A DNA stretch of 64,000 nt, taken from Actinomycetaceae bacterium. Lineage in GTDB: Bacteria > Actinomycetota > Actinomycetes > Actinomycetales > Actinomycetaceae. The position numbers and the translations under genes are program-made. Of the stretch, positions 1 through 64,000 are shown piece after piece (positions within the stretch are counted from its first letter, which is position 1; each line of letters opens with the position of its first letter). The notes under the pieces were generated by a model. It had not been told where the DNA came from. It saw only the letters and a list, made by a program, of their open reading frames with translations, and did no database searches. Where the stretch lies: contig JAUNAP010000002.1 in assembly GCA_030527545.1 (NCBI GenBank), forward strand, positions 124,001 to 188,000, given 5' to 3'.

Positions 1-145
1 CCGCGACGATACCCTCGTCGATCACTTTGGCGTTGAGAGCCGGCAGGCTGAGACCGATGAGCGTTTGAGCCAGCTGGAAGACGAGGATGATGGCCACCCA
101 GGCGCGATGTCGAGCCAGGTAGCCGCGGACGAGACGAAAGAGCAC
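1..145 (-). CDS. ABC exporter (permease-ATPase type), N-terminus only
   Basis: The first 48 codons of a gene that runs off the left edge. The visible protein begins with a basic stretch (RLVRGYLARHR), a hydrophobic segment (WVAIILVFQLAQTLIGL) and then SLPALNAKVIDEGIV. That matches the first transmembrane helix and following loop of MdlB/MsbA-type ABC exporters, where an LPxLxAxIIDxG stretch is common. The start is GTG at 145, with an AAAGGTG ribosome site a few bases upstream. The gene is divergent from mmsA across about 170 bases. The substrate cannot be told; drug or lipid exporters of this type often come as heterodimers. Family confidence is fair, specificity unknown. Confidence 0.65.
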   Translation of the reverse strand, partial: MLFRLVRGYLARHRAWVAIILVFQLAQTLIGLSLPALNAKVIDEGIVA

Positions 146-318
146 GTGACACCTTTACTGATCCGGTGGTGACGTAGACCCCTCCACACTACACGTGCGA
201 CTCATCGACCCGGGAGGTCTGATTGTTAGGACAAAGTCTTGCGCGGGTGGGAAAGAGGTCCTACCATTGAGGAGACGGCGCGCAGAGCGCCCCGGCAATA
301 CTCAGTGAGGAGCACACT

Positions 319-1818
319 ATGACGTACACGGTCAAGCCGTGGATTAATGGAGCTTTCGTTGACGGCCAAGGCGGCACGGTCGACATCGACAACCCGGCGA
401 CCGGCAAGGTCGAGGGCGTCCTCGAACTCGTCAGCCCCGAGCAGGCGAAGGAAGCCATCGAGATCGCCGCGCGCGCTCAAAAGGAATGGGCGGCAACGTC
501 GATCCCGCGGCGCCAAAACGTCTTCTACGCCTTCCGTCAGCTAGTCCTCGACAACATCGACGAGATCGCCCAAGCGAGCGTGCGCGAGCACGGCAAGACC
601 CTCTCGGACGCGCGTGGCGAGATCAAGCGTGGTCTCGAAACCGTCGAGTACGCCTGCGGCATCGGGGCCAACACGAAGGGCCAGTTCTCCCGCAACGTCG
701 GTTCGGCCGTCGACCTCATGGTCGTGCGCCAGCCCCTCGGTGTCGTCGCGGGCATTGTGCCCTTCAACTTCCCCGCCATGGTTCCCATGTGGATGTTCCC
801 GCTCGCCCTCGCCACGGGCAACGCGATCGTCGTCAAGCCGGCGAACGCCGTCCCTTCGGCCGTGACCCTCATGGGCAAGCTGCTCAAGGAAGCCGGTCTG
901 CCCGATGGGCTCTTCGCAGTGCTGCCCGGCGACAACGAAATCACGAACGTCATGATCGACGCCGAGGAGGTCAAGGCGGTCTCCTTCGTCGGTTCGACCC
1001 GAGTGGCCAAGATCGTCCAAAAGCGTGCGATCGAAGCGGGTAAGCGGGTCCAAGCCCTCGGTGGTGCCAACAACCACGCCCTCATCATGCCCGATGCCGA
1101 TCAGGAGTTCGTCGCTAAGCAGCTCGCCGCCGCCGCCTTCGGTGCCGCGGGGGAGCGCTGCATGGCCCTGGCCGTGGCCGTCGCGGTGGGCACCGCCGGC
1201 GAAGGGCTGGCCGACGCTGTCAAGGAGCAGGCTGGACGGATCGCGAAGCCGGGCGAAGGCAACGATCCGGAGGCCGGCTACGGCCCGGTGATCTCGAAGG
1301 AAGCGAAGGACCGCATCTCGACGTGGATCGACGAGGCCGTCGAGGCCGGGGCGACGCTGGTCCTCGACGGGCGCGAGTGCGTCGTGGAAGGCTACGAGGG
1401 CGGCTACTGGCTCGGCCCGACGATCCTGGAGAACGTCCCGCACGAGTGCAAGATCTACGCCGAGGAGACCTTCGGGCCTGTTCTCGTCATCGACCGCCAA
1501 GACTCCTACGCCGACGCCGTTGCGCTCATGAACAAGCAGACCGTCGGTAACGGCACGTCGATCTTCACCAACGACGGCGGCTGGGCGCGCCAATTCGAGC
1601 TCGACATCGAGGCCGGTATGGTCGGCATCAACGTGCCCATCCCGACGCCGGTCGCCTACTACTCCTTCGGGGGCTGGAAGGACTCGCTCAACGGCGAGCA
1701 CCACATCCACGGCCCCGAGGGCGTGGAGTTCTACACGCGCGCTAAGGCGATCACGTCGCGTTGGCCCTCCGAGTCGGGTCTGTACGAGGCGACGCTGTCG
1801 TTTGAGAAGGAGGACTAG
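319..1818 (+). CDS. mmsA: CoA-acylating methylmalonate-semialdehyde dehydrogenase
   Basis: A 499-residue aldehyde dehydrogenase of the MmsA/IolA group, which oxidises methylmalonate or malonate semialdehyde to propionyl- or acetyl-CoA with NAD in valine or inositol breakdown. Seen: the cofactor-binding core (GIVPFNFPAMVPMWMFPLAL, VVKPANAVPSA), GSTRVAK, and GERCMAL with the catalytic cysteine near residue 281. The C-terminal SFGGWKDSLNGEHHIHG stretch is typical of this branch. ATG at 319 has a GTGAGGAG ribosome site. Length matches the family. It stands alone: no iol genes or valine-degradation partners lie beside it, so its pathway here is uncertain. Confidence 0.92.
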   Translation: MTYTVKPWINGAFVDGQGGTVDIDNPATGKVEGVLELVSPEQAKEAIEIAARAQKEWAATSIPRRQNVFYAFRQLVLDNIDEIAQASVREHGKTLSDARGEIKRGLETVEYACGIGANTKGQFSRNVGSAVDLMVVRQPLGVVAGIVPFNFPAMVPMWMFPLALATGNAIVVKPANAVPSAVTLMGKLLKEAGLPDGLFAVLPGDNEITNVMIDAEEVKAVSFVGSTRVAKIVQKRAIEAGKRVQALGGANNHALIMPDADQEFVAKQLAAAAFGAAGERCMALAVAVAVGTAGEGLADAVKEQAGRIAKPGEGNDPEAGYGPVISKEAKDRISTWIDEAVEAGATLVLDGRECVVEGYEGGYWLGPTILENVPHECKIYAEETFGPVLVIDRQDSYADAVALMNKQTVGNGTSIFTNDGGWARQFELDIEAGMVGINVPIPTPVAYYSFGGWKDSLNGEHHIHGPEGVEFYTRAKAITSRWPSESGLYEATLSFEKED

Positions 1819-1833
1819 GAGCCTCACGTGAGT

Positions 1834-1874
1834 GTGCGGCGGGGGCGTTCGCGGTGCGGGCGTTCCCGCCGCAC
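1834..1874 (+). terminator. Hairpin after mmsA
   Basis: Perfect 10-base inverted repeat GTGCGGCGGG (1834-1843) and CCCGCCGCAC (1865-1874), about 16 bases after the mmsA stop. There is no U-tract, as is common for actinobacterial terminators. Confidence 0.5.
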
Positions 1875-1933
1875 GTCATTGTTGGGGTGTGTGAAAGACA
1901 AGGTGAGGGCGTAGCGTTAGGCGAGTGAGTTCT

Positions 1934-3031
1934 ATGTCCACCTGGAGAGGCCGCCTTGGTGGTGTCGCCCTCGCGTGTGTGTTGGCGGCGATCGCGTACG
2001 CCGTCAACGCCTTCATTCCGCTTCTGTCTGCACTGTTGTGCGCGATCTTGCTCGGCGTAGCCGTGCGTAACGTGGGGATCGTGCCCGCGTGGGCGGAAGA
2101 GGGGTTGAAGTTTAGCGCCAAGACGATCCTGCGGCTCGGGGTTGTTTTGCTGGGGCTTCGCCTGTCGATCCCGCAGGTCCTCGACCTGGGTGCGGGCCCA
2201 ATTGTCGTCATCGTTGTGACGGTAGCGGCCACGTTCACCCTCACGCTCGCGCTCGGCAGGCTCTTCAAGGTCGCCCACTCGACCGCTCTCTTGACGGCGA
2301 CGGGCACGGCGATCTGCGGCGCTGCTGCAGTCGCCGGCATGTCGGCGGTCGTGCGTCGGCGTGACGACTACGATCCCACGGCGAGCGACGACGACATCGA
2401 AGATGCCGCCGCGACGGCGATCGCCTCGGTAACAGTGTTCGGTACTATCGCCATGCTCGCCCTGCCGCCGCTGTGCTCGGCACTCGGTCTTGACACCCAG
2501 GGCTCGGGGGTATGGATCGGCTCGGCGATCCATGAGGTCGGTCAGGTTGTCGCCTCCGCGGGGTTTATCTCTCCCGAGGTCACCGATGTCGCTACGGTCA
2601 CCAAGCTTGGGCGTGTCGTCCTTCTCGCTCCGCTTGTTGCACTCGTCGGTTATCTCGAGGGGCGCGCCTCGACGAAACGCTATGCGGCGTCGCTGGAGAC
2701 GCGCGAGGTCGAGCAGGTGCTCGCCGGCGAGCAGGTCGATCATGATCGCGCCGCCAAAGTCCACCCCCCGATCATGCCGGCATTCGTCGCCGGCTTCCTC
2801 GCCCTGGTGGTGGTTCGCTCCCTCCTTGGGTCTCCCGCCGGACTCATGCCCGTTTTTTCTGCCGTCGACCAGGTGGCGACGATCCTGCTGACGATCGCCA
2901 TGGGTGCCATGGGAGCCGGTGTCAACGTTCGCTCCATCGTGACCGGTGGCGCGCGCGCCCTCGTCGTCGGCCTGTTCGCCTGCCTCGTCGCCGGGGTTGT
3001 CTCGCTGGTCCTCACCCTCGCCCTCGTCTAA
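1934..3031 (+). CDS. YeiH/UPF0324 family membrane protein, putative anion (sulfate) exporter
   Basis: About 365 residues, almost wholly hydrophobic, with roughly ten membrane segments. Family marks are the early VLLGLRLS stretch, GTAICGAAAVAG and the middle segment IHEVGQVVASAGF. Members of this family (YeiH/YidG-like, PSE family) are annotated as putative sulfate exporters, but function is little tested. Start: ATG 1934 has AGGCGAGTGAG in front of it; an in-frame GTG at 1925 is possible but too close to that site. The stop is followed two bases later by gluQ, so the two are likely cotranscribed, though no functional link is obvious. Confidence 0.85.
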   Translation: MSTWRGRLGGVALACVLAAIAYAVNAFIPLLSALLCAILLGVAVRNVGIVPAWAEEGLKFSAKTILRLGVVLLGLRLSIPQVLDLGAGPIVVIVVTVAATFTLTLALGRLFKVAHSTALLTATGTAICGAAAVAGMSAVVRRRDDYDPTASDDDIEDAAATAIASVTVFGTIAMLALPPLCSALGLDTQGSGVWIGSAIHEVGQVVASAGFISPEVTDVATVTKLGRVVLLAPLVALVGYLEGRASTKRYAASLETREVEQVLAGEQVDHDRAAKVHPPIMPAFVAGFLALVVVRSLLGSPAGLMPVFSAVDQVATILLTIAMGAMGAGVNVRSIVTGGARALVVGLFACLVAGVVSLVLTLALV

Positions 3032-3033
3032 TC

Positions 3034-3960
3034 ATGTCCGGTTGTGGCCGTTACGCCCCCACTCCTTCGGGCGATCTCCATATCGGCAACCTGAGGACTG
3101 CCGTGTTGGCGTGGGCGTTTGCGCGCGCGGGTGGATCGCGCTTTCACCTACGCATGGAGGACACGGAGCGCGTCGTGCCGGGGGTGGCCGAACGCCAGCT
3201 GAGAGATCTCGCCTCGTTGGGGATCGACTGGGACGGGCCCGTGGTCTCTCAGCGCACGCGCGCCGACGCGCATGCTCGAGCGCTAGAGACGCTCGTGGGG
3301 GAGGGGCTGGCCTACGAGTGTTACTGCACCCGTAAGGACATCCGTGAGGCCGCATCGGCGCCGCACGCGCAGCCGGGCCGCTACCCTGGCACGTGCCGCG
3401 ATCTCACGCGCGCCGACCGTGAGCGGGGGAGGGCGAAGCTGGCTCGCGTCGGTCGTCAACCTGCCTTGCGGCTGCGCGCCGATGGGGTGCGCTGGCGTAT
3501 TCGCGACGAGATCGTTGGCGAGGTCGGCGGCGTCGTTGACGACGTCGTGCTTCGACGTGGCGACGGCGTCGTGGCCTACAACTTGGCGGTGGTCCTCGAC
3601 GACGCGTGGGCGGGCGTGACGGAGGTGTGTCGTGGGGACGATCTCGTGTCCTCGGCGCTGTCGCAGGATTATCTGGCGGATCTGCTGGGCCTCGCCCCGC
3701 GGGTTCGCTATCTGCACGTCCCGCTTGTCGTCAATGAGGAGGGACGCCGCCTCGCCAAGCGTGATGGCGCCGTCACGCTGGATGATCTCGCCCGCTGTGG
3801 GTGGGGAGTCGCGGAGGTCATGGGTGCGATCGGGCGTTCCATCGGCCTGGAGGGGGTGCGTCACGCCGAGGACGTGCGCGACGCGATCACCCCCGAGCTC
3901 ATCCGCCGCCACTGTGCCCCCTGGGTGTTTGTGCCGCCTGTCGCCGCGAGTGGCGACTGA
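3034..3960 (+). CDS. gluQ: Glutamyl-Q tRNA(Asp) synthetase
   Basis: A 308-residue truncated class I glutamyl-tRNA synthetase paralogue, which attaches glutamate to the queuosine base of tRNA-Asp. Seen: the HIGH-like motif PSGDLHIGNLRTA near the N-terminus, RMEDTERVVPG, the cysteine set YECYCTRKDI...GTC of the GluQ zinc site, and the KMSKS-like loop LAKRDGAVTL near residue 235. It lacks the anticodon-binding domain of full GluRS, as expected for the family. ATG at 3034 follows the previous stop by two bases. Confidence 0.92.
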   Translation: MSGCGRYAPTPSGDLHIGNLRTAVLAWAFARAGGSRFHLRMEDTERVVPGVAERQLRDLASLGIDWDGPVVSQRTRADAHARALETLVGEGLAYECYCTRKDIREAASAPHAQPGRYPGTCRDLTRADRERGRAKLARVGRQPALRLRADGVRWRIRDEIVGEVGGVVDDVVLRRGDGVVAYNLAVVLDDAWAGVTEVCRGDDLVSSALSQDYLADLLGLAPRVRYLHVPLVVNEEGRRLAKRDGAVTLDDLARCGWGVAEVMGAIGRSIGLEGVRHAEDVRDAITPELIRRHCAPWVFVPPVAASGD

Positions 3961-3974
3961 TACACCCAATCAAT

Positions 3975-4022
3975 ATGACACCGTGTCAGGAAAGATCTAG
4001 CCTTTTAAGTGACACATCGTCA
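3975..4022 (+). promoter_or_regulatory. Promoter with paired operator-like palindromes for the MFS gene
   Basis: Perfect palindrome TGACACCGTGTCA at 3976-3988 and a second, imperfect copy TGACACATCGTCA at 4010-4022. A plausible promoter, ATGACA (3975-3980) and TAGCCT (3998-4003) with a 17-base spacer, has its -35 box inside the first palindrome; the second covers the likely start of transcription. This layout fits repression by a TetR-type dimer. No TetR gene is adjacent. Confidence 0.6.
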
Positions 4023-4035
4023 GAAAGAAGGTGCT

Positions 4036-5604
4036 ATGTCTACGTCCTCTCCGCGCCGCGCCCTTCCCGCCCTCGCCGTCGGTATGGGACTCATCGTCCT
4101 TGACGGCACGATCGTCGCCGTCGCTTTGCCGACGATCATCGCCGATCTCGGGCTCGGAGTCGCCCAGGCAGAATGGGTGAGTTCCCTCTACTCCGTCATC
4201 TTTGCCGCCCTCCTCCTTCCGCTCGGGCGTGCCGGCGACCTGTGGGGACGCAAACGACTATTCATCTCCGGTCTTGTGCTCTTTGGCGTGGGGTCGGCGG
4301 CCTGCGCACTCGCCGGTTCGGCGCTCTCCCTCATCGCGGGGCGCGCCATCCAGGGAATTGGTGCAGCCGGTGTCCTGCCCTCCTCCCTGGCGACAACGAA
4401 CGCGCTGTTTACCGGCAAAGCTCGGGCCGGCGCTTTCGGCGTGTGGGGTGCCACCATGGCCAGTGCCGCCGCGCTTGGCCCCCTCGTGGGGGGCGTCGTC
4501 GCGTCGGTCTGGTCGTGGCCCGGAGTCTTCGCGGTGACAGTTCCGGCGGCGTTTGCGGTCGCGCTGTGGGCGGCGCTTGTCCTCCCCGCAGATCGTCCGG
4601 TCTCGGGAGGACGTCTCGACTGGGTGGGTGGGGCTCTTTCCGCGGCGGGAGCCGGCGGCCTCGTCTTTGGTCTCATCGAGGGGCCTTCGCTTGGCTGGTG
4701 GCGTCCGGCCTCGCGCGAGGCCGCCTCGATCGCGGGTGCCTCGCCGGTGCCCTTCGCTCTTGCCCTGGGCGCCCTTGGCCTGGCGGCATTTGTGTCGTGG
4801 GAGTTCTACGTTGCTCGAGCGGGACGCCTCGCCCTGCTCGACCTCACCCTGTTTTCGCTGCGCTCCTTTAGCCTCGGCAACGCAACCGCATTCATCGTTG
4901 CCGCGGGCGAGTTTGTGCTCGTTTTCGCCCTGCCCCTCTACCTCACCGGCGCACGCGGGATGGATGCTTTGGCCTGTGGTGGGATACTCGCGGCCATGGC
5001 GTTCGGGGCTCTCATATCGGGGGCGTCAGCCAGGCACGTGGCCGCCCGCATCGGCGCCCTGGGGACCGTCGTCGCGGGGCTGGCGCTCGAGGTCGTTGGC
5101 GTGTGCGGGCTGGCGTGGGCCATCCACGTCGATGCGTCCGTCTTCGCCATTGTGGGGCTCCTCATCGTCTACGGCGTCGGACTTGGGTTCGCTTCGGCCC
5201 AGCTGACTTCGACCGTGCTTGCTGAGGTCGACGAGTCGCGCTCCGGGCAGGGCTCGGCCACCCAGTCGACGGTGCGTCAGTTCGGCACGGCGCTGGGCGT
5301 GGGTGGTGCGGGCACCCTGTTGGCGACGGTGCTTGCGGCAAAGGTGGGTGCCGTGCCCCTCCTCGATGGGGGAGCCTCCCAAGCGGTTGTCGAATCGGCG
5401 GGTGCGGCCCTACCTGCAATCCTCGAGGCGCTGCGCGAGCATGGCATGGCAGCACAGGCCGAGCTTGTGCGCGCTGCCTACGTCGACACGATGAGTCTCG
5501 TGGTGGCCGCGGCGGGTGCGGCGCTCGTCGTCGCTTGGGTTTTCTCGATCGTGTTGAGGGCGGGGGGCACGCCATGCGCATCGACGGCGCATGACTCACA
5601 CTAG
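4036..5604 (+). CDS. MFS drug exporter, DHA2 (EmrB/QacA) family
   Basis: 522 residues with about 14 membrane segments, a probable proton-coupled multidrug exporter. Seen: motif LDGTIVAVALPTI in helix 1, GRAGDLWGRKRLF (MFS motif A) near residue 70, and the GRAIQGIGAAGVLPSSLA motif of DHA2 proteins. ATG at 4036 is chosen because AAAGAAGG lies just upstream; an upstream in-frame GTG at 4009 falls within the operator region and is unlikely. The promoter carries two operator-like palindromes. The last bases overlap the next gene by 14. The drug substrate cannot be told from sequence. Confidence 0.88.
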   Translation: MSTSSPRRALPALAVGMGLIVLDGTIVAVALPTIIADLGLGVAQAEWVSSLYSVIFAALLLPLGRAGDLWGRKRLFISGLVLFGVGSAACALAGSALSLIAGRAIQGIGAAGVLPSSLATTNALFTGKARAGAFGVWGATMASAAALGPLVGGVVASVWSWPGVFAVTVPAAFAVALWAALVLPADRPVSGGRLDWVGGALSAAGAGGLVFGLIEGPSLGWWRPASREAASIAGASPVPFALALGALGLAAFVSWEFYVARAGRLALLDLTLFSLRSFSLGNATAFIVAAGEFVLVFALPLYLTGARGMDALACGGILAAMAFGALISGASARHVAARIGALGTVVAGLALEVVGVCGLAWAIHVDASVFAIVGLLIVYGVGLGFASAQLTSTVLAEVDESRSGQGSATQSTVRQFGTALGVGGAGTLLATVLAAKVGAVPLLDGGASQAVVESAGAALPAILEALREHGMAAQAELVRAAYVDTMSLVVAAAGAALVVAWVFSIVLRAGGTPCASTAHDSH

Positions 5605-6481
5605 AAGCATGGCAGTGCTGCATCACGGTGACGTTATAGAAAAGACGGGCGGGCGCAGGCCTCACCAGATCGACCTCGAGGCACTCGGGCTCGCCTGGCT
5701 GGCCGAGGCCCAACAATGGGGTGGAGCCCACGTCGTGCCGGTGCTAGAAACCTCCCCTGGACGCCTGGTCGAGGCGAAGATCGAACAGACACGGGTCAGC
5801 GCGGAGGCAGCCCGAGCATTCGGCCGAGCACTTGCTCTCACGCACGCCGCCGGTGCGACGCACCTGGGTGCCGCCCCCGACGGTTGGGAGGGCGATGGAT
5901 GGATGGGCAACGCCTACCTCATCTATCCGCGCCCCGATGAGACGAACCGGTCGTGGGGGCGTTTCTTCGGTCGCGACCGGATTCTGCCGAACCTGGGACC
6001 GGCCCGCGACAACGGCTCGATCGATGCCGCCGGTGCGCGCGTCATCGAGCGGCTGTGTGCGAGGCTTGATCAGGGCGATTTCGATCATGACGAGCCCGTC
6101 CTCGTGGAGGCGCCGGCCGCTCGCATCCACGGCGACCTGTGGTGTGGCAACGTCTTGTGGTCCCCGCGCGAGAGCCTGGGGTGGGCGTCACCAGCGGCGG
6201 GCAGGGGCAAGCCGGCAATGGAGCTGCCCGATGTCGTCGGTGTCCTCATCGACCCGGCGGCCCAGGGCGGTCACGCCGAAACGGACCTGGCTAGCCTGGA
6301 GATCTTCGGCCAGCCCTACCTGGAGGAGATCTACGCCGGCTACAACGAGGTGTCTCCACTAGCCGAGGGCTGGCGTGAGCGACGCAGGCTCCATCAGGTC
6401 CACATGCTCATCGTCCATGCGAATCTCTTTGGCGGTTCCTACGGAGCCGAGACGGTGGCCGCCGCCCGCCACTACGCCTGA
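5591..6481 (+). CDS. Fructosamine kinase family protein
   Basis: 296 residues of the FN3K/YniA family, which phosphorylates sugar-amine (Amadori) adducts so that they fall apart, a form of protein deglycation. Seen: the nucleotide-binding start, KIEQTRVSAEAARAFGRALALTH, and the catalytic loop IHGDLWCGNVLW, with the downstream metal-binding LIDPAAQGGHAETDLA. These match the aminoglycoside-phosphotransferase fold. The ATG at 5591 overlaps the MFS gene; an alternative ATG at 5609 would remove six residues and the overlap. The true small-molecule substrate in bacteria is often unknown. Confidence 0.88.
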   Translation: MTHTRSMAVLHHGDVIEKTGGRRPHQIDLEALGLAWLAEAQQWGGAHVVPVLETSPGRLVEAKIEQTRVSAEAARAFGRALALTHAAGATHLGAAPDGWEGDGWMGNAYLIYPRPDETNRSWGRFFGRDRILPNLGPARDNGSIDAAGARVIERLCARLDQGDFDHDEPVLVEAPAARIHGDLWCGNVLWSPRESLGWASPAAGRGKPAMELPDVVGVLIDPAAQGGHAETDLASLEIFGQPYLEEIYAGYNEVSPLAEGWRERRRLHQVHMLIVHANLFGGSYGAETVAAARHYA

Positions 6482-6578
6482 AAATCGGTTCGGCGCCAGA
6501 ATGTGGTGCACAAGACAGGTCCTCGATTTGGATAGCGATGCCCTAGCGCGCTACAGTTCTTCATGTCGAAACGACCTA

Positions 6579-6651
6579 GCGCTCGTAGCTCAATGGATAG
6601 AGCATCTGACTACGGATCAGAAGGTTGGGGGTTCGAGTCCCTTCGAGCGCG
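6579..6651 (+). tRNA. tRNA-Arg (anticodon ACG)
   Basis: A 73-base cloverleaf. Acceptor arms GCGCTCG (6579-6585) and CGAGCGC (6644-6650) pair perfectly, with discriminator G at 6651. The anticodon stem TCTGA/TCAGA encloses loop CTACGGA with anticodon ACG, and GGTTCGAGTCC is the T-loop. CCA is not encoded. The A34 of ACG is the usual target of the TadA deaminase, which is also encoded in this window. Confidence 0.97.
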
Positions 6652-6654
6652 CTA

Positions 6655-6694
6655 ACCCCGGTGTCGCTGCGATCCAGCGGAACCGGGGGTTTTT
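6655..6694 (+). terminator. Rho-independent terminator after tRNA-Arg
   Basis: ACCCCGGT (6655-6662) pairs with ACCGGGGGT (6682-6690), and a run of five T follows directly. Confidence 0.85.
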
Positions 6695-6742
6695 CCATAG
6701 GCACGATCGCTCCGTCGATCGATCAGGGAGTAGTCTGATGTA

Positions 6743-8278
6743 ATGCCCGACCACACGACTACCCTCAACGTGTCCGGAATCGACCGCGAATACTCGCGAA
6801 AGAAAATCCTCCTCGCCCTCATGCTGCCGCTCGCGATGTCGCTGATTGCGGTGTCAATGGTCAACGTGGCTTTGCCCTCAATCGAGAAGGGTCTGGGCGC
6901 CTCCTCCTCCGACGTTCAGTGGGTGTTGTCTGGGTTTGCGCTCATGCTGGGAATGGTGCTCGTACCTGCCGGGCGTCTCGGGGACGTCATGGGTCGGTCG
7001 ATGTTTCTCGTCCTTGGGATCATCGTGTTCAACGCCGCCGCGCTGGCGTGCGGGATGGCGAGCGACCCGACGTCGCTCAACACCTTTCGGCTCGTTCAAG
7101 GGCTTGGTGCCGGCATGATCGGTCCGCAGGCGGTCGGGATTATTCAGCAGTACTTCCAAGGTCCCCAGCGCACCCGTGCATTCGCGATTTTCGGGATGAC
7201 TATCTCGGTGGCAGTCGCCATCGGTCCTTTGCTGTGCGGGGGAATCATCGAGGTTCTCGGCGGCGAGGTGGGCTGGCGGGCTGCTTTCCTCGTCAACGTC
7301 CCGATTGGGATTCTCGCGGTCATTGCGGCTGCGTTGTGGCTGCCGTGGGGAAGGGAACGGCAGTTTTTCGCCGTGCTCACGCGGCACCGTATCAACACGG
7401 GCGAGCTCGACCCGAAGCTGCACGACAAGCCCGAGGTTCCCGACGTTCCGGGAACCGCCCCGGGCTTCCACGTCGATCTCGACCCGGTCGGGATGGTGCT
7501 TTTGGCGGGCGCGGTCGTGACCATCATGCTGCCCTTTATCAATTCCGATCACCCGCTCGTCTTCCTCCTTCTCCCCGTGTCGGCCGGATTATTCCTCGCC
7601 TGGTTGCGCTGGGAGAAGGCCTACCGAGCGCGAGGGAGGGAACCGATGGTCGACCTCGCGCTCTTCGAACACTCGACCTACGTCAACGGCACCGCAGTAT
7701 CAGGAACGTTCTTCCTAGGATCAACCTCCATCTTTGTGCTGCTGGCACTCTTCGCACAGGAGGGCTTGGGGGTGAGCGCCCTCATGACCGGCCTCATCGG
7801 ATTGCCCAACGCGGTGATCTCGGGTGCATCGGCCATGCTCGTTGGCCGTTACGCCTACACCTACGCCCGAACGATCCTCATAGGCTGCCACGCCTTCATC
7901 ATCGTGGGTGTTCTCGCGATGGGAGTGACGGGTTACCTCGTCGCCCACGAGGGCGTGTCGTATTGGTGGCTGTCGCTGCCGGCGCTCATCATCGGCATCG
8001 GGCAGGGCGGCATCGGATCGTGTAACCAGACGGCGAGTCTCATGGATGTGCCCGCTGTCATGGGTGGGGCGGCCGGTGGCGTCAAGCAGACCGCCGAGCG
8101 TGTCGGCACCGCCGTCGGCAACGCGATCATCACGGCGATCTTCTACACGATCCTCGACCTGGGTGATTGGGCGACCGCCTTTATCGCAGGCATGGGAGGG
8201 GTCCTCGTCTTCATTGTGGCGTCTGCCCTCATCAACATTCACGATCGGCGTGTGAACGGTCCCGGCGTCGAGGGATAG
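6743..8278 (+). CDS. MFS transporter, DHA2 family
   Basis: 511 residues and about 14 membrane segments, a second DHA2-type exporter. Seen: VSMVNVALPSIEKGLGAS in helix 1, PAGRLGDVMGRSMFLVLG (motif A), and RLVQGLGAGMIGPQAVGIIQQYF, the DHA2 signature. A hydrophilic loop near residues 210-240 separates the halves. It is not a close copy of the MFS gene at 4036. ATG at 6743 has GGGAG about 12 bases upstream, a weak ribosome site. The gene stands alone between the tRNA terminator and the S-box leader, so no substrate is suggested. Confidence 0.86.
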   Translation: MPDHTTTLNVSGIDREYSRKKILLALMLPLAMSLIAVSMVNVALPSIEKGLGASSSDVQWVLSGFALMLGMVLVPAGRLGDVMGRSMFLVLGIIVFNAAALACGMASDPTSLNTFRLVQGLGAGMIGPQAVGIIQQYFQGPQRTRAFAIFGMTISVAVAIGPLLCGGIIEVLGGEVGWRAAFLVNVPIGILAVIAAALWLPWGRERQFFAVLTRHRINTGELDPKLHDKPEVPDVPGTAPGFHVDLDPVGMVLLAGAVVTIMLPFINSDHPLVFLLLPVSAGLFLAWLRWEKAYRARGREPMVDLALFEHSTYVNGTAVSGTFFLGSTSIFVLLALFAQEGLGVSALMTGLIGLPNAVISGASAMLVGRYAYTYARTILIGCHAFIIVGVLAMGVTGYLVAHEGVSYWWLSLPALIIGIGQGGIGSCNQTASLMDVPAVMGGAAGGVKQTAERVGTAVGNAIITAIFYTILDLGDWATAFIAGMGGVLVFIVASALINIHDRRVNGPGVEG

Positions 8279-8337
8279 ACGTCCACAACTCGGGCACGAG
8301 TCGCGGCCCACCCGCCCGCCGGGGTATAACAGGGGAG

Positions 8338-8423
8338 ATCCATCAAGAGCAACCGAGAGACCTGGCTCGACGACGTTGCAGCAACCCGACAGGCGGGTGC
8401 TAACGCCAGGACCGATGGGAGGA
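8338..8423 (+). promoter_or_regulatory. SAM-I (S-box) riboswitch of the met operon
   Basis: Core elements of the S-box appear in order: ATCAAGAG at 8342-8349, GAGAGACCTGGC, GCAGCAACCC and GGGTGCTAACGCCAG. The closing helix P1 pairs CCATC (8340-8344) with GATGG (8414-8418). The ribosome site GGGAGGA (8417-8423) of metN begins inside this 3' strand. SAM binding should therefore hide the ribosome site, pointing to control of translation; no terminator hairpin with a T-run follows. Confidence 0.9.
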
Positions 8424-8426
8424 CAC

Positions 8427-9443
8427 GTGCCACAGTCTCGATCCGACGCGCTCATCAGCTTGCGTGATGTCTACAAGATCTATCCGCGCAAAAACGGCGA
8501 GGCGATCCACGCCCTCAACGGCATCAGCCTCGATATCCCCTCCGGGGACATTCACGGCATCGTCGGACAGTCGGGCGCGGGCAAATCGACCCTCATCCGC
8601 TGCCTGACGGCCCTGGAAAAACCTACATCGGGGCAGATTCTCGTCGACGGCCAGGACCTCTCGGCGATGTCGACCTCCCAACTACGCAAGGCCCGCCGCT
8701 CGATCGGCATGGTCTTCCAAGCGGCGAACCTCCTCGACTCGCGCACGGCCGCGGGCAACATCGCCTACCCGCTGTACCTGGCCGGGGTGGGAAAGGGAGA
8801 GCGTCACGAGCGAGTCGCCTCGATGCTGTCGCTGGTCGGGCTGGCCGACCGCGGCGGGTCGTATCCGGCAGAACTGTCCGGTGGGCAACGTCAACGCGTG
8901 GGGATCGCCCGCGCGCTCGCGGACGAGCCGAAGGTGCTGCTGTGTGACGAACCGACCTCGGCACTCGATCAGCAGTCGACCGCGCAGGTCCTTCACCTCA
9001 TCCGCGACGTGAGGGACCGCCTGGGGGTTACCGTCATCATCATCACCCACGAGATGGCGGTCGTTCGCGAGATCTGTGATTCCGTGACGCTCCTGGAGGG
9101 GGGCGCAATTACGCAAACGGGGACGGTCGAGGAAATTCTCCATTCGCCGTCGTCGCGCCTGGCCCGCGATCTCGTTCCGGCCCCGCAGGTAGACGATGCG
9201 GGTGTCGACCTTAGTGCCAACGCGATTGTCGACATCGCCTTCACTTCGAAGCCGGGAGAACCGACGGGGTCGAAGGTGATGTCGCTTGCCGCTTCGCTGG
9301 GCGCCGACGTTGTCGCGGGGGTTTTCGAGACCGTCGGGCAGGCGCAGGTCGCTCGGCTCGCCCTTGCGATTCCCCGACAGAGCCTGGAGGAGGCGACCGC
9401 GACGCTTGGCGCGCAAGGAATCGACACGGAGGTGCGGGCATGA
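8427..9443 (+). CDS. metN: Methionine ABC transporter ATP-binding protein
   Basis: 338-residue ATPase of the MetNIQ methionine importer. Seen: Walker A GQSGAGKST, Q-loop VFQAANLL, signature LSGGQRQRVGIARAL, Walker B VLLCDEPTSALD and the switch histidine in ITHEMAVV. The last ~80 residues form the NIL regulatory domain that senses cytoplasmic methionine. GTG at 8427 is chosen because GGGAGGA ends four bases before it; earlier starts would lie inside the riboswitch. The gene ends four bases inside metI, so the two are coupled, and the whole operon is under the S-box leader. Confidence 0.95.
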   Translation: MPQSRSDALISLRDVYKIYPRKNGEAIHALNGISLDIPSGDIHGIVGQSGAGKSTLIRCLTALEKPTSGQILVDGQDLSAMSTSQLRKARRSIGMVFQAANLLDSRTAAGNIAYPLYLAGVGKGERHERVASMLSLVGLADRGGSYPAELSGGQRQRVGIARALADEPKVLLCDEPTSALDQQSTAQVLHLIRDVRDRLGVTVIIITHEMAVVREICDSVTLLEGGAITQTGTVEEILHSPSSRLARDLVPAPQVDDAGVDLSANAIVDIAFTSKPGEPTGSKVMSLAASLGADVVAGVFETVGQAQVARLALAIPRQSLEEATATLGAQGIDTEVRA

Positions 9444-10120
9444 TCGCGTTGAGTGGTAGCTGGTTCGACAACACGGTCATCACCCACAATTTTTGGCCGG
9501 CGACCGTCGAGACCCTCGCGATGACCCTCATCTCGACGGTCCTGTCTGTCGTGTTGGGTACGATCACGGGGCTTGTCCTCGTAGGCACTGCCAAGGGCGG
9601 GCTCTTTCCTAATCGCGTGGTCAATCAGATCCTCGGGGCCATTGTCAACGTGGGGCGTTCTATCCCGTTCGTCATCCTTATGATCGCGATTAGCCCGTTG
9701 ACGAAGATCTTGGCGGGTACGACGATCGGCTGGGAGGCAACGATCTTCCCGCTGACGGTGGCGGCGACGCCGTTCTTCGCCAGGCTCGTGGAGACCAATA
9801 TTCTCGGGGTCGATCAGGGCAAGGTCGAGGCCGCAAAGATGATGGGCGCGACCCGTTCCCAGATCATGTTTGGCGTACTCGTCCGCGAGGCGCTGCCGGC
9901 GCTCATCCAGTCGATCGCGGTCCTCATGATCTCGATCATCGGATTTTCTGCGATGGCGGGCGTCTTGGGCGCGGGCGGCCTGGGGGCGCTGGCAATGAAC
10001 TACGGGTACTACCAGTTCATGACCGATGTCATGGTGCTCACGGTCGTGGGGATCATCGTCATCGTCGAGATCGTGCAGGTGGTCGGAGACATGCTGTCCC
10101 GGCTGGTCGATCACCGCTGA
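9440..10120 (+). CDS. metI: Methionine ABC transporter permease
   Basis: 226 residues, five or so membrane segments, the inner-membrane channel of MetNIQ. Seen: SIPFVILMIAISPLTK and the EAA-type coupling loop EAAKMMGATRSQIMFGVLVREALP, followed by SIIGFSAMAGVLGAGGLG, all standard for MetI. The start ATG overlaps the metN stop (ATGA). Confidence 0.95.
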   Translation: MIALSGSWFDNTVITHNFWPATVETLAMTLISTVLSVVLGTITGLVLVGTAKGGLFPNRVVNQILGAIVNVGRSIPFVILMIAISPLTKILAGTTIGWEATIFPLTVAATPFFARLVETNILGVDQGKVEAAKMMGATRSQIMFGVLVREALPALIQSIAVLMISIIGFSAMAGVLGAGGLGALAMNYGYYQFMTDVMVLTVVGIIVIVEIVQVVGDMLSRLVDHR

Positions 10121-10191
10121 CGCGCCTCGACCGGTCGGGTTGTCTCGTTCGAGTATTCCTTCCCCTATCTGACAAGAAAGTTGAATGAATT

Positions 10192-11028
10192 ATGTCTTTT
10201 CGTCGTTACGCGGCCATCGGTGCCGCCGCTGTTCTCGCCGTTTCTTCCTTGACCGGCTGCTCGTCGTCGGATTCGGCCGGTGGCCAGGAGGGGGCGAGCG
10301 TCGAGCTGAAGATCGGTGCCTCCCCGACCCCTCACGCCAAGATTTTGCGCTACATCGCCGAGGAACTGGCGCCGAAGGAGGGGATCTCCCTCGACGTCAT
10401 TGAATTCCAGGATTACATCAAGCCTAATGCGGCCCTCGATTCGGGCGACATTGATGCGAACTACTATCAGACGGTTCCTTACCTCGAGGAACAGTCGAAG
10501 AAGCAGGGCTTCGAGTTCGACCACGGCGAGGGGATCCATCTTGAGCCGGTGGGGATCTATTCGGAAAATGTCGACGATGTTTCGCAGGTGAAGGACGGGG
10601 CGAAGATCGGTATCATCAACGATCCGACGAACCAGTCGCGCGCCCTGCGTTTGCTTGCCGATGCGGGTCTGCTCAAGCTACCCGCGGGCGAGGACCTCAA
10701 CGTGTCTCAGGTCGAGTCCTCGGCAGAGTACAACCCCAAGCACCTGTCCTTCCAGCAGGTTGAGGGGCCGCAGCTCATCCGTTCGCTGGCGGATGTCAGC
10801 GTCGCCGTCATCAACGGCAATTACGCTCAGGCGGGCGGGAAATCGCCGAAGGATGCGATCGCGTTGGAGAGCACGGAGAACAATCCTTCCCTCAACATCC
10901 TCGTGTGGAAGAAGGACACGGAGAAGCTCGAGGCGATCAAGAAGCTCGACGGCCTTCTGCATTCGCCCGAGGTGAAGTCCTTCATCGAAAAGACGTGGGC
11001 GGATAAGTCGGTGCTGCCGGCCTTCTAG
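10192..11028 (+). CDS. metQ: Methionine-binding lipoprotein
   Basis: 278 residues of the NlpA/MetQ family, which captures methionine outside the membrane for MetNI. Seen: a lipoprotein signal with lipobox LTGC (Cys near residue 23), an ST-rich linker (SSSDSAGG), then the family stretches IGASPTPHAKIL, VIEFQDYIKPNAALDSGDIDANY, IGIINDPTNQSRALRLLADAGL and AVINGNYAQAG. The gene lies 71 bases after metI, within the S-box operon, and is convergent with tadA. Confidence 0.95.
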   Translation: MSFRRYAAIGAAAVLAVSSLTGCSSSDSAGGQEGASVELKIGASPTPHAKILRYIAEELAPKEGISLDVIEFQDYIKPNAALDSGDIDANYYQTVPYLEEQSKKQGFEFDHGEGIHLEPVGIYSENVDDVSQVKDGAKIGIINDPTNQSRALRLLADAGLLKLPAGEDLNVSQVESSAEYNPKHLSFQQVEGPQLIRSLADVSVAVINGNYAQAGGKSPKDAIALESTENNPSLNILVWKKDTEKLEAIKKLDGLLHSPEVKSFIEKTWADKSVLPAF

Positions 11029-11055
11029 TTGACAGCATCGCGTGGATCTGGCCGG

Positions 11056-11598
11056 TCACTCGGCATTGTCGCACGCGGGTTCCGCCAGGGGGTGGGCCTT
11101 CGTGGGCGCGAGTGGCCGGCCGGAGGTGCGTTTGGCCGCGAAGAAGGCGCGTAGCTGGGAACTTGCGGCTTGAGACTCGACCCCACCGATCACCTCGACG
11201 GCGTGGTTGTTGCGCGGGTCGCGCACGACGTCGCGTAGTGACCCGCAGGCGCCGGCCTTGTCGTCCCAGGCGGCAAAGACGAGGCGGGGAATACGTGCGG
11301 CGAGTATGGCCCCGGCGCACATGAGGCACGGTTCAAGGCTGACAACGAGCGTGTGATGGGTGAGGTGCCAGTCTCCGCAGGTGAGCGCCGCCTGGCGTAG
11401 GGCGAGTATTTCAGCGTGCGCCGTCGGATCGGGACGTGTGGGGTCTTCGCGTTGGTTCCATGCTTCGGCGATGATGCGGGGTGCGGGGCCGGGTGCGTCG
11501 TCGTCTACGATGAGCGCGCCAACGGGAACGTCACCGGCCGCCTCGGCGCGCGCGGCGAGTGCGAGGCAGCGCTCGATGAGCGGCGACCAGTAGTCCAT
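11056..11598 (-). CDS. tadA: tRNA adenosine(34) deaminase
   Basis: 180 residues. TadA converts the wobble adenosine of tRNA-Arg(ACG) to inosine; such a tRNA sits at 6579. Seen: the zinc and catalytic motifs PTAHAEILAL (His61, Glu63) and EPCLMCAGA (Cys91, Cys94), and the family's RIPRLVFAAWDDKAGACGS. ATG at 11598 is preferred because the homologous core begins there; upstream in-frame codons are not conserved-looking. It is divergent from upp across 57 bases. Confidence 0.93.
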   Translation of the reverse strand: MDYWSPLIERCLALAARAEAAGDVPVGALIVDDDAPGPAPRIIAEAWNQREDPTRPDPTAHAEILALRQAALTCGDWHLTHHTLVVSLEPCLMCAGAILAARIPRLVFAAWDDKAGACGSLRDVVRDPRNNHAVEVIGGVESQAASSQLRAFFAAKRTSGRPLAPTKAHPLAEPACDNAE

Positions 11599-11655
11599 GG
11601 GCAACAGGGTAGCGGTTGTTCTCCTCGCCGTGGCTGAACGCGATAGATTGGGGCT

Positions 11656-12297
11656 ATGCGTTTTACCGTCATCGATCACCCTCTGGTGGAGCACAAGCTC
11701 ACGGTCCTGCGCGACCGCGACACCCCCTCGCAGACGTTCCGGTTACTTGTCGACGAGCTGGTGACGCTGTTGGCCTATGAGGCGACGCGTCACATTCAGG
11801 TTGAGGCTCAGGCGATCAATACGCCGGTGGCGCCGACGATCGGAAAGAAGCTCACGCAGCCGCGGCCCATCGTCATCCCGATTCTGCGTGCGGGCCTGGG
11901 CATGCTCGAGGGGATGATGCGCCTCCTGCCCACGGCCGAGGTCGGTTTCTTGGGCATGAAGCGTGACGAGGACACGCTCATGATCGAGACGTATGCCAAT
12001 CGTCTGCCCGACGATCTCACAGATCGCCAGGTCTTCCTTGTCGACCCGATGCTCGCGACAGGGGGGACTCTCGTGGCGGCGATCAACTACGTTCTCGAGC
12101 GGGGCGCACGTGATGTCACGTGCGTGTGCCTGGTGTCCTCGCCGCAGGGCGTGAAGACGGTCGAGGAAGCCGTGGGAGATCGCGCCGATGTCCAGGTGGT
12201 GACGGCGGCGCTCGATGAGGGGCTCAACGAACACGCCTACATCGTTCCGGGTCTGGGTGATGCCGGAGATCGCCTCTACGGGATCGTCGACTACTAG
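11656..12297 (+). CDS. upp: Uracil phosphoribosyltransferase
   Basis: 213 residues, makes UMP from uracil and PRPP in pyrimidine salvage. Seen: [14 protein letters not shown] at the N-terminus, [14 protein letters not shown], and the PRPP-binding motif [14 protein letters not shown], all hallmarks of Upp. C-terminal [11 protein letters not shown] is also typical. It is divergent from tadA and followed by tRNA-Ser. Confidence 0.97.
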
Positions 12298-12386
12298 CGG
12301 TAGGTGAAATACGACATAGGCATTCGATTTGGTCGTCGCACGACGGTCCGTTACGATTGTTTGTCGTAATCCCGTGAGGGTTACCA

Positions 12387-12471
12387 GGTAGCGTGTCCGA
12401 GCGGCCGAAGGTGCAGCACTCGAAATGCTGTGTGGGGCAACCCACCCTGGGTTCGAATCCCAGCGCTACCG
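12387..12471 (+). tRNA. tRNA-Ser (anticodon CGA)
   Basis: An 85-base cloverleaf with a long variable arm, typical of serine. Acceptor GGTAGCG (12387-12393) pairs with CGCTACC (12464-12470), discriminator G. The anticodon stem encloses CTCGAAA, anticodon CGA. The T-loop GGTTCGAATCC is standard. CCA is not encoded. Confidence 0.96.
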
Positions 12472-12478
12472 CCCCGAG

Positions 12479-12509
12479 ATCCCGGAACCCACGAGGTTCC
12501 GGGATTTTT
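12479..12509 (+). terminator. Rho-independent terminator after tRNA-Ser
   Basis: ATCCCGGAACC (12479-12489) pairs perfectly with GGTTCCGGGAT (12495-12505), then a run of five T. Confidence 0.88.
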
Positions 12510-12564
12510 CGTTGCAACCACGCGGAAAACCCGGCGACGCTGGACACGGCCTATAGGGCTCCAT

Positions 12565-12605
12565 GGGGGGCCTATATGGGGTCGGATATGGGGTCGAAAA
12601 CGGGG
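12565..12605 (+). repeat. G-run repeats, possible G-quadruplex
   Basis: Four runs of four or more G (12565-12570, 12578-12581, 12590-12593, 12602-12605) separated by loops of 7-8 bases, with the unit TATGGGGTCG repeated twice. It lies between the tRNA-Ser terminator and the next gene. Whether it folds or acts is unknown. Confidence 0.45.
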
Positions 12606-12680
12606 TGGTCGACGGGTCTGAGCGCGACAAACGCGGGGCACAATGGCGCGGTTCCGCCGGGCGTGGCGTAGGCTGAGGGC

Positions 12681-13790
12681 ATGCGTGCCCTCACCTCCTC
12701 GAACTCCGGTTTACCCGGAATAGCGTGCGAGCTCGCACCCGGCGTTACCCTCGCCAACGTGCCCGCCCCCTCGCTTTCCCCCGGCCAGGCGCTCGTCGAT
12801 GTCGACGCCGCTTCGATCCATCGCGCTGACGCCCTCCAACTCCACGGGGATTATCCGCCGCCCGAGGGAGAACCCGATATCCCCGGACTTGCCGTCGTTG
12901 GGCGGATCCTGTCGGCGGAGGCAGCTCTCCACCAGCGCGTCTCACTCGAAATTGAACGCGCGATGTGGCAGCGCGATCCGATCCTCGCACTCGTACCCGC
13001 TGGCGGATTGGCTGACCTCGCCCGCATCGATCTGTCCCTCGCCCTGCCCCTGCCTGTCACGCAGCCGGCCCTGCGTATGGTTGAGGGCGGAGGCCTCGAG
13101 CCGCACCCGTGCACGGAGGCCGAACGCGCCGTCAGCCTCGTCGAACCGTGCGCGGCCACCTGGCTCAACCTTAAGATCCTCGCCAACCTGCAGCCGGGTC
13201 AAACCATCCTTATCCACGGTGGCTCCGGCGCCGTCGGAACCATCGCGATCCAGCTCGCCGCGCACCTTGGCGCTCGTATCATCGCCACCGCCGGCACCCC
13301 CCAGCGTGCCACCGCCTGCCGAGAACTTGGCGCACACGCCGCCATCGACTACCACGACGACGTGGCCGCGGCCGTCGGCGACTACACGAACGGCAACGGG
13401 GTCGACGCCATCCTCGACGTCATCGGGGCCGGCGGCCTCGACCTCAACACGCGGCTCCTCGCACCCGAGGGGACACTCCTGCTGCTTGGTCTCCACAAGG
13501 GACGCCGGGGCGAGGTCGATCTTGCCCGTGTCATGACCAAACGACTCCACATCACCGGGGCGACCCTGCGGTCCGCGCCCCCGGCCCTCAAGCGACGCGT
13601 CGTCGACGACCTGCTCACGCACGTGTGGCCGCTCGTCGAAGACGGCGTTATCCGGCCCATCGTTGACGCGGTCTACCCCCTTGATGCCTGCTCTGACGCC
13701 TTCGCTCGGCTCGCGCCCGCCTGGTTTTCCGGCGACGACACCCGCGGCCTCGAGGCGCCGTTCGGCGGTCTCGTCGCGCGTATGCGTTAG
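12681..13790 (+). CDS. NAD(P)H quinone oxidoreductase-like MDR protein
   Basis: 369 residues of the zinc-free medium-chain dehydrogenase/reductase group (quinone reductase or PIG3-like). Seen: the N-terminal catalytic fold with VDVDAASIHRADALQLHGDYP, and the nucleotide-binding motif IHGGSGAVGTIAIQLAAHLG near residues 178-197, followed by GATLRSAP near the C-terminus. The cysteine and histidine set of zinc alcohol dehydrogenases is absent. Substrate unknown. It ends just before the convergent GCS2 gene. Confidence 0.85.
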   Translation: MRALTSSNSGLPGIACELAPGVTLANVPAPSLSPGQALVDVDAASIHRADALQLHGDYPPPEGEPDIPGLAVVGRILSAEAALHQRVSLEIERAMWQRDPILALVPAGGLADLARIDLSLALPLPVTQPALRMVEGGGLEPHPCTEAERAVSLVEPCAATWLNLKILANLQPGQTILIHGGSGAVGTIAIQLAAHLGARIIATAGTPQRATACRELGAHAAIDYHDDVAAAVGDYTNGNGVDAILDVIGAGGLDLNTRLLAPEGTLLLLGLHKGRRGEVDLARVMTKRLHITGATLRSAPPALKRRVVDDLLTHVWPLVEDGVIRPIVDAVYPLDACSDAFARLAPAWFSGDDTRGLEAPFGGLVARMR

Positions 13791-14972
13791 CTAGCGGCGC
13801 GGCACGTGGACGCCGCGGGCACGAGCCACGAACGTCGACGGGTCCAAAGGCCGGTCCGCCTTCGTTTCCGCCTGCAAAAACTCGACTATCGCCTCGAGCG
13901 ATCCGGCCTTCTCCCACACGGCCCGCTGGCGCTGATAGCCCACCCCGAGCGCGACCAGATCACCGATCCACAGCAGGTCGTCCTCGCAGCCGAGATCACG
14001 CGCGGCCGGAGCGAGCTCCTCCAGCCACGACGGCAATGTCTCCCGTAGCGCCGCCTCCTCGCCTGCCGCGTTCTCGATGAGGATCGCATCCATCCCGTAT
14101 CGGGCCGCGCGCCAGCGGTTCTCCGACACGAACCACTCGGGCTGAGACGGCAGCTCCCCGCCCTCATCGAGGATCCGAGATCCCGTCTCGACGAGAGACT
14201 GCACGAGGGCCGCGTAGGCGCGCACCTCCCGCGTATTCGACGACGCGTCAGCGACCCGTACCTCGAGGGTGCCAAACTTAGGAGCCGGGCGGATGTCCCA
14301 GCGAATCTCATCGAAAGACGAAATGACGCCCGTATGGAGCAGGTCTGAGGTGAAGGACTCCAGCTGTTCCCAGCGCTCAAACTGGCGCGGTTGTCCCGCC
14401 GTCGGCAGCTGCTGAAAGACCATCGCCCGATTGTCGCAATACCCTGTGTCGACCCCACCCCAATAGGGGGAGGACGCAAACAGCGCCTGGATATGCCCTA
14501 GCTTCGTCGCCACGTAGGCCAAGAGCGGCAGAACCTTCGCGCGCGAGTCAACGCCTACATGCACGTGTGTGCCAAACAGCAGCATCTGCTGCCCCCAATA
14601 CTGCGTGCGCGCGACGAGCTCACGATACCGGTGCGAGTCCGTGACCTGTTGATAGGTCGGATCGGCGAACGGGTGAGACCCCGCCGACGTCAACTCGATG
14701 TGGAGCGGATCCGTGATCGGGCGCACTAGTGCGACACCCTCCTCGATGTCGCGGATACACTCGTCGACCGTCTCGCGCGGACGCGACGTGATCTCGACCG
14801 TGTTGAGCAGCATCTCCTTGTGGACGAGCCCGTTGCCGGGGTGACGTTCCTCGACAGCATCGAGGATTGCCCGGGCTGTTTGACGCAGGTCGTGAGAGTC
14901 GCGGTCGACGAGCTGGAGCTCCCATTCGATACCCAAACTGGAGCGGGGTGAGTCGGCAAAATCAATAGGCAT
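13791..14972 (-). CDS. Glutamate-cysteine ligase family (GCS2/YbdK) carboxylate-amine ligase
   Basis: 393 residues of the GCS2 family. Known members join glutamate to cysteine or act as weak carboxylate-amine ligases. Seen: SSLGIEWELQLVDRDSHDLR at the start, LNTVEITSRPRE, the GTHVHVGVDSR metal and ATP-site region, and DIRPAPKFGTLEVRVADA. It abuts the MDR gene end to end and lies 15 bases after the glutamine amidotransferase gene, probably in one transcript. Whether the product is gamma-glutamylcysteine (for mycothiol-lacking cells) or another amide is not shown. Confidence 0.87.
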   Translation of the reverse strand: MPIDFADSPRSSLGIEWELQLVDRDSHDLRQTARAILDAVEERHPGNGLVHKEMLLNTVEITSRPRETVDECIRDIEEGVALVRPITDPLHIELTSAGSHPFADPTYQQVTDSHRYRELVARTQYWGQQMLLFGTHVHVGVDSRAKVLPLLAYVATKLGHIQALFASSPYWGGVDTGYCDNRAMVFQQLPTAGQPRQFERWEQLESFTSDLLHTGVISSFDEIRWDIRPAPKFGTLEVRVADASSNTREVRAYAALVQSLVETGSRILDEGGELPSQPEWFVSENRWRAARYGMDAILIENAAGEEAALRETLPSWLEELAPAARDLGCEDDLLWIGDLVALGVGYQRQRAVWEKAGSLEAIVEFLQAETKADRPLDPSTFVARARGVHVPRR

Positions 14973-14987
14973 GGTGGTCTCTCCCGG

Positions 14988-15743
14988 CTAGCGGCGGTAG
15001 TGATTGACGAACGCGGGTATGAGTGCGTGACCGCTCGTCACGTCTTGGCTGAGGCAGCGTTCCTCGACGGCGGCCGTCTCGTCGGGGCCGTAATAGTGGC
15101 CCGCGTAGGCGTCGATGCGCAAACGCATCCCAGGGGTCGTGATCTCGGGATGGAACTGGCACCCGTAGAGATTAGTGTTGAATCGAACCAGCTGACGCTC
15201 GCACGTTTCGCCCCGACCGAGAAGCACGGCACCTTCGGGCAGGTCGGCCAGCGAATCGGTGTGGCCAACAAATGCCGTCATCCGCTCAGGCAGGGCGTAG
15301 GCCACCGGGTCCGTTACGGCCGCTTGAGTGCGTTCGATCGTGACCGCTTGAAGATCCTCCGCCTGGGTGTCGGTCAGGCTGGCGCCCGCCGCGCACGCAA
15401 GCATCTGCAGCCCATAACACAGGCCGAGTGTGGGAACGTCGCCGTCGAGCAGAAACGAAGCCAGCCGCGTGACCCGCTCGTGTAAGCACGCACGCTCGGG
15501 CTGCGTCGCTTCGCGCTCGGCGCGCGCCGAAAAAGGCGACCCCGAGATGATGACACCGGTGTAAGCCGACACGTCGACGTCTAAGACCGGATCGAGATGC
15601 GGGTCATCGAGGAGCATGATCGCGTCGAGCTCACGCTCCTCCAGGCCGGCCAGTGACGCCACACTGTTGCGTTCGTCGCGGGCAATTGCTCCGTCGGGGC
15701 GGCATTGAATGAACAGGAACCGTGCCTGCTGGGGTGTCGCCAT
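14988..15743 (-). CDS. Class I glutamine amidotransferase-like protein
   Basis: 251 residues with the class I GATase triad: GLCYGLQML with the nucleophile cysteine, and YGCQFHPEIT with the histidine and glutamate. The fold resembles the GuaA N-terminal domain or YfeJ/YcjG-like stand-alone amidotransferases; the family would hydrolyse glutamine or a gamma-glutamyl amide. ATG at 15743 was chosen because the protein core begins at QQARFLFIQCRP; the ribosome site is weak. Being directly upstream of the GCS2 ligase suggests linked gamma-glutamyl chemistry, which is inference. Confidence 0.83.
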   Translation of the reverse strand: MATPQQARFLFIQCRPDGAIARDERNSVASLAGLEERELDAIMLLDDPHLDPVLDVDVSAYTGVIISGSPFSARAEREATQPERACLHERVTRLASFLLDGDVPTLGLCYGLQMLACAAGASLTDTQAEDLQAVTIERTQAAVTDPVAYALPERMTAFVGHTDSLADLPEGAVLLGRGETCERQLVRFNTNLYGCQFHPEITTPGMRLRIDAYAGHYYGPDETAAVEERCLSQDVTSGHALIPAFVNHYRR

Positions 15744-15801
15744 AATGTCGAGCCTAACGAGACCGACCTTGCCAGCGCCGTATGGGGCGCCCCTTTGAGA
15801 C

Positions 15802-16815
15802 CTATACCGCAGGGATAGTGACGCGCTCGAGGTCACCCCAAGGCGGCGGGGCATGGCAGGTGATATCTTGCCCGTCGACGGGGTCCCTCAACGACAAGGA
15901 AGCCGCGTGCAGGTGGAGGGTTCCGTCTAGGCACGCAGGCCGCGGGTCCAGGGAGCCGTAGAGCGGGTCACCGAGGATCGGAAACCCCGCAACGGCGAGA
16001 CTCACCCGCAACTGGTGGGTGAGCCCGGTGCGCGGACGCAAACTCCACTCAAGAAGCCGGCGATCTTCATCCACCGCCGTCACTTTCGCCTCGGTGAGGG
16101 CTAGCTTGCCGTCTGGGCACGGGCGGACCTTCGCTTCCCCGCGCGCCCGAGCCAAGCGGACACGCAGTTCGCGCGACATGCCAGGGCGCGGTAGAGGTCC
16201 ACGGCACCCGGTGACGGCGCGATAGGTTTTCTCGACTGCGCGCCGGTCAAACAGAGTCTGGTAGGCGCCGCGAAACGTCGGATCGGTGACGATGAGAAGC
16301 AGCCCGCTGGTAAGCCGGTCGAGACGGTGGGCTGGGGTGGCCGAGTCGTTGCCCCACTGCCGACGTGCGGCGGTCGTCACCGTGCAGGCTATGTGGGAGC
16401 CGCGCGGGATCGTCGCGATACCAGCAGGCTTATTGACAATGCGGGCGCGGGGGGAGGACCACACGATCTCGAGCGGGTCGGTGTAGCCGGGCTCGTCGGG
16501 AGCGGCGGAGTGAACGTAGGCGATACCCGGCGCCGGCTCGTCGAGACGGAGTGGCCGGCCACGAGAATCAACAATGTCGCCGGCTCGTGCGGCTGCCTCA
16601 AGATCGGCGGGTATCATCCGCTGCGCCGTCTTCAAGGCATCGACGAGTGGCTGACCTGCGCACAGGTGGATCCGGCGGGGAAAGATCCCGGCCCGAGCCG
16701 GTACCGGTGGCGTGCGGGTACGGCGGTGACGCATCGTTGAGGAGGGCCGCTGTCCGGCCGACACCGATCCCGCACCCGCGGGATCGGCCTCCCCACGCGT
16801 CCAGTTCACACCCAT
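15802..16815 (-). CDS. RluA-family pseudouridine synthase
   Basis: 337 residues. Seen: the catalytic motif PAHRLDRLTSGLLLIV with the active-site aspartate, VNKPAGIATIPRG, KTYRAVTG, and the RPRTGLTHQLRVSLAVAGFPILGDPLYG motif. These place it with the RluA group that modifies rRNA or tRNA uridines. ATG at 16815 is chosen because GAGGAGGA stands seven bases before it; a later ATG at 16734 has no ribosome site. The target base cannot be told from sequence. Divergent from the GNAT gene. Confidence 0.9.
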   Translation of the reverse strand: MGVNWTRGEADPAGAGSVSAGQRPSSTMRHRRTRTPPVPARAGIFPRRIHLCAGQPLVDALKTAQRMIPADLEAAARAGDIVDSRGRPLRLDEPAPGIAYVHSAAPDEPGYTDPLEIVWSSPRARIVNKPAGIATIPRGSHIACTVTTAARRQWGNDSATPAHRLDRLTSGLLLIVTDPTFRGAYQTLFDRRAVEKTYRAVTGCRGPLPRPGMSRELRVRLARARGEAKVRPCPDGKLALTEAKVTAVDEDRRLLEWSLRPRTGLTHQLRVSLAVAGFPILGDPLYGSLDPRPACLDGTLHLHAASLSLRDPVDGQDITCHAPPPWGDLERVTIPAV

Positions 16816-16883
16816 ACGTTTCCTCCTCGGTCCCAAGCCTCCAGCGATAGACGAGGCCCGCTGGTCGCGAATAGAGTATCCGC

Positions 16884-17336
16884 ATGTTTGACGCTATTTC
16901 TTGGCGCCCCTGTGAGACCGCCGCCGACCTTCGCGCACATTTTCGTCTCCGCCGCGAGGTGTTCGTCGTCGAACAAGCGGTCGACATCGCCCTCGAATTC
17001 GATGAGGCCGATTTCGACGATGCGACGCTCGCCTACGTTGGGTACTCCGGTACCGGAGAAACAGTCGCCGCCGGGCGCGCACTCGCGCCCGAGGACGGAC
17101 ACATTCATCTGGGGCGTCTTGCCGTCGCCCGACAGTGGCGAGGCCGAGGGGTGGGGCGTCAGCTTGTCGAATGCGGGGAACACTATGCGCGCCTCAAGTG
17201 GGGCAAGCTCCCCTTCGCCCTGTCTGCCCAAACTCACGCCATCGGATTCTACGAGCGCCTCGGCTACGTCCTTGTGCCAGGCGAGCCTTATCTCGACGCT
17301 GGGATCCCCCATCGTGACATGATCAAACAGCCCTAG
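16884..17336 (+). CDS. GNAT family acetyltransferase
   Basis: 150 residues, ElaA-like GNAT fold. Seen: FRLRREVFVVEQAVDI at the N-terminus, the acetyl-CoA-binding motif LGRLAVARQWRGRGVGRQLVE, and ALSAQTHAIGFYERLGY. Such enzymes acetylate amines of small molecules or proteins; the substrate is unknown. The end overlaps the convergent AGE gene by four bases. No ribosome site is seen and the ATG lies about 10 bases after a TAGAGT sequence, so a leaderless message is possible. Confidence 0.85.
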   Translation: MFDAISWRPCETAADLRAHFRLRREVFVVEQAVDIALEFDEADFDDATLAYVGYSGTGETVAAGRALAPEDGHIHLGRLAVARQWRGRGVGRQLVECGEHYARLKWGKLPFALSAQTHAIGFYERLGYVLVPGEPYLDAGIPHRDMIKQP

Positions 17337-18667
17337 CGCCGTCGCCACCACGCCTGTTTCGACTCGGGCATGTGCGGCGTCCACTCGGGCCTGTCTAGCT
17401 TTCCGGTGGCGATCGCCATCGTCATCGACGGGGTAAGCGGCAGGCGCGGGAAAAGGAGCGATTGGATCGCGTGGTACATCGTCTCGCGCCGCGCAGCGTT
17501 CACCATGTCGATCGGTTCGTTGTCGCGGTTAAGCTTGGCGACAATCGACCCGTCGTCACGCAGAAGGTAGCGGGCCGCATAGTCCATCCACGAGTGGTAG
17601 CAGTGCTCGTAATGTTCCCGGTCACCCATCGTCCTTTCCCCGTTCGCTGAGGTGCGGTAAAGGGCGACTGTCGCGTTGATCGCCTCGAAACAAATCCACC
17701 CGAGACGATCATGGTTGATCGGTTTACCTTCGCCGTCGCACGTGTAGATGAACCCTTCGGCACCGTCAGCCTTCCACGTGTCGACACGGGCGCGCTCGAA
17801 CATCTCCGTGGCGCCGTAAAGCATCCAGTCTTCGAGGTCGTTACCGGCCTCGTGCCACATTGCGCGGGCCTCGAGGAGAAGCCTCACAAACTCGAAAATA
17901 TAGCCCGAGCAATACCCGTAGGGCCTGTGCGGATCCAACGGGTCGTCGCTGTGATAGTCCAGAATTGGCTTCCACGTGACGTCGTAGTGCTCGGGAAGCC
18001 GCCAGGCGTGCGCTTCGGCGTGGGCAACGACGCTGCGCAGCATCGTGACGGCTCGTTGGAGCCACACCTTGTCGTGGGTAACGTCGGCGGCGACGAGAAG
18101 CGCCTCGACCATGTGCATGGTCGAGTTGATGCCGCGGTAATCCTCGCACGAGCTGAAGTCGCGGTTGTAGGACTCCACGGTCATGCCGGCGTCCTCATCC
18201 CACCAGTGCGCCTCGAAATCGGCGAGCGCATCGCGCAACAACTCGTGGGCGTGCATCCGATTCGCAGCTGTCGCCGAAGCCGCCCCGAGAATGAGGAAGG
18301 CCGTCGAATAGGCGCGCTTATCGGCGTGACCGGCCGCAGGTTGCGCTCTTCCGTCAGCATCCAGCGTCGGTTCGATCGCGTCGAACCAGCCACCGTGCTC
18401 ATGGTCGCGGAAGTATTCGCGCAAGGCCGTGATGCCATGGGCGGCAAGCCGGCGACACCCCGGCAGCCCCATGAGGACGCCCAGAGAATAAATGTGGGTG
18501 AGCCGGGCGGTGATATAGAGCTGGACGGGCGCATCGGCGTGGACGTTGCCATCGGCATCCATCGTCCCGAAGCCCGTCGGCACCTCTGAACGGACTCCGT
18601 ACGCCATCGCCTGGCGCATGTGGGCCGACAGCCAGTGGACGTGCTCAATCGAATCGAACCAGCTCAT
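17333..18667 (-). CDS. AGE-family sugar epimerase/isomerase
   Basis: 444 residues of the N-acylglucosamine 2-epimerase family, an (alpha/alpha)6 barrel acting on mannose, sulfoquinovose, cellobiose or GlcNAc. Seen: TARLTHIYSLGVLMGLPGC, RDHEHGGWFDAI, RAYSTAFLILGAASATAAN-like stretches (KRAYSTAFLIL) and the C-terminal RYLLRDDGSIVAKLNRDNEP. Size and the GWF and HEHGG patterns favour the mannose isomerase or YihS branch over true GlcNAc epimerase. AAAGGAG precedes the ATG. It follows a HAD fragment and is not part of the sialic acid cluster 3 kb away, though a carbohydrate role is likely. Confidence 0.83.
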   Translation of the reverse strand: MSWFDSIEHVHWLSAHMRQAMAYGVRSEVPTGFGTMDADGNVHADAPVQLYITARLTHIYSLGVLMGLPGCRRLAAHGITALREYFRDHEHGGWFDAIEPTLDADGRAQPAAGHADKRAYSTAFLILGAASATAANRMHAHELLRDALADFEAHWWDEDAGMTVESYNRDFSSCEDYRGINSTMHMVEALLVAADVTHDKVWLQRAVTMLRSVVAHAEAHAWRLPEHYDVTWKPILDYHSDDPLDPHRPYGYCSGYIFEFVRLLLEARAMWHEAGNDLEDWMLYGATEMFERARVDTWKADGAEGFIYTCDGEGKPINHDRLGWICFEAINATVALYRTSANGERTMGDREHYEHCYHSWMDYAARYLLRDDGSIVAKLNRDNEPIDMVNAARRETMYHAIQSLLFPRLPLTPSMTMAIATGKLDRPEWTPHMPESKQAWWRRR

Positions 18668-18703
18668 GCGGAGCTCCTTTGCAAGGCGAGCATCAGGTCG
18701 GTG

Positions 18704-19180
18704 CTAGCCTATCGCGAACCCCTCCGCGGCGCCTCGGCTTTCCTTCGCCTGGACGATCGCGTCGAGACCGTCCAGCACGCCGCCGTGACTCGCGTCCGCG
18801 ACGACGTGCGTCGCCTCCACCATCAGCGCCGGGTGGGCGCCGGCGACAGCGAAACGATAGCCGGCCTTAGCAAAGAGAGACCGGTCATTCTCGCCATCGC
18901 CGAACACGGCCGCGCGGGTGGGATCCACTCCGAGAGCGTCGGCGAGGATCATCAACGCCACGCCCTTGGTCGCATCGGGAGCACAAAAGTCGATCCAACG
19001 CCCACCGGAACACTGCGGCGCCGGGGAGGACACGAGCCCGTCGAGCAGTGCGCGGCCGGACGCGTCGGAAGAAAAATCGAACACCGCGACCTTGCGCACG
19101 CGTACCGATAAAGCGGCCCGACGGATGTCGCTGGCGACAAGGGCGACGTCCGCCAGCGTGGCGCTAGTGGGTTTTGTCAC
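18704..19180 (-). pseudogene. HAD-superfamily hydrolase, C-terminal part only
   Basis: 158 residues covering only the end of a Cof-type (HAD-IIB) phosphatase. Seen: the motif III lysine in DATKGVALMILADALGVD and motif IV GDGENDRSLFAKAGYRFAV, then a standard C-terminus. The N-terminal nucleophile motif DxDGT and most of the cap are missing; full family members are about 260-280 residues. The frame opens at a GTG at 19180 that overlaps the preceding unrelated gene by 17 bases. It is therefore either a decayed remnant or a domain whose first half has been replaced. It lies 36 bases upstream of the AGE gene. Confidence 0.65.
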
Positions 19181-19835
19181 GGGGTTTCTCGTTCCCCTCG
19201 CCTTCGATCGTGACCTGGGCTGGTTGGCCGATCGGTTTGCCGTCGAGGACGACGGTGAGGGCATAGACTCCGGGCTCGGCGGGCTCGCTTGGCGAACAGG
19301 AGTCATCGTGGACGTGGGCGTCCCACACGAACTGGGTTTCCCAGTCGATGTCGCGGCCCAGTAGCAGCTTCTTACCCGTCGCCTCCTTGTCGTAGCAGCC
19401 CGAACGTGTCGAGTCGTAGACGACATCGGATCCGTGGCTCACCCGCAAACCGAGCCGTTTGGGGGCCGATGAGAGCGAGCACGCCCCTTTGCCGGCTCCT
19501 TTGATTTCCAATTTGACGGCGTTCGTCAGCTTCCATCCCGGCTTGATTGTCGCCGCGTCCGGGGTGACGTATGCCGTGACGTTTGCGCTGGTGCACGGGC
19601 TGACCGCGTCCGTCGTCGGCGTTGTCGTTTGGGCAGCGGCCTGTTTCGAGGCGTCTCGTGCGGCAGACATGAGACCGCCGATCGTGTGAATAATCAGCGC
19701 GACTACCACGACGACAGCGAAGAGGATCGCGAGTGCCGCGAGGCGTCGGCGTCGGTAAGTCGCGGCGGAGGGGCGCGTCGGGACGGTACGGGGACCACGA
19801 GGTCGACGATCTCGCGGAGGCTGGACAGGCGTCAT
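19164..19835 (-). CDS. Hypothetical membrane-anchored secreted-domain protein
   Basis: 223 residues, not recognised. A basic, proline-rich cytoplasmic tail (about 1-30) is followed by one strong membrane helix (LAALAILFAVVVVVALIIHTIGG), a QTTTPTTDA linker, and an external domain with paired cysteines (SPCTSANV, GACSLSS, SGCYDKEA, DDSCSPSE). The external part resembles bacterial immunoglobulin-like or DUF4232-type domains found outside actinobacterial membranes, but no firm match is claimed. Its 3' end overlaps the HAD fragment. Divergent from the membrane protein gene at 19889. Confidence 0.7.
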   Translation of the reverse strand: MTPVQPPRDRRPRGPRTVPTRPSAATYRRRRLAALAILFAVVVVVALIIHTIGGLMSAARDASKQAAAQTTTPTTDAVSPCTSANVTAYVTPDAATIKPGWKLTNAVKLEIKGAGKGACSLSSAPKRLGLRVSHGSDVVYDSTRSGCYDKEATGKKLLLGRDIDWETQFVWDAHVHDDSCSPSEPAEPGVYALTVVLDGKPIGQPAQVTIEGEGNEKPRDKTH

Positions 19836-19888
19836 ACCCCAAGCCTAGCGGCGACCAGCGTCTCCACCCAGCTTGGTATCCTTTCTCC

Positions 19889-20701
19889 ATGGAATCGACG
19901 ATGCCGCGCCGTTCTCGCCAGGCACGCCGCTTTGGGCCGCCCGATTTATCCATGGGAACGCTCCTCTCGAGGGCGCTGGGGATGGGCATCTGCTGGTTGG
20001 CTGTCAGCGCCGAGCCAAGCCGCGCCGGCCACGTCCTGTCGTCGACGGGCCTCATTTTTGCCCTGTGTGTGGGGGTCTTGTGCATGGTTATCGAGGCCGG
20101 CTGGTGGCTGTGGCAGTGGGGGAGCCTCACCCTGGCGCGCATCGTTATCCTCCTTGTCGCGCTCGTCGGGACGCTTTCGGCGCTCACGTGGGTGCGACAA
20201 TATGCCGAGATGACGTGGACCCTCGGTGTCACCCGTTGGGTGTGGGTAGCGTTTGGCGTGCTCGTGGGGGTCGTCGCTCTGGTCGTTTTACCGGGCGCGC
20301 CGCTCGATCCGTCTCGCGGGCGTCTCGGAGAAGATCAGGTGTGGCGTCATCACGCTTACGCGCTCTTACGGCGGCGCTATCTGTGGGGCGTCGAGGAGGC
20401 GAGGCGAGCCGTGGATGCCGCCGTTACCGAGGCTCAGCAAGCGGGATGGTCGGCCCTGCAGATGCACGGTGCCCCCGGCGTTTACCTGGCGCACCTGCCT
20501 CAACCGGCGTCTGCCCAGCGCCGCTACGCGCTTGTGCAGGGCACGTGCGCGCTTGTCGTGCTCGTCCTCCTGCTTGCCTTGGCTGGGGTCGTCGTGTGGG
20601 CGGGACAGCCCCTGCTCGCGCTCGTCTTTGTTCTCCCGGCCGCAGCAACTGTGCTGGCTGTTCGCCCCTACCTCAAGCAGCTTCGTGACGGCGCCCGCTG
20701 A
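19889..20701 (+). CDS. Hypothetical membrane protein
   Basis: 270 residues with four or five membrane segments: ALGMGICWLAVSA, LIFALCVGVLCMVIEAGWWLW, LARIVILLVALVGTLSAL, WVWVAFGVLVGVVALVVL, and two near the C-terminus (LVQGTCALVVLVLLLAL, LLALVFVLPAAATVLAV). Between them lies a soluble stretch rich in Arg and Glu (residues about 140-190). Not recognised. The start ATG 19889 is preferred because upstream codons overlap the divergent gene. It overlaps the next gene by 17 bases, so the two are probably cotranscribed. Confidence 0.68.
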   Translation: MESTMPRRSRQARRFGPPDLSMGTLLSRALGMGICWLAVSAEPSRAGHVLSSTGLIFALCVGVLCMVIEAGWWLWQWGSLTLARIVILLVALVGTLSALTWVRQYAEMTWTLGVTRWVWVAFGVLVGVVALVVLPGAPLDPSRGRLGEDQVWRHHAYALLRRRYLWGVEEARRAVDAAVTEAQQAGWSALQMHGAPGVYLAHLPQPASAQRRYALVQGTCALVVLVLLLALAGVVVWAGQPLLALVFVLPAAATVLAVRPYLKQLRDGAR

Positions 20702-21227
20702 TGCCGCCGATGTCGCCTGGCGCTCGCTCGCTCGGTGTAGCGACAGCGTCGTGCTCATTGATGGGCGTTCGGGCGCGGGCAAAACGACGTTCGCGCGCCA
20801 CGTTGCAGCGCGTGCCCGCAGCGAGGGGGTGCCTGTTTTCGTGGTTAGCCTCGACACTATCTATCCAGGCTGGGGTGGCTTAGAGGAGGCCTCCCGCATG
20901 GTTCCCGCCCTTATCCGCGAGCGAGTGTTTCCCGTGTGGGACTGGGGGCGTGCTTGCGCGTGCGCGCATGTGGCTTTGCCGCGGGTTCCCCTCATTGTGG
21001 AGGGGTGCGGTGCGGTGAGTAGGGAGTCGGTGGCTTTGGCCCAAGCTAGCGTGTGGATAGATGGGGACGCGGTCCAGCGTCGTGAACGCGCGGTTGGGCG
21101 CGACGGTGCGAGCCTGGCCGAACACTGGGATATGTGGGCGAGGCAGGAGGACGCTCACGTGGCCCGTCACGCCCCCGATACGCTAGCCAATGTGTGCGTG
21201 AGTGGCTTCTGTTCGCGTTCGCGCTAG
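20685..21227 (+). CDS. P-loop ATP-binding protein, uridine-kinase-like
   Basis: 180 residues. Seen: Walker A IDGRSGAGKTTFARHVA near residue 22, followed by VVSLDTIYPGWGGLEEAS and VPLIVEGCGAVS. The DD/DTxYPGW pattern is common in actinobacterial small kinases annotated as uridine kinase-like or AAA proteins. The phosphate acceptor is not known. GTG at 20685, inside the end of the preceding gene, is the only start that keeps the frame to the P-loop. The C-terminus overlaps a doubtful minus-strand ORF. Confidence 0.75.
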   Translation: MTAPADAADVAWRSLARCSDSVVLIDGRSGAGKTTFARHVAARARSEGVPVFVVSLDTIYPGWGGLEEASRMVPALIRERVFPVWDWGRACACAHVALPRVPLIVEGCGAVSRESVALAQASVWIDGDAVQRRERAVGRDGASLAEHWDMWARQEDAHVARHAPDTLANVCVSGFCSRSR

Positions 21228-21398
21228 GTGCCGTGCCCCTTTTTTTCCTTTTGCCACGCCGGCATTCCGTACCGCTTCTTCCATCATTGCCCGGTCTTCG
21301 ACCGCGCGTTCGGCCGGCGTCCGGCGTTTGGTGCGGCGTCGGCGTTCGTTCGTGGTCGCCGTGAGTGCAGTGTGTTCGTCGGCGCTCAGAGTGGTCAT
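21183..21398 (-). CDS. Possible small basic protein
   Basis: A 71-residue frame rich in Arg, Lys, Ala and Thr (NERRRRTKRRTPAERAVED, GVAKGKKGARHL). It fills an otherwise empty 230-base gap, but it overlaps the kinase gene by 45 bases, lacks a clear ribosome site, and third-position GC drops in its second half. It may be a chance frame. Confidence 0.3.
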   Translation of the reverse strand: MTTLSADEHTALTATTNERRRRTKRRTPAERAVEDRAMMEEAVRNAGVAKGKKGARHLARTRTEATHAHIG

Positions 21399-21414
21399 GA
21401 TGCAAGCGCAGTGA

Positions 21415-21456
21415 CGCGCCGCGGACTCAGCTAGCGAGGCCAGGGTCCGCGGCGCG
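21415..21456. terminator. Bidirectional hairpin between convergent genes
   Basis: Perfect 12-base inverted repeat CGCGCCGCGGAC (21415-21426) and GTCCGCGGCGCG (21445-21456), just past the nagB stop and facing the plus-strand gene. No T-run. The 8-mer TCAGCTAG occurs in the loop and again at the nagB stop. Confidence 0.5.
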
Positions 21457-21465
21457 CTGCGTCAG

Positions 21466-22248
21466 CTAGGAGTTCGCGCGGGCCTCCCATTGGGCGCGGT
21501 AGTCGTCGGCCAGTTCGAGTTTGGCGGCCGCGGCTTCGTCGAGGAGGACGATCGCGTCGGGGTGCATCTGCATGATCGTCGCGGGCCAGCGCGCTGAGAT
21601 GCCGCCTTCGACGAGTTCGCGGACAGCGTCAGCTTTGGCTTCGCCGGTGGCGAGGAGGACGAGTCGACGGGCCTCCATGATGGTGCCTAGGCCCTGTGTG
21701 ACGCACTGGGTGGGAACCTTGTCGATGTCGCCGTCGAAGAAGCGTGCGTTATCCTCGCGGGTCTGCTGGGTGAGGGCGCCAACGTTGGTGCGCGAGGTCA
21801 GGCACCCGCCCGGTTCATTGAATCCGATGTGGCCGTCCGCGCCGATGCCGAGGATCTGTAGGTCGACGCCGCCCGCGTCGATGATAGAGCGGTCGTAGCG
21901 CTCCGCCGCGGCGTAGGGGTCTTCGGCGAGAGCATCGGGCGTGTTGAGTGCTTCGTCGCTGAGGCCGGTTTTGTCGTCGCCGACAAGTTCGGCACGCAAG
22001 ACGTTGCGGTAGCGTTCCGGGTGGTCCGCGTCGATGCCCACGTATTCGTCGAGGGCGAAGGCTTTCGCCTGCGACAGGTCGAACGTGCCTTCGGCATGGG
22101 CGGCCCGCAGACGCTCGTAGAGAGGCAGGGGTGTCGAACCCGTGGCGACACCGAGAACGAACTCGGGTTTGGCGGCGACGGCGTCGATGATGATGCGGGC
22201 GGCCTCGTCGGCAGCCTCATTGGCGGTAGGGAAAATGCCGATATGCAT
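21466..22248 (-). CDS. nagB: Glucosamine-6-phosphate deaminase
   Basis: 260 residues, converts glucosamine-6-P to fructose-6-P and ammonia, the last step that feeds amino sugars to glycolysis. Seen: VLGVATGSTPLPLYERL, AFALDEYVGI with the catalytic aspartate, and the family signature LGIGADGHIGFNEPG followed by RTNVGALTQQTREDNARFF. It lies nine bases after nanE as the last gene of the nanA-nanK-nanE-nagB operon. Confidence 0.96.
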   Translation of the reverse strand: MHIGIFPTANEAADEAARIIIDAVAAKPEFVLGVATGSTPLPLYERLRAAHAEGTFDLSQAKAFALDEYVGIDADHPERYRNVLRAELVGDDKTGLSDEALNTPDALAEDPYAAAERYDRSIIDAGGVDLQILGIGADGHIGFNEPGGCLTSRTNVGALTQQTREDNARFFDGDIDKVPTQCVTQGLGTIMEARRLVLLATGEAKADAVRELVEGGISARWPATIMQMHPDAIVLLDEAAAAKLELADDYRAQWEARANS

Positions 22249-22257
22249 GTGGGCTCC

Positions 22258-22953
22258 TTAGGAATTGGTCGTGTGGCCTGCGAGCGCGTCGCCGAACCAT
22301 CGGGTGATCGACGTCGGGTGGGTAATTGCGGTGCCGACGACGACGGCCCAGGCGCCCGCCTCCATTACCTGCCGTGCCTGCTCGGGGGTGTGAACGCGGC
22401 CTTCGCAGATGATGGGGAAGTCGTTGCCGAGTTCGTCGATCATGTCGGCGAGCAGTTCGAAGTCGGGCCCGTCGGTTTTGTCGCGTTCGCCTGTGTAACC
22501 CGACAGGGTGGTCGAGAGGATGTCGGTTCCGGCTTCGGCGGCCATCCTGGCGTCTGCGATGCTGCCGCAGTCGGCCATGACGATGACGCCATCGTCGTGA
22601 AGAGCCTTGACGGTTTCGGCGTAGGTGAGGCCGTCGGGACGTGGGCGGCGGGTCGCGTCGATGGCGACGATGTCGGAGCCGGCGGCCGCACAGCAGCGGG
22701 CGTGACGCAGGGTCGGGGTGATGTAGACGCCTTCGTCGCCTTCTTTCCACAGGCCGATGACGGGGACCTTGACGCGGCCTTTGATTGCGGAGATATCGGA
22801 GAGGCCTTGGCAGCGGATGGCGCGTGCACCACCGATTTCTGCGGCGGCCGCCATTTGGGCCATGGTTTCGGGGTGGCGCAGAGGCTCGCCGGGGTAGGCC
22901 TGGCAGCTGACGATAAGGCCCCCGCGCAGCGACTCAATAAGTGTGTGTGTCAC
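22258..22953 (-). CDS. nanE: N-acetylmannosamine-6-phosphate 2-epimerase
   Basis: 231 residues, a TIM-barrel enzyme turning ManNAc-6-P into GlcNAc-6-P. Seen: LRGGLIVSCQAYPGEPLRHP, IPVIGLWK-type KVPVIGLWK, ITPTLR, DIVAIDATRRPRP, MADCGSI and SGYT, which are the conserved active-site stretches of NanE. GTG at 22953 has AAGGACA in front. Its first four bases overlap the nanK stop, showing translational coupling. The next enzyme needed, NagA deacetylase, is not encoded in this window. Confidence 0.95.
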   Translation of the reverse strand: MTHTLIESLRGGLIVSCQAYPGEPLRHPETMAQMAAAAEIGGARAIRCQGLSDISAIKGRVKVPVIGLWKEGDEGVYITPTLRHARCCAAAGSDIVAIDATRRPRPDGLTYAETVKALHDDGVIVMADCGSIADARMAAEAGTDILSTTLSGYTGERDKTDGPDFELLADMIDELGNDFPIICEGRVHTPEQARQVMEAGAWAVVVGTAITHPTSITRWFGDALAGHTTNS

Positions 22954-23957
22954 GTGTTGTCCTTGGACGGTGTTGGCGTTTTCTCTTTCGTTATATCGCG
23001 CGTGCACGCGGTGTGGGCGGCGATGGCGGCACCGGTGAGGGGGGCGTCGCCGGCGAGCAGCCCTTCGGCGATGGCGAGGTTGCGGTGGAGGGGGAGCGCG
23101 TCGGCACGGAATGCCTCGCGAACGACCTGCCACCATTCTTCACCGCATCTCGTGGCCGACCCGGTGAGGACAATTTTTTCGGGGTCGAGCAGTGCCGCCG
23201 CGGATGCGAGGGTCTGGCCGAGCGCCCGCCCGGAGGCGAGGAGGGTGTCGCGGGCGTGGGGATCACCCGTGCGATAGCGGGTGAAGACGTCGCCTCCGCC
23301 CGTTGCGGGGCTCGTGCCCTGCGGGAGGTTGCGGTTGTAGAGGGCGGCCTGTCCGGTGCCTGAGACGACACACTCGATGTGTCCGGTTGTCGCCCCGCAC
23401 GCGCACGTCATGCCAGCTGCGAGGGGATGGATGAGGTGTGCGAGGGAACCGGCGACCCCGAGGTGGCCGGTGTCGATGCCATGTGCCGTGACGAGTGCCC
23501 CGCCGAGTCCGGTGCCGGCGGCTAGCAGGAGAAACCGTGTGACGTCTCGTCCGGCACCAACACGTGATTCGCCGAGGGCGTGGGCGTGAACGTCGTTGAG
23601 AACAGCGACGGGTAGGCCGAGTTTTCGCGCGAGGCCTTCGCGCAGTCGGGTGCCGCCCCAGCCGGGCATGAGGTCGGAGGCGTAGGTGATGTCGCCGCTC
23701 GTGGGGGAGACGACACCGGCCGAGGCGACACCGACGCCGTGTGGGGTGACGCCGTCGACGCGGGCAGCTGCGGCGACGTCGCATGCTGCCGTTGTTACCG
23801 CGTCGAGGACGGCAGCTCCACCGTCGGTGGCCGGGGTGGCGCGCTGCGTACGGTGGGTGATGGCGACGTGTCCTGTGTCATCGACGTGGGCGATGCCGGC
23901 GGCGATTTTGGTGCCGCCAATATCGATGACGACGTAGCGAGACGAGGGGCGAGACAT
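22950..23957 (-). CDS. nanK: N-acetylmannosamine kinase (ROK family)
   Basis: 335 residues of the ROK sugar kinase family. Seen: the N-terminal phosphate motif DIGGTKIAAGIA, AVLNDVHAHALGE, GTGLGGALVTAHG, and the ROK zinc region HPLAAGMTCACGATTGHIECVVSG with its CxCG and C residues. The setting between nanA and nanE identifies the substrate as ManNAc. Its start overlaps the nanA stop by one base (ATGA-type arrangement). Confidence 0.93.
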   Translation of the reverse strand: MSRPSSRYVVIDIGGTKIAAGIAHVDDTGHVAITHRTQRATPATDGGAAVLDAVTTAACDVAAAARVDGVTPHGVGVASAGVVSPTSGDITYASDLMPGWGGTRLREGLARKLGLPVAVLNDVHAHALGESRVGAGRDVTRFLLLAAGTGLGGALVTAHGIDTGHLGVAGSLAHLIHPLAAGMTCACGATTGHIECVVSGTGQAALYNRNLPQGTSPATGGGDVFTRYRTGDPHARDTLLASGRALGQTLASAAALLDPEKIVLTGSATRCGEEWWQVVREAFRADALPLHRNLAIAEGLLAGDAPLTGAAIAAHTACTRDITKEKTPTPSKDNT

Positions 23958-24877
23958 TACTTGAGCAGGCCCGTGTCGCGCAGGACGGTGGCGATGGCTT
24001 CAACATTGTCGCCCTCGAGCGCCGTAACGGGGTTGGGCATCTGGTTGGAGTCGAATACGCCGAGGAGCTGCATGGCTGTCTTGAATGCGCCGATGCCTGC
24101 GGCATAGCCGGTGACGCCGGAGGTGACGGTGACGATCCGCATGAGTCGGGCGGCGTGGTCTTGTTCCTTGCGTACGGTTTCCCAGTCGCCGTTTTGGTAG
24201 GCGCGCCACTGGCGGACGTAGCAGTGCGGGTCGACGTTTCCCAGCCCGGGCACGGAACCGTCGGCCCCGGACATGTAGGCGCCATCGACGACGACCTCGT
24301 GGCCGGTGAGGAGAGAAAGGGGGTGTCCGGCTGCTTCGTTGTCGGCGACGAGGAAACGGAAGGACACGTCGTCGCCGGAGGAGTCTTTCACGCCAGCGAG
24401 GACGCCTTCGACGCCGAGCTGGACGAGGAGGGGGCCGGGGAGCTTGACGTGGACGCACACGGGGATGTCGTAGGCGAAGAGGGGGAGCGGGCAGGCTTCG
24501 TGGATGAGGCGGAAGTGCCGCTCGATTTCTTGCAGACCACCGAGGGCGTAGAACGGCGCGGTGACGACGATGGCGTCGGCGCCGGCGGCTTCGGCGCGGC
24601 GAGCGTGCTCGATGACGCGTTCGGTTTCGGTGTCGATGCAGCCGATGAGGACGGGGACGCGTCCGGCGACCTGTTCGACGGCGGCGGCGACGACCTCATC
24701 GCGGCGGGCATCGGTTGAGAAGGCGACCTCGCCGGAGGAGCCGAGGAAGAACAGGCCGTCGACGCCGGCCTCGATCATGCGTTCAACGTTGCGGTTGAAG
24801 CTGACGCGGTCGAACTGGCGATCCTCGGTGAGGGGGGTGATGACGGGCGGGACAACGCCGCGGATGAACGGTGCCAT
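23957..24877 (-). CDS. nanA: N-acetylneuraminate lyase (DHDPS/NAL family)
   Basis: 306 residues of the class I aldolase family that splits Neu5Ac into ManNAc and pyruvate. Seen: FFLGSSGEVAFST (pyruvate-binding GxxGE), the tyrosine in LFAYDIPVCVH and the Schiff-base lysine in LAGVKDSSGDD. Family alone could also mean dihydrodipicolinate synthase or a related lyase; the operon with nanK, nanE, nagB and the neighbouring sialidases settles it. It is the first gene of the operon and has its own operator-like promoter. Confidence 0.9.
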   Translation of the reverse strand: MAPFIRGVVPPVITPLTEDRQFDRVSFNRNVERMIEAGVDGLFFLGSSGEVAFSTDARRDEVVAAAVEQVAGRVPVLIGCIDTETERVIEHARRAEAAGADAIVVTAPFYALGGLQEIERHFRLIHEACPLPLFAYDIPVCVHVKLPGPLLVQLGVEGVLAGVKDSSGDDVSFRFLVADNEAAGHPLSLLTGHEVVVDGAYMSGADGSVPGLGNVDPHCYVRQWRAYQNGDWETVRKEQDHAARLMRIVTVTSGVTGYAAGIGAFKTAMQLLGVFDSNQMPNPVTALEGDNVEAIATVLRDTGLLK

Positions 24878-24935
24878 GGTGAACTCCTTTGTCGAGGCGA
24901 AGAGTCGAGACGCAGCTCAGCGAACCCGCTCTGCA

Positions 24936-24983
24936 GTTGTCTGACAACAGATAAGTTTAGCTTGTCCCGTATCTTCCGGGCAA
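24936..24983 (-). promoter_or_regulatory. nanA promoter with palindromic operator
   Basis: Reading on the minus strand: TTGCCC (24978-24983), an 18-base spacer, TAAACT (24954-24959), then a perfect 13-base palindrome GTTGTCAGACAAC (24936-24948) just past the expected start of transcription. The TTGTCnGACAA form is the kind bound by FCD-type GntR regulators; such a regulator is encoded at 37979-38728. Confidence 0.6.
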
Positions 24984-24991
24984 GCATTGAG

Positions 24992-25027
24992 GGGAGGTGG
25001 CCCAAGTACCTTCCCGGGCCACCTCCC
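24992..25027 (-). terminator. Hairpin between sialidase gene and nanA
   Basis: Perfect 12-base inverted repeat GGGAGGTGGCCC (24992-25003) and GGGCCACCTCCC (25016-25027), a few bases after the sialidase stop. No T-run. It probably ends or trims the sialidase transcript ahead of the nanA promoter. Confidence 0.6.
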
Positions 25028-25033
25028 GAGGGT

Positions 25034-27442
25034 TTACTTGATGGAGGCCACAGGGGAGGCCTCGAGCCAGTCGAGGGTAAAGGACGAGAAATACAGTCCC
25101 TGCCACTCACGTTCCCAGAGAAGACCAATCGTCCCGTTCGGCAAGGCGGTCATGGCCTGATAGACGTAATGGCCGGGATTGAACGTCCGTGCCTTATGCC
25201 AGGTGCGCCCTCCATCGCGTGAGACTCGAATGATTCCCTGCCCGCGATAGGGGCGGTTCGAGCTCGCATTCGCGAAAATGATCGTTTTGTGATCGGCGCC
25301 AAGAGAAATGGCATTTGGCTGGCTGAACGGTTCGGGGACTGCCGGATCGAAGGTCGGGGCCGACCAGGTTGCGCCCCCATCCGTGGAACGGGAGACCCCG
25401 ATTCGTCGTCCAGGATTGAGGTTGCGCATGAACAACGTCAATTCATCGGTGCCTGACTGAACGACCGTGGCTTCGTGCAGCGACAGTGCGCTTCCCTTGA
25501 GGTGCTCAGATCCGGGGGTCGATCCGTTGACAACGCGCACATCGTTAGGGGAGGCGCCGCGATTCCACGTGATGCCATCGTCGTCAGAGTAAATGACGCC
25601 CGAGGAATAAACGTTGTTCGTATTGGAGTAGTAGACCGGAACGACCAGACGGCCCTTGTGCTGGCCCGAGTCGATGACGATACCGGTGCCCGGGCCGGTC
25701 CCCAGGAATTTCATCCACGGTTCTTTGACCTGGCTATTAATGAAACGGGGTGTGCTCCAGGTTTTGCCGTCGTCTTTCGACTGGGTGACGACGAGATAGG
25801 AGGTGTCGAGAATGTGGAGGCCTTCGTGGTTACATGCCGTCCCGCGAGAGGGCTCATAGTAGTTACCCACCTTGGCTCCGTCACGGTAGACGTCTCCGTT
25901 GGGGCGGGCACTCCAACCTGTCTTCTTGCCGTCTTCCGTCGTGACGCTACCATCGGTGCGCAAGGCGAAACGCTCACCGCTACAGGTGAAAAGCTGGAGC
26001 GTTCCGTCGGCGTTTTGCCCGGTACCTGCGGCATTATTAGGTTGCCCGATGCCGCCGGGGAAGAGATCGACGACCACCGTAATCACTCCGGTGTCGGGGT
26101 TTTGCAGGAGAACTGAATCGATCGTCGAAGCGGCTCGTTTGGCCTCCCCAGGAAGATCGATGATGGTCTCCACGTCCTGCCACGTCTTACCTTTATCGAA
26201 GGAACGGCGGATGACGAAGTTGATGTCATTGGGGCTGTCGTAGGCGCTGGCAACGCGCTGGTCGGCACCTGCAATGAGTGTTCCGTCTTTGGTGTAGAGC
26301 AACGACGGGATCCTGTAGGAAGCGGAGCCCGCGTAGCCTCGATCAAAGAGGGCGAGCTCATGGTGACGGCTGTAGCCGGCCAGTCGTTCAATCATGGCGT
26401 GGGGGAGCACGCCCGAGTACAGTGTCATTCGCACCTTTGACTCGATCGTGGTGACCTCGCCCAATGAGTGTGAGCTCAGGGTGCCTCGTCCGACATAGGT
26501 GCCGTCAGCGAACACGATGACTGAGTCATCTGAAACGGTGATGGTGATGCGCCGATCCCGGTCTGACCAGGTACCGGGAAGGGAGAGCTTATTCCCGCCC
26601 ATGGCGATTTCTAGGCCATTGCCGCGGTAGGAGGCGATCATAACGGCGGTGCTGCCGCGTTTGAGCGTGGCCAATTCAGCGTTAGCGCCCTGCGAAGAGG
26701 GAACGCTGAGATCTAGCGTGAGCGTACGCGACGCAAGCGCCTGATGGGCAGTATCTGTCACGGCAGCAGATGTCCCGTCGACGATCTGACACGCCTCAGG
26801 CAGCGGGGCTTCGGCGGAAAGCTCCGCCGCGTCAGCCGGCGTCGCCGAGATTGATACGGACTCGACGGTGCCAATCAGCTGCCATTGCGGGCCGTGATTA
26901 TCGACATTCGCACCGATTCGCGCGTCGGTGATAGTCGCGAGCGAGTTGAAGAACGCCTGCGAGGTCGTGGAATATACTTGCACGCCGTCGAGATACATGG
27001 AGGTCATCGCGTCGTCGACGACAATGGACGCAGTGTGCGTGAGACCGTCTGCGACGAAGGCATCTTCGCCGTCAAGGATGGCCTCGTAGGTGGTTCCCTT
27101 ATCGTCGCGGACCTCCCAGTAAAGGTGGCCTTTACTGACAGCAAGGGTGAGGTTTCGCGAGTCAACGGTCCGATCCGAGGCGGAAAAGAGCGCACCTACC
27201 CCGGTGGTCTGTGATGTCGAAAATGTGACGGAAAGGGTGCCGCGGGACATGTGGCGAATCTGGTCGATAGAGCCGTCCCAGACACGTCCTTCCCCCGTGC
27301 CATTGAAAGTGTGCGCCGCCATCGCGACTGCCGCGTGAGGCGTCGCAGCTTGTGAAGGTGCCGGGGGCAATGCGGCCATACAGAGCGTGGCCGCGACTCC
27401 GAGTGAAGCCAGCCGGTAGATCCAGGAAGAAGTCATCGTCAC
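25034..27442 (-). CDS. nanH: Secreted sialidase (GH33)
   Basis: 802 residues. It cleaves terminal sialic acid from host glycans outside the cell. Domains in order: Sec signal peptide (about 1-32, ending PSQAATPHA), a laminin-G/concanavalin-like region (about 45-215), a second jelly-roll-like stretch, then the six-bladed catalytic propeller from about residue 375. Seen there: the FRIP-type motif SYRIPSLLY, DQRVASAYDSPNDINFVIRRS, and five Asp boxes (SFDKGKTW, SKDDGKTW, SDDDGITW, STDGGATW, SRDGGRTW). There is no LPxTG anchor, so it should be released. It follows the other sialidase gene by two bases and is cotranscribed with it. Confidence 0.93.
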   Translation of the reverse strand: MTMTSSWIYRLASLGVAATLCMAALPPAPSQAATPHAAVAMAAHTFNGTGEGRVWDGSIDQIRHMSRGTLSVTFSTSQTTGVGALFSASDRTVDSRNLTLAVSKGHLYWEVRDDKGTTYEAILDGEDAFVADGLTHTASIVVDDAMTSMYLDGVQVYSTTSQAFFNSLATITDARIGANVDNHGPQWQLIGTVESVSISATPADAAELSAEAPLPEACQIVDGTSAAVTDTAHQALASRTLTLDLSVPSSQGANAELATLKRGSTAVMIASYRGNGLEIAMGGNKLSLPGTWSDRDRRITITVSDDSVIVFADGTYVGRGTLSSHSLGEVTTIESKVRMTLYSGVLPHAMIERLAGYSRHHELALFDRGYAGSASYRIPSLLYTKDGTLIAGADQRVASAYDSPNDINFVIRRSFDKGKTWQDVETIIDLPGEAKRAASTIDSVLLQNPDTGVITVVVDLFPGGIGQPNNAAGTGQNADGTLQLFTCSGERFALRTDGSVTTEDGKKTGWSARPNGDVYRDGAKVGNYYEPSRGTACNHEGLHILDTSYLVVTQSKDDGKTWSTPRFINSQVKEPWMKFLGTGPGTGIVIDSGQHKGRLVVPVYYSNTNNVYSSGVIYSDDDGITWNRGASPNDVRVVNGSTPGSEHLKGSALSLHEATVVQSGTDELTLFMRNLNPGRRIGVSRSTDGGATWSAPTFDPAVPEPFSQPNAISLGADHKTIIFANASSNRPYRGQGIIRVSRDGGRTWHKARTFNPGHYVYQAMTALPNGTIGLLWEREWQGLYFSSFTLDWLEASPVASIK

Positions 27443-27444
27443 TC

Positions 27445-29667
27445 CTAGTCAAACCAGGACAGGGGGATGCGGGTGAAGTACAGGCCTTGCCACTCGTTTT
27501 CCCACAGCAAGCCGATCTCGTTGCTCGGCAGCCACGTCATCGATTGGTACACGTAGTGGCCAGGGTTGAAGGTGCGGCTGACGGGCCATGTTGCGCCGCG
27601 ATCTTTCGAAAGGCGCAATACGCCATTGCCACGATACGGCATGAGCTGAGAGGCGTTGGCGAAGACGTAGACGGGTTCCCCGTCTACCCCTGGGACCTCA
27701 ATGGCGTTGGGTTGGGAGAAGATCTCCGTAAGGTCGTCGTGATAGGAGACGTCCCCCCACGTCTCGCCGCCATCATCGGAGAAAGCCTGGCCCACACGCC
27801 CGGAGGGGTGCTGGTTGCGCATGAGAACGAGGAGGCGGCCGTCTGGGAGCTCGAGGAGCGTCGACTCGTGTGTCGACGCCTCGTCGTTGTCGAGGGTACG
27901 CGAGTCGAGGGTGTCACCGTTGTATACGCGCCCGTCATTAGGCGAGGCGCCACGCTTCCAGGTTGCGCCGTGGTCATCAGAGAAAATGACGGCGGCGGAA
28001 AAGTGCTTGGTGATATCGCCCGAATAGTAGACAGGGATGACGAGGCGTCCCTTGTGCTTACCTCGGCGGAGTTGAAGCCCCGTGCCAGGCGATGTGCCAA
28101 GGAAGGCCATCCAGTCTTCTTTCAAGGACGAGTTCAAGAATTTGGGCTGCGACCAGGTCTTGCCTTCATCCTCCGACGTGATGTGAACAAGATACGACGT
28201 GCGGGCCGTGAGAAGCGTCTGGTCAGGATCGACCCCGTCCTTGAGATAGATATTCCCGCCCGGCTTGCCGTGATGCGTGACGGTGCCATCATCGGACACC
28301 GTATAGTCCGTGGCCTCGCCGTCGCGAGTGACCACCGAGCCATCGTCGAGCAGAACGTAGTCCTTGCCCTCAGCATCGAAGAGCAGCAGATGCCCCTTGT
28401 CGTCCATGCCGACCCCGTGCTCATTATTGGGCTGGCCGATTCCGCCAGGGAAATGATCAATGAGGCAGTGAACGACACCCGTTTCGGAGTCGTACACGGT
28501 GCACGAGTCGATGACGGAAGCGCCGTCAGCGCCCTCGCCCGGGTATTTGAGGACGGTCTGGACATCGTCCCATGTGAGGCCGCCATCCTCTGAGCGGCGG
28601 ATAACAAAGTTGATGTCGTTTGGAGAATCGTTGGCAATGGTCGTGCGCTGGTCGGCGCCGGCAATGACGACTCCCGAGGGCAGTGCGAGCAGCGACGGAA
28701 TGCGGTAGCTGATCGAGCCTTCGAGACCTCGGTCGAAGAGGGCGTGTGTGGGTAGAGGGGAGACGTGCGAGAGACGCTTGATCTGACCCTCGGTGAGTGG
28801 AGTGGGGTAGATGGCTGCCTTGGAGACCTCGCCGAAGAGGCGAGAACCATGGATGTCCTGCCCGATCATGATGCTGTCGATACCCGTAATATCGCCAAAG
28901 AATGCCTGGCCGGGGATGCGAGCCTCCCGAAAACCGTCGACGTAGAGGTCGATTGCGCCTTCGCCGGCGCGGACGACAACATCATGCCACTCGCCGTCGG
29001 CCCAATCGCCGCTGCACGACCAGCTTCGCCATTCACCCTCTTGGGTCAGTACCGCGTAGGTCAACTCCGTCGCGTCGATGCTTACCTTGAGGCGTTCGAC
29101 GTCACCGGCACCTGCCGACAGCATCGTGCCGCCCTGCCCGATGCCGCGCACCCGGAAGCGCGTGTATGCCGTTCCCGAAATGAGTGTTCCCACCCTGCGG
29201 GTGTCGAAGTCAGAAAGGTGGTTGCCGGCAAACTGAACGAGAGGAGTTGCCACTGGTGCGTAGGCGAGGGCCTCTTCGTCCGTCAATACGGACTCGTGAA
29301 TGGCGACGTCGGTTACCTCTGTGACTCCTTCGGCGATGTCTACACTCGTGGCCTCAAGGCTGCCGAGGAAGATGGTCGCTGTCCCGCAGAAGGCCAGATA
29401 GCCGTCGAGGTAGAACTTTGTGCCCTCCTCGCCGACCGTGAGCGCGAAGCTGTGCCAAGTACCGTCTGTGACGGTGGTCGCGTCCTCGACGTCGAGTACC
29501 TGTTCGCGTTCCGGAGTGCGGGAGGTGATAACGGGGTGATCTTCGATGATCGCGACCTTCAAGATGCCGTGATCGGATTGGGCGACAACGAGGTCCGCAT
29601 CAGCTGTGGTGCGGAAGCGGCCCGTGATGGAGCCGGAGGGTAGCGGTTGACAAGGAAGAGTGGACAA
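27445..29667 (-). CDS. Sialidase (GH33) without a signal peptide
   Basis: 740 residues, related to its downstream neighbour along the whole length: two lectin-like jelly-roll regions (about 10-270), then the propeller with SYRIPSLLAL, DQRTTIANDSPNDINFVIRRS and Asp boxes SEDGGLTW, SEDEGKTW, SDDHGATW, SDDGGETW, SKDRGATW. It starts directly with the first lectin-like domain. The start is TTG at 29667 with AAGGAG six bases upstream. An in-frame stop at 29710-29712 leaves no room for a signal peptide, so the enzyme is probably cytoplasmic, acting on imported sialyl-oligosaccharides, unless exported by another route. First gene of the two-sialidase operon. Confidence 0.9.
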   Translation of the reverse strand: MSTLPCQPLPSGSITGRFRTTADADLVVAQSDHGILKVAIIEDHPVITSRTPEREQVLDVEDATTVTDGTWHSFALTVGEEGTKFYLDGYLAFCGTATIFLGSLEATSVDIAEGVTEVTDVAIHESVLTDEEALAYAPVATPLVQFAGNHLSDFDTRRVGTLISGTAYTRFRVRGIGQGGTMLSAGAGDVERLKVSIDATELTYAVLTQEGEWRSWSCSGDWADGEWHDVVVRAGEGAIDLYVDGFREARIPGQAFFGDITGIDSIMIGQDIHGSRLFGEVSKAAIYPTPLTEGQIKRLSHVSPLPTHALFDRGLEGSISYRIPSLLALPSGVVIAGADQRTTIANDSPNDINFVIRRSEDGGLTWDDVQTVLKYPGEGADGASVIDSCTVYDSETGVVHCLIDHFPGGIGQPNNEHGVGMDDKGHLLLFDAEGKDYVLLDDGSVVTRDGEATDYTVSDDGTVTHHGKPGGNIYLKDGVDPDQTLLTARTSYLVHITSEDEGKTWSQPKFLNSSLKEDWMAFLGTSPGTGLQLRRGKHKGRLVIPVYYSGDITKHFSAAVIFSDDHGATWKRGASPNDGRVYNGDTLDSRTLDNDEASTHESTLLELPDGRLLVLMRNQHPSGRVGQAFSDDGGETWGDVSYHDDLTEIFSQPNAIEVPGVDGEPVYVFANASQLMPYRGNGVLRLSKDRGATWPVSRTFNPGHYVYQSMTWLPSNEIGLLWENEWQGLYFTRIPLSWFD

Positions 29668-29730
29668 TCTGTGCTCCTTGAGTGTTGAGAGCGACCATGC
29701 TCTGCGGTGTTACGCGATCATGGTAGCACA

Positions 29731-29761
29731 CATCAGACGTTAGATGATATGATGTCTGCGT
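29731..29761. promoter_or_regulatory. Divergent regulatory region between sialidase operon and nanT
   Basis: Contains CATCAGAC (29731-29738), the imperfect palindrome ATCAGACGTTAGAT (29732-29745), an inverted CAGAC...GTCTG pair (29734-29738, 29754-29758) and TATGAT (29748-29753), a possible -10 box. A closely similar stretch lies upstream of the GntR regulator gene at 38851-38875. Confidence 0.5.
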
Positions 29762-29831
29762 TGCTGCCTGTGGCGGCACCGCTCCCCACTGGATGGCGCA
29801 CTGCCCCCTGACTGAGAAAGGACGTTCATAG

Positions 29832-31307
29832 ATGAACGCAACGACAACCCGCCAAAGATGGTGGACCTACCTGAGTAAAGAGGATTGGAAGGCCTTCTTT
29901 GCTGCATGGCTCGGAGTCCTCCTTGACGGCTATGATTTCGTGCTTATTGCCTTCGCCCTTCCCCTGATTATCGAATCTTTCCAGCTGTCGCTCGTTGAGG
30001 GTGCCGCACTCATCTCTGCAGCCTTCGTGTCGCGCTGGCTTGGTGGCCTTTTGTTGGGGGCTGTTGGCGATAAGTGGGGACGTAAGCCAGCGATGGTCCT
30101 CTCGATCCTCATGTTCGCAGTGGGCTCTGTTGCGTGCGCCTTCGCGCCAACGTACTGGTTCCTCTTTGTTTTCCGTCTGATCATTGGCTTCGCCATGGCG
30201 GGCGAATACTCGGCCTCGGCGGCCTACGTCATTGAATCCTGGCCGGTTCATATGCGCAATAAGGCCTCGGGCTTCCTTCTTTCTGGCTACGCTTTTGGTG
30301 TCATCTTGGCTGCTCAGGTCGATAAGTACCTGGTGACGTGGGTGGAGTCGTGGCACCCTGGCTGGGGCTGGCGCGCTCTGTTCTTGACCGGCATTGTCCC
30401 GATTCTCGTGGCAATTTACATGAGGCGACGTCTGCCTGAGGCCAACGACTGGGAGGAGACCCAAAAGTCCACCAAGAAGGAGGATGACATGCTTGACATC
30501 CTCTTCGGCGGGAGAGGTAAAGTCCTCAATATCGTGGGCGTCATCGCGGCGTGTATCGCACTTGGCGTCATCTTTATGGAGGTCTCGTCCTCGATCTACG
30601 TGCTCGCCCTGTGTGGCGTGATCGCGGCAGCCGTCTTCATCGGGTTCGTTGTTCAGTTCGACCGTAAGCGCTGGGTCATCGGTGTGGCCATCATGATCGC
30701 GATCTTCGCTAGCTTCATGTACACGTGGCCGATTCAGGGCCTGTTGCCGACCTACCTCACCGATATTGGAATGGACAAGGATACGGTCGCGAATATCGTC
30801 TCCTTCGCCGGTCTCGGGAATGCCTGCGGATACATTATCGCCGGCTTCATGGGAGATCTTGTCGGCATGCGCAGGTGGTACGCGATCAGCCTCATTCTTT
30901 CCCAGATTATCGTCGTGCCTTTGTTTACGCAGACGGGTGGGATTGTCGTCCTCGTGGCCGCCCTGCTCTTCTTCCAGCAGATGTTCGGGCAAGGGGTGTC
31001 GGGGCTGTTGCCGAAGTGGGTGGCCTCTTACTTCCCCGTTGAAAAGCGTGCGGCCGGGCTCGGCTTCTGCTACAACGTTGGCGCCCTGGGCGGCGCGGTT
31101 GGCCCGGTGATGGGGGCTGCGATTGCGGCAAAGGTGTCGCTTGGCGCCTCTCTTGCGATCATGTCGGTCGGATTCGCGTCGGTCGTGGTCATCTCAATCG
31201 CCTTCAACATTCCCAAGCGCTTGCAAAAGCTCGTGGATGCCACGGCGGTTCGCCCGGAGGATGGCGAGGATGAGACCATCGCAGCGATCGCGGCTAAGGA
31301 GGAGTAA
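29832..31307 (+). CDS. nanT: Sialic acid MFS transporter, NanT-like
   Basis: 491 residues with about 12-14 membrane segments. It shows the NanT pattern: WKAFFAAWLGVLLDGYDFVLIAFALPL at the start, GAALISAAFVSRWLGG, GDKWGRKPAMV (motif A), GFAMAGEYSASAAYVIESWPVHMRNKASGFLLSG and a hydrophilic central loop before two extra helices. NanT is a proton-coupled importer of Neu5Ac. It is divergent from the sialidase operon and has a homologue-independent ABC importer nearby, so this cell would have two entry routes. The next gene starts three bases after its stop. Confidence 0.88.
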   Translation: MNATTTRQRWWTYLSKEDWKAFFAAWLGVLLDGYDFVLIAFALPLIIESFQLSLVEGAALISAAFVSRWLGGLLLGAVGDKWGRKPAMVLSILMFAVGSVACAFAPTYWFLFVFRLIIGFAMAGEYSASAAYVIESWPVHMRNKASGFLLSGYAFGVILAAQVDKYLVTWVESWHPGWGWRALFLTGIVPILVAIYMRRRLPEANDWEETQKSTKKEDDMLDILFGGRGKVLNIVGVIAACIALGVIFMEVSSSIYVLALCGVIAAAVFIGFVVQFDRKRWVIGVAIMIAIFASFMYTWPIQGLLPTYLTDIGMDKDTVANIVSFAGLGNACGYIIAGFMGDLVGMRRWYAISLILSQIIVVPLFTQTGGIVVLVAALLFFQQMFGQGVSGLLPKWVASYFPVEKRAAGLGFCYNVGALGGAVGPVMGAAIAAKVSLGASLAIMSVGFASVVVISIAFNIPKRLQKLVDATAVRPEDGEDETIAAIAAKEE

Positions 31308-31310
31308 GGC

Positions 31311-32210
31311 ATGAGTGTCTTTCCCTTTATCGTCGGCGCCTACGCCTCCCTGCCCGAGGGGCGCGAGCGCCAGGAGACGTACTATCGGATGCTCGCGGAC
31401 CTCGAATGGGTCAGTGGCATCGAGATTCCCTACCCTGGCGATCTTGCCGAGAATTGGCAGTGGCTACTCGAGTGCCTTCCCCAGCATTGGGAGGCTTCCA
31501 CGATCACCGCGATCCCGGGGACAATGGTGACGATCGGAAAGAACCCGCGTTTCGGTCTCGCCAGTGCCGACCCCGAGGGGCGCCGGGCCGCACTCGAGTT
31601 CACCGAGAGGATCCGCGAGGTTGTCTTGCGGATGGCTGACAAACGCGGCGCGACAGTGATCTCGCGTGTCCAGGTGCACTCCGGCCCCACCGGGGAGGCT
31701 CACGCCGATGCCTATCTTGACAGTCTCGGCGAGCTTAGCGAGCGCGAGTGGGCGGGTGCACGCATCGTCACCGAGCACTGCGATGCACCCCGCGAGGGCA
31801 GGAAGCCCGAGAAGGGGTTCCTCGAGATCGATGATGAAATCTCGATTGCCAGCCACACCGGCACGGGGATCCACATCAACTGGGGGCGTTCATGCCTCGA
31901 GGAACGCGACCCATCCGCGCCATTGCGACACGTCGAGGCAGCAGCTCGGGCCCACGTCCTCGAGGGCGTCCTCCTTTCGGGTGCGGGCCCCGAGGCGACG
32001 CAGTACGGCTACGAGTGGATCGACGGGCACCTGCCCGCTACGTCCGACGAGCCGACGTCCCTCATGACCCTCGAGCGCATCGGCGAGGCCGCGCGCGCGG
32101 CCCGCGATGGTGGCGCCGCCTACCTCGGGGCGAAGATCTGCGTTCCCGCTCGCGCGAGCCTCGAGGAACGCATCGCCATGATCGCACGTATTCACGACGC
32201 GGCGAGGTGA
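31311..32210 (+). CDS. DUF4862-like uncharacterised protein of the sialic acid operon
   Basis: 299 residues, soluble, no signal peptide. I recall this pattern as the DUF4862 family, a predicted TIM-barrel related to xylose-isomerase-like enzymes, but that is from memory. Seen: FIVGAYASLPEGRERQETYY, GIEIPYPGDLAENW, TAIPGTMVTIGKNPRFGLAS, RVQVHSGPTG, RIVTEHCDA, EIDDEISIASHTGTGIHINWGRS, and LGAKICVPARASLEERIAMI. The conserved His, Glu and Asp residues fit a metal-dependent sugar isomerase or mutarotase. It is three bases after nanT and clearly cotranscribed, so it should act on imported sialic acid or a derivative. Confidence 0.7.
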   Translation: MSVFPFIVGAYASLPEGRERQETYYRMLADLEWVSGIEIPYPGDLAENWQWLLECLPQHWEASTITAIPGTMVTIGKNPRFGLASADPEGRRAALEFTERIREVVLRMADKRGATVISRVQVHSGPTGEAHADAYLDSLGELSEREWAGARIVTEHCDAPREGRKPEKGFLEIDDEISIASHTGTGIHINWGRSCLEERDPSAPLRHVEAAARAHVLEGVLLSGAGPEATQYGYEWIDGHLPATSDEPTSLMTLERIGEAARAARDGGAAYLGAKICVPARASLEERIAMIARIHDAAR

Positions 32211-32242
32211 CGTGGATGCGGCGCAGTGATCGCTGAAGCCGC

Positions 32243-32267
32243 GGCCCCGCCCCGTGTGGGCGGGGCC
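32243..32267 (+). terminator. Terminator-like hairpin after the nanT operon
   Basis: GGCCCCGCCC (32243-32252) pairs perfectly with GGGCGGGGCC (32258-32267) around a 5-base loop, about 33 bases after the DUF4862-like gene. No T-run. Confidence 0.55.
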
Positions 32268-32380
32268 GGTCGGTGCGAGCCGGGAGGACAGGCTTCTACA
32301 TTCTCCGGATGCGTAAGGGCTGAATGAAAGCCTTTGTGTGCTTGCGCGTGCCAACAGAACAGTGTTAGCCTTGTAGAGCA

Positions 32381-32443
32381 AAACATCAGACATCTGATTG
32401 ATCGGCGCCTGTCACACGGACGCGGCAGGCGCGTCTGATGTTT
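32381..32443 (+). promoter_or_regulatory. Operator-like palindromes upstream of siaE
   Basis: Palindrome ATCAGACATCTGAT (32385-32398, six-base arms ATCAGA/TCTGAT). In addition AAACATCAGA (32381-32390) is perfectly inverted as TCTGATGTTT (32434-32443). They sit 30-90 bases before the siaE start, in the region expected for promoter and 5' leader. Likely a binding site for the local GntR regulator. Confidence 0.55.
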
Positions 32444-32471
32444 CTCCACACCAACCGAAGGAGTAGTGGCA

Positions 32472-34040
32472 ATGAAGCGACTCACGCAGCGTTGCGTCGC
32501 AACCGTCGCGCTCGGCGCGACAGCAGCACTCGCCTTGTCCGCGTGCGGATCCGGTGGCTCATCGTCCTCGGGTTCCTCTGAGTCGGCCTCGGCCAAGGGT
32601 GACGGCACGATCACGGCGGCCGTCGCCTACGAAAACGACAACTTCAACCCCATTTCGGCCTCGTCCGCCCTCGTCCTTGGTGCCAACTGGCACGTCATGG
32701 AGGGCCTCTACGAGCTCGATATGACCGACTTCAAGCCGTACAAGGCCCTCGCGGCCGAAGACGAGCCGACGAAGATTTCCGACACCGAATACGAGGTCAA
32801 GCTCCGCGAGGGTGCCAAGTACTCCGACGGCAACGAGGTGAAGGCCGCCGATCTCGTCAACTCTTTCGAGAAGAACACGGCCGAGGGTGGCCTCTACGGT
32901 CCCATGCTGTCGTTCATCGAATCGATGAGCGCCAAGGACGACCAGACGGTCTCGATCAAACTCAAGTACCCCTTCGCGGCTCTCAAGGAGCGCCTCTCGC
33001 TCGTCAAGGCCTTCCCCGCCTCGGCCACGGATGACGACCTCATCCACCCGATCGGTTCCGGCCCCTACAAGTACGACAAGATCGACAAGTCCGCCGTGGA
33101 CTTCTCGAAGAACGAGAACTACAACGGCGACCGCGAAGCCAAGACCGCGAAGATGCACTGGGACGTCATCAAGGACGACACGGCCCGCTCCACGGCCGTC
33201 CAGTCCGGCACCGCCCAGGTCATGGAGGCCGTTCCGGCCGCGATGAAGAACACGGTCGAATCCGGTGGCGCCAAGGTCGAGTCCGTCCAGGGCTTCGGTC
33301 TGCCCTTCCTCATGTTCAACACGAAGAAGGCACCCTTCGACAACGAAAAGGTCCGCCAGGCCTTCTTCTACGCGATCGACGTCGACAAGCTCATCAAGAA
33401 CGCGATGAGCGGCGAGGCTACCGCTGCCACCTCGTTCCTGCCTGAGAATCACCCCAACTACCACAAGGCCAAGAACGTCTACACCCACGATGCCGACAAG
33501 GCCAAGTCGCTTCTGTCCGAGGCCGGAGTCTCCGGGCTGTCGATCACGCTGCTGACAACCGACCACCCGTGGATCACGGCTCTCGCCCCCCAGATCAAGA
33601 ACGACCTCGACGCGATCGGCATTAACACGACGATTAAGTCCGAGGCCTCGGCTTCGCTTTACGCCAACAACACGGACGTTGACAACCCCACCTTCGATGT
33701 CGTTCTCGCCCCCGGTGACCCCTCGGTCTTCGGTAACGACCCCGACCTCCTCCTCAACTGGTGGTACGGCGATGGCACGTGGACGCAGAAGCGCACCCAG
33801 TGGAAGGACTCGGAGGGCTTCACGAAGCTCCACGAGCTCATGCAAACCGCTGTCACCTCGACCGGCGACACGCAGCAGCAGGCGTGGAACGACGCCTTCG
33901 ATCTCCTCTCGGAGCAGGTGCCGCTCTACCCGCTCTTCCACAAGACGGTTGCGACCGCCTACTTCGGTGACCAGCTGACGAACTTCAAGCCCATCTCGAC
34001 GACGGGCCTGTACTTCCTCGGCGTCGGCTCCACCAAGTAA
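32472..34040 (+). CDS. siaE: Sialic acid ABC transporter substrate-binding lipoprotein (SBP family 5)
   Basis: 522 residues of the DppA/OppA-type (family 5) binding proteins. Seen: lipoprotein signal with lipobox LSAC (Cys near residue 25), an S/G-rich linker, then VAYENDNFNPISASSALVLGANWHVMEGLYELD, KLREGAKYSDGNEVKAADLVNSFEK, and PIGSGPYKYDKIDK, all standard for the family. Most relatives bind peptides, but a sialic acid subset (Haemophilus SatA, Corynebacterium SiaE) has exactly this gene order. ATG 32472 has AAGGAG nine bases upstream; GTG 32466 is too close. The locus decides the substrate call. Confidence 0.78.
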   Translation: MKRLTQRCVATVALGATAALALSACGSGGSSSSGSSESASAKGDGTITAAVAYENDNFNPISASSALVLGANWHVMEGLYELDMTDFKPYKALAAEDEPTKISDTEYEVKLREGAKYSDGNEVKAADLVNSFEKNTAEGGLYGPMLSFIESMSAKDDQTVSIKLKYPFAALKERLSLVKAFPASATDDDLIHPIGSGPYKYDKIDKSAVDFSKNENYNGDREAKTAKMHWDVIKDDTARSTAVQSGTAQVMEAVPAAMKNTVESGGAKVESVQGFGLPFLMFNTKKAPFDNEKVRQAFFYAIDVDKLIKNAMSGEATAATSFLPENHPNYHKAKNVYTHDADKAKSLLSEAGVSGLSITLLTTDHPWITALAPQIKNDLDAIGINTTIKSEASASLYANNTDVDNPTFDVVLAPGDPSVFGNDPDLLLNWWYGDGTWTQKRTQWKDSEGFTKLHELMQTAVTSTGDTQQQAWNDAFDLLSEQVPLYPLFHKTVATAYFGDQLTNFKPISTTGLYFLGVGSTK

Positions 34041-34046
34041 TCTGTT

Positions 34047-34083
34047 CCAAGCCCGGGCTGGCCGGAAGCTGGCCCGGGCTTGG
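34047..34083 (+). terminator. Intercistronic hairpin between siaE and siaF
   Basis: CCAAGCCCGGGC (34047-34058) pairs perfectly with GCCCGGGCTTGG (34072-34083); the stem can be extended inward. No T-run. Such hairpins after a binding-protein gene usually protect its mRNA and lower expression of the permease genes. Confidence 0.6.
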
Positions 34084-34109
34084 TGTAGCTTCAGCGAAGG
34101 TTCTCCGTC

Positions 34110-35066
34110 ATGAACAACCTCATTCGTCTCATAGGTAGGCGCCTCATTGCCCTACCGATCATGGTCGTGGGGGTCACGTTCCTCGTGTTCTTCCTCATGT
34201 CCTTTTCGAAAATCGACCCAGCCTACTCGGCTCTCGGTGAGGGTGCCTCGCAGGAGGCCCTCGCCGCCTACCGTGAAGCCAACGGCCTCAACTTGCCGTG
34301 GCCAGTCCAATACGTCCGCTTCCTCGGTAACTTCCTCGTGGGTGACCTCGGCACCTACGGCGCCGGACAGGCTTCGGTGGCCGAACGCGTCGCCAACGCC
34401 TTCCCCATTACCATGCAGCTGACCTTCATCGGCCTCATCATCGCGGTGATCTTCGCCGTGATTTTTGGCGTGCTCGCGGCCCTCTACCGTGACACCTGGG
34501 TCGACCAGCTCATCCGCATCGTCTCAATCGCCTGCATCGCAACGCCCTCCTTCTGGCTGGCCGTCCTCCTCATCCAGGCGTTCACCGTCAACACACCCCT
34601 GTTCCCTGCTGCCGGCCCTCTGCCTGCCTTCAGCGACGATCCCACCGGCTGGGTCATGCGCATGGCGATGCCGTCCTTCGCGCTCGGTGTTCCCGTTGCG
34701 GGCTCCCTCACCCGCGTCATCCGTACCGCCATGGTCGAAGAGCTCGACCGCGATTACGTGCGCACGGCCCGCGGCGCCGGCGTACCCATGGGCGAGATCG
34801 TTTCACGTAACGTCTTACGTAACGCCCTCATCACCCCGGTCACCGTGCTGGGCCTGCGCGTCGGCTACCTTATGGGTGGCGCCGTCGTCATCGAAGTTAT
34901 CTTCAACCTGCCCGGCATGGGCATGGCAATCCTCGAGGGCGTTCAGCAGAACTACCCGACCCTCGTCCAAGGCGTCACGCTCGTCGTCGCTTTGGCCTTC
35001 ATCATTGTCAACATCGTCGTGGACATCCTCTACGTGTTGATCAACCCGCGGATTAGGACGGTGTAG
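34110..35066 (+). CDS. siaF: Sialic acid ABC transporter permease
   Basis: 318 residues, six membrane segments, DppB/OppB type. Seen: the N-terminal helix RLIALPIMVVGVTFLVFFLMSF, LNLPWPVQYVRFLGNFLVGDLG and the coupling loop DYVRTARGAGVPMGEIVSRNVLRNALIT. Found between the binding protein and the permease-ATPase fusion, matching SiaF/SatB. Its ribosome site is weak, consistent with lower expression after the hairpin. Confidence 0.8.
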   Translation: MNNLIRLIGRRLIALPIMVVGVTFLVFFLMSFSKIDPAYSALGEGASQEALAAYREANGLNLPWPVQYVRFLGNFLVGDLGTYGAGQASVAERVANAFPITMQLTFIGLIIAVIFAVIFGVLAALYRDTWVDQLIRIVSIACIATPSFWLAVLLIQAFTVNTPLFPAAGPLPAFSDDPTGWVMRMAMPSFALGVPVAGSLTRVIRTAMVEELDRDYVRTARGAGVPMGEIVSRNVLRNALITPVTVLGLRVGYLMGGAVVIEVIFNLPGMGMAILEGVQQNYPTLVQGVTLVVALAFIIVNIVVDILYVLINPRIRTV

Positions 35067-35068
35067 CT

Positions 35069-37087
35069 ATGCGACGCAAACTCACCGAAAAGATGGAAAA
35101 ACCCGGCCAGCGGCTGCCGCTGCGCCGACTCGCCGCGATGGGGTGGGGCGCTCGTATCTCGCTGTTCGTCATCCTCATCGTCGTTCTCGTGGCGATCTTC
35201 GCTCCGATCGTTGCCCCACATAATCCGCTCGAGATCTTCACCGCCCGACAGGAACCTACCGGTGAGTTCCTGTTCGGTACCGACGACAAGGGACGCGACG
35301 TCTTGTCGCGCATGATGTATGGCGCACGCTACTCCCTCATCATCGGCTTGTGTGCGACGGCCTTCGCGCTTGCCTGCGCCGCCGTCATCGGCTCGGTTGC
35401 CGCGGTATCGCGCAAGTGGGTCGCCGAGGTCATCATGCGCATCATGGACATCATCATGTCCTTCCCTGGTATCGCACTCGCGGCCGTGTTCGTCGCTGTG
35501 TTCGGCAACTCGATTCCGGTTCTCATCTTCGCGATCGGCTTCCTCTACATCCCCCAGCTCACTCGCGTTGTTCGCGCGAACGTCATGAGCGAATACGGTG
35601 AGGACTACGTCAACGCCGTGGTCGTCTCGGGCGCGCGGGCGCCTTGGATCCTCACCAAGCACGTGGCGCGAAACTGTATCGCCCCGATCATGGTGTTCAC
35701 GACGGTCCTCGTCGCCGATGCGATCGTCTTCGAGGCCTCGCTGTCCTTCATCCAGGCGGGCGTGCCCGAACCAAACCCCTCGTGGGGTAACATCCTCGCT
35801 GACGCGCGAGCGGGCGTGCTCGCTGGACAGTGGTGGCAGGCGCTCTTCCCGGGCCTGGCGATCATGATTACTGTCCTGTGCCTCAACATCCTCTCCGAGG
35901 GCCTCACCGATGCCATGGTTGCCGCCCCGACGGCGAAGATCGAAGAACCAAAGAACATGAGTGACGTCGACCGCGAGGCCGACAAGCTCCTCACCGATCC
36001 CGTCGCCGCTCACGAGACCCAGCGTGAGGCGCTCGAGAAGAGGCTCGCTGACCTTCGTGCGATCGAGCACCAGCGCAGCGACCGCCACACGCAACGCTTC
36101 GATGCCGAGCCACTGCTTGAGGTCAAGGACCTGTGCATTTCGTTCCCGCGTCACGGCGACGTTAACGTCGTCGACCACGTGTCCTTCAGCGTGCGTCCGG
36201 GAGAGACGATGGGTCTCGTCGGCGAGTCAGGGTGCGGCAAGTCGATCACGTCGCTTGCCGTCATGGGGCTGCACGATGCGAAGGCAAACATTCGCGGCGA
36301 GATCCTTTACCAGGGCAAGAACCTGCTCGATCTCACCCCGAAGCAGCACAATGCGTTGCGCGGCCACGAGCTCGCGATGATCTACCAGGACGCCCTGTCC
36401 TCGCTCAATCCGTCGATGCTCATCAAGACGCAGATGAAGCAGCTGACGAAGCGCGGGGGCACCCGCAGCGCCGAGGAACTACTCGAGCTCGTGGGCCTTG
36501 ACCCTCAGCGGGTCCTCGGCTCCTACCCGCACGAACTGTCGGGCGGTCAACGCCAGCGCGTCCTCATTGCCATGGCACTCACCCGCGATCCGAAGCTCGT
36601 GATCGCCGACGAGCCGACGACCGCACTCGATGTCACCGTTCAAAAGCAGGTTATCGACCTCCTCAACGAGCTGCGCGACAAGCTGGGGTTCGCACTGATC
36701 TTCGTCAGCCACGACCTCGCCCTCGTTGCGGAGGTCGCCCACAAGATCACGGTCATGTACGCGGGCCAGGTCGTCGAGCAGGCCCCCACCGTCGAGCTGC
36801 TGACGAATCCGCAGCACGAATACACGAGGGGCCTACTCGGTTCGGTGCTGTCCATCGAGGCGGGATCGGGTCGTCTTCACCAGGTGCCCGGTACGGTGCC
36901 GTCGCCGAAGGATTTCCCAGCCGGCGACCGGTTCGCACCGCGATCGTCGCATCCGGATCGCGGCCTCGACGAACGGCCGGTCCTCGTGCCCGTGCCGGGC
37001 GAGCCCGATCACGTGTACGCGCAACTGCCGTCATTGGCCAGCGCCGCCCCGCGGGGCGCAGCCACGGGTGAAGGGAGCGAGGCATGA
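35069..37087 (+). CDS. siaG: Sialic acid ABC transporter permease-ATPase fusion
   Basis: 672 residues joining two transporter parts. Residues about 1-290 are a DppC-type permease (helix LFVILIVVLVAIFAPIVAPHNPL, FLFGTDDKGRDVLSRMMYGAR, coupling loop around NAVVVSGARAPWILTKHVARN). A charged linker of about 60 residues follows. Residues about 350-672 are an ATPase with GESGCGKS, YQDALSSLNPS, LSGGQRQRVLIAMAL, VIADEPTTALD and SHDLALVAE. Separate genes are the rule in Dpp/Opp systems; this fusion is known for Corynebacterium SiaG and Haemophilus SatC. It overlaps the next gene by four bases. Confidence 0.82.
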   Translation: MRRKLTEKMEKPGQRLPLRRLAAMGWGARISLFVILIVVLVAIFAPIVAPHNPLEIFTARQEPTGEFLFGTDDKGRDVLSRMMYGARYSLIIGLCATAFALACAAVIGSVAAVSRKWVAEVIMRIMDIIMSFPGIALAAVFVAVFGNSIPVLIFAIGFLYIPQLTRVVRANVMSEYGEDYVNAVVVSGARAPWILTKHVARNCIAPIMVFTTVLVADAIVFEASLSFIQAGVPEPNPSWGNILADARAGVLAGQWWQALFPGLAIMITVLCLNILSEGLTDAMVAAPTAKIEEPKNMSDVDREADKLLTDPVAAHETQREALEKRLADLRAIEHQRSDRHTQRFDAEPLLEVKDLCISFPRHGDVNVVDHVSFSVRPGETMGLVGESGCGKSITSLAVMGLHDAKANIRGEILYQGKNLLDLTPKQHNALRGHELAMIYQDALSSLNPSMLIKTQMKQLTKRGGTRSAEELLELVGLDPQRVLGSYPHELSGGQRQRVLIAMALTRDPKLVIADEPTTALDVTVQKQVIDLLNELRDKLGFALIFVSHDLALVAEVAHKITVMYAGQVVEQAPTVELLTNPQHEYTRGLLGSVLSIEAGSGRLHQVPGTVPSPKDFPAGDRFAPRSSHPDRGLDERPVLVPVPGEPDHVYAQLPSLASAAPRGAATGEGSEA

Positions 37088-37896
37088 GCGAGCAGACACC
37101 CATCATCGAGCTGCGTGACGTCCACGTCACGTTCACGACACGTACGGGGTCGTTGTTTAACCCCAATAAGGTCCACGCGGTCCGCGGGGTCAACATGGCG
37201 ATCGCTCCCGGGGAGACCCTGGGCATCGTCGGGGAGTCCGGGTGCGGCAAGTCGACAACCGCGAACGTCATGTGTGGTCTCCAAAAGCCCACAAAGGGCC
37301 GCGTATTCTTCAAAGGCCACGAGGTGACGAAGCGGACCGCGGCGGACCGCCGCCAGATTGGCAAGGTCGTGTCGGTGGTGTTCCAGGACCCGGCGACCGC
37401 ACTCAACGCGCGCATGAGCGTACGCGATCAGCTGGCCGACCCGATGATCGTCCACAAGGTCGGTTCTGCAGCAGACCGCGACAAGCGGGTGCGTGAACTC
37501 ATCCACATGGTCGGCCTGCCCTATTCGGCGCTCGACGCCCTGCCGGGTCAGCTCTCGGGTGGGCAGCGGCAGCGTGTCGCCATCGCCAGGGCACTGTCGA
37601 TCAGGCCCGACGCGATCATCGCGGACGAGCCGACGTCGGCCCTCGACGTGTCGGTTCGAGCCCAGATCCTCAACCTCTTGACCGATCTCAAGAAGGATCT
37701 GGGACTGTCGATGGTCTTCATCAGCCACGATATTCAAACAGTCCGTTACGTTTCGGACCGTATCGCGGTGATGAACGGTGGCAAGGTCGTCGAGGAAGGT
37801 CCGGCCGCACAGCTGTTGGCGTCCCCGAAGGACCCCTACACTCGGACCCTGTTGGGCGCGGCGCCTTCGTTGCTCCATCCCGACTTGGGTAAGTAG
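37084..37896 (+). CDS. siaI: Sialic acid ABC transporter ATP-binding protein
   Basis: 270-residue DppF/OppF-type ATPase, partner of the ATPase half of the preceding fusion. Seen: Walker A GESGCGKST, VVFQDPATALNARMSV, LSGGQRQRVAIARALS, IIADEPTSALDVSV and SHDIQTVRYVSDRIAVM. Last gene of the importer operon, ending at a strong hairpin shared with the convergent regulator gene. Confidence 0.82.
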   Translation: MSEQTPIIELRDVHVTFTTRTGSLFNPNKVHAVRGVNMAIAPGETLGIVGESGCGKSTTANVMCGLQKPTKGRVFFKGHEVTKRTAADRRQIGKVVSVVFQDPATALNARMSVRDQLADPMIVHKVGSAADRDKRVRELIHMVGLPYSALDALPGQLSGGQRQRVAIARALSIRPDAIIADEPTSALDVSVRAQILNLLTDLKKDLGLSMVFISHDIQTVRYVSDRIAVMNGGKVVEEGPAAQLLASPKDPYTRTLLGAAPSLLHPDLGK

Positions 37897-37905
37897 CCCG
37901 ATACC

Positions 37906-37949
37906 CCAAAGGGGCGCCCCCCGGATACATCCGGGGGGCGCCCCTTTGG
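37906..37949. terminator. 21-base perfect hairpin between convergent genes
   Basis: A perfect 21-base inverted repeat (37906-37926 with 37929-37949), CCAAAGGGGCGCC at its outer end, and only two bases at the centre. It lies between the ends of siaI and the GntR gene and can serve both directions. Confidence 0.75.
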
Positions 37950-37978
37950 TGTCGATGTCTGCGCGGCCGTGGCGCGTT

Positions 37979-38728
37979 TTAGGTGTTTTGAAGGATCTCG
38001 ATGATCGGGCGGTAGTGGTCGTTGACCGCGGCGACGTACGCGCCGATGTCGCCCGCGTAGGCCGCCGTAAGCATGCTGCCGTGGCTGCGGGCGGTCTCTG
38101 TGAGACGAGAGGTGATCGTGGCGGGGGAGAGCTTGGGCAAGACGATCTGGTGGACCCGCCACAGCGAGTTCACGAGTTGACGGACGACCTCGTTGCCGGC
38201 CTGGGCAAGCAAGCCATCGTGGAAGACTAGGTCGAGATCGGTAAACATCTCCCCGGCCTCGGCCTTGGCGACCATGGCGTCAACGACGCGCGCAAGTTCG
38301 TCCTGATCGGTACCCTCGAGGGCGCCGCACACGAGCCCGGCGGTGCCCTGATCGAGGAACTTACGGACCTGAACGACCTCGAGGAGGGTTGAGCGGTCGG
38401 CTCCGGCCGTCATTTCCGCACGGAAGGCGAGGGCCTCGACGAGAGGGACCATGGACATGGAGCCGACGAAGGTCCCCGACCCCTGTTTGACGGTAACGAT
38501 GTCGAGCGCCTGGAGATGACGGATAGCCTCACGCACCGACGAGCGCGAGACACCGAGCGCATCGATGAGCTCTTGTTCGCTTGGGAGGGGGTCGCCAGGA
38601 CGCAGCCCCTCGGTGAGGATGAGGTTCTTGATTCCCTCGCCGGTCGCCGCCGAGCGGGAGATACGTTCGATGGGACCGAGTCCGCGCCGAGCGGTACGGT
38701 TCGGCTGCCAGGAGGTGAGTGGATCCAT
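37979..38728 (-). CDS. nanR: GntR-family (FadR/FCD) transcriptional regulator, probable NanR
   Basis: 249 residues. An N-terminal winged helix-turn-helix (about 30-90; LRPGDPLPSEQELIDALGVSRSSVREAIRHLQALDIVTVKQGSGTFV) is followed by an all-helical FCD effector domain (about 110-235) with FHDGLLAQAGNEVVRQLV and the family's metal-binding aspartate and histidines (FTDLDLVFHD, RSHGSML, NDHY). Convergent with the importer operon. FCD-type regulators of sialic acid genes usually bind sialic acid or ManNAc-6-P and repress the locus; the shared palindromes in nan promoters fit, but binding is inferred. Confidence 0.78.
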   Translation of the reverse strand: MDPLTSWQPNRTARRGLGPIERISRSAATGEGIKNLILTEGLRPGDPLPSEQELIDALGVSRSSVREAIRHLQALDIVTVKQGSGTFVGSMSMVPLVEALAFRAEMTAGADRSTLLEVVQVRKFLDQGTAGLVCGALEGTDQDELARVVDAMVAKAEAGEMFTDLDLVFHDGLLAQAGNEVVRQLVNSLWRVHQIVLPKLSPATITSRLTETARSHGSMLTAAYAGDIGAYVAAVNDHYRPIIEILQNT

Positions 38729-39039
38729 GGCCTTCCCCTATCCTCGCCGATGACTAGTGACTCTTTATGGTAGCGCGTCAACTGGCCAATCCGGGACGAT
38801 AGGGGGCACGTCGGGGGAATATGCTGTGGCGAGGCTGATAGATACGTCCTGCTAGATGTCATGATCTGTCTGCGTGATGGGGCGGATCGCGAGCTACCAG
38901 ACCTCCAGGTAAGGCATCTCCGCTCCACCTTGAAAAGATTTCGTTAGCAATCATGCTTGACATCGGAGTGCGCGAACGGGAAAATAGTTTCATCTGCATA
39001 TCATTGCAGATAGCGACTATCCCTCAAGGAGAACTGACG
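38729..39039. other. Intergenic region between GntR gene and I36-like module
   Basis: 311 bases with no supported gene. On the minus side 38851-38875 contains a stretch closely matching 29739-29761 near nanT (shared TAGATG, ATGAT, GTCTGCGT). On the plus side TTGACA (38957-38962) with AAAATA (38981-38986) 18 bases on is a good promoter for the gene at 39040. The stretch is AT-richer than the sialic acid genes. Confidence 0.55.
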
Positions 39040-39393
39040 ATGAAGAAGGTTCTTGGAATGCTCGCGGCGCTGCTGGTTGTCGTGAGTGGTTCGATGTTTG
39101 TGTCGGCTGATCAGGCCAGCGCGGCTCCCCAGTGTGCCGCCGGCTATGTGTGTATGTGGACGGGTCGCGGGGGCGGTGGCACCAAGTACTCCTACGCCTC
39201 CTCTGCAAATCATACTCACAGGGTTGCTTCGGTGCACTACAACTACAACACTATGGGAATTAAGTTCATGAGGGGTCACAGCGGCACAGGGAAGGAGATT
39301 ACGCGCTACAATCTGCGTATGAGGGGGTTCCGTAATTGGAGTTCCAACAACTGGGATGTGTGCCGGTCCCACCAAGATATCTCCAACTGGTGA
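39040..39393 (+). CDS. Small secreted peptidase-inhibitor-I36-like protein (copy 1)
   Basis: 117 residues. Sec signal peptide (about 1-31, MKKVLGMLAALLVVVSG...ASA) followed by an ~86-residue mature domain. APQCAAGYVCMWTGRGGGG resembles the start of family I36 inhibitors such as SMI (CxxGYxCxW, then Gly and aromatic residues), with a late cysteine (WDVC). It is basic and aromatic-rich. AAGGAG precedes ATG 39040, and a good promoter lies 80 bases upstream. The copy at 42512 shares GYVC.WT, YASSANHTHR versus YARTANHRHA, and RGFRNW. Function unknown: a protease inhibitor, a bacteriocin-like effector or a surface ligand are all possible. It starts a two-gene module with a lipoprotein. Confidence 0.75.
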   Translation: MKKVLGMLAALLVVVSGSMFVSADQASAAPQCAAGYVCMWTGRGGGGTKYSYASSANHTHRVASVHYNYNTMGIKFMRGHSGTGKEITRYNLRMRGFRNWSSNNWDVCRSHQDISNW

Positions 39394-39400
39394 TTTTTTC

Positions 39401-39436
39401 TCGACGGTGGCGCGACTGCGGTTGCGCCACCGTCGA
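39401..39436 (+). terminator. Intercistronic hairpin inside module 1
   Basis: TCGACGGTGGCGC (39401-39413) pairs perfectly with GCGCCACCGTCGA (39424-39436). It lies between the small secreted protein gene and the lipoprotein gene and has no T-run after it, so it may allow partial read-through. Confidence 0.65.
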
Positions 39437-39458
39437 ATGTCTTAAATGAGGAAAAATT

Positions 39459-40325
39459 ATGAAGCGGCTAGGCGTATTAATTCTATTGATGCTCACCACT
39501 TTCTTGTGTCCGGCGTGCTCTCAAGGAGACGGTGATGAGGCGTGGCAGCCCCAAAAATCCCGCGTGAATCCACATATTTACCTCTCGGAGACTGATCAAA
39601 TCCTCTACCCCGACACCGCAGAAACGCGTGCGATTCGAGAAGCAGCTGCTGCGGTAGCTGAGCAATGCATGGCCGAACAGGGCTTTCCTGGCTTGCCGGC
39701 CACAAGAGCTCAGGCTGGCGTACTCATACTCCCGGGAAATGAGAGCGATGTAGAGCTGGTATACAACTATCACTCCCCCGAAAATTCAAGAAAATATGGC
39801 GTCACGGCCCCTGAATTTCACGAAAAGCGACATAAGCAAGATTATCCACCTGCAATATCCGAAGATGCTCAGACTGTTCTCAACAATTGTCTCGATGCTG
39901 TGGAGAAACAAATTTATGGCAACCTGAAGAAAATGCAAGAGCTTGAGCAGCAGGCCATGGGTATTAATAACTCTGTTGATGTTGCGGATGTGCAGAAAAG
40001 CGCCGAGCGTGAATGGGCGAAGTGTATGAAGGAGAGAGGGTTGGGGCGATTTGATGCAGTTGCAGGGATTTTCGGTCCGACCGGTGATGAGAATGGGCCT
40101 GAATGGCCTGATCCCAGGCCTAATCCGGAGGAAATCCGTGTCGCGCAAGCCTCTGGCGAATGTATGATCGAGACAGGATATCTCGAGACGGTGACGCGCG
40201 CGAACGCGATAGCTGTGCATGAGGAACTCCAGAAACATCCGGGTGTTATTACGGAGTGGAAAAAGATCCGGCAGGAACAGGTCGAGGCAGCTCAGGAACT
40301 CGGTAAGAGTCCAAACAAAAGATGA
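39459..40325 (+). CDS. Cys-Met-motif lipoprotein (copy 1)
   Basis: 288 residues, not recognised beyond its paralogues here. Lipobox LCPAC (Cys near residue 20), then a mature protein sharing with the copy at 42884: SRVNPHIYLSETDQILYPDTAET, CMAEQGFPG, KYGVTAPEFHE, CMKERGLGRFDAV, PTGDENG, EIRVAQASGECMIETGYLE and the tail RANAIAVHEELQKHPGVITEW. Four cysteines outside the lipobox recur as Cys-Met or lone Cys pairs, suggesting disulfides. GAGGAAA precedes the ATG. The gene is AT-rich for this genome (42-45% GC in sampled lines), a sign of transfer. It would face the outside of the membrane. Confidence 0.75.
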   Translation: MKRLGVLILLMLTTFLCPACSQGDGDEAWQPQKSRVNPHIYLSETDQILYPDTAETRAIREAAAAVAEQCMAEQGFPGLPATRAQAGVLILPGNESDVELVYNYHSPENSRKYGVTAPEFHEKRHKQDYPPAISEDAQTVLNNCLDAVEKQIYGNLKKMQELEQQAMGINNSVDVADVQKSAEREWAKCMKERGLGRFDAVAGIFGPTGDENGPEWPDPRPNPEEIRVAQASGECMIETGYLETVTRANAIAVHEELQKHPGVITEWKKIRQEQVEAAQELGKSPNKR

Positions 40326-40489
40326 AAGGCGAGTGGGCTCGGAGAGTAGTTCGGCGTCATCGGGAAGCGTCTGGCCTGCAAGCTACGACTTGGGGAAAAG
40401 AGGGTCGTTCGGGTGCGGAGTTCGTCGCGACTGGCTACGGCGGGGGTGCCATACTGGAGGGGGCCTGCCAATGTTCAGCAGAAAGGCGA

Positions 40490-41275
40490 ATGATGGGTTG
40501 CTGTCGTGACGGTGAAGGAAAGACCGGGTGCTGCCGTGAGCGTGGCGGGGAGCCGGAGTGTCCGCTGAGACGGGCCGGCATTCCGCTGGTCGTGGGGGCG
40601 GCGACGTTTGGGTGGTATGCCCTGCCCGACGCGTGCCCGTCGCGACTGGGGCGCGCGATGACGAAAAGCGGCCTGCTGGCGGGAGCTGTCGCATCGGTGG
40701 CCGCCCTTGGAGGACTGCGGCTGAGCGATATCACGGGCGGCATCAAGACTGCGAAACGCGCGTGCGCGGAAGGCGACCGCACGGTGACGCCGGCGGGCGC
40801 ACGTGACTTCGGTAGCGAGGACGAGGCGATCGGTGTCGAACCGGAGGGACGCGACGTGTTGGGCACCCTACGTGACCGCAAGACCTTCGAGGCCGGTGGT
40901 CGTTGTGGGTGTGGCAGCGATCGTCCGAAGCAGCGGGGACAAGGCGGATGCTGCAAGGACACAAGTGACGGATCCGGCCCACGCGAGGAGAACGGATGCT
41001 GCCGCGGCGGCAAGACCGCGCGAGAGGCGTCGACTCCGGATGCGGTCGAGCGCGGCGTGTCCCTCAGCGGCAAGAAGCTGCTTGCGATCGGCGGCGGTCT
41101 CGCGGCGCTCGCTGTCGTGGAGCAGAGCATCATCTACCGCATCGGCGAGGCGCTCAAGCGGCGTGGCGTCTCACACGCGCACACGAAGCAGGCGGCCCTC
41201 CTGGGAGCGCTCGCGTTCGTGGGAGCGTGGGGCGTCGATTGGCGGCCCGACGGCGAGGATGCGAAGGACAGCTAG
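40490..41275 (+). CDS. Cys-rich membrane protein with repeated GCC motifs
   Basis: About 261 residues, not recognised. The N-terminus MMGCCRDGEGKTGCCRERGG and a central stretch (GRCGCGSDRPKQRGQGGCCKD...ENGCCRGGK) carry repeated GCC-R/K motifs. Between and after them lie hydrophobic segments (IPLVVGAATFGWYAL, KSGLLAGAVASVAALGGL, KLLAIGGGLAALAVVEQSIIY, QAALLGALAFVGAWGV). ATG 40490 is chosen for the GAAAGG site just upstream; an earlier in-frame start would overlap the lipoprotein gene. The vicinal cysteines could bind metal or be lipid-modified or redox-active. It lies between the module and nrdF. Confidence 0.6.
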   Translation: MMGCCRDGEGKTGCCRERGGEPECPLRRAGIPLVVGAATFGWYALPDACPSRLGRAMTKSGLLAGAVASVAALGGLRLSDITGGIKTAKRACAEGDRTVTPAGARDFGSEDEAIGVEPEGRDVLGTLRDRKTFEAGGRCGCGSDRPKQRGQGGCCKDTSDGSGPREENGCCRGGKTAREASTPDAVERGVSLSGKKLLAIGGGLAALAVVEQSIIYRIGEALKRRGVSHAHTKQAALLGALAFVGAWGVDWRPDGEDAKDS

Positions 41276-41316
41276 TCGCGGGACGTAAGCTTCTGGGTGG
41301 TAGAGACCGTGAGTGA

Positions 41317-42294
<978 letters not shown>

Positions 42295-42301
42295 ATATCC
42301 C

Positions 42302-42333
42302 CGTGGGTGGCATCGGGCACGATGCCACCCACG
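42302..42333 (+). terminator. Hairpin after nrdF
   Basis: CGTGGGTGGCATCG (42302-42315) pairs perfectly with CGATGCCACCCACG (42320-42333) around a 4-base loop. The following ATTCCAT has only a short T stretch. Confidence 0.7.
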
Positions 42334-42511
42334 ATTCCATACTCGGTAACTCCTCGCCTATGTGTGGGCTCGCTGTCGATGCTTCCGATCCGAGGGGGAG
42401 TGAGGCGTGCCCCGTGGCTATGATGCTGAGACGTGCGTGGAAAACCCACGCGCATATGCGGCTCGTGGTAGTATTCTTGCGTTCCTATAGATCTCACACA
42501 AGGAGGTTGAG

Positions 42512-42856
42512 ATGAAGAAGATCGGCACAGCCGTTATGGTTGCTCTCGCATGTCTCGGGGGTGTAGTGCTGCCAGCATCCGAGGCGAACGCCGCTCCGTC
42601 ATGTCCGTCCGGATACGTGTGCACGTGGACTGAGCGTAACGGAGGTGGTAAAGAATACCGCTATGCTCGCACGGCCAATCACAGGCATGCGATTCAGTCT
42701 GTCTACTTCAACTACGGCTCGTGGAATACCATGTTTACGACTAAAGCGGACGGGCGGGGCAGGGTGTTGGCTGCTTACTACACGAATCAGCGTGGTTTCC
42801 GGAACTGGGATCCGGTGAATCGATGGACCTGTAAGTCTCACAGAGACTTCAAGTAG
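42512..42856 (+). CDS. Small secreted peptidase-inhibitor-I36-like protein (copy 2)
   Basis: 114 residues. Signal peptide (about 1-29, ending ASEANAA), mature start APSCPSGYVCTWTERNGGGKEYRY, a central YFNYGSWNTMF and a late RGFRNWDPVNRWTCKSH. It shares the cysteine spacing and RGFRNW with the copy at 39040, with clearly different surface residues. AAGGAGG lies seven bases before ATG; a TATAGAT box at 42486-42492 may be its -10. It is followed 27 bases later by the paralogous lipoprotein gene. Function unknown, as for copy 1. Confidence 0.75.
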   Translation: MKKIGTAVMVALACLGGVVLPASEANAAPSCPSGYVCTWTERNGGGKEYRYARTANHRHAIQSVYFNYGSWNTMFTTKADGRGRVLAAYYTNQRGFRNWDPVNRWTCKSHRDFK

Positions 42857-42883
42857 GCTGTCGGCGGGATTGGGGTACTGGTG

Positions 42884-43801
42884 ATGTCTGCTCTTGCGAG
42901 AAAATGTCTGCGGCTGACGTGTGCTGCGTCGCTTCTTAGCCTGCTTTGTTCTGCCCTTGTTGGGTGCGGAAATACGCAGGCCGAGGATGAGAGCTGGACA
43001 CCCCGGGAATCGCGTGTTCAACCGCACCTGTACATGAGCGAAGCGGACATCATCATGTATCCCGATCAAGCCGACACCGATGCCATCGCCGCTGCCTTAG
43101 AGGCCTTTGGTACGCGGTGCATGACGGAGCGCGGATTCGGCGGCGTCGCGTCTGCGGGACGAGACGTCGCCGCGGTCCAACGGGTGCACGAGGAAGCAGC
43201 GATCCGCGACGTCTACGGCTACGTGCCTCCCGAGGATGCTCCCAAACAAGGTGTGACGGCCCGCGGTTGGTACGAATCGATGACCCGTAACGACGACGCT
43301 GCGCCGTCGCCTGCCTATAAGGAGGCCCTCCACGGCCAAACCGTAAACGGGCATCCCACGCCTGACAGCTGCCAAGGGCAGGCTATCGCGCGTTTCCTCC
43401 CTCACTACGACAGGTTCCTGCAGATCAACAGTGAGATCGAGAAACTCAACTTGCAGGTCGAAAATGACAGTGCCTACAAGAAAGTGGAGGCCGACGCGAC
43501 GCAGCGCTGGGCCGCGTGCATGGCTCAGGCGGGATACAGCCAATTCAAGACGGTGGAGTCACTTTCTAGCCCCACCGGAGACGAAAACTCCAACGTCGGC
43601 TGGCCCGCACCCAACCCGGGCCCCGAGGAGGTTGCTGTCGCGCGCGCGTCGAGTACGTGCATGATAGACACGCGCTATCTCGAGGACGTGTCGCGTGCCA
43701 ATGCGCAGGCCGTCCACAGGCTCATCGCCAAGAAGCCCGGTCTCATCACCGAGTGGCAGAAGCTTCGTCGCGCACAGGTGGATGCCGTTGCTGGCCAGTA
43801 G
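42884..43801 (+). CDS. Cys-Met-motif lipoprotein (copy 2)
   Basis: 305 residues. Lipobox LVGC (Cys near residue 26), then SRVQPHLYMSEADIIMYPDQADT, CMTERGFGG, KQGVTARGWYE, a CQ-containing middle, CMAQAGYSQF, SSPTGDENSNVGWP, STCMIDTRYLE and the tail RANAQAVHRLIAKKPGLITEWQKLRRAQ. The pattern of cysteines and the tail match the lipoprotein at 39459. Here GC is normal for the genome, unlike copy 1. The start ATG 42884 is one codon inside a GTG; no strong ribosome site. It overlaps the next gene by 20 bases. Confidence 0.75.
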   Translation: MSALARKCLRLTCAASLLSLLCSALVGCGNTQAEDESWTPRESRVQPHLYMSEADIIMYPDQADTDAIAAALEAFGTRCMTERGFGGVASAGRDVAAVQRVHEEAAIRDVYGYVPPEDAPKQGVTARGWYESMTRNDDAAPSPAYKEALHGQTVNGHPTPDSCQGQAIARFLPHYDRFLQINSEIEKLNLQVENDSAYKKVEADATQRWAACMAQAGYSQFKTVESLSSPTGDENSNVGWPAPNPGPEEVAVARASSTCMIDTRYLEDVSRANAQAVHRLIAKKPGLITEWQKLRRAQVDAVAGQ

Positions 43802-44702
43802 GGATCGGCGCCCCCGACGGTATGCGGGCGTGCTCGTCTGCCTCCTCCTACCGGTTCTCGCGACGGGCTGTCACTCTCACACCGATCGACACAGCACAAC
43901 CGGCGTCACTTCTACGGCCGCAACCGATCTTGTGCTGTCGGACTACGACCGCGAATCGCTGCGCCTATCTGCCAACGTTGAGACCTCGCTCGAAGCGGTC
44001 AACAACGCGGGACGAGACTGCTTGCGGTCACGAGGTGTCGACGACACCATCGATGAGGTCCACCCGGGCCTAGGGGAGTATCTGACGTGGCCTGATGGGC
44101 GCGACGCCCTCAACAGGCGTTACCAATATGTCTCCGAGGAGATGGCCACTCGAGACGGCTTCGCGCCCCCGTCACTACGTGACACCGGCGACTACATTGG
44201 GCCACCTGAAGAAGAATGGACGCGGGCTGTCCTCGGTAGTGGAACTGAAAGCGAGCCCGCCCCTGGATCGTGCCTAGCGGAGATCTACGAGCGCTTCTCG
44301 CCCAACAAGAAACGTCTTGACGCTCTCAGCGCCACCATCGCCGACATCCTCGGTTCCGCCGAGTCGGCTAGCGAAGCGGCTGTGAGAGAGAAAGAACCCG
44401 TGTGGGCTGACTGCATGGCGAACAACGGCCTCGGACGGTACCGCACCATACGGTCAGTGACGACGCGTGACGGCGACGAAAATGGCGACGACCTGTGGCC
44501 CGGAAAGACCGCTGGCAACGACGAAAAGAACGTTGCCAGCGTGAGTGGACGCTGCATGATCGAAAGTGGCTATCTCCACGCCGTATCCGCGGCCGAGGCC
44601 ACCTCCGTCAATTCGTCCCTCAGGGAGCATCCACGCCTCCTCCACGAATGGGTGGGCCTCATGGGCGATCAGATCGATCGCGCCCTCAACGCCGGACGCT
44701 AG
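43782..44702 (+). CDS. Cys-Met-motif lipoprotein (copy 3, diverged)
   Basis: 306 residues. Lipobox LATGC (Cys near residue 30). More distant than the other two but with the same layout: CLRSRGVDD, CLAEIYERFSPNKKRLDALS, CMANNGLGRYRTIRSV, TRDGDENGDDLWPG, GRCMIESGYLHAV, and a tail SSLREHPRLLHEWVGLM. No I36-like partner of its own. It overlaps copy 2 and has AGGTGG right before its ATG, so the two are cotranscribed. Confidence 0.72.
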   Translation: MPLLASRDRRPRRYAGVLVCLLLPVLATGCHSHTDRHSTTGVTSTAATDLVLSDYDRESLRLSANVETSLEAVNNAGRDCLRSRGVDDTIDEVHPGLGEYLTWPDGRDALNRRYQYVSEEMATRDGFAPPSLRDTGDYIGPPEEEWTRAVLGSGTESEPAPGSCLAEIYERFSPNKKRLDALSATIADILGSAESASEAAVREKEPVWADCMANNGLGRYRTIRSVTTRDGDENGDDLWPGKTAGNDEKNVASVSGRCMIESGYLHAVSAAEATSVNSSLREHPRLLHEWVGLMGDQIDRALNAGR

Positions 44703-44709
44703 CGACTAG

Positions 44710-44745
44710 TTGCCAAGGCCACGAGACACCCCTAAGATCGAGGCC
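44710..44745 (+). promoter_or_regulatory. Promoter of the ABC-F gene
   Basis: TTGCCA (44710-44715), a 17-base spacer, TAAGAT (44733-44738). Expected transcription start is about 44745-44746, which coincides with the ATG of a three-codon ORF. Confidence 0.65.
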
Positions 44746-44757
44746 ATGAGGCTTTAA
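44746..44757 (+). CDS. Leaderless three-codon leader ORF (MRL)
   Basis: ATG AGG CTT TAA, encoding Met-Arg-Leu and a stop, placed right at the predicted transcript start. It precedes an ABC-F gene by 65 bases, and RNA stems follow it. Short leader ORFs that sense antibiotic-stalled ribosomes are known upstream of ABC-F resistance genes; that this one acts so is inference. Confidence 0.5.
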   Translation: MRL

Positions 44758-44818
44758 GAAACCGGTCAGCCGCGAGGTGAGGCACGCGCCCGCCGCGGAA
44801 CTACGTTCGAAGGTTTCT
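44757..44818 (+). promoter_or_regulatory. Nested leader stems, possible attenuator of the ABC-F gene
   Basis: AGAAACC (44757-44763), starting at the leader stop codon, is fully complementary to GGTTTCT (44812-44818) just before the ABC-F start. Inside it CCGCG (44770-44774) pairs with CGCGG (44794-44798). The outer stem covers the weak ribosome site AAGG. Confidence 0.5.
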
Positions 44819-44822
44819 CCTC

Positions 44823-46445
44823 ATGTCTCTCCACACACCCCTTGTCATCTCTGGACTCGCCGTCGGCTACCCCACACGCGACGTCTTCACCAATCTCTCG
44901 CTCACCGTCGCTCCCGGCCAGCCCACCGCCCTCATCGGCGACAACGGATGCGGCAAAACGACACTCCTTCAAGCCATCGCCGGGGTGGTCCAGCTGAGGT
45001 CCGGCACCATGAGCGCGCCCGGACGCATTGGTTATCTCGCCCAAGGAGCCCTCCCTCATGCCCGGGGCACGGTCAGCGACATCCTCGATCGCGCGATTGC
45101 CGACGATCGGGAGCTCGTCGAGGACTACAGCGCCGCCTGCGAAGCCCTAGCCGCAGACCCCAACGACGACGCAGCCGCCACCCGCATGGCCTCCCTCGCT
45201 GATGCCATCGACGCGCGAGACGCCTGGAACGCCCCCGACCGGCTCGCCCAACTCGCCACACTCCTGCGCGTCGACGAGGCAGCTCTCGGCAGGCCTCTCA
45301 CAGACACAGCCCTAGACACACTCTCGGGCGGACAGCGTGCCCGCCTCGCACTCGTCGCGCTCCTCGCCTCCCGTCCCGACGTCCTCCTCCTCGACGAACC
45401 CACCCTGCACCTCGACACCGCCGCGCAAGACGCACTCGCCGAGCATCTTCGCGACCACGAGGGCGTCGCACTCATCGCCAGCCACGACCGCGCCTTCCTC
45501 GACCGCACCTGCCGCACCTACGTCGACCTCGACCCGGCGCCACGGCAACGCAGCGAGGCCTCCAGCGACCCCGTCACCGTCTGGACCGGCACGTGGGAGG
45601 AGATCGTCGCCGCCAAGACCGCTCGTGACGACGCGTGGCGCACGACCTTCGCCCGTCAACGCGACACCCTCAACGCCTTGCGTGCCGCCGCCAACAAACC
45701 CTCCGAATCGAAGCACTACCGTGCCCACACTGAACAGGGGATGGCGCAGAAATTCTTTGCTGACCGCCACGCCACGGCACGAACGCGAGCCTGGGATCGC
45801 AAAGCCAAGAGAGTCGAAGAAGAGGCCGCACGCGAGATCCTCAAGCCACCGCCCGCCCTGCGCCTCGACGACTCCCCCGCACCCGCACGAGGAGTGGGAC
45901 TCACGCTACGCGGCGTCGCCGTTAGCGGCCGCCTTGCCCCCGTCACCCTCGACCTCGCCTCCGGCGAGCACCTACTCGTTGACGGCCCCAACGGAAGCGG
46001 CAAGACGACACTGCTGTCGGTACTCGCCGGCCAACTGGCCCCGAGCGAGGGCCACGCGGCACTACCCGACGCCCGCGACGTGGCGTGGGCCCGGCAATTT
46101 CCGCTCGCCGACCCCGACATCGCCTGGCTCACCGGAGGCGAGTATCTCGCGCGAGAAGGGCACACAGATTCCCTCCCCGCCGGACTCGTCACCGGTAGGG
46201 TCGCGCACACCCCGATCAGGCAGATGTCGGGCGGAGAACGCGCCCGCGTTGCCCTCGCCGCGGCTCTCGCCCAAGCCCCCGGGCTCTTGCTGCTCGACGA
46301 ACCGGGCAACGCCATTGCGCCCGTGCTGCTGACCGCCCTCGAGGACTCACTGCGCACATGGCCGGGAACCATCGTGTGGGTCAGTCACGACGCCTACCTG
46401 CGCAAACGCTGGTGGGGGAGGACCCTGGAACTGAGCGAGGCGTGA
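44823..46445 (+). CDS. ABC-F ATPase, ribosome-protection type candidate
   Basis: 540 residues with two ATPase domains and no membrane segments. First domain: GDNGCGKTTLLQ, LSGGQRARLALVALLA, VLLLDEPTLHLD. Second: DGPNGSGKTTLLS, MSGGERARVALAAALA, LLLLDEPGNAI. A charged linker of about 100 residues (TFARQRDTLNALRA...ARTRAWDRKAKRVEEEA) joins them. ABC-F proteins act on the ribosome; a subset frees it from antibiotics. The size, the gene's own promoter and the short leader ORF favour a resistance-type role. In other genomes close relatives are also simply called Uup- or duplicated-ATPase proteins. Confidence 0.85.
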   Translation: MSLHTPLVISGLAVGYPTRDVFTNLSLTVAPGQPTALIGDNGCGKTTLLQAIAGVVQLRSGTMSAPGRIGYLAQGALPHARGTVSDILDRAIADDRELVEDYSAACEALAADPNDDAAATRMASLADAIDARDAWNAPDRLAQLATLLRVDEAALGRPLTDTALDTLSGGQRARLALVALLASRPDVLLLDEPTLHLDTAAQDALAEHLRDHEGVALIASHDRAFLDRTCRTYVDLDPAPRQRSEASSDPVTVWTGTWEEIVAAKTARDDAWRTTFARQRDTLNALRAAANKPSESKHYRAHTEQGMAQKFFADRHATARTRAWDRKAKRVEEEAAREILKPPPALRLDDSPAPARGVGLTLRGVAVSGRLAPVTLDLASGEHLLVDGPNGSGKTTLLSVLAGQLAPSEGHAALPDARDVAWARQFPLADPDIAWLTGGEYLAREGHTDSLPAGLVTGRVAHTPIRQMSGGERARVALAAALAQAPGLLLLDEPGNAIAPVLLTALEDSLRTWPGTIVWVSHDAYLRKRWWGRTLELSEA

Positions 46446-46465
46446 ACCCCGCTACGCTTGGGACC

Positions 46466-47782
46466 ATGAGCTACACCGTCCACGAACACCGCGTCACCGT
46501 GCCCCTCGATCATCACGCGCACACGCGGACAGCCGCCAAGGCCCTCGGCCTGCCCGAGACCATCACGGTGTTTGCCCGCGAAATCGTTCCCCCCGGCGGA
46601 GAAAACCTCCCCTGCCTCCTCTACCTCCAGGGCGGGCCCGGGTGCCCGGCACCTAGGCCCGGCACCGCGGCCCCCGCCTGGCTGGACGTGGCCCTGCGTC
46701 ACTACCGCGTCATCCTCCTCGACCAGCGCGGCACCGGCTGCTCCACCCCCGTCGACACGTCCACGCTGAGCCTCCTCCCCGACGAAACCGCCCGGGCCCG
46801 CCTCCTCTCGCTGCTGCGCGCCGACCAGATCGTCGCCGACGCCGAGGCCGTACGTGCCGTCGTGTCGCACGGTCGACCGTGGGCGAGCCTCGGACAATCC
46901 TTCGGCGGCTTCATCACCCTCGCCTACCTGTCGCGCCACCCCGAAGGCCTCGAACGCTGCTTCATCACCGGCGGCCTGCCCGGGCTCACCGACATCGACA
47001 CGATCTATCGGGAAACGTACCGGCTCACCGCCACCCGCTGCCGCACGGTCTACCGCGAGAACCCCCGCTTCTCCGCGTGGGTCCGTGAGATCGCCGCCCA
47101 CCTGGCGCGCGAGGAAGAACGGCTTCCAGACGGGTCCCTCCTCACGCCTCAACGCTTCCGCCACATCGGCATCGGCCTGGGAACCACCTCGGGCACCGCG
47201 CAGCTCCTCGAGTGCGCCGCCGAGGAGCCCTTCATCGAATTCGCCGGCGGGAAGAAACTCACGCAACGCTGCCTCGCCGAGTTGTGGAAGCAACTCTCCT
47301 ACGCCGAAACGCCACTGTACGCGGCACTCCACGAGACGATATATGCAGCTGCAACCCCCGACCTTGCCGGGAAGGCGACCGCGTGGGCGGCCTACCGTCT
47401 CCTCAGCGAGGTCGACGAGGGATTCGCCTGCGAAGCCGATCCGAGCGACGGCGAGTATCTCCTCTATGGCGAACACATGATGCCTACCTTGTTCCTCGAC
47501 GACCCCGCCCTCCAGCCCTTCGCCGGCGCCGCCCAGCAGCTCGCCGAACGCGCAGACTGGCCGGTTCTCTACGACGTCGCGGCGCTGGCTGACATTGGTG
47601 CCGATGTGCCAATCCACGCGTGCGCCTACGAGGAAGATATGTTCGTTCCGTTCGCGCTTTCACGCGAGACAGCGAACCACCTTGGCGCCGACGTGACGAT
47701 ATCGAAGCTCCTCCACGACGGTCTGCGTCAGGCGGGATCGGGAGTCCTCGAGGGCCTCTTCGCCCGGGCGGGAATCGAGTAG
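46466..47782 (+). CDS. Proline iminopeptidase-like alpha/beta hydrolase (S33)
   Basis: 438 residues, cytoplasmic, fits peptidases that remove N-terminal proline. Seen: LLYLQGGPGCPAPRPG (oxyanion GGPG), RVILLDQRGTGCSTPV, and the nucleophile elbow ASLGQSFGGFITLAYLSRHP. ATG 46466 is preferred because the homologous part begins at SYTVHEHRVTVPLDH. It is 20 bases after the ABC-F gene and likely shares its transcript. Confidence 0.88.
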   Translation: MSYTVHEHRVTVPLDHHAHTRTAAKALGLPETITVFAREIVPPGGENLPCLLYLQGGPGCPAPRPGTAAPAWLDVALRHYRVILLDQRGTGCSTPVDTSTLSLLPDETARARLLSLLRADQIVADAEAVRAVVSHGRPWASLGQSFGGFITLAYLSRHPEGLERCFITGGLPGLTDIDTIYRETYRLTATRCRTVYRENPRFSAWVREIAAHLAREEERLPDGSLLTPQRFRHIGIGLGTTSGTAQLLECAAEEPFIEFAGGKKLTQRCLAELWKQLSYAETPLYAALHETIYAAATPDLAGKATAWAAYRLLSEVDEGFACEADPSDGEYLLYGEHMMPTLFLDDPALQPFAGAAQQLAERADWPVLYDVAALADIGADVPIHACAYEEDMFVPFALSRETANHLGADVTISKLLHDGLRQAGSGVLEGLFARAGIE

Positions 47783-48073
47783 ACACAGGGACGATCGAAT
47801 TGCCACATTCCGGCAAAACAGGTATTTTTGAACATGTGGTCAGGGTGGCGTGGAACGGGGCTAGACCCGCTCTGATAGTGAAAAACTCCGGCGAAAACCT
47901 GAGAAAATGCTGAACGCATCCCTGTTCCTTCTGGGAGTTTGTGCATTATTTTCCATCCGGTAGGGTTTCGGCACGAGTGTGCTGACAGACAGTCATATGC
48001 TCGTTTTGTCCCTGAAACTCAAAGGCCCGAGAGCTCACGGCGGAGTGAGCCAGGGCGATGGAAGGTGGAGACT
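47783..48073 (+). other. Intergenic region before the lipase array
   Basis: 291 bases without a supported gene. TTGTGC (47939-47944) with TAGGGT (47961-47966) at a 16-base spacing is a possible promoter, giving a leader of about 100 bases for the first lipase gene. A small GCC...GGC hairpin near 47803-47818 followed by TATTTTT could end the preceding transcript. Confidence 0.4.
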
Positions 48074-49444
48074 ATGGGAATCGCTAGAAGGTGGCGTTTG
48101 GCAGTCGCACCACTCGCTGTCATTGCATTGAGCGGGACTCTGTGCGCGGGAAGCCTCTCGTCCTACGCGGACGACCAGCCCACGCAGCCCGCTGCCGCAA
48201 CTGAAGAATCTCCGGCAACCGAGACGACAACCCCGACGCAGCCGGCCCCCACCGAGGGCGACACCGACGCGTCAGAAGCCGTCGAGCCGGCCCCCGAGCC
48301 AGCCGAGGAGTCCTCCCCGACGGGCGCATGCGCAGATCTCGTCACGACCCCCGATATCCTTGCAACCGACCGCACTCCCGACGGCGGCCCCATCCAATTC
48401 ACCCCGTCTCCCTCAGGCAAGATCACCCCGGTCATCTTCGTTCACGGTTGGGTTTCATGGGTCACCCACGACGAAGAGCGCACCGGCTACTTCTCTCACT
48501 ACATCAACAAGACCGCTAACGGGCACGCCGGTATCGTCTTGTCGCACGACAAGGAGCGCACCTCCCTTATCGGTCTCATCCAACAGATCCCCGGCGTGGC
48601 GCCCTACCTCTTCGACTACTCGAAGGTCGCCTCGCGCTGGGTCACCGACCCCGAGATCGGACCCAAACTCGGCCGCGCCGTAACCTGCCTGGCCAAGCAC
48701 TACGGTGTCAAGCCGGTCATCGTCGCCCACTCGATGGGCGGCAACGCCACCCGCGAGGCGCTCGCCCAGCGAGACGGCGAAGGTGGGCTCGTCGGCGACC
48801 ACGTCTCGCGCGTCATCACCTTCGGCACGCCCAACACCGGTTCAGACAACGCCGCTTTGCTGGGCAAGATCATTGACGGCGCCGGCAAACCGCTGCTGCT
48901 TGGAGCCCCCGCACGCCTCGTCAAGCACATGCTGGAAAAGTGCGGCGAGGGTATGGACGCCGAAGGCAAGCCCTGTCTCGGCAACCCCGTCATCGACGCC
49001 TTCTACTCCCAGGGCGGCAAGGCTCTGCGCACCGGTTCACCCGAGATGAAGGTCCTGCCGGCGTGGCCGAAGAACGTCCACGTGACCGCGTTGGCCGGCG
49101 ATATCCAGCTTGGAGGCATCTCGATGTTCGGGTGGGACTCCAAGCGCGCCATCGACCTCGGCGACATGCTCGTTTCCGAGGAGTCGGCACTCGCCGGATC
49201 CACAGACAACAACGTCGTGCGCTGCGAATACGGCATCGTGTCGACCCACTCCGTTTCCGATGGAATCAAGCTCATCGGGGGCCTCATCAAGGGCACCGAC
49301 CGTCCCGCGACGCTCGCTTCCACCCCCTGCTGGCACGAGGCGCTGCTGCGCGAGACCACCCAAACGGGAATCGCCCGTGACATCATCACGGCTTACGCGA
49401 CGCAGCCCGTCGCTGATTCCCAAACGGCAGCCGAGACCCATTAG
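48074..49444 (+). CDS. Secreted lipase-like alpha/beta hydrolase (paralogue 1)
   Basis: 456 residues. Signal peptide (about 1-35), then a Pro/Thr/Glu-rich stretch (about 36-85), then an alpha/beta hydrolase of the lipase/esterase kind. Seen: TPVIFVHGWVSWVTHDEE (oxyanion HGW), LFDYSKVASRWVTDPEIG, and the nucleophile elbow VIVAHSMGGNATREAL, followed by VITFGTPNTGS. Later TALAGDIQLGGISMFGWDSKRAIDLGDMLV recurs in both paralogues. Two cysteines (GEGMDAEGKPC, VRCEYGI) may form a disulfide. Substrate unknown; lipid or ester substrates outside the cell are likely. Confidence 0.82.
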   Translation: MGIARRWRLAVAPLAVIALSGTLCAGSLSSYADDQPTQPAAATEESPATETTTPTQPAPTEGDTDASEAVEPAPEPAEESSPTGACADLVTTPDILATDRTPDGGPIQFTPSPSGKITPVIFVHGWVSWVTHDEERTGYFSHYINKTANGHAGIVLSHDKERTSLIGLIQQIPGVAPYLFDYSKVASRWVTDPEIGPKLGRAVTCLAKHYGVKPVIVAHSMGGNATREALAQRDGEGGLVGDHVSRVITFGTPNTGSDNAALLGKIIDGAGKPLLLGAPARLVKHMLEKCGEGMDAEGKPCLGNPVIDAFYSQGGKALRTGSPEMKVLPAWPKNVHVTALAGDIQLGGISMFGWDSKRAIDLGDMLVSEESALAGSTDNNVVRCEYGIVSTHSVSDGIKLIGGLIKGTDRPATLASTPCWHEALLRETTQTGIARDIITAYATQPVADSQTAAETH

Positions 49445-49460
49445 CAGGTAAGGACGAAGC

Positions 49461-50024
49461 ATGAGTAACGACCGCCCCGTCACGACGACACCTAAGAAAC
49501 CCCGCGGCAAGCACGTAGGCCTCATCATGGGGGCACTCCTCGCTCTCGTCGCGGCGGTGGTGGTCGTTGCTCTCCTGCTGTGGCCCCACACCGACGGAAA
49601 GGAGGCCGACGCGCACAAGCAGTCGGCGCCGACGACGAGTGCCCCGGCCGAGGCGACAACGACGCCCTCGGCAAACGAGGCCCAAACGGCGCCGGCATCC
49701 GAAGACGTCCCCCAGGCCGACCGTGCACAAGCGACGCGGGTGCTCGAAGAGGCGCCCTCTCACTTTGAAGCCCACGTCGCGCAGGGCGCCCAGGAACACT
49801 ACGGCTACACCGACCCCAAGCAGGTCATGCCCGAAGGCACCAAGCTGGACGTCGACGAGTCCACGTGGACGAAGGTCGACGACAACACCGTCATGGTCAA
49901 GGTGACACTGACCCGCCCCGGTGAAGCCCCGACGCCCTACGCGGCCATCATGGCCCGCCAAGACGCGTCACAGCCATGGAAGATCGTGGGCACCCTCGAC
50001 TGGCACGAAGACACGGCCCAGTAA
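49461..50024 (+). CDS. Membrane-anchored protein between lipase genes
   Basis: 187 residues, not recognised. A basic N-terminus (KKPRGKH), one membrane helix (VGLIMGALLALVAAVVVVALLLW), an Ala/Thr/Pro/Glu-rich linker (about 50-95), and a small external domain (about 96-187) with THYGYTDPKQ-like, VDESTWTKVDDNTVMVKVTL, resembling DUF4878/NTF2-type folds that is not certain. It lies 16 bases after lipase 1 and 30 before lipase 2, so it belongs to the same transcript and may hold or assist the lipases at the cell surface. Confidence 0.72.
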   Translation: MSNDRPVTTTPKKPRGKHVGLIMGALLALVAAVVVVALLLWPHTDGKEADAHKQSAPTTSAPAEATTTPSANEAQTAPASEDVPQADRAQATRVLEEAPSHFEAHVAQGAQEHYGYTDPKQVMPEGTKLDVDESTWTKVDDNTVMVKVTLTRPGEAPTPYAAIMARQDASQPWKIVGTLDWHEDTAQ

Positions 50025-50054
50025 GAAACCCAAACACAAAGAAGTGGAGTAAAC

Positions 50055-51521
50055 ATGCGTCTCACACGCATCGGACGGTCGATTGCGGCGGTCGCATCGC
50101 TCGCGCTCGCGGGGTCCATCGGCGTGGCGTTCATCCCGAACGCGCTCGCTGAGGACGCCACGACCGAGGCGTTCCCCGCCAATGTCTGCACCGATTTCGT
50201 CACCCCGACCCATGTCATCGAGGGTGACCGCACCGCCGACGGCAAGGACATCACGCCGCAGCCCGCCGCAGACGGCTCGGCCACGCCCGTCATCCTCGTC
50301 CACGGATGGACGGCACACGGGAAGCACATCAACCACAACCCGCACCAGGGCTCGTCTCAGTACTCGCTCTACGTCGATCGAGTCGCCGACGGGTCGAAGG
50401 GCTACACGCTGCCAAAGGAGCAGGTCAGCTCGTCCTTCATTGGCATGCTTCAGCAGATTCCCGGCGCCGCGGTCTACATGTTCGACTACGAGGCCGTCAA
50501 CACCCACTGGGTGACGGACCCGCAGATCGGTAAGAAACTCGCTAACGGTATCGAGTGCCTCACGAAGCACTACGGCAAGAAGGCCGTCGTCGTTGGACAC
50601 TCGATGGGTGGCCTGGCCGCACGCGCCGCCATGGCCGAGCGTGATTCGCAGGGCAAGGACGTCTCTGCGCGCGTTGCCCACCTCGTCACCTTCGGCACGC
50701 CTAACGAGGGCACGGCCCTCTTCCAGCTTGCCTACGACCTTGTTGACGCCTCGCTGTGGGTTCCCGGGGTCAACATCGCGACGGGCCTGACGAAGGTCAT
50801 CCTCAAGAAGTGTTCGGAGATGGCTGACAAGACCGGCCAGTTCTGCTTCGGTATGGGTGGCCCGCCGGATGCCATGTACACGGAGGGTGCTCGCGCGATG
50901 CTGCCCGATTCGGCGGCGCTGCAGGCCCTGCCGAAGGTACCGGATTCGGTGCCCTACACGGCACTGGCCGGTGACATCCAGCTCGGCGGCTACTCGATGT
51001 TTGGGTTCAACTCCAAGCGCCTCATCGACATGGGCGACTTCGCGGTCCCGCTCGATTCTGCGATCGCCGGAGCCGACGAACACCAGGTGTCGACCTGCGA
51101 GTATGGCATCGCCGCCATCGCTTCGGGCAAGCACCGCATCGGCATCAAGGACTGGGTCCAGGGCCACCGCACGACCCACATTCTCACGCCGCTGGATCTG
51201 AGCCGTGAGATGGCGACGCCGTGCTACCACAACAACCTCATGAGCGAGGTCAACCTCGTCACGAAGGCGATCGCGACGATCAAGTCCGTCGTCGATCATC
51301 CGGTTGCGCTCGATGGTGCAGCCAGCGAAATCGCTCCTGACGAGGAGGTCACCCCGACGGAGGGCACCGAGACGACGCCGAGCGAACCGGCGCCTTCGAC
51401 GAAGCCTGCCGAGGAGGGCGAGACGACGTCTGACACGACCGAGGAGGGCCCCGCGGCCCATACCGAAGGTTCCGTTTCGGTCGTCCCAGGTGAGGTCACT
51501 CACGACAAAGACGCGGCGTAA
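50055..51521 (+). CDS. Secreted lipase-like alpha/beta hydrolase (paralogue 2)
   Basis: 488 residues. Signal peptide (about 1-32, ending NALAEDA), hydrolase domain (about 40-420) and a Pro/Thr/Glu-rich tail of about 60 residues. Seen: TPVILVHGWTAHGKHINH, the nucleophile elbow VVVGHSMGGLAARAAM, HLVTFGTPNEGTALFQ, TALAGDIQLGGYSMFGFNSKRLIDMGDF. It is closest to paralogue 3 (shared YVDRVADG, FDYEAVNTHWV, WVPGVNI, NNLMSEV). GTGGAG precedes the ATG. The disordered tail may span the cell wall, though no sorting signal is seen. Confidence 0.82.
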   Translation: MRLTRIGRSIAAVASLALAGSIGVAFIPNALAEDATTEAFPANVCTDFVTPTHVIEGDRTADGKDITPQPAADGSATPVILVHGWTAHGKHINHNPHQGSSQYSLYVDRVADGSKGYTLPKEQVSSSFIGMLQQIPGAAVYMFDYEAVNTHWVTDPQIGKKLANGIECLTKHYGKKAVVVGHSMGGLAARAAMAERDSQGKDVSARVAHLVTFGTPNEGTALFQLAYDLVDASLWVPGVNIATGLTKVILKKCSEMADKTGQFCFGMGGPPDAMYTEGARAMLPDSAALQALPKVPDSVPYTALAGDIQLGGYSMFGFNSKRLIDMGDFAVPLDSAIAGADEHQVSTCEYGIAAIASGKHRIGIKDWVQGHRTTHILTPLDLSREMATPCYHNNLMSEVNLVTKAIATIKSVVDHPVALDGAASEIAPDEEVTPTEGTETTPSEPAPSTKPAEEGETTSDTTEEGPAAHTEGSVSVVPGEVTHDKDAA

Positions 51522-51545
51522 TACGTCGTTTGCATCAGGGGGAAA

Positions 51546-51576
51546 CGGCAGCGGGGTCACTATGGCCCCGCTGCCG
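51546..51576 (+). terminator. Hairpin between lipase genes 2 and 3
   Basis: CGGCAGCGGGG (51546-51556) pairs perfectly with CCCCGCTGCCG (51566-51576); no T-run follows. Confidence 0.6.
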
Positions 51577-51626
51577 CCCTTGCCACCCCCACACCCCCGA
51601 AGGCATCTTCAATAGAAAGCGCAACG

Positions 51627-52919
51627 ATGAAGACCATTCGGATCGGGCGAGGAAAGCTCGCCGTTGTTTCGCGGCTCGTCGCAGCGGTATGCGCGCTCAC
51701 CGTCACGCCGGTGGGTGCGAACGCTTTTGGCGAGACCGAACGAGGACAGGGCGGCAGTCCGTGCGAGCAGTACCTCACGCAGGCGGGGGTCATTGAAGGG
51801 GACCGCACACCCGACGGGGATGCGATCACGCCCACAACGGGTCCGGACGGGAAGTCCACGCCCGTCATCCTCGTCCACGGATGGACCGGGGAAGCCAAGC
51901 ACACGAGCCATCGGCCCCAAGACGGGGCCTCTCGTTTTTCCATGTACGTCGATCGGGTGGCTGACGGTGCCGGTGGCTACACGTTGCCCGACAAGGATGT
52001 CTCATCCTCGTTCGTCGGCATGATCGAGCAGATCCCAGGGGCCGTGCCTTTCATGTTCGACTACGAGGCGGTGAACACCCACTGGGTGAGTGACCCCCAC
52101 ATCGGCCGCAAGCTTGCCCAAGGAATTGAATGCGTGACGAAGCACTACGGCACGAAAGCGATCGTCGTTGGGCATTCCATGGGCGGGCTGGCGACGCGCG
52201 AGGCGCTTGCCCAAACCGGTGAGGACGGAAAGCGTATAGCCGATCGGGTCGCCCACGTCATCACCTTTGGCACACCCAACGAGGGCTCTGCCGTCCTCAA
52301 GCTCGGCTACGACGCGATCGACACGTCCTTGTGGGTGCCCGGCGTCAACATCGTCACGGGTATCACGAAGCTTGTTCTACGCCACTGCGCCGAGGTTACC
52401 GACCTCACGGGCAAGGACTGCCTGGGTATGGCGGGAGCACTCTATTCGGAGGGCGCCCGCGCCATGGAACCGGGGTCGGCCCAGTTGGCGGCGCTGCCGC
52501 CCTTCCCCGCCGGCGTCGCCTATACGGCGTTGGCCGGAGATATTCAGATCGGCGGTGTGTCGCTGTTTGGATTCAATTCCAAGCGACTGGTCGATATCGG
52601 TGACATCGCCGTTCCTCACGCTTCAGCGCTTGCCGGGTCCACCGATCGTATGACCGCTTCGTGTGAGTACGCGATTGCGGCGATCGGCTCGCACAGGCAT
52701 CGAGTGAGTCTCGCTCAACGGCTCGAAGGGATGCGCCCGACCCACCAGTTCACCCCGCGCGTGCGCGACCACGAGATCGCCTCTCCATGTTTCCACAACA
52801 ACCTCATGAGCGAGGTGGGTCTCGTCACGAAGGCCCTCGGGGTCATCTCGGAGGTGGCTTCACGCCCCACTTCTGTCACGGATGCGGCCGACAAGGAGAC
52901 CATTGACGCCGCATTGTAG
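51627..52919 (+). CDS. Secreted lipase-like alpha/beta hydrolase (paralogue 3)
   Basis: 430 residues. Signal peptide (about 1-31) followed directly by the hydrolase domain, without the disordered stretches of its two paralogues. Seen: TPVILVHGWTGEAKHTSH, MFDYEAVNTHWVSDPHIG, VVGHSMGGLATREALA, HVITFGTPNEGSAV, TALAGDIQIGGVSLFGFNSKRLVDIGDI, and conserved cysteines CFHNNLMSEV. Separated from paralogue 2 by a hairpin and 100 bases, so it may be weaker or separately expressed. Confidence 0.82.
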   Translation: MKTIRIGRGKLAVVSRLVAAVCALTVTPVGANAFGETERGQGGSPCEQYLTQAGVIEGDRTPDGDAITPTTGPDGKSTPVILVHGWTGEAKHTSHRPQDGASRFSMYVDRVADGAGGYTLPDKDVSSSFVGMIEQIPGAVPFMFDYEAVNTHWVSDPHIGRKLAQGIECVTKHYGTKAIVVGHSMGGLATREALAQTGEDGKRIADRVAHVITFGTPNEGSAVLKLGYDAIDTSLWVPGVNIVTGITKLVLRHCAEVTDLTGKDCLGMAGALYSEGARAMEPGSAQLAALPPFPAGVAYTALAGDIQIGGVSLFGFNSKRLVDIGDIAVPHASALAGSTDRMTASCEYAIAAIGSHRHRVSLAQRLEGMRPTHQFTPRVRDHEIASPCFHNNLMSEVGLVTKALGVISEVASRPTSVTDAADKETIDAAL

Positions 52920-52938
52920 GCTCACCCGGCTACACTGA

Positions 52939-54384
<1,446 letters not shown>

Positions 54385-54395
54385 GAGGGTAGATC

Positions 54396-54866
54396 ATGCG
54401 TGTCCTCATGGTGTGTACGGGAAATATTTGTCGTTCCCTCATGGCCCACGCGGTGCTTGAGCAGCAGGCCGCCAGGGTAGGCGTGACGGGCCTCGTCGTC
54501 GATTCTGCTGGCGTGTCGAATGAGGAACAGGGTAATCCGCCGGATCGACGTGCGCGGCGGGTGCTCGTTGAGGCCGGCTACGAGGTGCCCGATCACGTCG
54601 CGCGACAGGTGGAGGCTAGCGATTTTGCGTCGTTTGATCTCATCCTTGCGATGACGTCGAGCCACCGTCGGGCGCTCGAGCGGCTGGTTGCGCGTTATGG
54701 TGTTGCTGAGCCGCCGGAGATTCGTTTGTACCGAGAGTGGGATCCCTCCGGGTGCGGGGACGTTCCCGATCCTTGGTATGGCGGATACGATGATTTTGTC
54801 GACACGCTTGCGTGCATCGAGAGGGTGACGCCCAGGCTGCTTGAGCGCTACGCCACAAATGCGTGA
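54396..54866 (+). CDS. Low-molecular-weight protein-tyrosine phosphatase
   Basis: 156 residues. Seen: the active-site loop VCTGNICRS (Cys7, Arg13) at the N-terminus and DPWYGGYDDF near the C-terminus with the general-acid aspartate. A short insertion (GNPPDRRARRVLVEAGYEVPDH) matches the family's recognition loop region. Members act on tyrosine-phosphorylated proteins or, as ArsC-like or Wzb-like enzymes, on exopolysaccharide kinases; the target is not evident. 11 bases after guaB1. Confidence 0.9.
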   Translation: MRVLMVCTGNICRSLMAHAVLEQQAARVGVTGLVVDSAGVSNEEQGNPPDRRARRVLVEAGYEVPDHVARQVEASDFASFDLILAMTSSHRRALERLVARYGVAEPPEIRLYREWDPSGCGDVPDPWYGGYDDFVDTLACIERVTPRLLERYATNA

Positions 54867-54984
54867 CGCGCGGTTGTCTCTTCTCCCACACCCACGTTTC
54901 TTTTGCCGGATTGGGGCGTAGCCTCGAGGAAGCGAAGGGGCGTGGCCCCGGCTGCGTCTCGCCGGGCGAGAGTGTGGGAGAGGC

Positions 54985-55935
54985 ATGGCAGCAGTGGGTG
55001 CGCGGCGACGGTGGTTTCGGCTGATTGGGATCGCGTGTGTGGTGTGTGCGGTCGTGGTGGCCCCCTCGCTTGAGCGAGCGTTTGCGTGCCCTGGTCGCCC
55101 CGTTGGGTCTCAGTCGATCGAGCGGGCGACGGTGACGTGGTACCGGCCGTCGGCTGATGTGGCCGCGTGGTGGACGGTCCGCAGGTTGGGGATCGCGGCG
55201 AGTGATCGCGATGTGCACGCCGATCTCGTTGATGCGGATATGGCGTCGCTCTCGGATGCGTGGGAGGGCCCGGAGGGATCGGCCGTTGAGTCTGAGGGGG
55301 GAGTTCTCCCGCAGGCCGGCATTTTCCTGTTCGTCGATAAGTCGGGTGGGATGGCCTCGTGTTCGGGTGCGGTTGTCGAGTCGCCGTGGGGCAACAGGGT
55401 GCTTACTGCTGCGCATTGTTTCGATTGGGCAGCTGGCGCGGTTGCGTTCGTCCCGGACTACCACGACGGGCAGGCGCCCTACGGGGTGTGGCCGGTGCGG
55501 GCTGTGGCGGTGGATTCGCGTTACGGGAGTGCTCCCGCTGGGGATCTGGCTGTCGCCGAGGTTGCCGACGTCGACGGGCGTAGGCTCGCGGATGTCGTCG
55601 GGGCTTTGCCACTGGCCGACGAGGTCGAATTGACCACGCAGCGTCTGGTGATGGCGGGGTATCCGGCGCTCACGCGCGAACCGCGTCTGTGCGCCGCGTC
55701 GACGACGGCGTGGCGGGAGGCCGACGACGAGTTTTTGCACATGGAGTGCGCGGACATGCCTTCTGGAGTATCGGGCGGACCCTGGGTGAGTATGGATGAG
55801 GGCGGAGAAGCGGCGCTCGTCGGCGTGACGGGCGGGGCGCAAGACGGCGGCGGGTACTCTGCGGCGGAGTCGGTCGCCGTTCCGGTCGACGACGACGTGC
55901 GCGGCCTGGTAGCCGCGGACTTTTGGATCTCGTAG
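54985..55935 (+). CDS. Secreted trypsin-like serine protease (S1)
   Basis: 316 residues. Signal peptide (about 1-33, ending RAFAC), a propeptide-like stretch (about 35-110), then a chymotrypsin fold. The triad is visible: His144 in LTAAHCF, Asp187 in AGDLAVAE and Ser263 in SGVSGGPW. Cysteines near residues 128, 145, 237 and 253 can pair as in secreted S1 enzymes. Target unknown. Its own start region has no strong promoter in view. Confidence 0.85.
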   Translation: MAAVGARRRWFRLIGIACVVCAVVVAPSLERAFACPGRPVGSQSIERATVTWYRPSADVAAWWTVRRLGIAASDRDVHADLVDADMASLSDAWEGPEGSAVESEGGVLPQAGIFLFVDKSGGMASCSGAVVESPWGNRVLTAAHCFDWAAGAVAFVPDYHDGQAPYGVWPVRAVAVDSRYGSAPAGDLAVAEVADVDGRRLADVVGALPLADEVELTTQRLVMAGYPALTREPRLCAASTTAWREADDEFLHMECADMPSGVSGGPWVSMDEGGEAALVGVTGGAQDGGGYSAAESVAVPVDDDVRGLVAADFWIS

Positions 55936-55944
55936 TGGGCGGTG

Positions 55945-56493
55945 CTAGGTCTGTTCGACGTCGGAGGTGACGGGCGGCAGCGTCGACCAGGGGAAATTGA
56001 TCCACTTGTCCGTGTGCTTGAGGACATAGTCCGGGGTGATGACTGAGCGCGACTTCATGTAGATGCAGGCCGAGCGGGCCTCGGCTACACGCACCATCGT
56101 GCCTCCGGAGGGGTCGCCAGAGGGGATGCCCTGGTCGCGGATCATCTGCATGACCATGGCCAGTGTCTTGCCGGAATCGGCGACGTCGTCGACGACGAGA
56201 ACCCGCTTGCCATCGAGGGCGGTGACGTCCATGAGCGGGGGAATGAGGATGGGTTCGGGGAGGGTCTCGGCGATATCGGTGTAGAACTCGACGTTCATGG
56301 TCCCGCAGGCTTTGACGCCGAGGGCGTAGGAGAGGGCACCGGCGGGCAGAAGACCGCCGCGAGCGACGGCGACGACGAGGTCGGGCATCCATCCCGAATC
56401 GCGGATTTGGATGGCGAGGTCACGCATACCATCGCCGAATCCCTGCCAGGTGAGGACTTCACGATCATTGGGTGCAGCAGTCTTCGTAGCCAT
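55945..56493 (-). CDS. Purine-type phosphoribosyltransferase
   Basis: 182 residues. Seen: LVVAVARGGLLPAGALSYALG and the PRPP loop VLVVDDVADSGKTLAMVMQMI. The combination with YIMKSRSVITPDYVLK-like ACIYMKSRSVITPDYV and WINFPWS fits the xanthine or hypoxanthine phosphoribosyltransferase group common in actinobacteria. ATG 56493 is where the family's N-terminal part begins. Convergent with the S1 protease gene. Base specificity is not proven. Confidence 0.86.
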   Translation of the reverse strand: MATKTAAPNDREVLTWQGFGDGMRDLAIQIRDSGWMPDLVVAVARGGLLPAGALSYALGVKACGTMNVEFYTDIAETLPEPILIPPLMDVTALDGKRVLVVDDVADSGKTLAMVMQMIRDQGIPSGDPSGGTMVRVAEARSACIYMKSRSVITPDYVLKHTDKWINFPWSTLPPVTSDVEQT

Positions 56494-56560
56494 AAAGCAA
56501 GTGTAGTCGAGGCGCCGATGATCGGGCACACATGCGACGATGGTGCCCGATCGTTGCGGT

Positions 56561-58633
56561 CTAGGCGTCGTAGGTGACGATAGTGGCACGGACCGCTACC
56601 TGCGAGAGTCGCTGCCCCGTCGCGAGGTCGACGACGCTCGTCGCGAGAGTGACGGGTTCGTCGGAATGGTTGATGGTGAACCGGTAGTTGCCGCGCCTGA
56701 TCACCTCCACGCCCGCGGGCGGTACGGGCTCGTCCCCGAGACCACCGGCACGCTGAGCCTGCGCGAAGAGCCAGGAACGTCCGAGGGGCGCCAGGTCGGT
56801 TCCGGCATAAAACACCGTTCCTGCCTTCCAGGGGTGACGGGTGATAGCCGGCGAGCCAGCATAGTCGCCAGCGGCGCCGCCCGGTCCCCACGTGGCGAGT
56901 GTGTCCGTTCCCCGCTCGGGGCGTATATCTTCGGCCCACACGCCGCCGGTAAGGGTTTGTCCCGACAGGGTCGTCAGCTGGAGGGGATCGGTGGCGACGG
57001 TGCGAACCGAGCCGCTGATCCGGTCGCACGAGGGGTCCACCTGTGCCCAACGTTCGTAATTGTCGCGGGTCGCCGGCCACAGGTCGACGACGCTGAGTCC
57101 CGTCGCCTCGCTGAGGTCGGCGTGGTAGCCGCTAAGTACCGCCGACATGTCGTTGCGATAGATGCCACACGGCGCAGTGATGACGATTGCGGCGCCTTCG
57201 CGGGCGGTCTGGGCCAGGGATGCCGCGAGTGCCTGGGAGGCGAGGATCGGCCCGGGAACGATGACGACGCGGTAGCCCGACAAGTCGGCGTCATAAGGGA
57301 CAAAATCGACCGTGTGGCCGGCCTCCCAGGCGGTCTTGTGCCAATCGCGTAGCAGTTGGTGGGGAGAGACGGCGACGGGACCGATCATCGATTCCATTGC
57401 CCACATCGCCTCCCAATCGAGAGCGATTGCCACGGATGCCGAGGGCATCGAGCGTGCGAGTTCGCCGTCGTTGTGACGGGACAACCGCGCGAGGGCGTCG
57501 CCGAGTTCGACGACATCGGCCCACGTGCGGGAGCGTCGACCCGAGTGGGGAACCATCGCCGAGTGCATGGCCTCGGCGCCCCCGGGCGACTGTCTCCACT
57601 GGAACTGGAGGATGCCGTTGGCCCCGTGGGCGACCCGCGAGAGAGACCACGAGCGGAACTGTCCGGGCCGCTTCCATGAGTTTCCACTGGCGCGCCACTG
57701 GACGCCGGCTGTCGTCTGCTCCATGAGGAGGTAGGGGCGCCCGTGCCCGAGAGAGCGCGCGAGATCTCCAGCGAAGGCGACCCGCGCGGGGGATGCCGGA
57801 TCGGCGGGGTCAGGGTAGGAGTCATCGGCAACGACGTCGAGGTGGCTGGCCATCTTCCAATAGTCGATGGGCGGATGCAGCTCCATGAAGTTAGTCGTCA
57901 CCGGCAGATCCGGGGTAATACGGCGCAAAACGTCGACTTCGATGAGCATGAGGTCGATGAGAGTGTCGGAGGTGAAGCGTTTCCAATCGAGCATCTGCGC
58001 CGGGTTGTGGAAGGTCGGCAGGAGGTGCGGAGCGTCGATCTCATCGAAGGAGCCGTAGCGCTGCGACCAAAACGAGGTGTTCCACGCGGTGTTGAGCCGA
58101 TCTATGTTGCCGTAGCGCTCTGCCAGCCAGCTGCGGAAGGCCTTGATGGTCACCGGATCGAAGGATTCCGACACGTGGCAGCCGATTTCGTTAGATACGT
58201 GCCACATGGCGACGGCCGGGTGGGAGCCGCAGGCGCACGCGAGCTTCTCGACGAGTCTGCGCATCTTCGCACGCAGGATGGGGGAGGCCGGGACTAGGTG
58301 CTGGCGAGATCCCACCCTCAGTCGTTGCCCGTTGCGGTCGACGGGAAGGGTTTCAGGATAGGACCTCGACAGCCAGGCCGGCGGGGATGCGGTGGCCGTT
58401 GCGAGGTCGACGCGGATGCCTGCGTCGTGGAGGCGGTCGAGAATAGCGGTGAGCCACTCAAAATGAAACTCGCCCTCGCGCGGTTCGATCGTTGCCCACG
58501 AAAAGATCGGTAGGCTCACCAGATTCACGCCGGCCTCGCGCATGAGGCGGATATCCTCCTCGAGGATGTCGGCGGGCCACTGATCGGGGTTGTAGTCGCC
58601 GCCATAAAACAGGGCATCGCCTAAGTGTAGCAT
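56561..58633 (-). CDS. Beta-galactosidase, GH42
   Basis: 690 residues, cytoplasmic, no signal peptide. Domain A is a TIM barrel (about 1-390), then the trimerisation domain (about 395-590, VDFVPYDADLSGYRVVIVP) and a small C-terminal beta domain. Seen: YGGDYNPDQWP at the start, the acid/base Glu149 in HVSNEIG and the nucleophile Glu305 in LMEQTTAGVQW. It hydrolyses beta-galactosides brought in by the ABC genes upstream. Last gene of that operon, 32 bases after the LacI gene. Confidence 0.95.
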   Translation of the reverse strand: MLHLGDALFYGGDYNPDQWPADILEEDIRLMREAGVNLVSLPIFSWATIEPREGEFHFEWLTAILDRLHDAGIRVDLATATASPPAWLSRSYPETLPVDRNGQRLRVGSRQHLVPASPILRAKMRRLVEKLACACGSHPAVAMWHVSNEIGCHVSESFDPVTIKAFRSWLAERYGNIDRLNTAWNTSFWSQRYGSFDEIDAPHLLPTFHNPAQMLDWKRFTSDTLIDLMLIEVDVLRRITPDLPVTTNFMELHPPIDYWKMASHLDVVADDSYPDPADPASPARVAFAGDLARSLGHGRPYLLMEQTTAGVQWRASGNSWKRPGQFRSWSLSRVAHGANGILQFQWRQSPGGAEAMHSAMVPHSGRRSRTWADVVELGDALARLSRHNDGELARSMPSASVAIALDWEAMWAMESMIGPVAVSPHQLLRDWHKTAWEAGHTVDFVPYDADLSGYRVVIVPGPILASQALAASLAQTAREGAAIVITAPCGIYRNDMSAVLSGYHADLSEATGLSVVDLWPATRDNYERWAQVDPSCDRISGSVRTVATDPLQLTTLSGQTLTGGVWAEDIRPERGTDTLATWGPGGAAGDYAGSPAITRHPWKAGTVFYAGTDLAPLGRSWLFAQAQRAGGLGDEPVPPAGVEVIRRGNYRFTINHSDEPVTLATSVVDLATGQRLSQVAVRATIVTYDA

Positions 58634-58665
58634 GAAGTGGTGTCCTTTCGTCGTTTCGAGGCGCG

Positions 58666-59700
58666 TTAGCGGATTCGTCTCGTCGTCGCGCGTTCGACGA
58701 GTCGCGTGGGGAAAACGTGTACGGAGGGAGCAGAGGCCGCATCGGTGGCGTCGACGACGTAGTCGACCATGGCCTGGGCGATCCGTCCAAATGGCTGGGA
58801 GAGGGTCGTGAGCGCCGGTGTCTTCTCGGCGGCGCGAGGCGAGTCATCGAAACCGATGACCTGAACCTCTTCGGGCACGCGCACGCCCGTCTCTAGGAGT
58901 GCCTCGATGAGCCCGAGGGCAGTCGCGTCGTTGGCGCAAAAGACCCCATCGGCGCCGCAGTCGCGAACGTGCTGGGCTGCGTGGCGCCCAGATTGAGCAG
59001 AGTAGTCGCCGGCAATGACGACCTCATTGAGTGCCGCCTCGCTTATCGCCTGCCGGTAGCCGGCGAGGCGACGCTGTCCCCCGCCCGAGTGTGCGGGCCC
59101 GCTCACGTGGGCGACCCGCGTGCACCCGCACGGGCCCAGGAGGTAGCGCGTGGCCTCCTGGGCCCCTGCGAAGTCGTCGGCCATGACGATTTTGAGATCG
59201 TCGGGTGCCCCGAGCGGGGCGCCACATGCGACCGTTCTCACCCCCGCTGCGACGAGATTCGAGGCGAACTCGAGATCCTCGTCCGAGAGCGAAAAGAGCA
59301 TGACGCCGTCGACGTGGCCGGCCGTGATGTAGGCGAGGGCGCGTTCTTGTTCGGCGGGGGAGGACGCCATCATCATGACGAGCGACCAGCCCTTGTCCGA
59401 CAGGCAAGTCGAGCACGACTCGACGAGGCCCGCAAAGTTGAGATCCTCGAAGAGAGACGCCATCGTGTCGGTGAGGAGGAACACGGCCGTGCGCGAGGAG
59501 GAGGAGGCCAGCGAACGCGCGTGAGCATTCGCCCGATAGCCAGTGACTGCGATGGCATCGGCGATGCGCTGGGCCGCTTGGGAAGACACGTGATCGCCGC
59601 CGTTGAGGTAGCGCGAAACGGTCGATCGCGACACCCGCGCGAGCGTTGCCACGTCCTCGATGGTCGGGCGGGGCGAGGCTGGGGTTTTGGCGAGTGTCAT
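58666..59700 (-). CDS. LacI-family transcriptional regulator
   Basis: 344 residues. N-terminal helix-turn-helix (about 13-58: TIEDVATLARVSRSTVSRYLNGGDHVSSQAAQRIADAI) with the hinge helix ARSLA, and a periplasmic-binding-protein-like sensor domain (AVFLLTDTMASLFEDLNFAGLVE, DGVFCANDATALGLIEALLETGVRVPEEVQVIGFDDSP, LTTLSQPFGRIAQAMVDYVVD). It sits inside the operon it probably controls, four bases before the permease gene. The two perfect GGGAGCGCTCCC-type palindromes in the operon promoter are its likely targets. Confidence 0.92.
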   Translation of the reverse strand: MTLAKTPASPRPTIEDVATLARVSRSTVSRYLNGGDHVSSQAAQRIADAIAVTGYRANAHARSLASSSSRTAVFLLTDTMASLFEDLNFAGLVESCSTCLSDKGWSLVMMMASSPAEQERALAYITAGHVDGVMLFSLSDEDLEFASNLVAAGVRTVACGAPLGAPDDLKIVMADDFAGAQEATRYLLGPCGCTRVAHVSGPAHSGGGQRRLAGYRQAISEAALNEVVIAGDYSAQSGRHAAQHVRDCGADGVFCANDATALGLIEALLETGVRVPEEVQVIGFDDSPRAAEKTPALTTLSQPFGRIAQAMVDYVVDATDAASAPSVHVFPTRLVERATTRRIR

Positions 59701-59704
59701 CGTC

Positions 59705-60550
59705 CTACGCTTTCACAGCCCCCGCGGCGATATCAACACGCCAATACCGCTGGAGAAGGAAGAACAAAACGATGAGCGGCAGAACCGACAAGAGTGCGCC
59801 GATAATGACGACGGAGTACATGCTCGGCTGCGACGCGCCCTGATTGAGAAGCCCGGACAAGCCGACGGTGAGCGGGAAAAGCTCGTCGTTTCCCAACATG
59901 ATGTAGGGCAGCATGAAGTTATTCCAGATAGCCACGAATTGGAAGAGGAAAATAGTGACGATGCCCGGACCCATCATCGGCAGACCGATACGGTGGAAGA
60001 TGCGCAGTTCCTTACAGCCTTCCGTACGTGCCGCCTCGACGACATCGCTGGGAACGGAGGCGGCAGCGTAGATGCGCGCGAGATAGATGGCGTAGGGGCT
60101 GATGAGCTGCGGGAGGAGGACCGCGGCATAGGTGTTGGCAAGATTGACTGCCGCGAGCATGAGATACTGCGGGATCGCGAGGAGAACACCGGGTACGAGT
60201 ACGCCGGCGAGGAGCACCTTGAAGACGACCTGCTTGCCGACGAAATCGAAGCGAGCGAGAACGTAGCCCGATAGTGCTGCGAGATACGTCGACCCCAGTG
60301 CGCCGACGCCGGCGTAGACAACGGTGTTGCCCATCCATCGCCAAAAGATCCCGTCGCGGTAGGCGATGAGGTCGTTGAGATTGTCCAATATATGCGTCGA
60401 GGGGATGAGGGTGAGGGTGGCGAATAGTTCATCCGCAGATTTCGTCGAGGCCGATACGACCCAGAAAATGGGAAGCAAACAATAGAGGGCCCCGAGGATA
60501 AGGATGGCGGTCCCTGTGAAGGAGGGGCTGAGGCGGTGCTGCGTGTGCAT
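59705..60550 (-). CDS. Carbohydrate ABC transporter permease (MalG type)
   Basis: 281 residues, six membrane segments. Seen: ILILGALYCLLPIFWVVSASTKSADELF at the start and the coupling loop EAARTEGCKELRIFHRIGLPMMGPGIVTIFLF. Belongs to the CUT1 sugar family, partner of the permease at 60562. Likely substrate a beta-galactoside, from the GH42 gene of the same operon. Confidence 0.93.
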   Translation of the reverse strand: MHTQHRLSPSFTGTAILILGALYCLLPIFWVVSASTKSADELFATLTLIPSTHILDNLNDLIAYRDGIFWRWMGNTVVYAGVGALGSTYLAALSGYVLARFDFVGKQVVFKVLLAGVLVPGVLLAIPQYLMLAAVNLANTYAAVLLPQLISPYAIYLARIYAAASVPSDVVEAARTEGCKELRIFHRIGLPMMGPGIVTIFLFQFVAIWNNFMLPYIMLGNDELFPLTVGLSGLLNQGASQPSMYSVVIIGALLSVLPLIVLFFLLQRYWRVDIAAGAVKA

Positions 60551-60561
60551 GGGTGGGCTCC

Positions 60562-61497
60562 TTAGCGTGCCTCGTGTGCGAAGGCGTGCGACGACGTCGA
60601 GCGCAGCAAGACGAGCGAAAAAACGAACGTGACGAGAGCGATGAGGATGCTTTGGGCGGCTGCGACGTTAAGGTCGCCGCGAGTGAAGGCATCCCGATAG
60701 ACCGTCATGAGGGGTGACCAGGTTGTGGGAATAACATTCGACAGTGGACGCAACATCATGGGTTCGGCGAAGACCTGGAGCGTCGCGATCATGGAAAACA
60801 GGCCCGTCATGACGAGGGCTGGGGCGACGAGGGGAATCTTGATTCGCACGGCGATCGCGCGTTCGCTACACCCGTCGAGGCGGGCTGCCTCGTAGACGTC
60901 GCTCGGGATGGCCCGCAGCGAGGTGTAGATGACGATCATGTTGAATCCGGTGCCACCCCACACCGCGATGTTGATGATGCCAAAGAGAACCGTGTGGGGC
61001 GCGAGGAGATCGAGAAAGGGAAGTCCCGTGTGATCTGCGAGCCACGAGAAGGGCGAGACACCGCGCAGGTAGAGGAACCCCCACAGAAGCGAGGAGATGA
61101 CGGCGGGCACGGCGTAGGGGAGGAAGATCGCGAGCCTCGCGAAGCGTCGGCCCCGCACCCGCGGGGAATCGAGGAGGAGAGCGAAAAGCAAAGCGAGACC
61201 GAGCATCGTGGGGACGAGCAGTGCGCCATAGACGATGACGCGTCCCACCGAAAACCCGAAGTCGGGGTCGGACAGGGTGCGCGCGTAGTTGCTCAGCCCA
61301 GCGAAGATGCTCGAGCGTCCGCCCTCGCCCAGGCCCAGCCCGTTGAGCCTGGTCGTGAAGAAGGACAAGACGAGGGTGTAGACGATCGGTGCCGCCATGA
61401 AGATGGCGAAAAGAACGATGGCGGGCGTCAGCATCGCGTAGGCGACGACTGATTGGCAGCGGCGTGCGGTTAAGGGGCGGGAGGGTGTGCGTGTCAT
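60562..61497 (-). CDS. Carbohydrate ABC transporter permease (MalF type)
   Basis: 311 residues with six membrane segments and the coupling loop EAARLDGCSERAIAVRIKIPLVAPALVMTGLF. The ATG at 61497 overlaps the stop of the binding-protein gene (ATGA). Upstream in-frame codons lie inside that gene and are not part of this protein. No ATPase gene is in the operon; CUT1 systems often share a common MsmK/MsiK-type ATPase. Confidence 0.92.
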   Translation of the reverse strand: MTRTPSRPLTARRCQSVVAYAMLTPAIVLFAIFMAAPIVYTLVLSFFTTRLNGLGLGEGGRSSIFAGLSNYARTLSDPDFGFSVGRVIVYGALLVPTMLGLALLFALLLDSPRVRGRRFARLAIFLPYAVPAVISSLLWGFLYLRGVSPFSWLADHTGLPFLDLLAPHTVLFGIINIAVWGGTGFNMIVIYTSLRAIPSDVYEAARLDGCSERAIAVRIKIPLVAPALVMTGLFSMIATLQVFAEPMMLRPLSNVIPTTWSPLMTVYRDAFTRGDLNVAAAQSILIALVTFVFSLVLLRSTSSHAFAHEAR

Positions 61498-62825
61498 CAG
61501 TGAGTCTCCTCCTCGGTGTCGAAGCCGAGATTGGCCAGGTCGGTGCGGGTCGCCGCGTCGACGGCCTTGAGCGAAGTGAGGAACTTCGAGGATTGGCGCG
61601 ATTGTGCCGCCTTGGCGAACTCGTCGTTGAACGCGGAGAAGGCGACGTTGACGTTGGGGCCGTAGATGAAAGGTGAAATCGAGTCGTTGGCCCGGGCCGC
61701 GAGCTCGTAGAAGTCGCGTTGGCCGAGGAATTCTTGAGTCTGGCCGTTGAGACTGCTCGCTGCGCTCAGGGAGGCAGGATAAACCCCTGCTTCCTTCGCG
61801 AGCAGGGAGGTTGCTTCGGCAGAGGTGTTGAGCCAGGTAGCAAACGCGAAGGCCGCTGCGGCGTGCTTGGTTTGCGTCGACACGGCGGTTGCCGACCCGC
61901 CCCAAGCGCCGGTCGTAGCCTTTTGCGTGTTCCATTGAGGCAGCGGTGCGGCGGCCCATTTGCCCGCCGTCGCACCGGCATTCCCCGCCAGGACCCCCGG
62001 TGCCCACACGGCGGAAATCCATCCGACCTGGGTGCCCGTGTTGAGGGCGTTGTTCCATTCGGGGGTGTACATCGGCTTGTTGTCGATGACGCCCTCCTCG
62101 ACGAGGTCGCCCCAGAAGCGGGCGACGAGGCGCGAAGGCTCGGAGTCGATGCGGACACTCCAGCGATCCTCGGCCGTGTCCCACCATGAAGCTCCGGCCT
62201 GCTGAGTGAGGCCGACGAAAAGGCCGGCGTCGTTGGCGGAGAAGGTACCGAGGTAGACGTTGGGATCGGCCTCGTGGACCGCGCGGGCCGCGGCGGCGTA
62301 GTCATCCCAGGTACGCGGGGGAGTCAGCCCAAGCTCGGCGAAGACGTCCTTGCGATAGAAGAACATGAGCGGAGCGGCGTCTTGGGGGATCGCGTAGACG
62401 GCGTCGGTATCGAGCGTGACCTGACGCCAGGTGCCCTCAGCGAACTCGCTGTTCAGGCGCGTGCCACCGAAGCGCGCAAGGTCGGCGATGGCGTTGTTCG
62501 TCGCGAGCGTGGGGATCTTTTGGTACTCGGCCTGAATGAGGTCCGGAGCTCCCGAGCCCGCGCGGATCGCCGTCAGGTATTTCGTGACCGTTGCGTCGCC
62601 GCCGTCCTGCTTGGACACGGTCACGTGGATGTTCGGGTGGGTCGCGTTCCAGGCCTCGGCGAGGCGTTCCATATTGGGTGCCCACGTCCAATACGTGAGT
62701 TCGACGTGCTCGTTGGGGTCGACGGTGGTGGCCTGTTCGCTGACGTCTGCGTGGCAGGCTGCCGTGAGCGCGAGCGCGAGGCTTGCCGCAACGGCGGCGA
62801 GTGTCCGCGCGAAGCGAGATGACAT
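61497..62825 (-). CDS. Carbohydrate-binding lipoprotein (SBP family 1)
   Basis: 442 residues. Lipobox LTAAC (Cys near residue 24), then LTYWTWAPNMERLAEAWNATHPNIHVTVSKQDGG, AGSGAPDLIQAEY, PQDAAPLMFFYRKDVFAELGL, WISAVWAPGVLAGNAGATAGKWAAAPLPQW and WGGSATAVSTQTKHAAAAFAFATWL, all typical of CUT1 sugar-binding proteins. First gene of the operon, GAGGAGG before its ATG, with paired LacI operators over its promoter. Substrate inferred as galacto-oligosaccharide or lactose. Confidence 0.93.
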   Translation of the reverse strand: MSSRFARTLAAVAASLALALTAACHADVSEQATTVDPNEHVELTYWTWAPNMERLAEAWNATHPNIHVTVSKQDGGDATVTKYLTAIRAGSGAPDLIQAEYQKIPTLATNNAIADLARFGGTRLNSEFAEGTWRQVTLDTDAVYAIPQDAAPLMFFYRKDVFAELGLTPPRTWDDYAAAARAVHEADPNVYLGTFSANDAGLFVGLTQQAGASWWDTAEDRWSVRIDSEPSRLVARFWGDLVEEGVIDNKPMYTPEWNNALNTGTQVGWISAVWAPGVLAGNAGATAGKWAAAPLPQWNTQKATTGAWGGSATAVSTQTKHAAAAFAFATWLNTSAEATSLLAKEAGVYPASLSAASSLNGQTQEFLGQRDFYELAARANDSISPFIYGPNVNVAFSAFNDEFAKAAQSRQSSKFLTSLKAVDAATRTDLANLGFDTEEETH

Positions 62826-62862
62826 GGTGCCTCCTCATTGAGTGCGTGGAATGCCCCACCAG

Positions 62863-62908
62863 TTTGGGAGCGCTCCCAAATGTAGCGTGGGAGCGCTCCC
62901 AAAGTCAA
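62863..62908 (-). promoter_or_regulatory. Galactoside operon promoter with two LacI operators
   Basis: Two perfect palindromes: TTTGGGAGCGCTCCCAAA (62863-62880) and TGGGAGCGCTCCCA (62888-62901), centres 23 bases apart. On the minus strand the -35 box TTGACT (62903-62908) and -10 box TACATT (62879-62884) flank the second operator, and the first lies just past the -10 box. GC in the middle (GCGC) is the usual LacI-family centre. Confidence 0.88.
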
Positions 62909-62938
62909 GTGGTCGGCCATTTTCGCTAGTGTTAGGGC

Positions 62939-63868
62939 ATGGCCGCGACCACGAGAGCGCGCGGGGGAGCCAGCGGGCGTTCCCCGGCTCCCACACGCCC
63001 CCACCCGCGGCGTGAGCCCGCTTCCGTCTATCGCCGCCGCAGGGCCGGGTGCGGGATCGTCGTCCTCGCGCTCATGCTCGTCATCGGCACGCTCCTTGCG
63101 CGCGCGTGCGGGGCGGGAACGACCACGGAGGAAACACCGAGCGTCGCGCCCGAGCCGACGACCCCGCCTCTGAGCGCCGAGGGCTTCGACCCTGCGATGA
63201 TCATCAGCGACGCCGATTTCACGGACGCGGCCACCATGGACGCCCCCGCGATCGACCGTTTCCTCGCCACCTGGGGCAAAGGGTGCCGCACGGGCGCCGA
63301 CGGCACCCCGTGTCTGGCCGCCTACCGGCTCGACATCGACGACCGGCCCGCCTCTGCTTCCTGCCCGAGCCCCCGCAAGGGCGGGAAGAACCTCACCGTC
63401 GGCGAGGTCATCGCACGCACCGCGCGGGCGTGCCGCATCAACCCCCAGGTCATCCTCGTCACCTTGCAAAAGGAACAGGGGCTCATCACCGCCTCCGGTT
63501 CCTCCTTGACCCGCACCCGCTACGAGACGGCGATGGGGTACGGGTGCCCCGACGGCGGAGAATGCGATCCCCAATTCAAGGGATTCGACACCCAGGTGTA
63601 TCAGGCTGCCGCTCAGTGGCGAAAGTACATGCTCGAGCCCGCCTCGTTCGCTATCCGCGCCGGCGTGCCCACGCGCATCCTCCACGCTCCCGACCCCGCC
63701 TGCGGCGCGCAGACGATCACGGTGAAGAACAAGGCGACGGCTGCGCTGTACAACTACACGCCCTACACGCCCACCGAAGATGCCCTGGCCGGTTCGACGG
63801 AGGGCTGCTCGGCCGCAGGCATCGGCAATTTGCGGTTCTACGAATACTGGCGCGCCTGGTTCGACTAG
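62939..63868 (+). CDS. Secreted or membrane-anchored hypothetical protein
   Basis: 309 residues. A long basic N-terminus (about 1-38), one membrane helix or signal anchor (CGIVVLALMLVIGTLLARAC), a Thr/Pro linker, then an external domain. Seen there: LTVGEVIARTARACRINPQVILVTLQKEQGLITA, YETAMGYGCPDGGECDPQFKGFDTQVYQAAAQWRKY and TITVKNKATAALYNYTPYTPTEDAL. This pattern recurs in actinobacterial secreted proteins annotated as hemagglutinin-like; the LQKEQG glutamate recalls lytic transglycosylase folds. No sure function. Confidence 0.7.
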   Translation: MAATTRARGGASGRSPAPTRPHPRREPASVYRRRRAGCGIVVLALMLVIGTLLARACGAGTTTEETPSVAPEPTTPPLSAEGFDPAMIISDADFTDAATMDAPAIDRFLATWGKGCRTGADGTPCLAAYRLDIDDRPASASCPSPRKGGKNLTVGEVIARTARACRINPQVILVTLQKEQGLITASGSSLTRTRYETAMGYGCPDGGECDPQFKGFDTQVYQAAAQWRKYMLEPASFAIRAGVPTRILHAPDPACGAQTITVKNKATAALYNYTPYTPTEDALAGSTEGCSAAGIGNLRFYEYWRAWFD

Positions 63869-63920
63869 CCGCGTCGCGATCAATGACCGACCAAGACACC
63901 CCGACCGTGAGAGCACAACG

Positions 63921-64000
63921 ATGAGAGCGCCTTATTTTCGTCTTGAGATAGTTGCGGGTCCCGGTTATGACGTCGGGGGGATTAACGCTGCCTCGGTGAT
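63921..64000 (+). CDS. Start of a reading frame running off the right edge
   Basis: ATG at 63921 opens a frame (MRAPYFRLEIVAGPGYDVGG...) that is still open at the window end after 26 codons. No ribosome site is visible, and the ATG overlaps the stop of a 13-codon frame (63883-63924) as ATGA. Not recognised. Confidence 0.35.
   Translation, partial: MRAPYFRLEIVAGPGYDVGGINAASV

Follow-up and report, generated by a model that had tools for sequence, protein, structure and literature searches.

The window, a stretch of 64,000 nucleotides from an Actinomycetaceae genome, carries two gene pairs, each a small protein with a predicted signal sequence followed by a lipoprotein, and a third lipoprotein without a partner. 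The pair is a real and widely conserved unit, and our best explanation, offered tentatively and as somewhat short of probable, is that it encodes a bacteriocin-like, wall-binding effector and an immunity lipoprotein, often joined to a MacAB-type pump. The small protein would leave the cell by a predicted Sec route, bind the wall and act on neighbouring cells, while the lipoprotein would capture it on the producer's own membrane and the pump would then drive it outward by mechanotransmission, a mechanism proposed for MacB. We infer secretion, wall binding, toxicity, partner binding and the pump step from sequence. The effector and immunity reading, in our judgement the best of the options given in the original prediction, is suggested because the two genes are conserved as neighbours, the small proteins come in interchangeable types, small genes are lost while the lipoprotein is kept, MacAB-like exporters are linked to the pair, and its distribution is patchy. 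The relevant features of the window are as follows.

39040..39393, + strand: S1, small Sec-type signal protein, I36/beta-gamma-crystallin-like, 117 aa (ORF; PF03995)
39459..40325, + strand: Lp1, lipoprotein partner of S1, 288 aa, atypical lipobox CPAC (ORF; homologous to Lp2)
41326..42294, + strand: nrdF homologue; conserved flank outside the system (96% amino acid identity to same-genus genome G134)
42295..44822, strand not given: accessory stretch from nrdF to an ABC-F-like gene (synteny with L186)
42512..42856, + strand: S2, small Sec-type signal protein, I36/beta-gamma-crystallin-like, 114 aa (ORF; PF03995)
42884..43801, + strand: Lp2, lipoprotein partner of S2, 305 aa, lipobox LVGC (a GTG start at 42881 is also possible)
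43782..44702, + strand: Lp3, third lipoprotein, 306 aa, overlapping the end of Lp2 and without a small partner of its own (ORF; E=1.3e-23)

The predicted ORFs and motifs were all confirmed, with GYVCxWT, YAxxxNH and RGFRNW in both S1 and S2, and YPDxA(E/D)T, CMxxxG, PTGDEN and PGxITEW in Lp1 and Lp2. Each small protein has a Sec-type signal sequence, judged by visual reading together with a hydrophobicity test. S2 matches PF03995 (Inhibitor_I36) at 26.9 bits (E=4.5e-6), above the cut-off of 21.1; S1 falls slightly below it in a direct scan (19.0 bits, E=0.0014) and reaches 22.5 bits when its neighbours in frame are counted. The lipobox is atypical in Lp1, and usual or nearly so in Lp2 and Lp3 (ATGC). 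Lp3 belongs to the Lp1/Lp2 family, where it forms a long branch within the same clade. Lp2 is predicted to be all-helical. Lp1 does not pass the cut-off of any Pfam or NCBIfam family, and the lipoprotein lacks a clear match in the PDB.

Adjacency of the two genes is far above chance. Across 40 regions from the order and class, picked by eye for taxonomic spread with exporter-type-looking rows left out, a small signal-sequence ORF lies directly upstream of 35/43 lipoproteins, compared with 18/137 of the remaining genes there (Fisher p=1.4e-16); this test misses the I36 gene of L126. Within the family, an intact small gene of any type directly precedes the lipoprotein in 31/67 clusters (15 I36, 14 PGB and 2 SH3-like), a Jiangella cluster outside the family being tabulated but excluded from the 67. 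By table count 33/67 have no small gene, including two deletions (G000 and G205) and two clusters at contig ends. The original prediction was to count as refuted if lipoprotein homologues mostly lacked an I36-like neighbour. This is literally so for the superfamily across the whole family, given the 15 I36 cases above, but not in the window's own clade, where, of nine lipoproteins minus Lp3, 6/8 directly follow an intact I36 gene and the other two have lost theirs by deletion. The I36–lipoprotein unit was an incomplete picture, as I36 is one among several interchangeable small proteins. Starting from I36 instead, 10 further loci hold 15 I36–lipoprotein pairs (one small gene truncated, one lipoprotein cut by a contig end), with two pairs per operon at five loci, and each of the 16 strongest I36 matches among the 213 genomes of the family adjoins such a lipoprotein, though G049 has just a lipoprotein fragment, at a distance of about 0.5 kb. 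Of the 49 I36 rows, the analysis covered all but six weak ones (G024, G042, G066, G131, G132 and one of G006). Several arrays have a surplus of lipoproteins, for example 4:1 over small genes in L053, L054 and L076, and L147 has the reverse, with three small genes and one lipoprotein. Lipoprotein profiles match 82/396 genomes drawn from the order and 82/394 from the class, counts made with different profiles and cut-offs and with five candidates scored per genome.

A recent paired duplication is unsupported. Mature S1 and S2 are 45% identical, and each is closer to copies in other genomes (S1 57% to that of G206; S2 54% to those of G204 and G206). Lp1 and Lp2 share 39% identity; Lp2 is 42% identical to the G204 lipoprotein, and Lp1 ties at 39% with several lipoproteins. 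Duplication inside this genome gains no support from the trees, which are undecided, neither grouping the window copies nor rejecting their grouping (p-AU 0.26 and 0.35). The idea that the partners diverged in step holds only in part: the small proteins of G211 and G204 are 79% identical and their lipoproteins 40%, which argues against tight pair matching.

Loss of one partner can be followed at several loci. In copy 1 of G000, the metagenome-assembled genome (MAG) of the window, most of the small gene has been deleted, with the 3' end and 56 bp surrounding the start codon left over, and the lipoprotein is retained (dN/dS 0.18). G205 has a clean deletion of the small gene with the exporter intact, and its lipoprotein has a dN/dS of 0.20 against G204 and 0.37 against G206. 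Lipoproteins kept after small-gene loss are under purifying selection. The small gene is truncated or frameshifted in four more loci (L058, L067, L084 and L119). Reverse losses occur at L069, where the I36 gene is intact and the lipoprotein frameshifted, and at L095, where a decayed lipoprotein and exporter lie near an intact I36 gene; the asymmetry of 6 to 2 does not reach significance on its own. L062, L093, L099 and L120 also contain broken or partial lipoproteins, with no small gene immediately before them.

Retention of the lipoprotein also bears on a rather unlikely alternative, in which the system is a sensor of wall state: the small wall-binding protein would be a self-made ligand or probe, the lipoprotein a receptor signalling to the pump or to a two-component system, and there would be no toxin. 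In its favour, an exporter-type branch of lipoproteins appears to work without a small gene, with an upstream small ORF in 4/23 by a loose test (none of the four resembling the small secreted partner by eye) and an adaptor in 20/23, counts that concern 20 previously left-out rows. This branch points to a role for the lipoprotein that is independent of the small gene. Response-regulator-like genes, read by eye, lie upstream in L057, L078 and L079, kinase- or regulator-like genes are divergent to the Jiangella locus, and in the window clade the small proteins are evolving at a lower rate than the lipoproteins, all of which would suit a sensor. However, G205 lost its small gene while lipoprotein and pump stayed intact, several divergent pairs per operon exceed what a sensor needs, and no two-component gene was seen among the window ORFs beside the pairs, only a GntR-like regulator (named by eye) upstream of S1 on the other strand (37979-38728).

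The pair alone, as first described, is an incomplete picture, since in many relatives a MacAB-like exporter, missing from the window copies, is linked to it. On another contig of the same MAG, two more pairs each head an operon that also encodes a MacB-like ABC transporter and a MacA-like adaptor of the peptidoglycan-binding kind. One of the genome's own operons, L008, encodes a MacAB-type pump, with FtsX (PF02687, 65.7 bits) and MacB_PCD (PF12704, 41.8 bits) domains and a separate adaptor (PF01471, 33.9 bits). An adaptor lies directly behind the lipoprotein in 42/67 family clusters and 13/20 order regions. The ADAPT and PERM profiles find no match within the window. Lacking pump genes of their own, the window pairs would depend either on just the lipoprotein or on pumps encoded by contig C8. 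The ABC gene at 44823, beside the second block, is of a different type from the MacAB pump. Covariation between small protein and lipoprotein, a check put forward with the original prediction, is present yet does not exceed that seen across the operon as a whole. In the I36 set (n=10) the small protein correlates with the lipoprotein at r=0.91, the adaptor at 0.88, the permease at 0.94 and the ATPase at 0.91, and the partial r between small protein and lipoprotein is 0.63 (p=0.001) given the adaptor and 0.19 (p=0.10) given the permease.

Such co-inheritance of the whole operon would also fit dedicated secretion, an unlikely reading in which lipoprotein and pump are an export apparatus or chaperone carrying the small protein across the thick wall after its Sec export. 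The MacB family offers a precedent in MacAB-TolC, which exports the enterotoxin STII (PMC5985334), and the peptidoglycan-binding adaptor would suit the task. Elsewhere in the class, however, the pair is mostly pumpless (an exporter lies behind the lipoprotein in 4/20 regions, two of these lacking the small gene), and lipoproteins are kept after their cargo has been lost.

The effector and immunity reading draws as well on the variety of small proteins, which are about 105-180 aa long and predicted to be unmodified and Sec-exported. Three types fill the slot in the family, namely I36/beta-gamma-crystallin, PG_binding_1 and an SH3-like type named by eye, and their sharing of one slot points to a common job, probably wall binding, as do fusions of I36 to wall hydrolases in other family members. 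The type follows the lipoprotein clade, with 2 changes, the fewest possible, among 58 labelled rows, a count that leaves out unlabelled rows (37/95) and in which paralogues of the same array share one label; new rows with fewer than 220 aa after the cysteine, or with no cysteine found, were dropped from this tree, and an earlier 76-row version dropped rows below 250 aa. PF01471 matches the PG_binding_1 type in 5/5 tested, and one relative of the SH3-like type matches SH3_3 below cut-off. The small proteins of L135, L140 and L146 are below their Pfam cut-offs, and no Pfam cut-off is reached by those of L137, L144 and L149 or by the SH3-like ones of L072, L133, L138 and L162. A profile of 14 family I36 proteins (A4) matches a solved beta-gamma-crystallin, spherulin 3a (1hdf, E=5e-5, two motifs), which supports this predicted fold for the I36 type; a search with S2 by itself retrieves no crystallin structure at E<=5, and its structure model has a mean pLDDT of 58.2. 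The calcium motif of beta-gamma-crystallins, (N/D)(N/D)xx(S/T)S, is present in 8/9 other family seeds and in 0/5 window-clade I36 proteins.

The PF03995 match of S2 could suggest instead a protease inhibitor with a membrane anchor, the I36 protein inhibiting a metalloprotease, in line with its family name, and the lipoprotein tethering it. This is improbable, as PG_binding_1 and SH3-like proteins occupy the same slot and I36 domains elsewhere in the family are fused to wall hydrolases, namely to peptidase M23 (E=5.2e-14) and to an M15-like domain (below cut-off).

Distribution is patchy, with profile A1 matching 39/213 family genomes, and the second block sits at an accessory site: S2-Lp2-Lp3 is missing at the nrdF site of G134, where the stretch from nrdF to the ABC-F-like gene is about 114 bp rather than 2.5 kb. 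The GC content of pair 1 is low (0.526 vs 0.64). Patchiness and an accessory site would also suit a surface-exposed pair that acts against phage or in superinfection exclusion, a very remote prospect given no PADLOC match at E<=0.1, no PHROG match, no phage-collection match for S2 and no plasmid-collection match for Lp2.

A bolder form of the effector and immunity reading, possible but doubtful, is a class-wide, unrecognised actinobacterial bacteriocin system. Its bare wall-binding effector would be swappable across crystallin, peptidoglycan-binding and SH3 folds, and its fixed part would be a new all-helical lipoprotein family that neutralises the effector and passes it on to a MacAB-type pump anchored in the wall. 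An unnamed lipoprotein family gains a context, a limited set of partners and a testable job. Current annotation labels the small protein 'peptidase inhibitor family I36' in Actinomyces and the lipoprotein 'hypothetical protein' in Scrofimicrobium. If the reading is true, the Actinomyces I36 proteins and the small lone peptidoglycan-binding proteins in these operons would be wall-directed weapons, and the lipoprotein could be used as a marker to locate such weapon operons.

Several known systems are alike in part. Lantibiotic producers protect themselves with the lipoprotein LanI and the ABC transporter LanFEG; there, as in the pump-bearing operons described here, a secreted effector gene, a lipoprotein and an ABC transporter are encoded together, and we propose that the present lipoprotein would likewise trap the effector at the membrane of the producing cell. 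The differences are that here the effector is predicted to be an unmodified Sec-exported protein, the pump is MacB-type with an adaptor, and the lipoprotein passes no Pfam or NCBIfam cut-off. For the ATPases in the genome's own two operons, the lactococcin 972 exporter ATPase model TIGR03608 ranks high (184.8 and 193.3 bits), yet these scores are below its cut-off of 254.85. The I36 proteins also resemble Streptomyces beta-gamma-crystallin proteins, likewise small, secreted and actinobacterial and of the same fold, the S. tendae antifungal protein among them. That chitin-binding protein binds a wall polymer and alters fungal growth, and the available text of PMC2920538 mentions no lipoprotein partner for it. 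Finally, YknWXYZ of Bacillus and AS-48EFGH of Enterococcus are similar in having a MacA-like adaptor, an ATPase and a MacB-like permease tied to protection against an endogenous toxin: YknXYZ protects against the SDP toxin, YknX binds peptidoglycan, and a MacB-type transporter with an adaptor protects in the case of AS-48 (PMC5985334). As described there, these systems have an extra membrane protein (YknW, AS-48E) where the present one has a lipoprotein, and their toxins are of other kinds.

The original prediction was of a duplicated module, a small secreted protein followed by a lipoprotein, and an ORF check recovered all five of its genes as described. Listed with two neighbouring genes, these are:

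37979-38728, minus strand: GntR-like regulator (named by eye), divergent to S1 and adjoining a peptide-transporter-like cluster
39040-39393: S1, small signal-sequence protein
39459-40325: Lp1, lipoprotein
40322-41275: cysteine-rich ORF, between Lp1 and an nrdF homologue
42512-42856: S2, small signal-sequence protein
42884-43801: Lp2, lipoprotein
43782-44702: Lp3, lipoprotein

Pfam places S2 in the I36 family, with S1 borderline, and finds, like NCBIfam, no family above cut-off for Lp1, Lp2 or Lp3. Two copies of the module are indeed present, but they are not close twins (45% identity between mature S1 and S2, 39% between Lp1 and Lp2). S1 and S2 are each nearer to copies in other genomes than to one another; Lp2 is slightly nearer to such copies than to its window counterpart, and Lp1 equally near. 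Lp2 is predicted with good confidence to be all-helical (pLDDT 83.6) and has no clear PDB match. Four cysteines besides that of the lipobox are invariant in a 38-row lipoprotein alignment (A7). The I36 profile hits the beta-gamma-crystallin spherulin 3a; the calcium motif, in its usual form, is absent from the window-clade I36 proteins.

In the same-genus genome G134, about 114 bp separate nrdF from the ABC-F-like gene, versus 2.5 kb here, filled by S2-Lp2-Lp3. This block is accessory, either gained here or lost in G134, which has no match to the lipoprotein or I36 profile; within 19 kb of G134, tblastn finds nothing for S1, Lp1, Lp2 or Lp3. The GC content of pair 1 is unusually low for the window (0.526 vs 0.64). 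The cysteine-rich ORF is a resident gene, since a 37% identical stretch lies at the same place in G134.

Within Actinomycetaceae, lipoprotein profile A1 matches in 39 of 213 genomes; 57 regions were fetched and scanned with profiles built in this analysis, giving 67 lipoprotein clusters, own genome included. A MacA-like adaptor lies directly behind the lipoprotein in 42 clusters. An intact small gene lies directly in front in 31 (15 I36, 14 PGB, 2 SH3-like) and a partial one in three (L058, L067, L084). PF01471 is present in all five PGB proteins tested; the SH3-like type is named by eye, and the one protein of it tested (L072) has no Pfam match. For 33 clusters the table lists no small gene; two of these lie at contig ends and two are deletions (own-genome copy 1 and G205). 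In the case of G205, comparison with G204 and G206 shows the I36 gene cleanly missing from an otherwise intact operon, with lipoprotein dN/dS of 0.20 and 0.37, respectively. In arrays such as L053, L054 and L076, a single small gene precedes as many as four lipoproteins. L053 and L054, near-identical arrays of a PGB gene and four lipoproteins, share one G183 chromosome, about 160 kb from each other and oppositely oriented, without an exporter. Response-regulator-like genes stand upstream of the system in L057, L078 and L079, joined in the latter two by sensor-like genes (translations, by eye).

The window's own MAG (1.75 Mb, 80.65% complete) holds six lipoproteins by protein search, five close and one weak, and four I36 genes by PF03995 search, or three with S2 as query. 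On another contig, L008 runs I36, lipoprotein, adaptor with PG_binding_1, ABC ATPase and MacB/FtsX permease; L009 is arranged alike, its ATPase and permease forming a single fusion. A tandem lipoprotein copy just upstream in L008 continues into the first bases of the adaptor gene, and of its I36 only a 56-bp stretch around the start codon and the 3' end are left. This lipoprotein, kept after I36 loss, is under purifying selection (dN/dS 0.18).

In the order, profile A3 (E<=1e-5) finds the lipoprotein in 82 of 396 genomes; in the class, A7 (E<=1e-10) does so in 82 of 394. Read by eye, 15 of 20 order regions have a small signal-sequence gene directly upstream of a lipoprotein. L131 and L141 each hold two lipoproteins, just one of which has it; of the 15 small proteins, those of L137 and L144 reach no Pfam cut-off. 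An exporter follows in 13 of the 20. Class regions outside the order have a small gene in 18 of 20, mostly I36-like (of 10 tested, 8 match PF03995, 7 of them above cut-off), and an exporter in 4. By a fixed test, a small signal-sequence ORF lies directly upstream of 35/43 lipoproteins versus 18/137 other genes, some of the latter being the same I36 genes counted again. Twenty regions of an exporter-type branch (L165-L184) carry an unnamed lipoprotein with a MacAB-type operon, the adaptor, ATPase and permease genes following, with an adaptor for 20 of 23 lipoproteins and no small secreted partner seen by eye. From these counts, the lipoprotein is therefore the fixed element, and small protein and pump are partners either of which may be missing. 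L147 inverts the usual surplus of lipoproteins, with three tandem I36-like genes ahead of a single one; in L127 (G220) an I36-like gene lies on the opposite strand to the lipoprotein-exporter operon, apparently divergent.

Searched in reverse, I36 profile A4 gives 49 rows in 35 of 213 family genomes, six weak rows being left out of the survey. All 16 strongest matches adjoin a lipoprotein, the one at G049 being a fragment some 0.5 kb off. Among 20 regions with weaker matches, ten hold 15 I36-lipoprotein pairs, five of them with two pairs per operon; the other ten hold a different I36 type without a lipoprotein. Among these last are fusions of I36 to peptidase M23 (PF01551, E=5.2e-14) and to an M15-like domain (below cut-off, E=9e-4), in L107 (G005) and L116 (G043), which suggest a possible wall-targeting role for I36.

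On a 95-row lipoprotein tree (a 76-row version was also made), small-partner type, labelled for 58 rows, changes twice, the minimum possible for three types; shuffled labels need far more changes, though near copies in arrays favour the low count. Small-protein and lipoprotein distances agree across 13 I36 loci (Mantel r=0.85, p=0.0002), but the whole operon behaves likewise. Small proteins are sometimes better conserved than lipoproteins (79% vs 40% identity between G211 and G204). The small proteins of L113 and L123 (G071 vs G069) are 90% identical in the signal sequence and 59% in the mature part, a hint of diversification or recombination in the latter.

Tentatively, the small protein is an effector and the lipoprotein its immunity protein. 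The small protein would be secreted, bind the wall and harm neighbouring cells; the lipoprotein would capture it and the pump eject it. This reading draws on the conserved gene order, exchangeable small types that follow lipoprotein clade, retention of the lipoprotein where the small gene is gone, arrays rich in lipoproteins, the MacAB-type pump in many relatives' operons and the patchy, accessory distribution. Against it stand covariation that is operon-wide rather than pair-specific, slower evolution of the small protein than of the lipoprotein in the window clade, reverse loss at two loci, other broken lipoproteins in L062, L093, L099 and L120, the three-to-one ratio of L147, the family clusters lacking a small gene and the exporter branch, which has none. 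The main rival, in which the system would sense the state of the wall, seems less likely.

Among the nearest described cases to an effector-immunity system of lipoprotein and pump is LanI/LanFEG. YknXYZ and AS-48EFGH also belong among them (PMC5985334).
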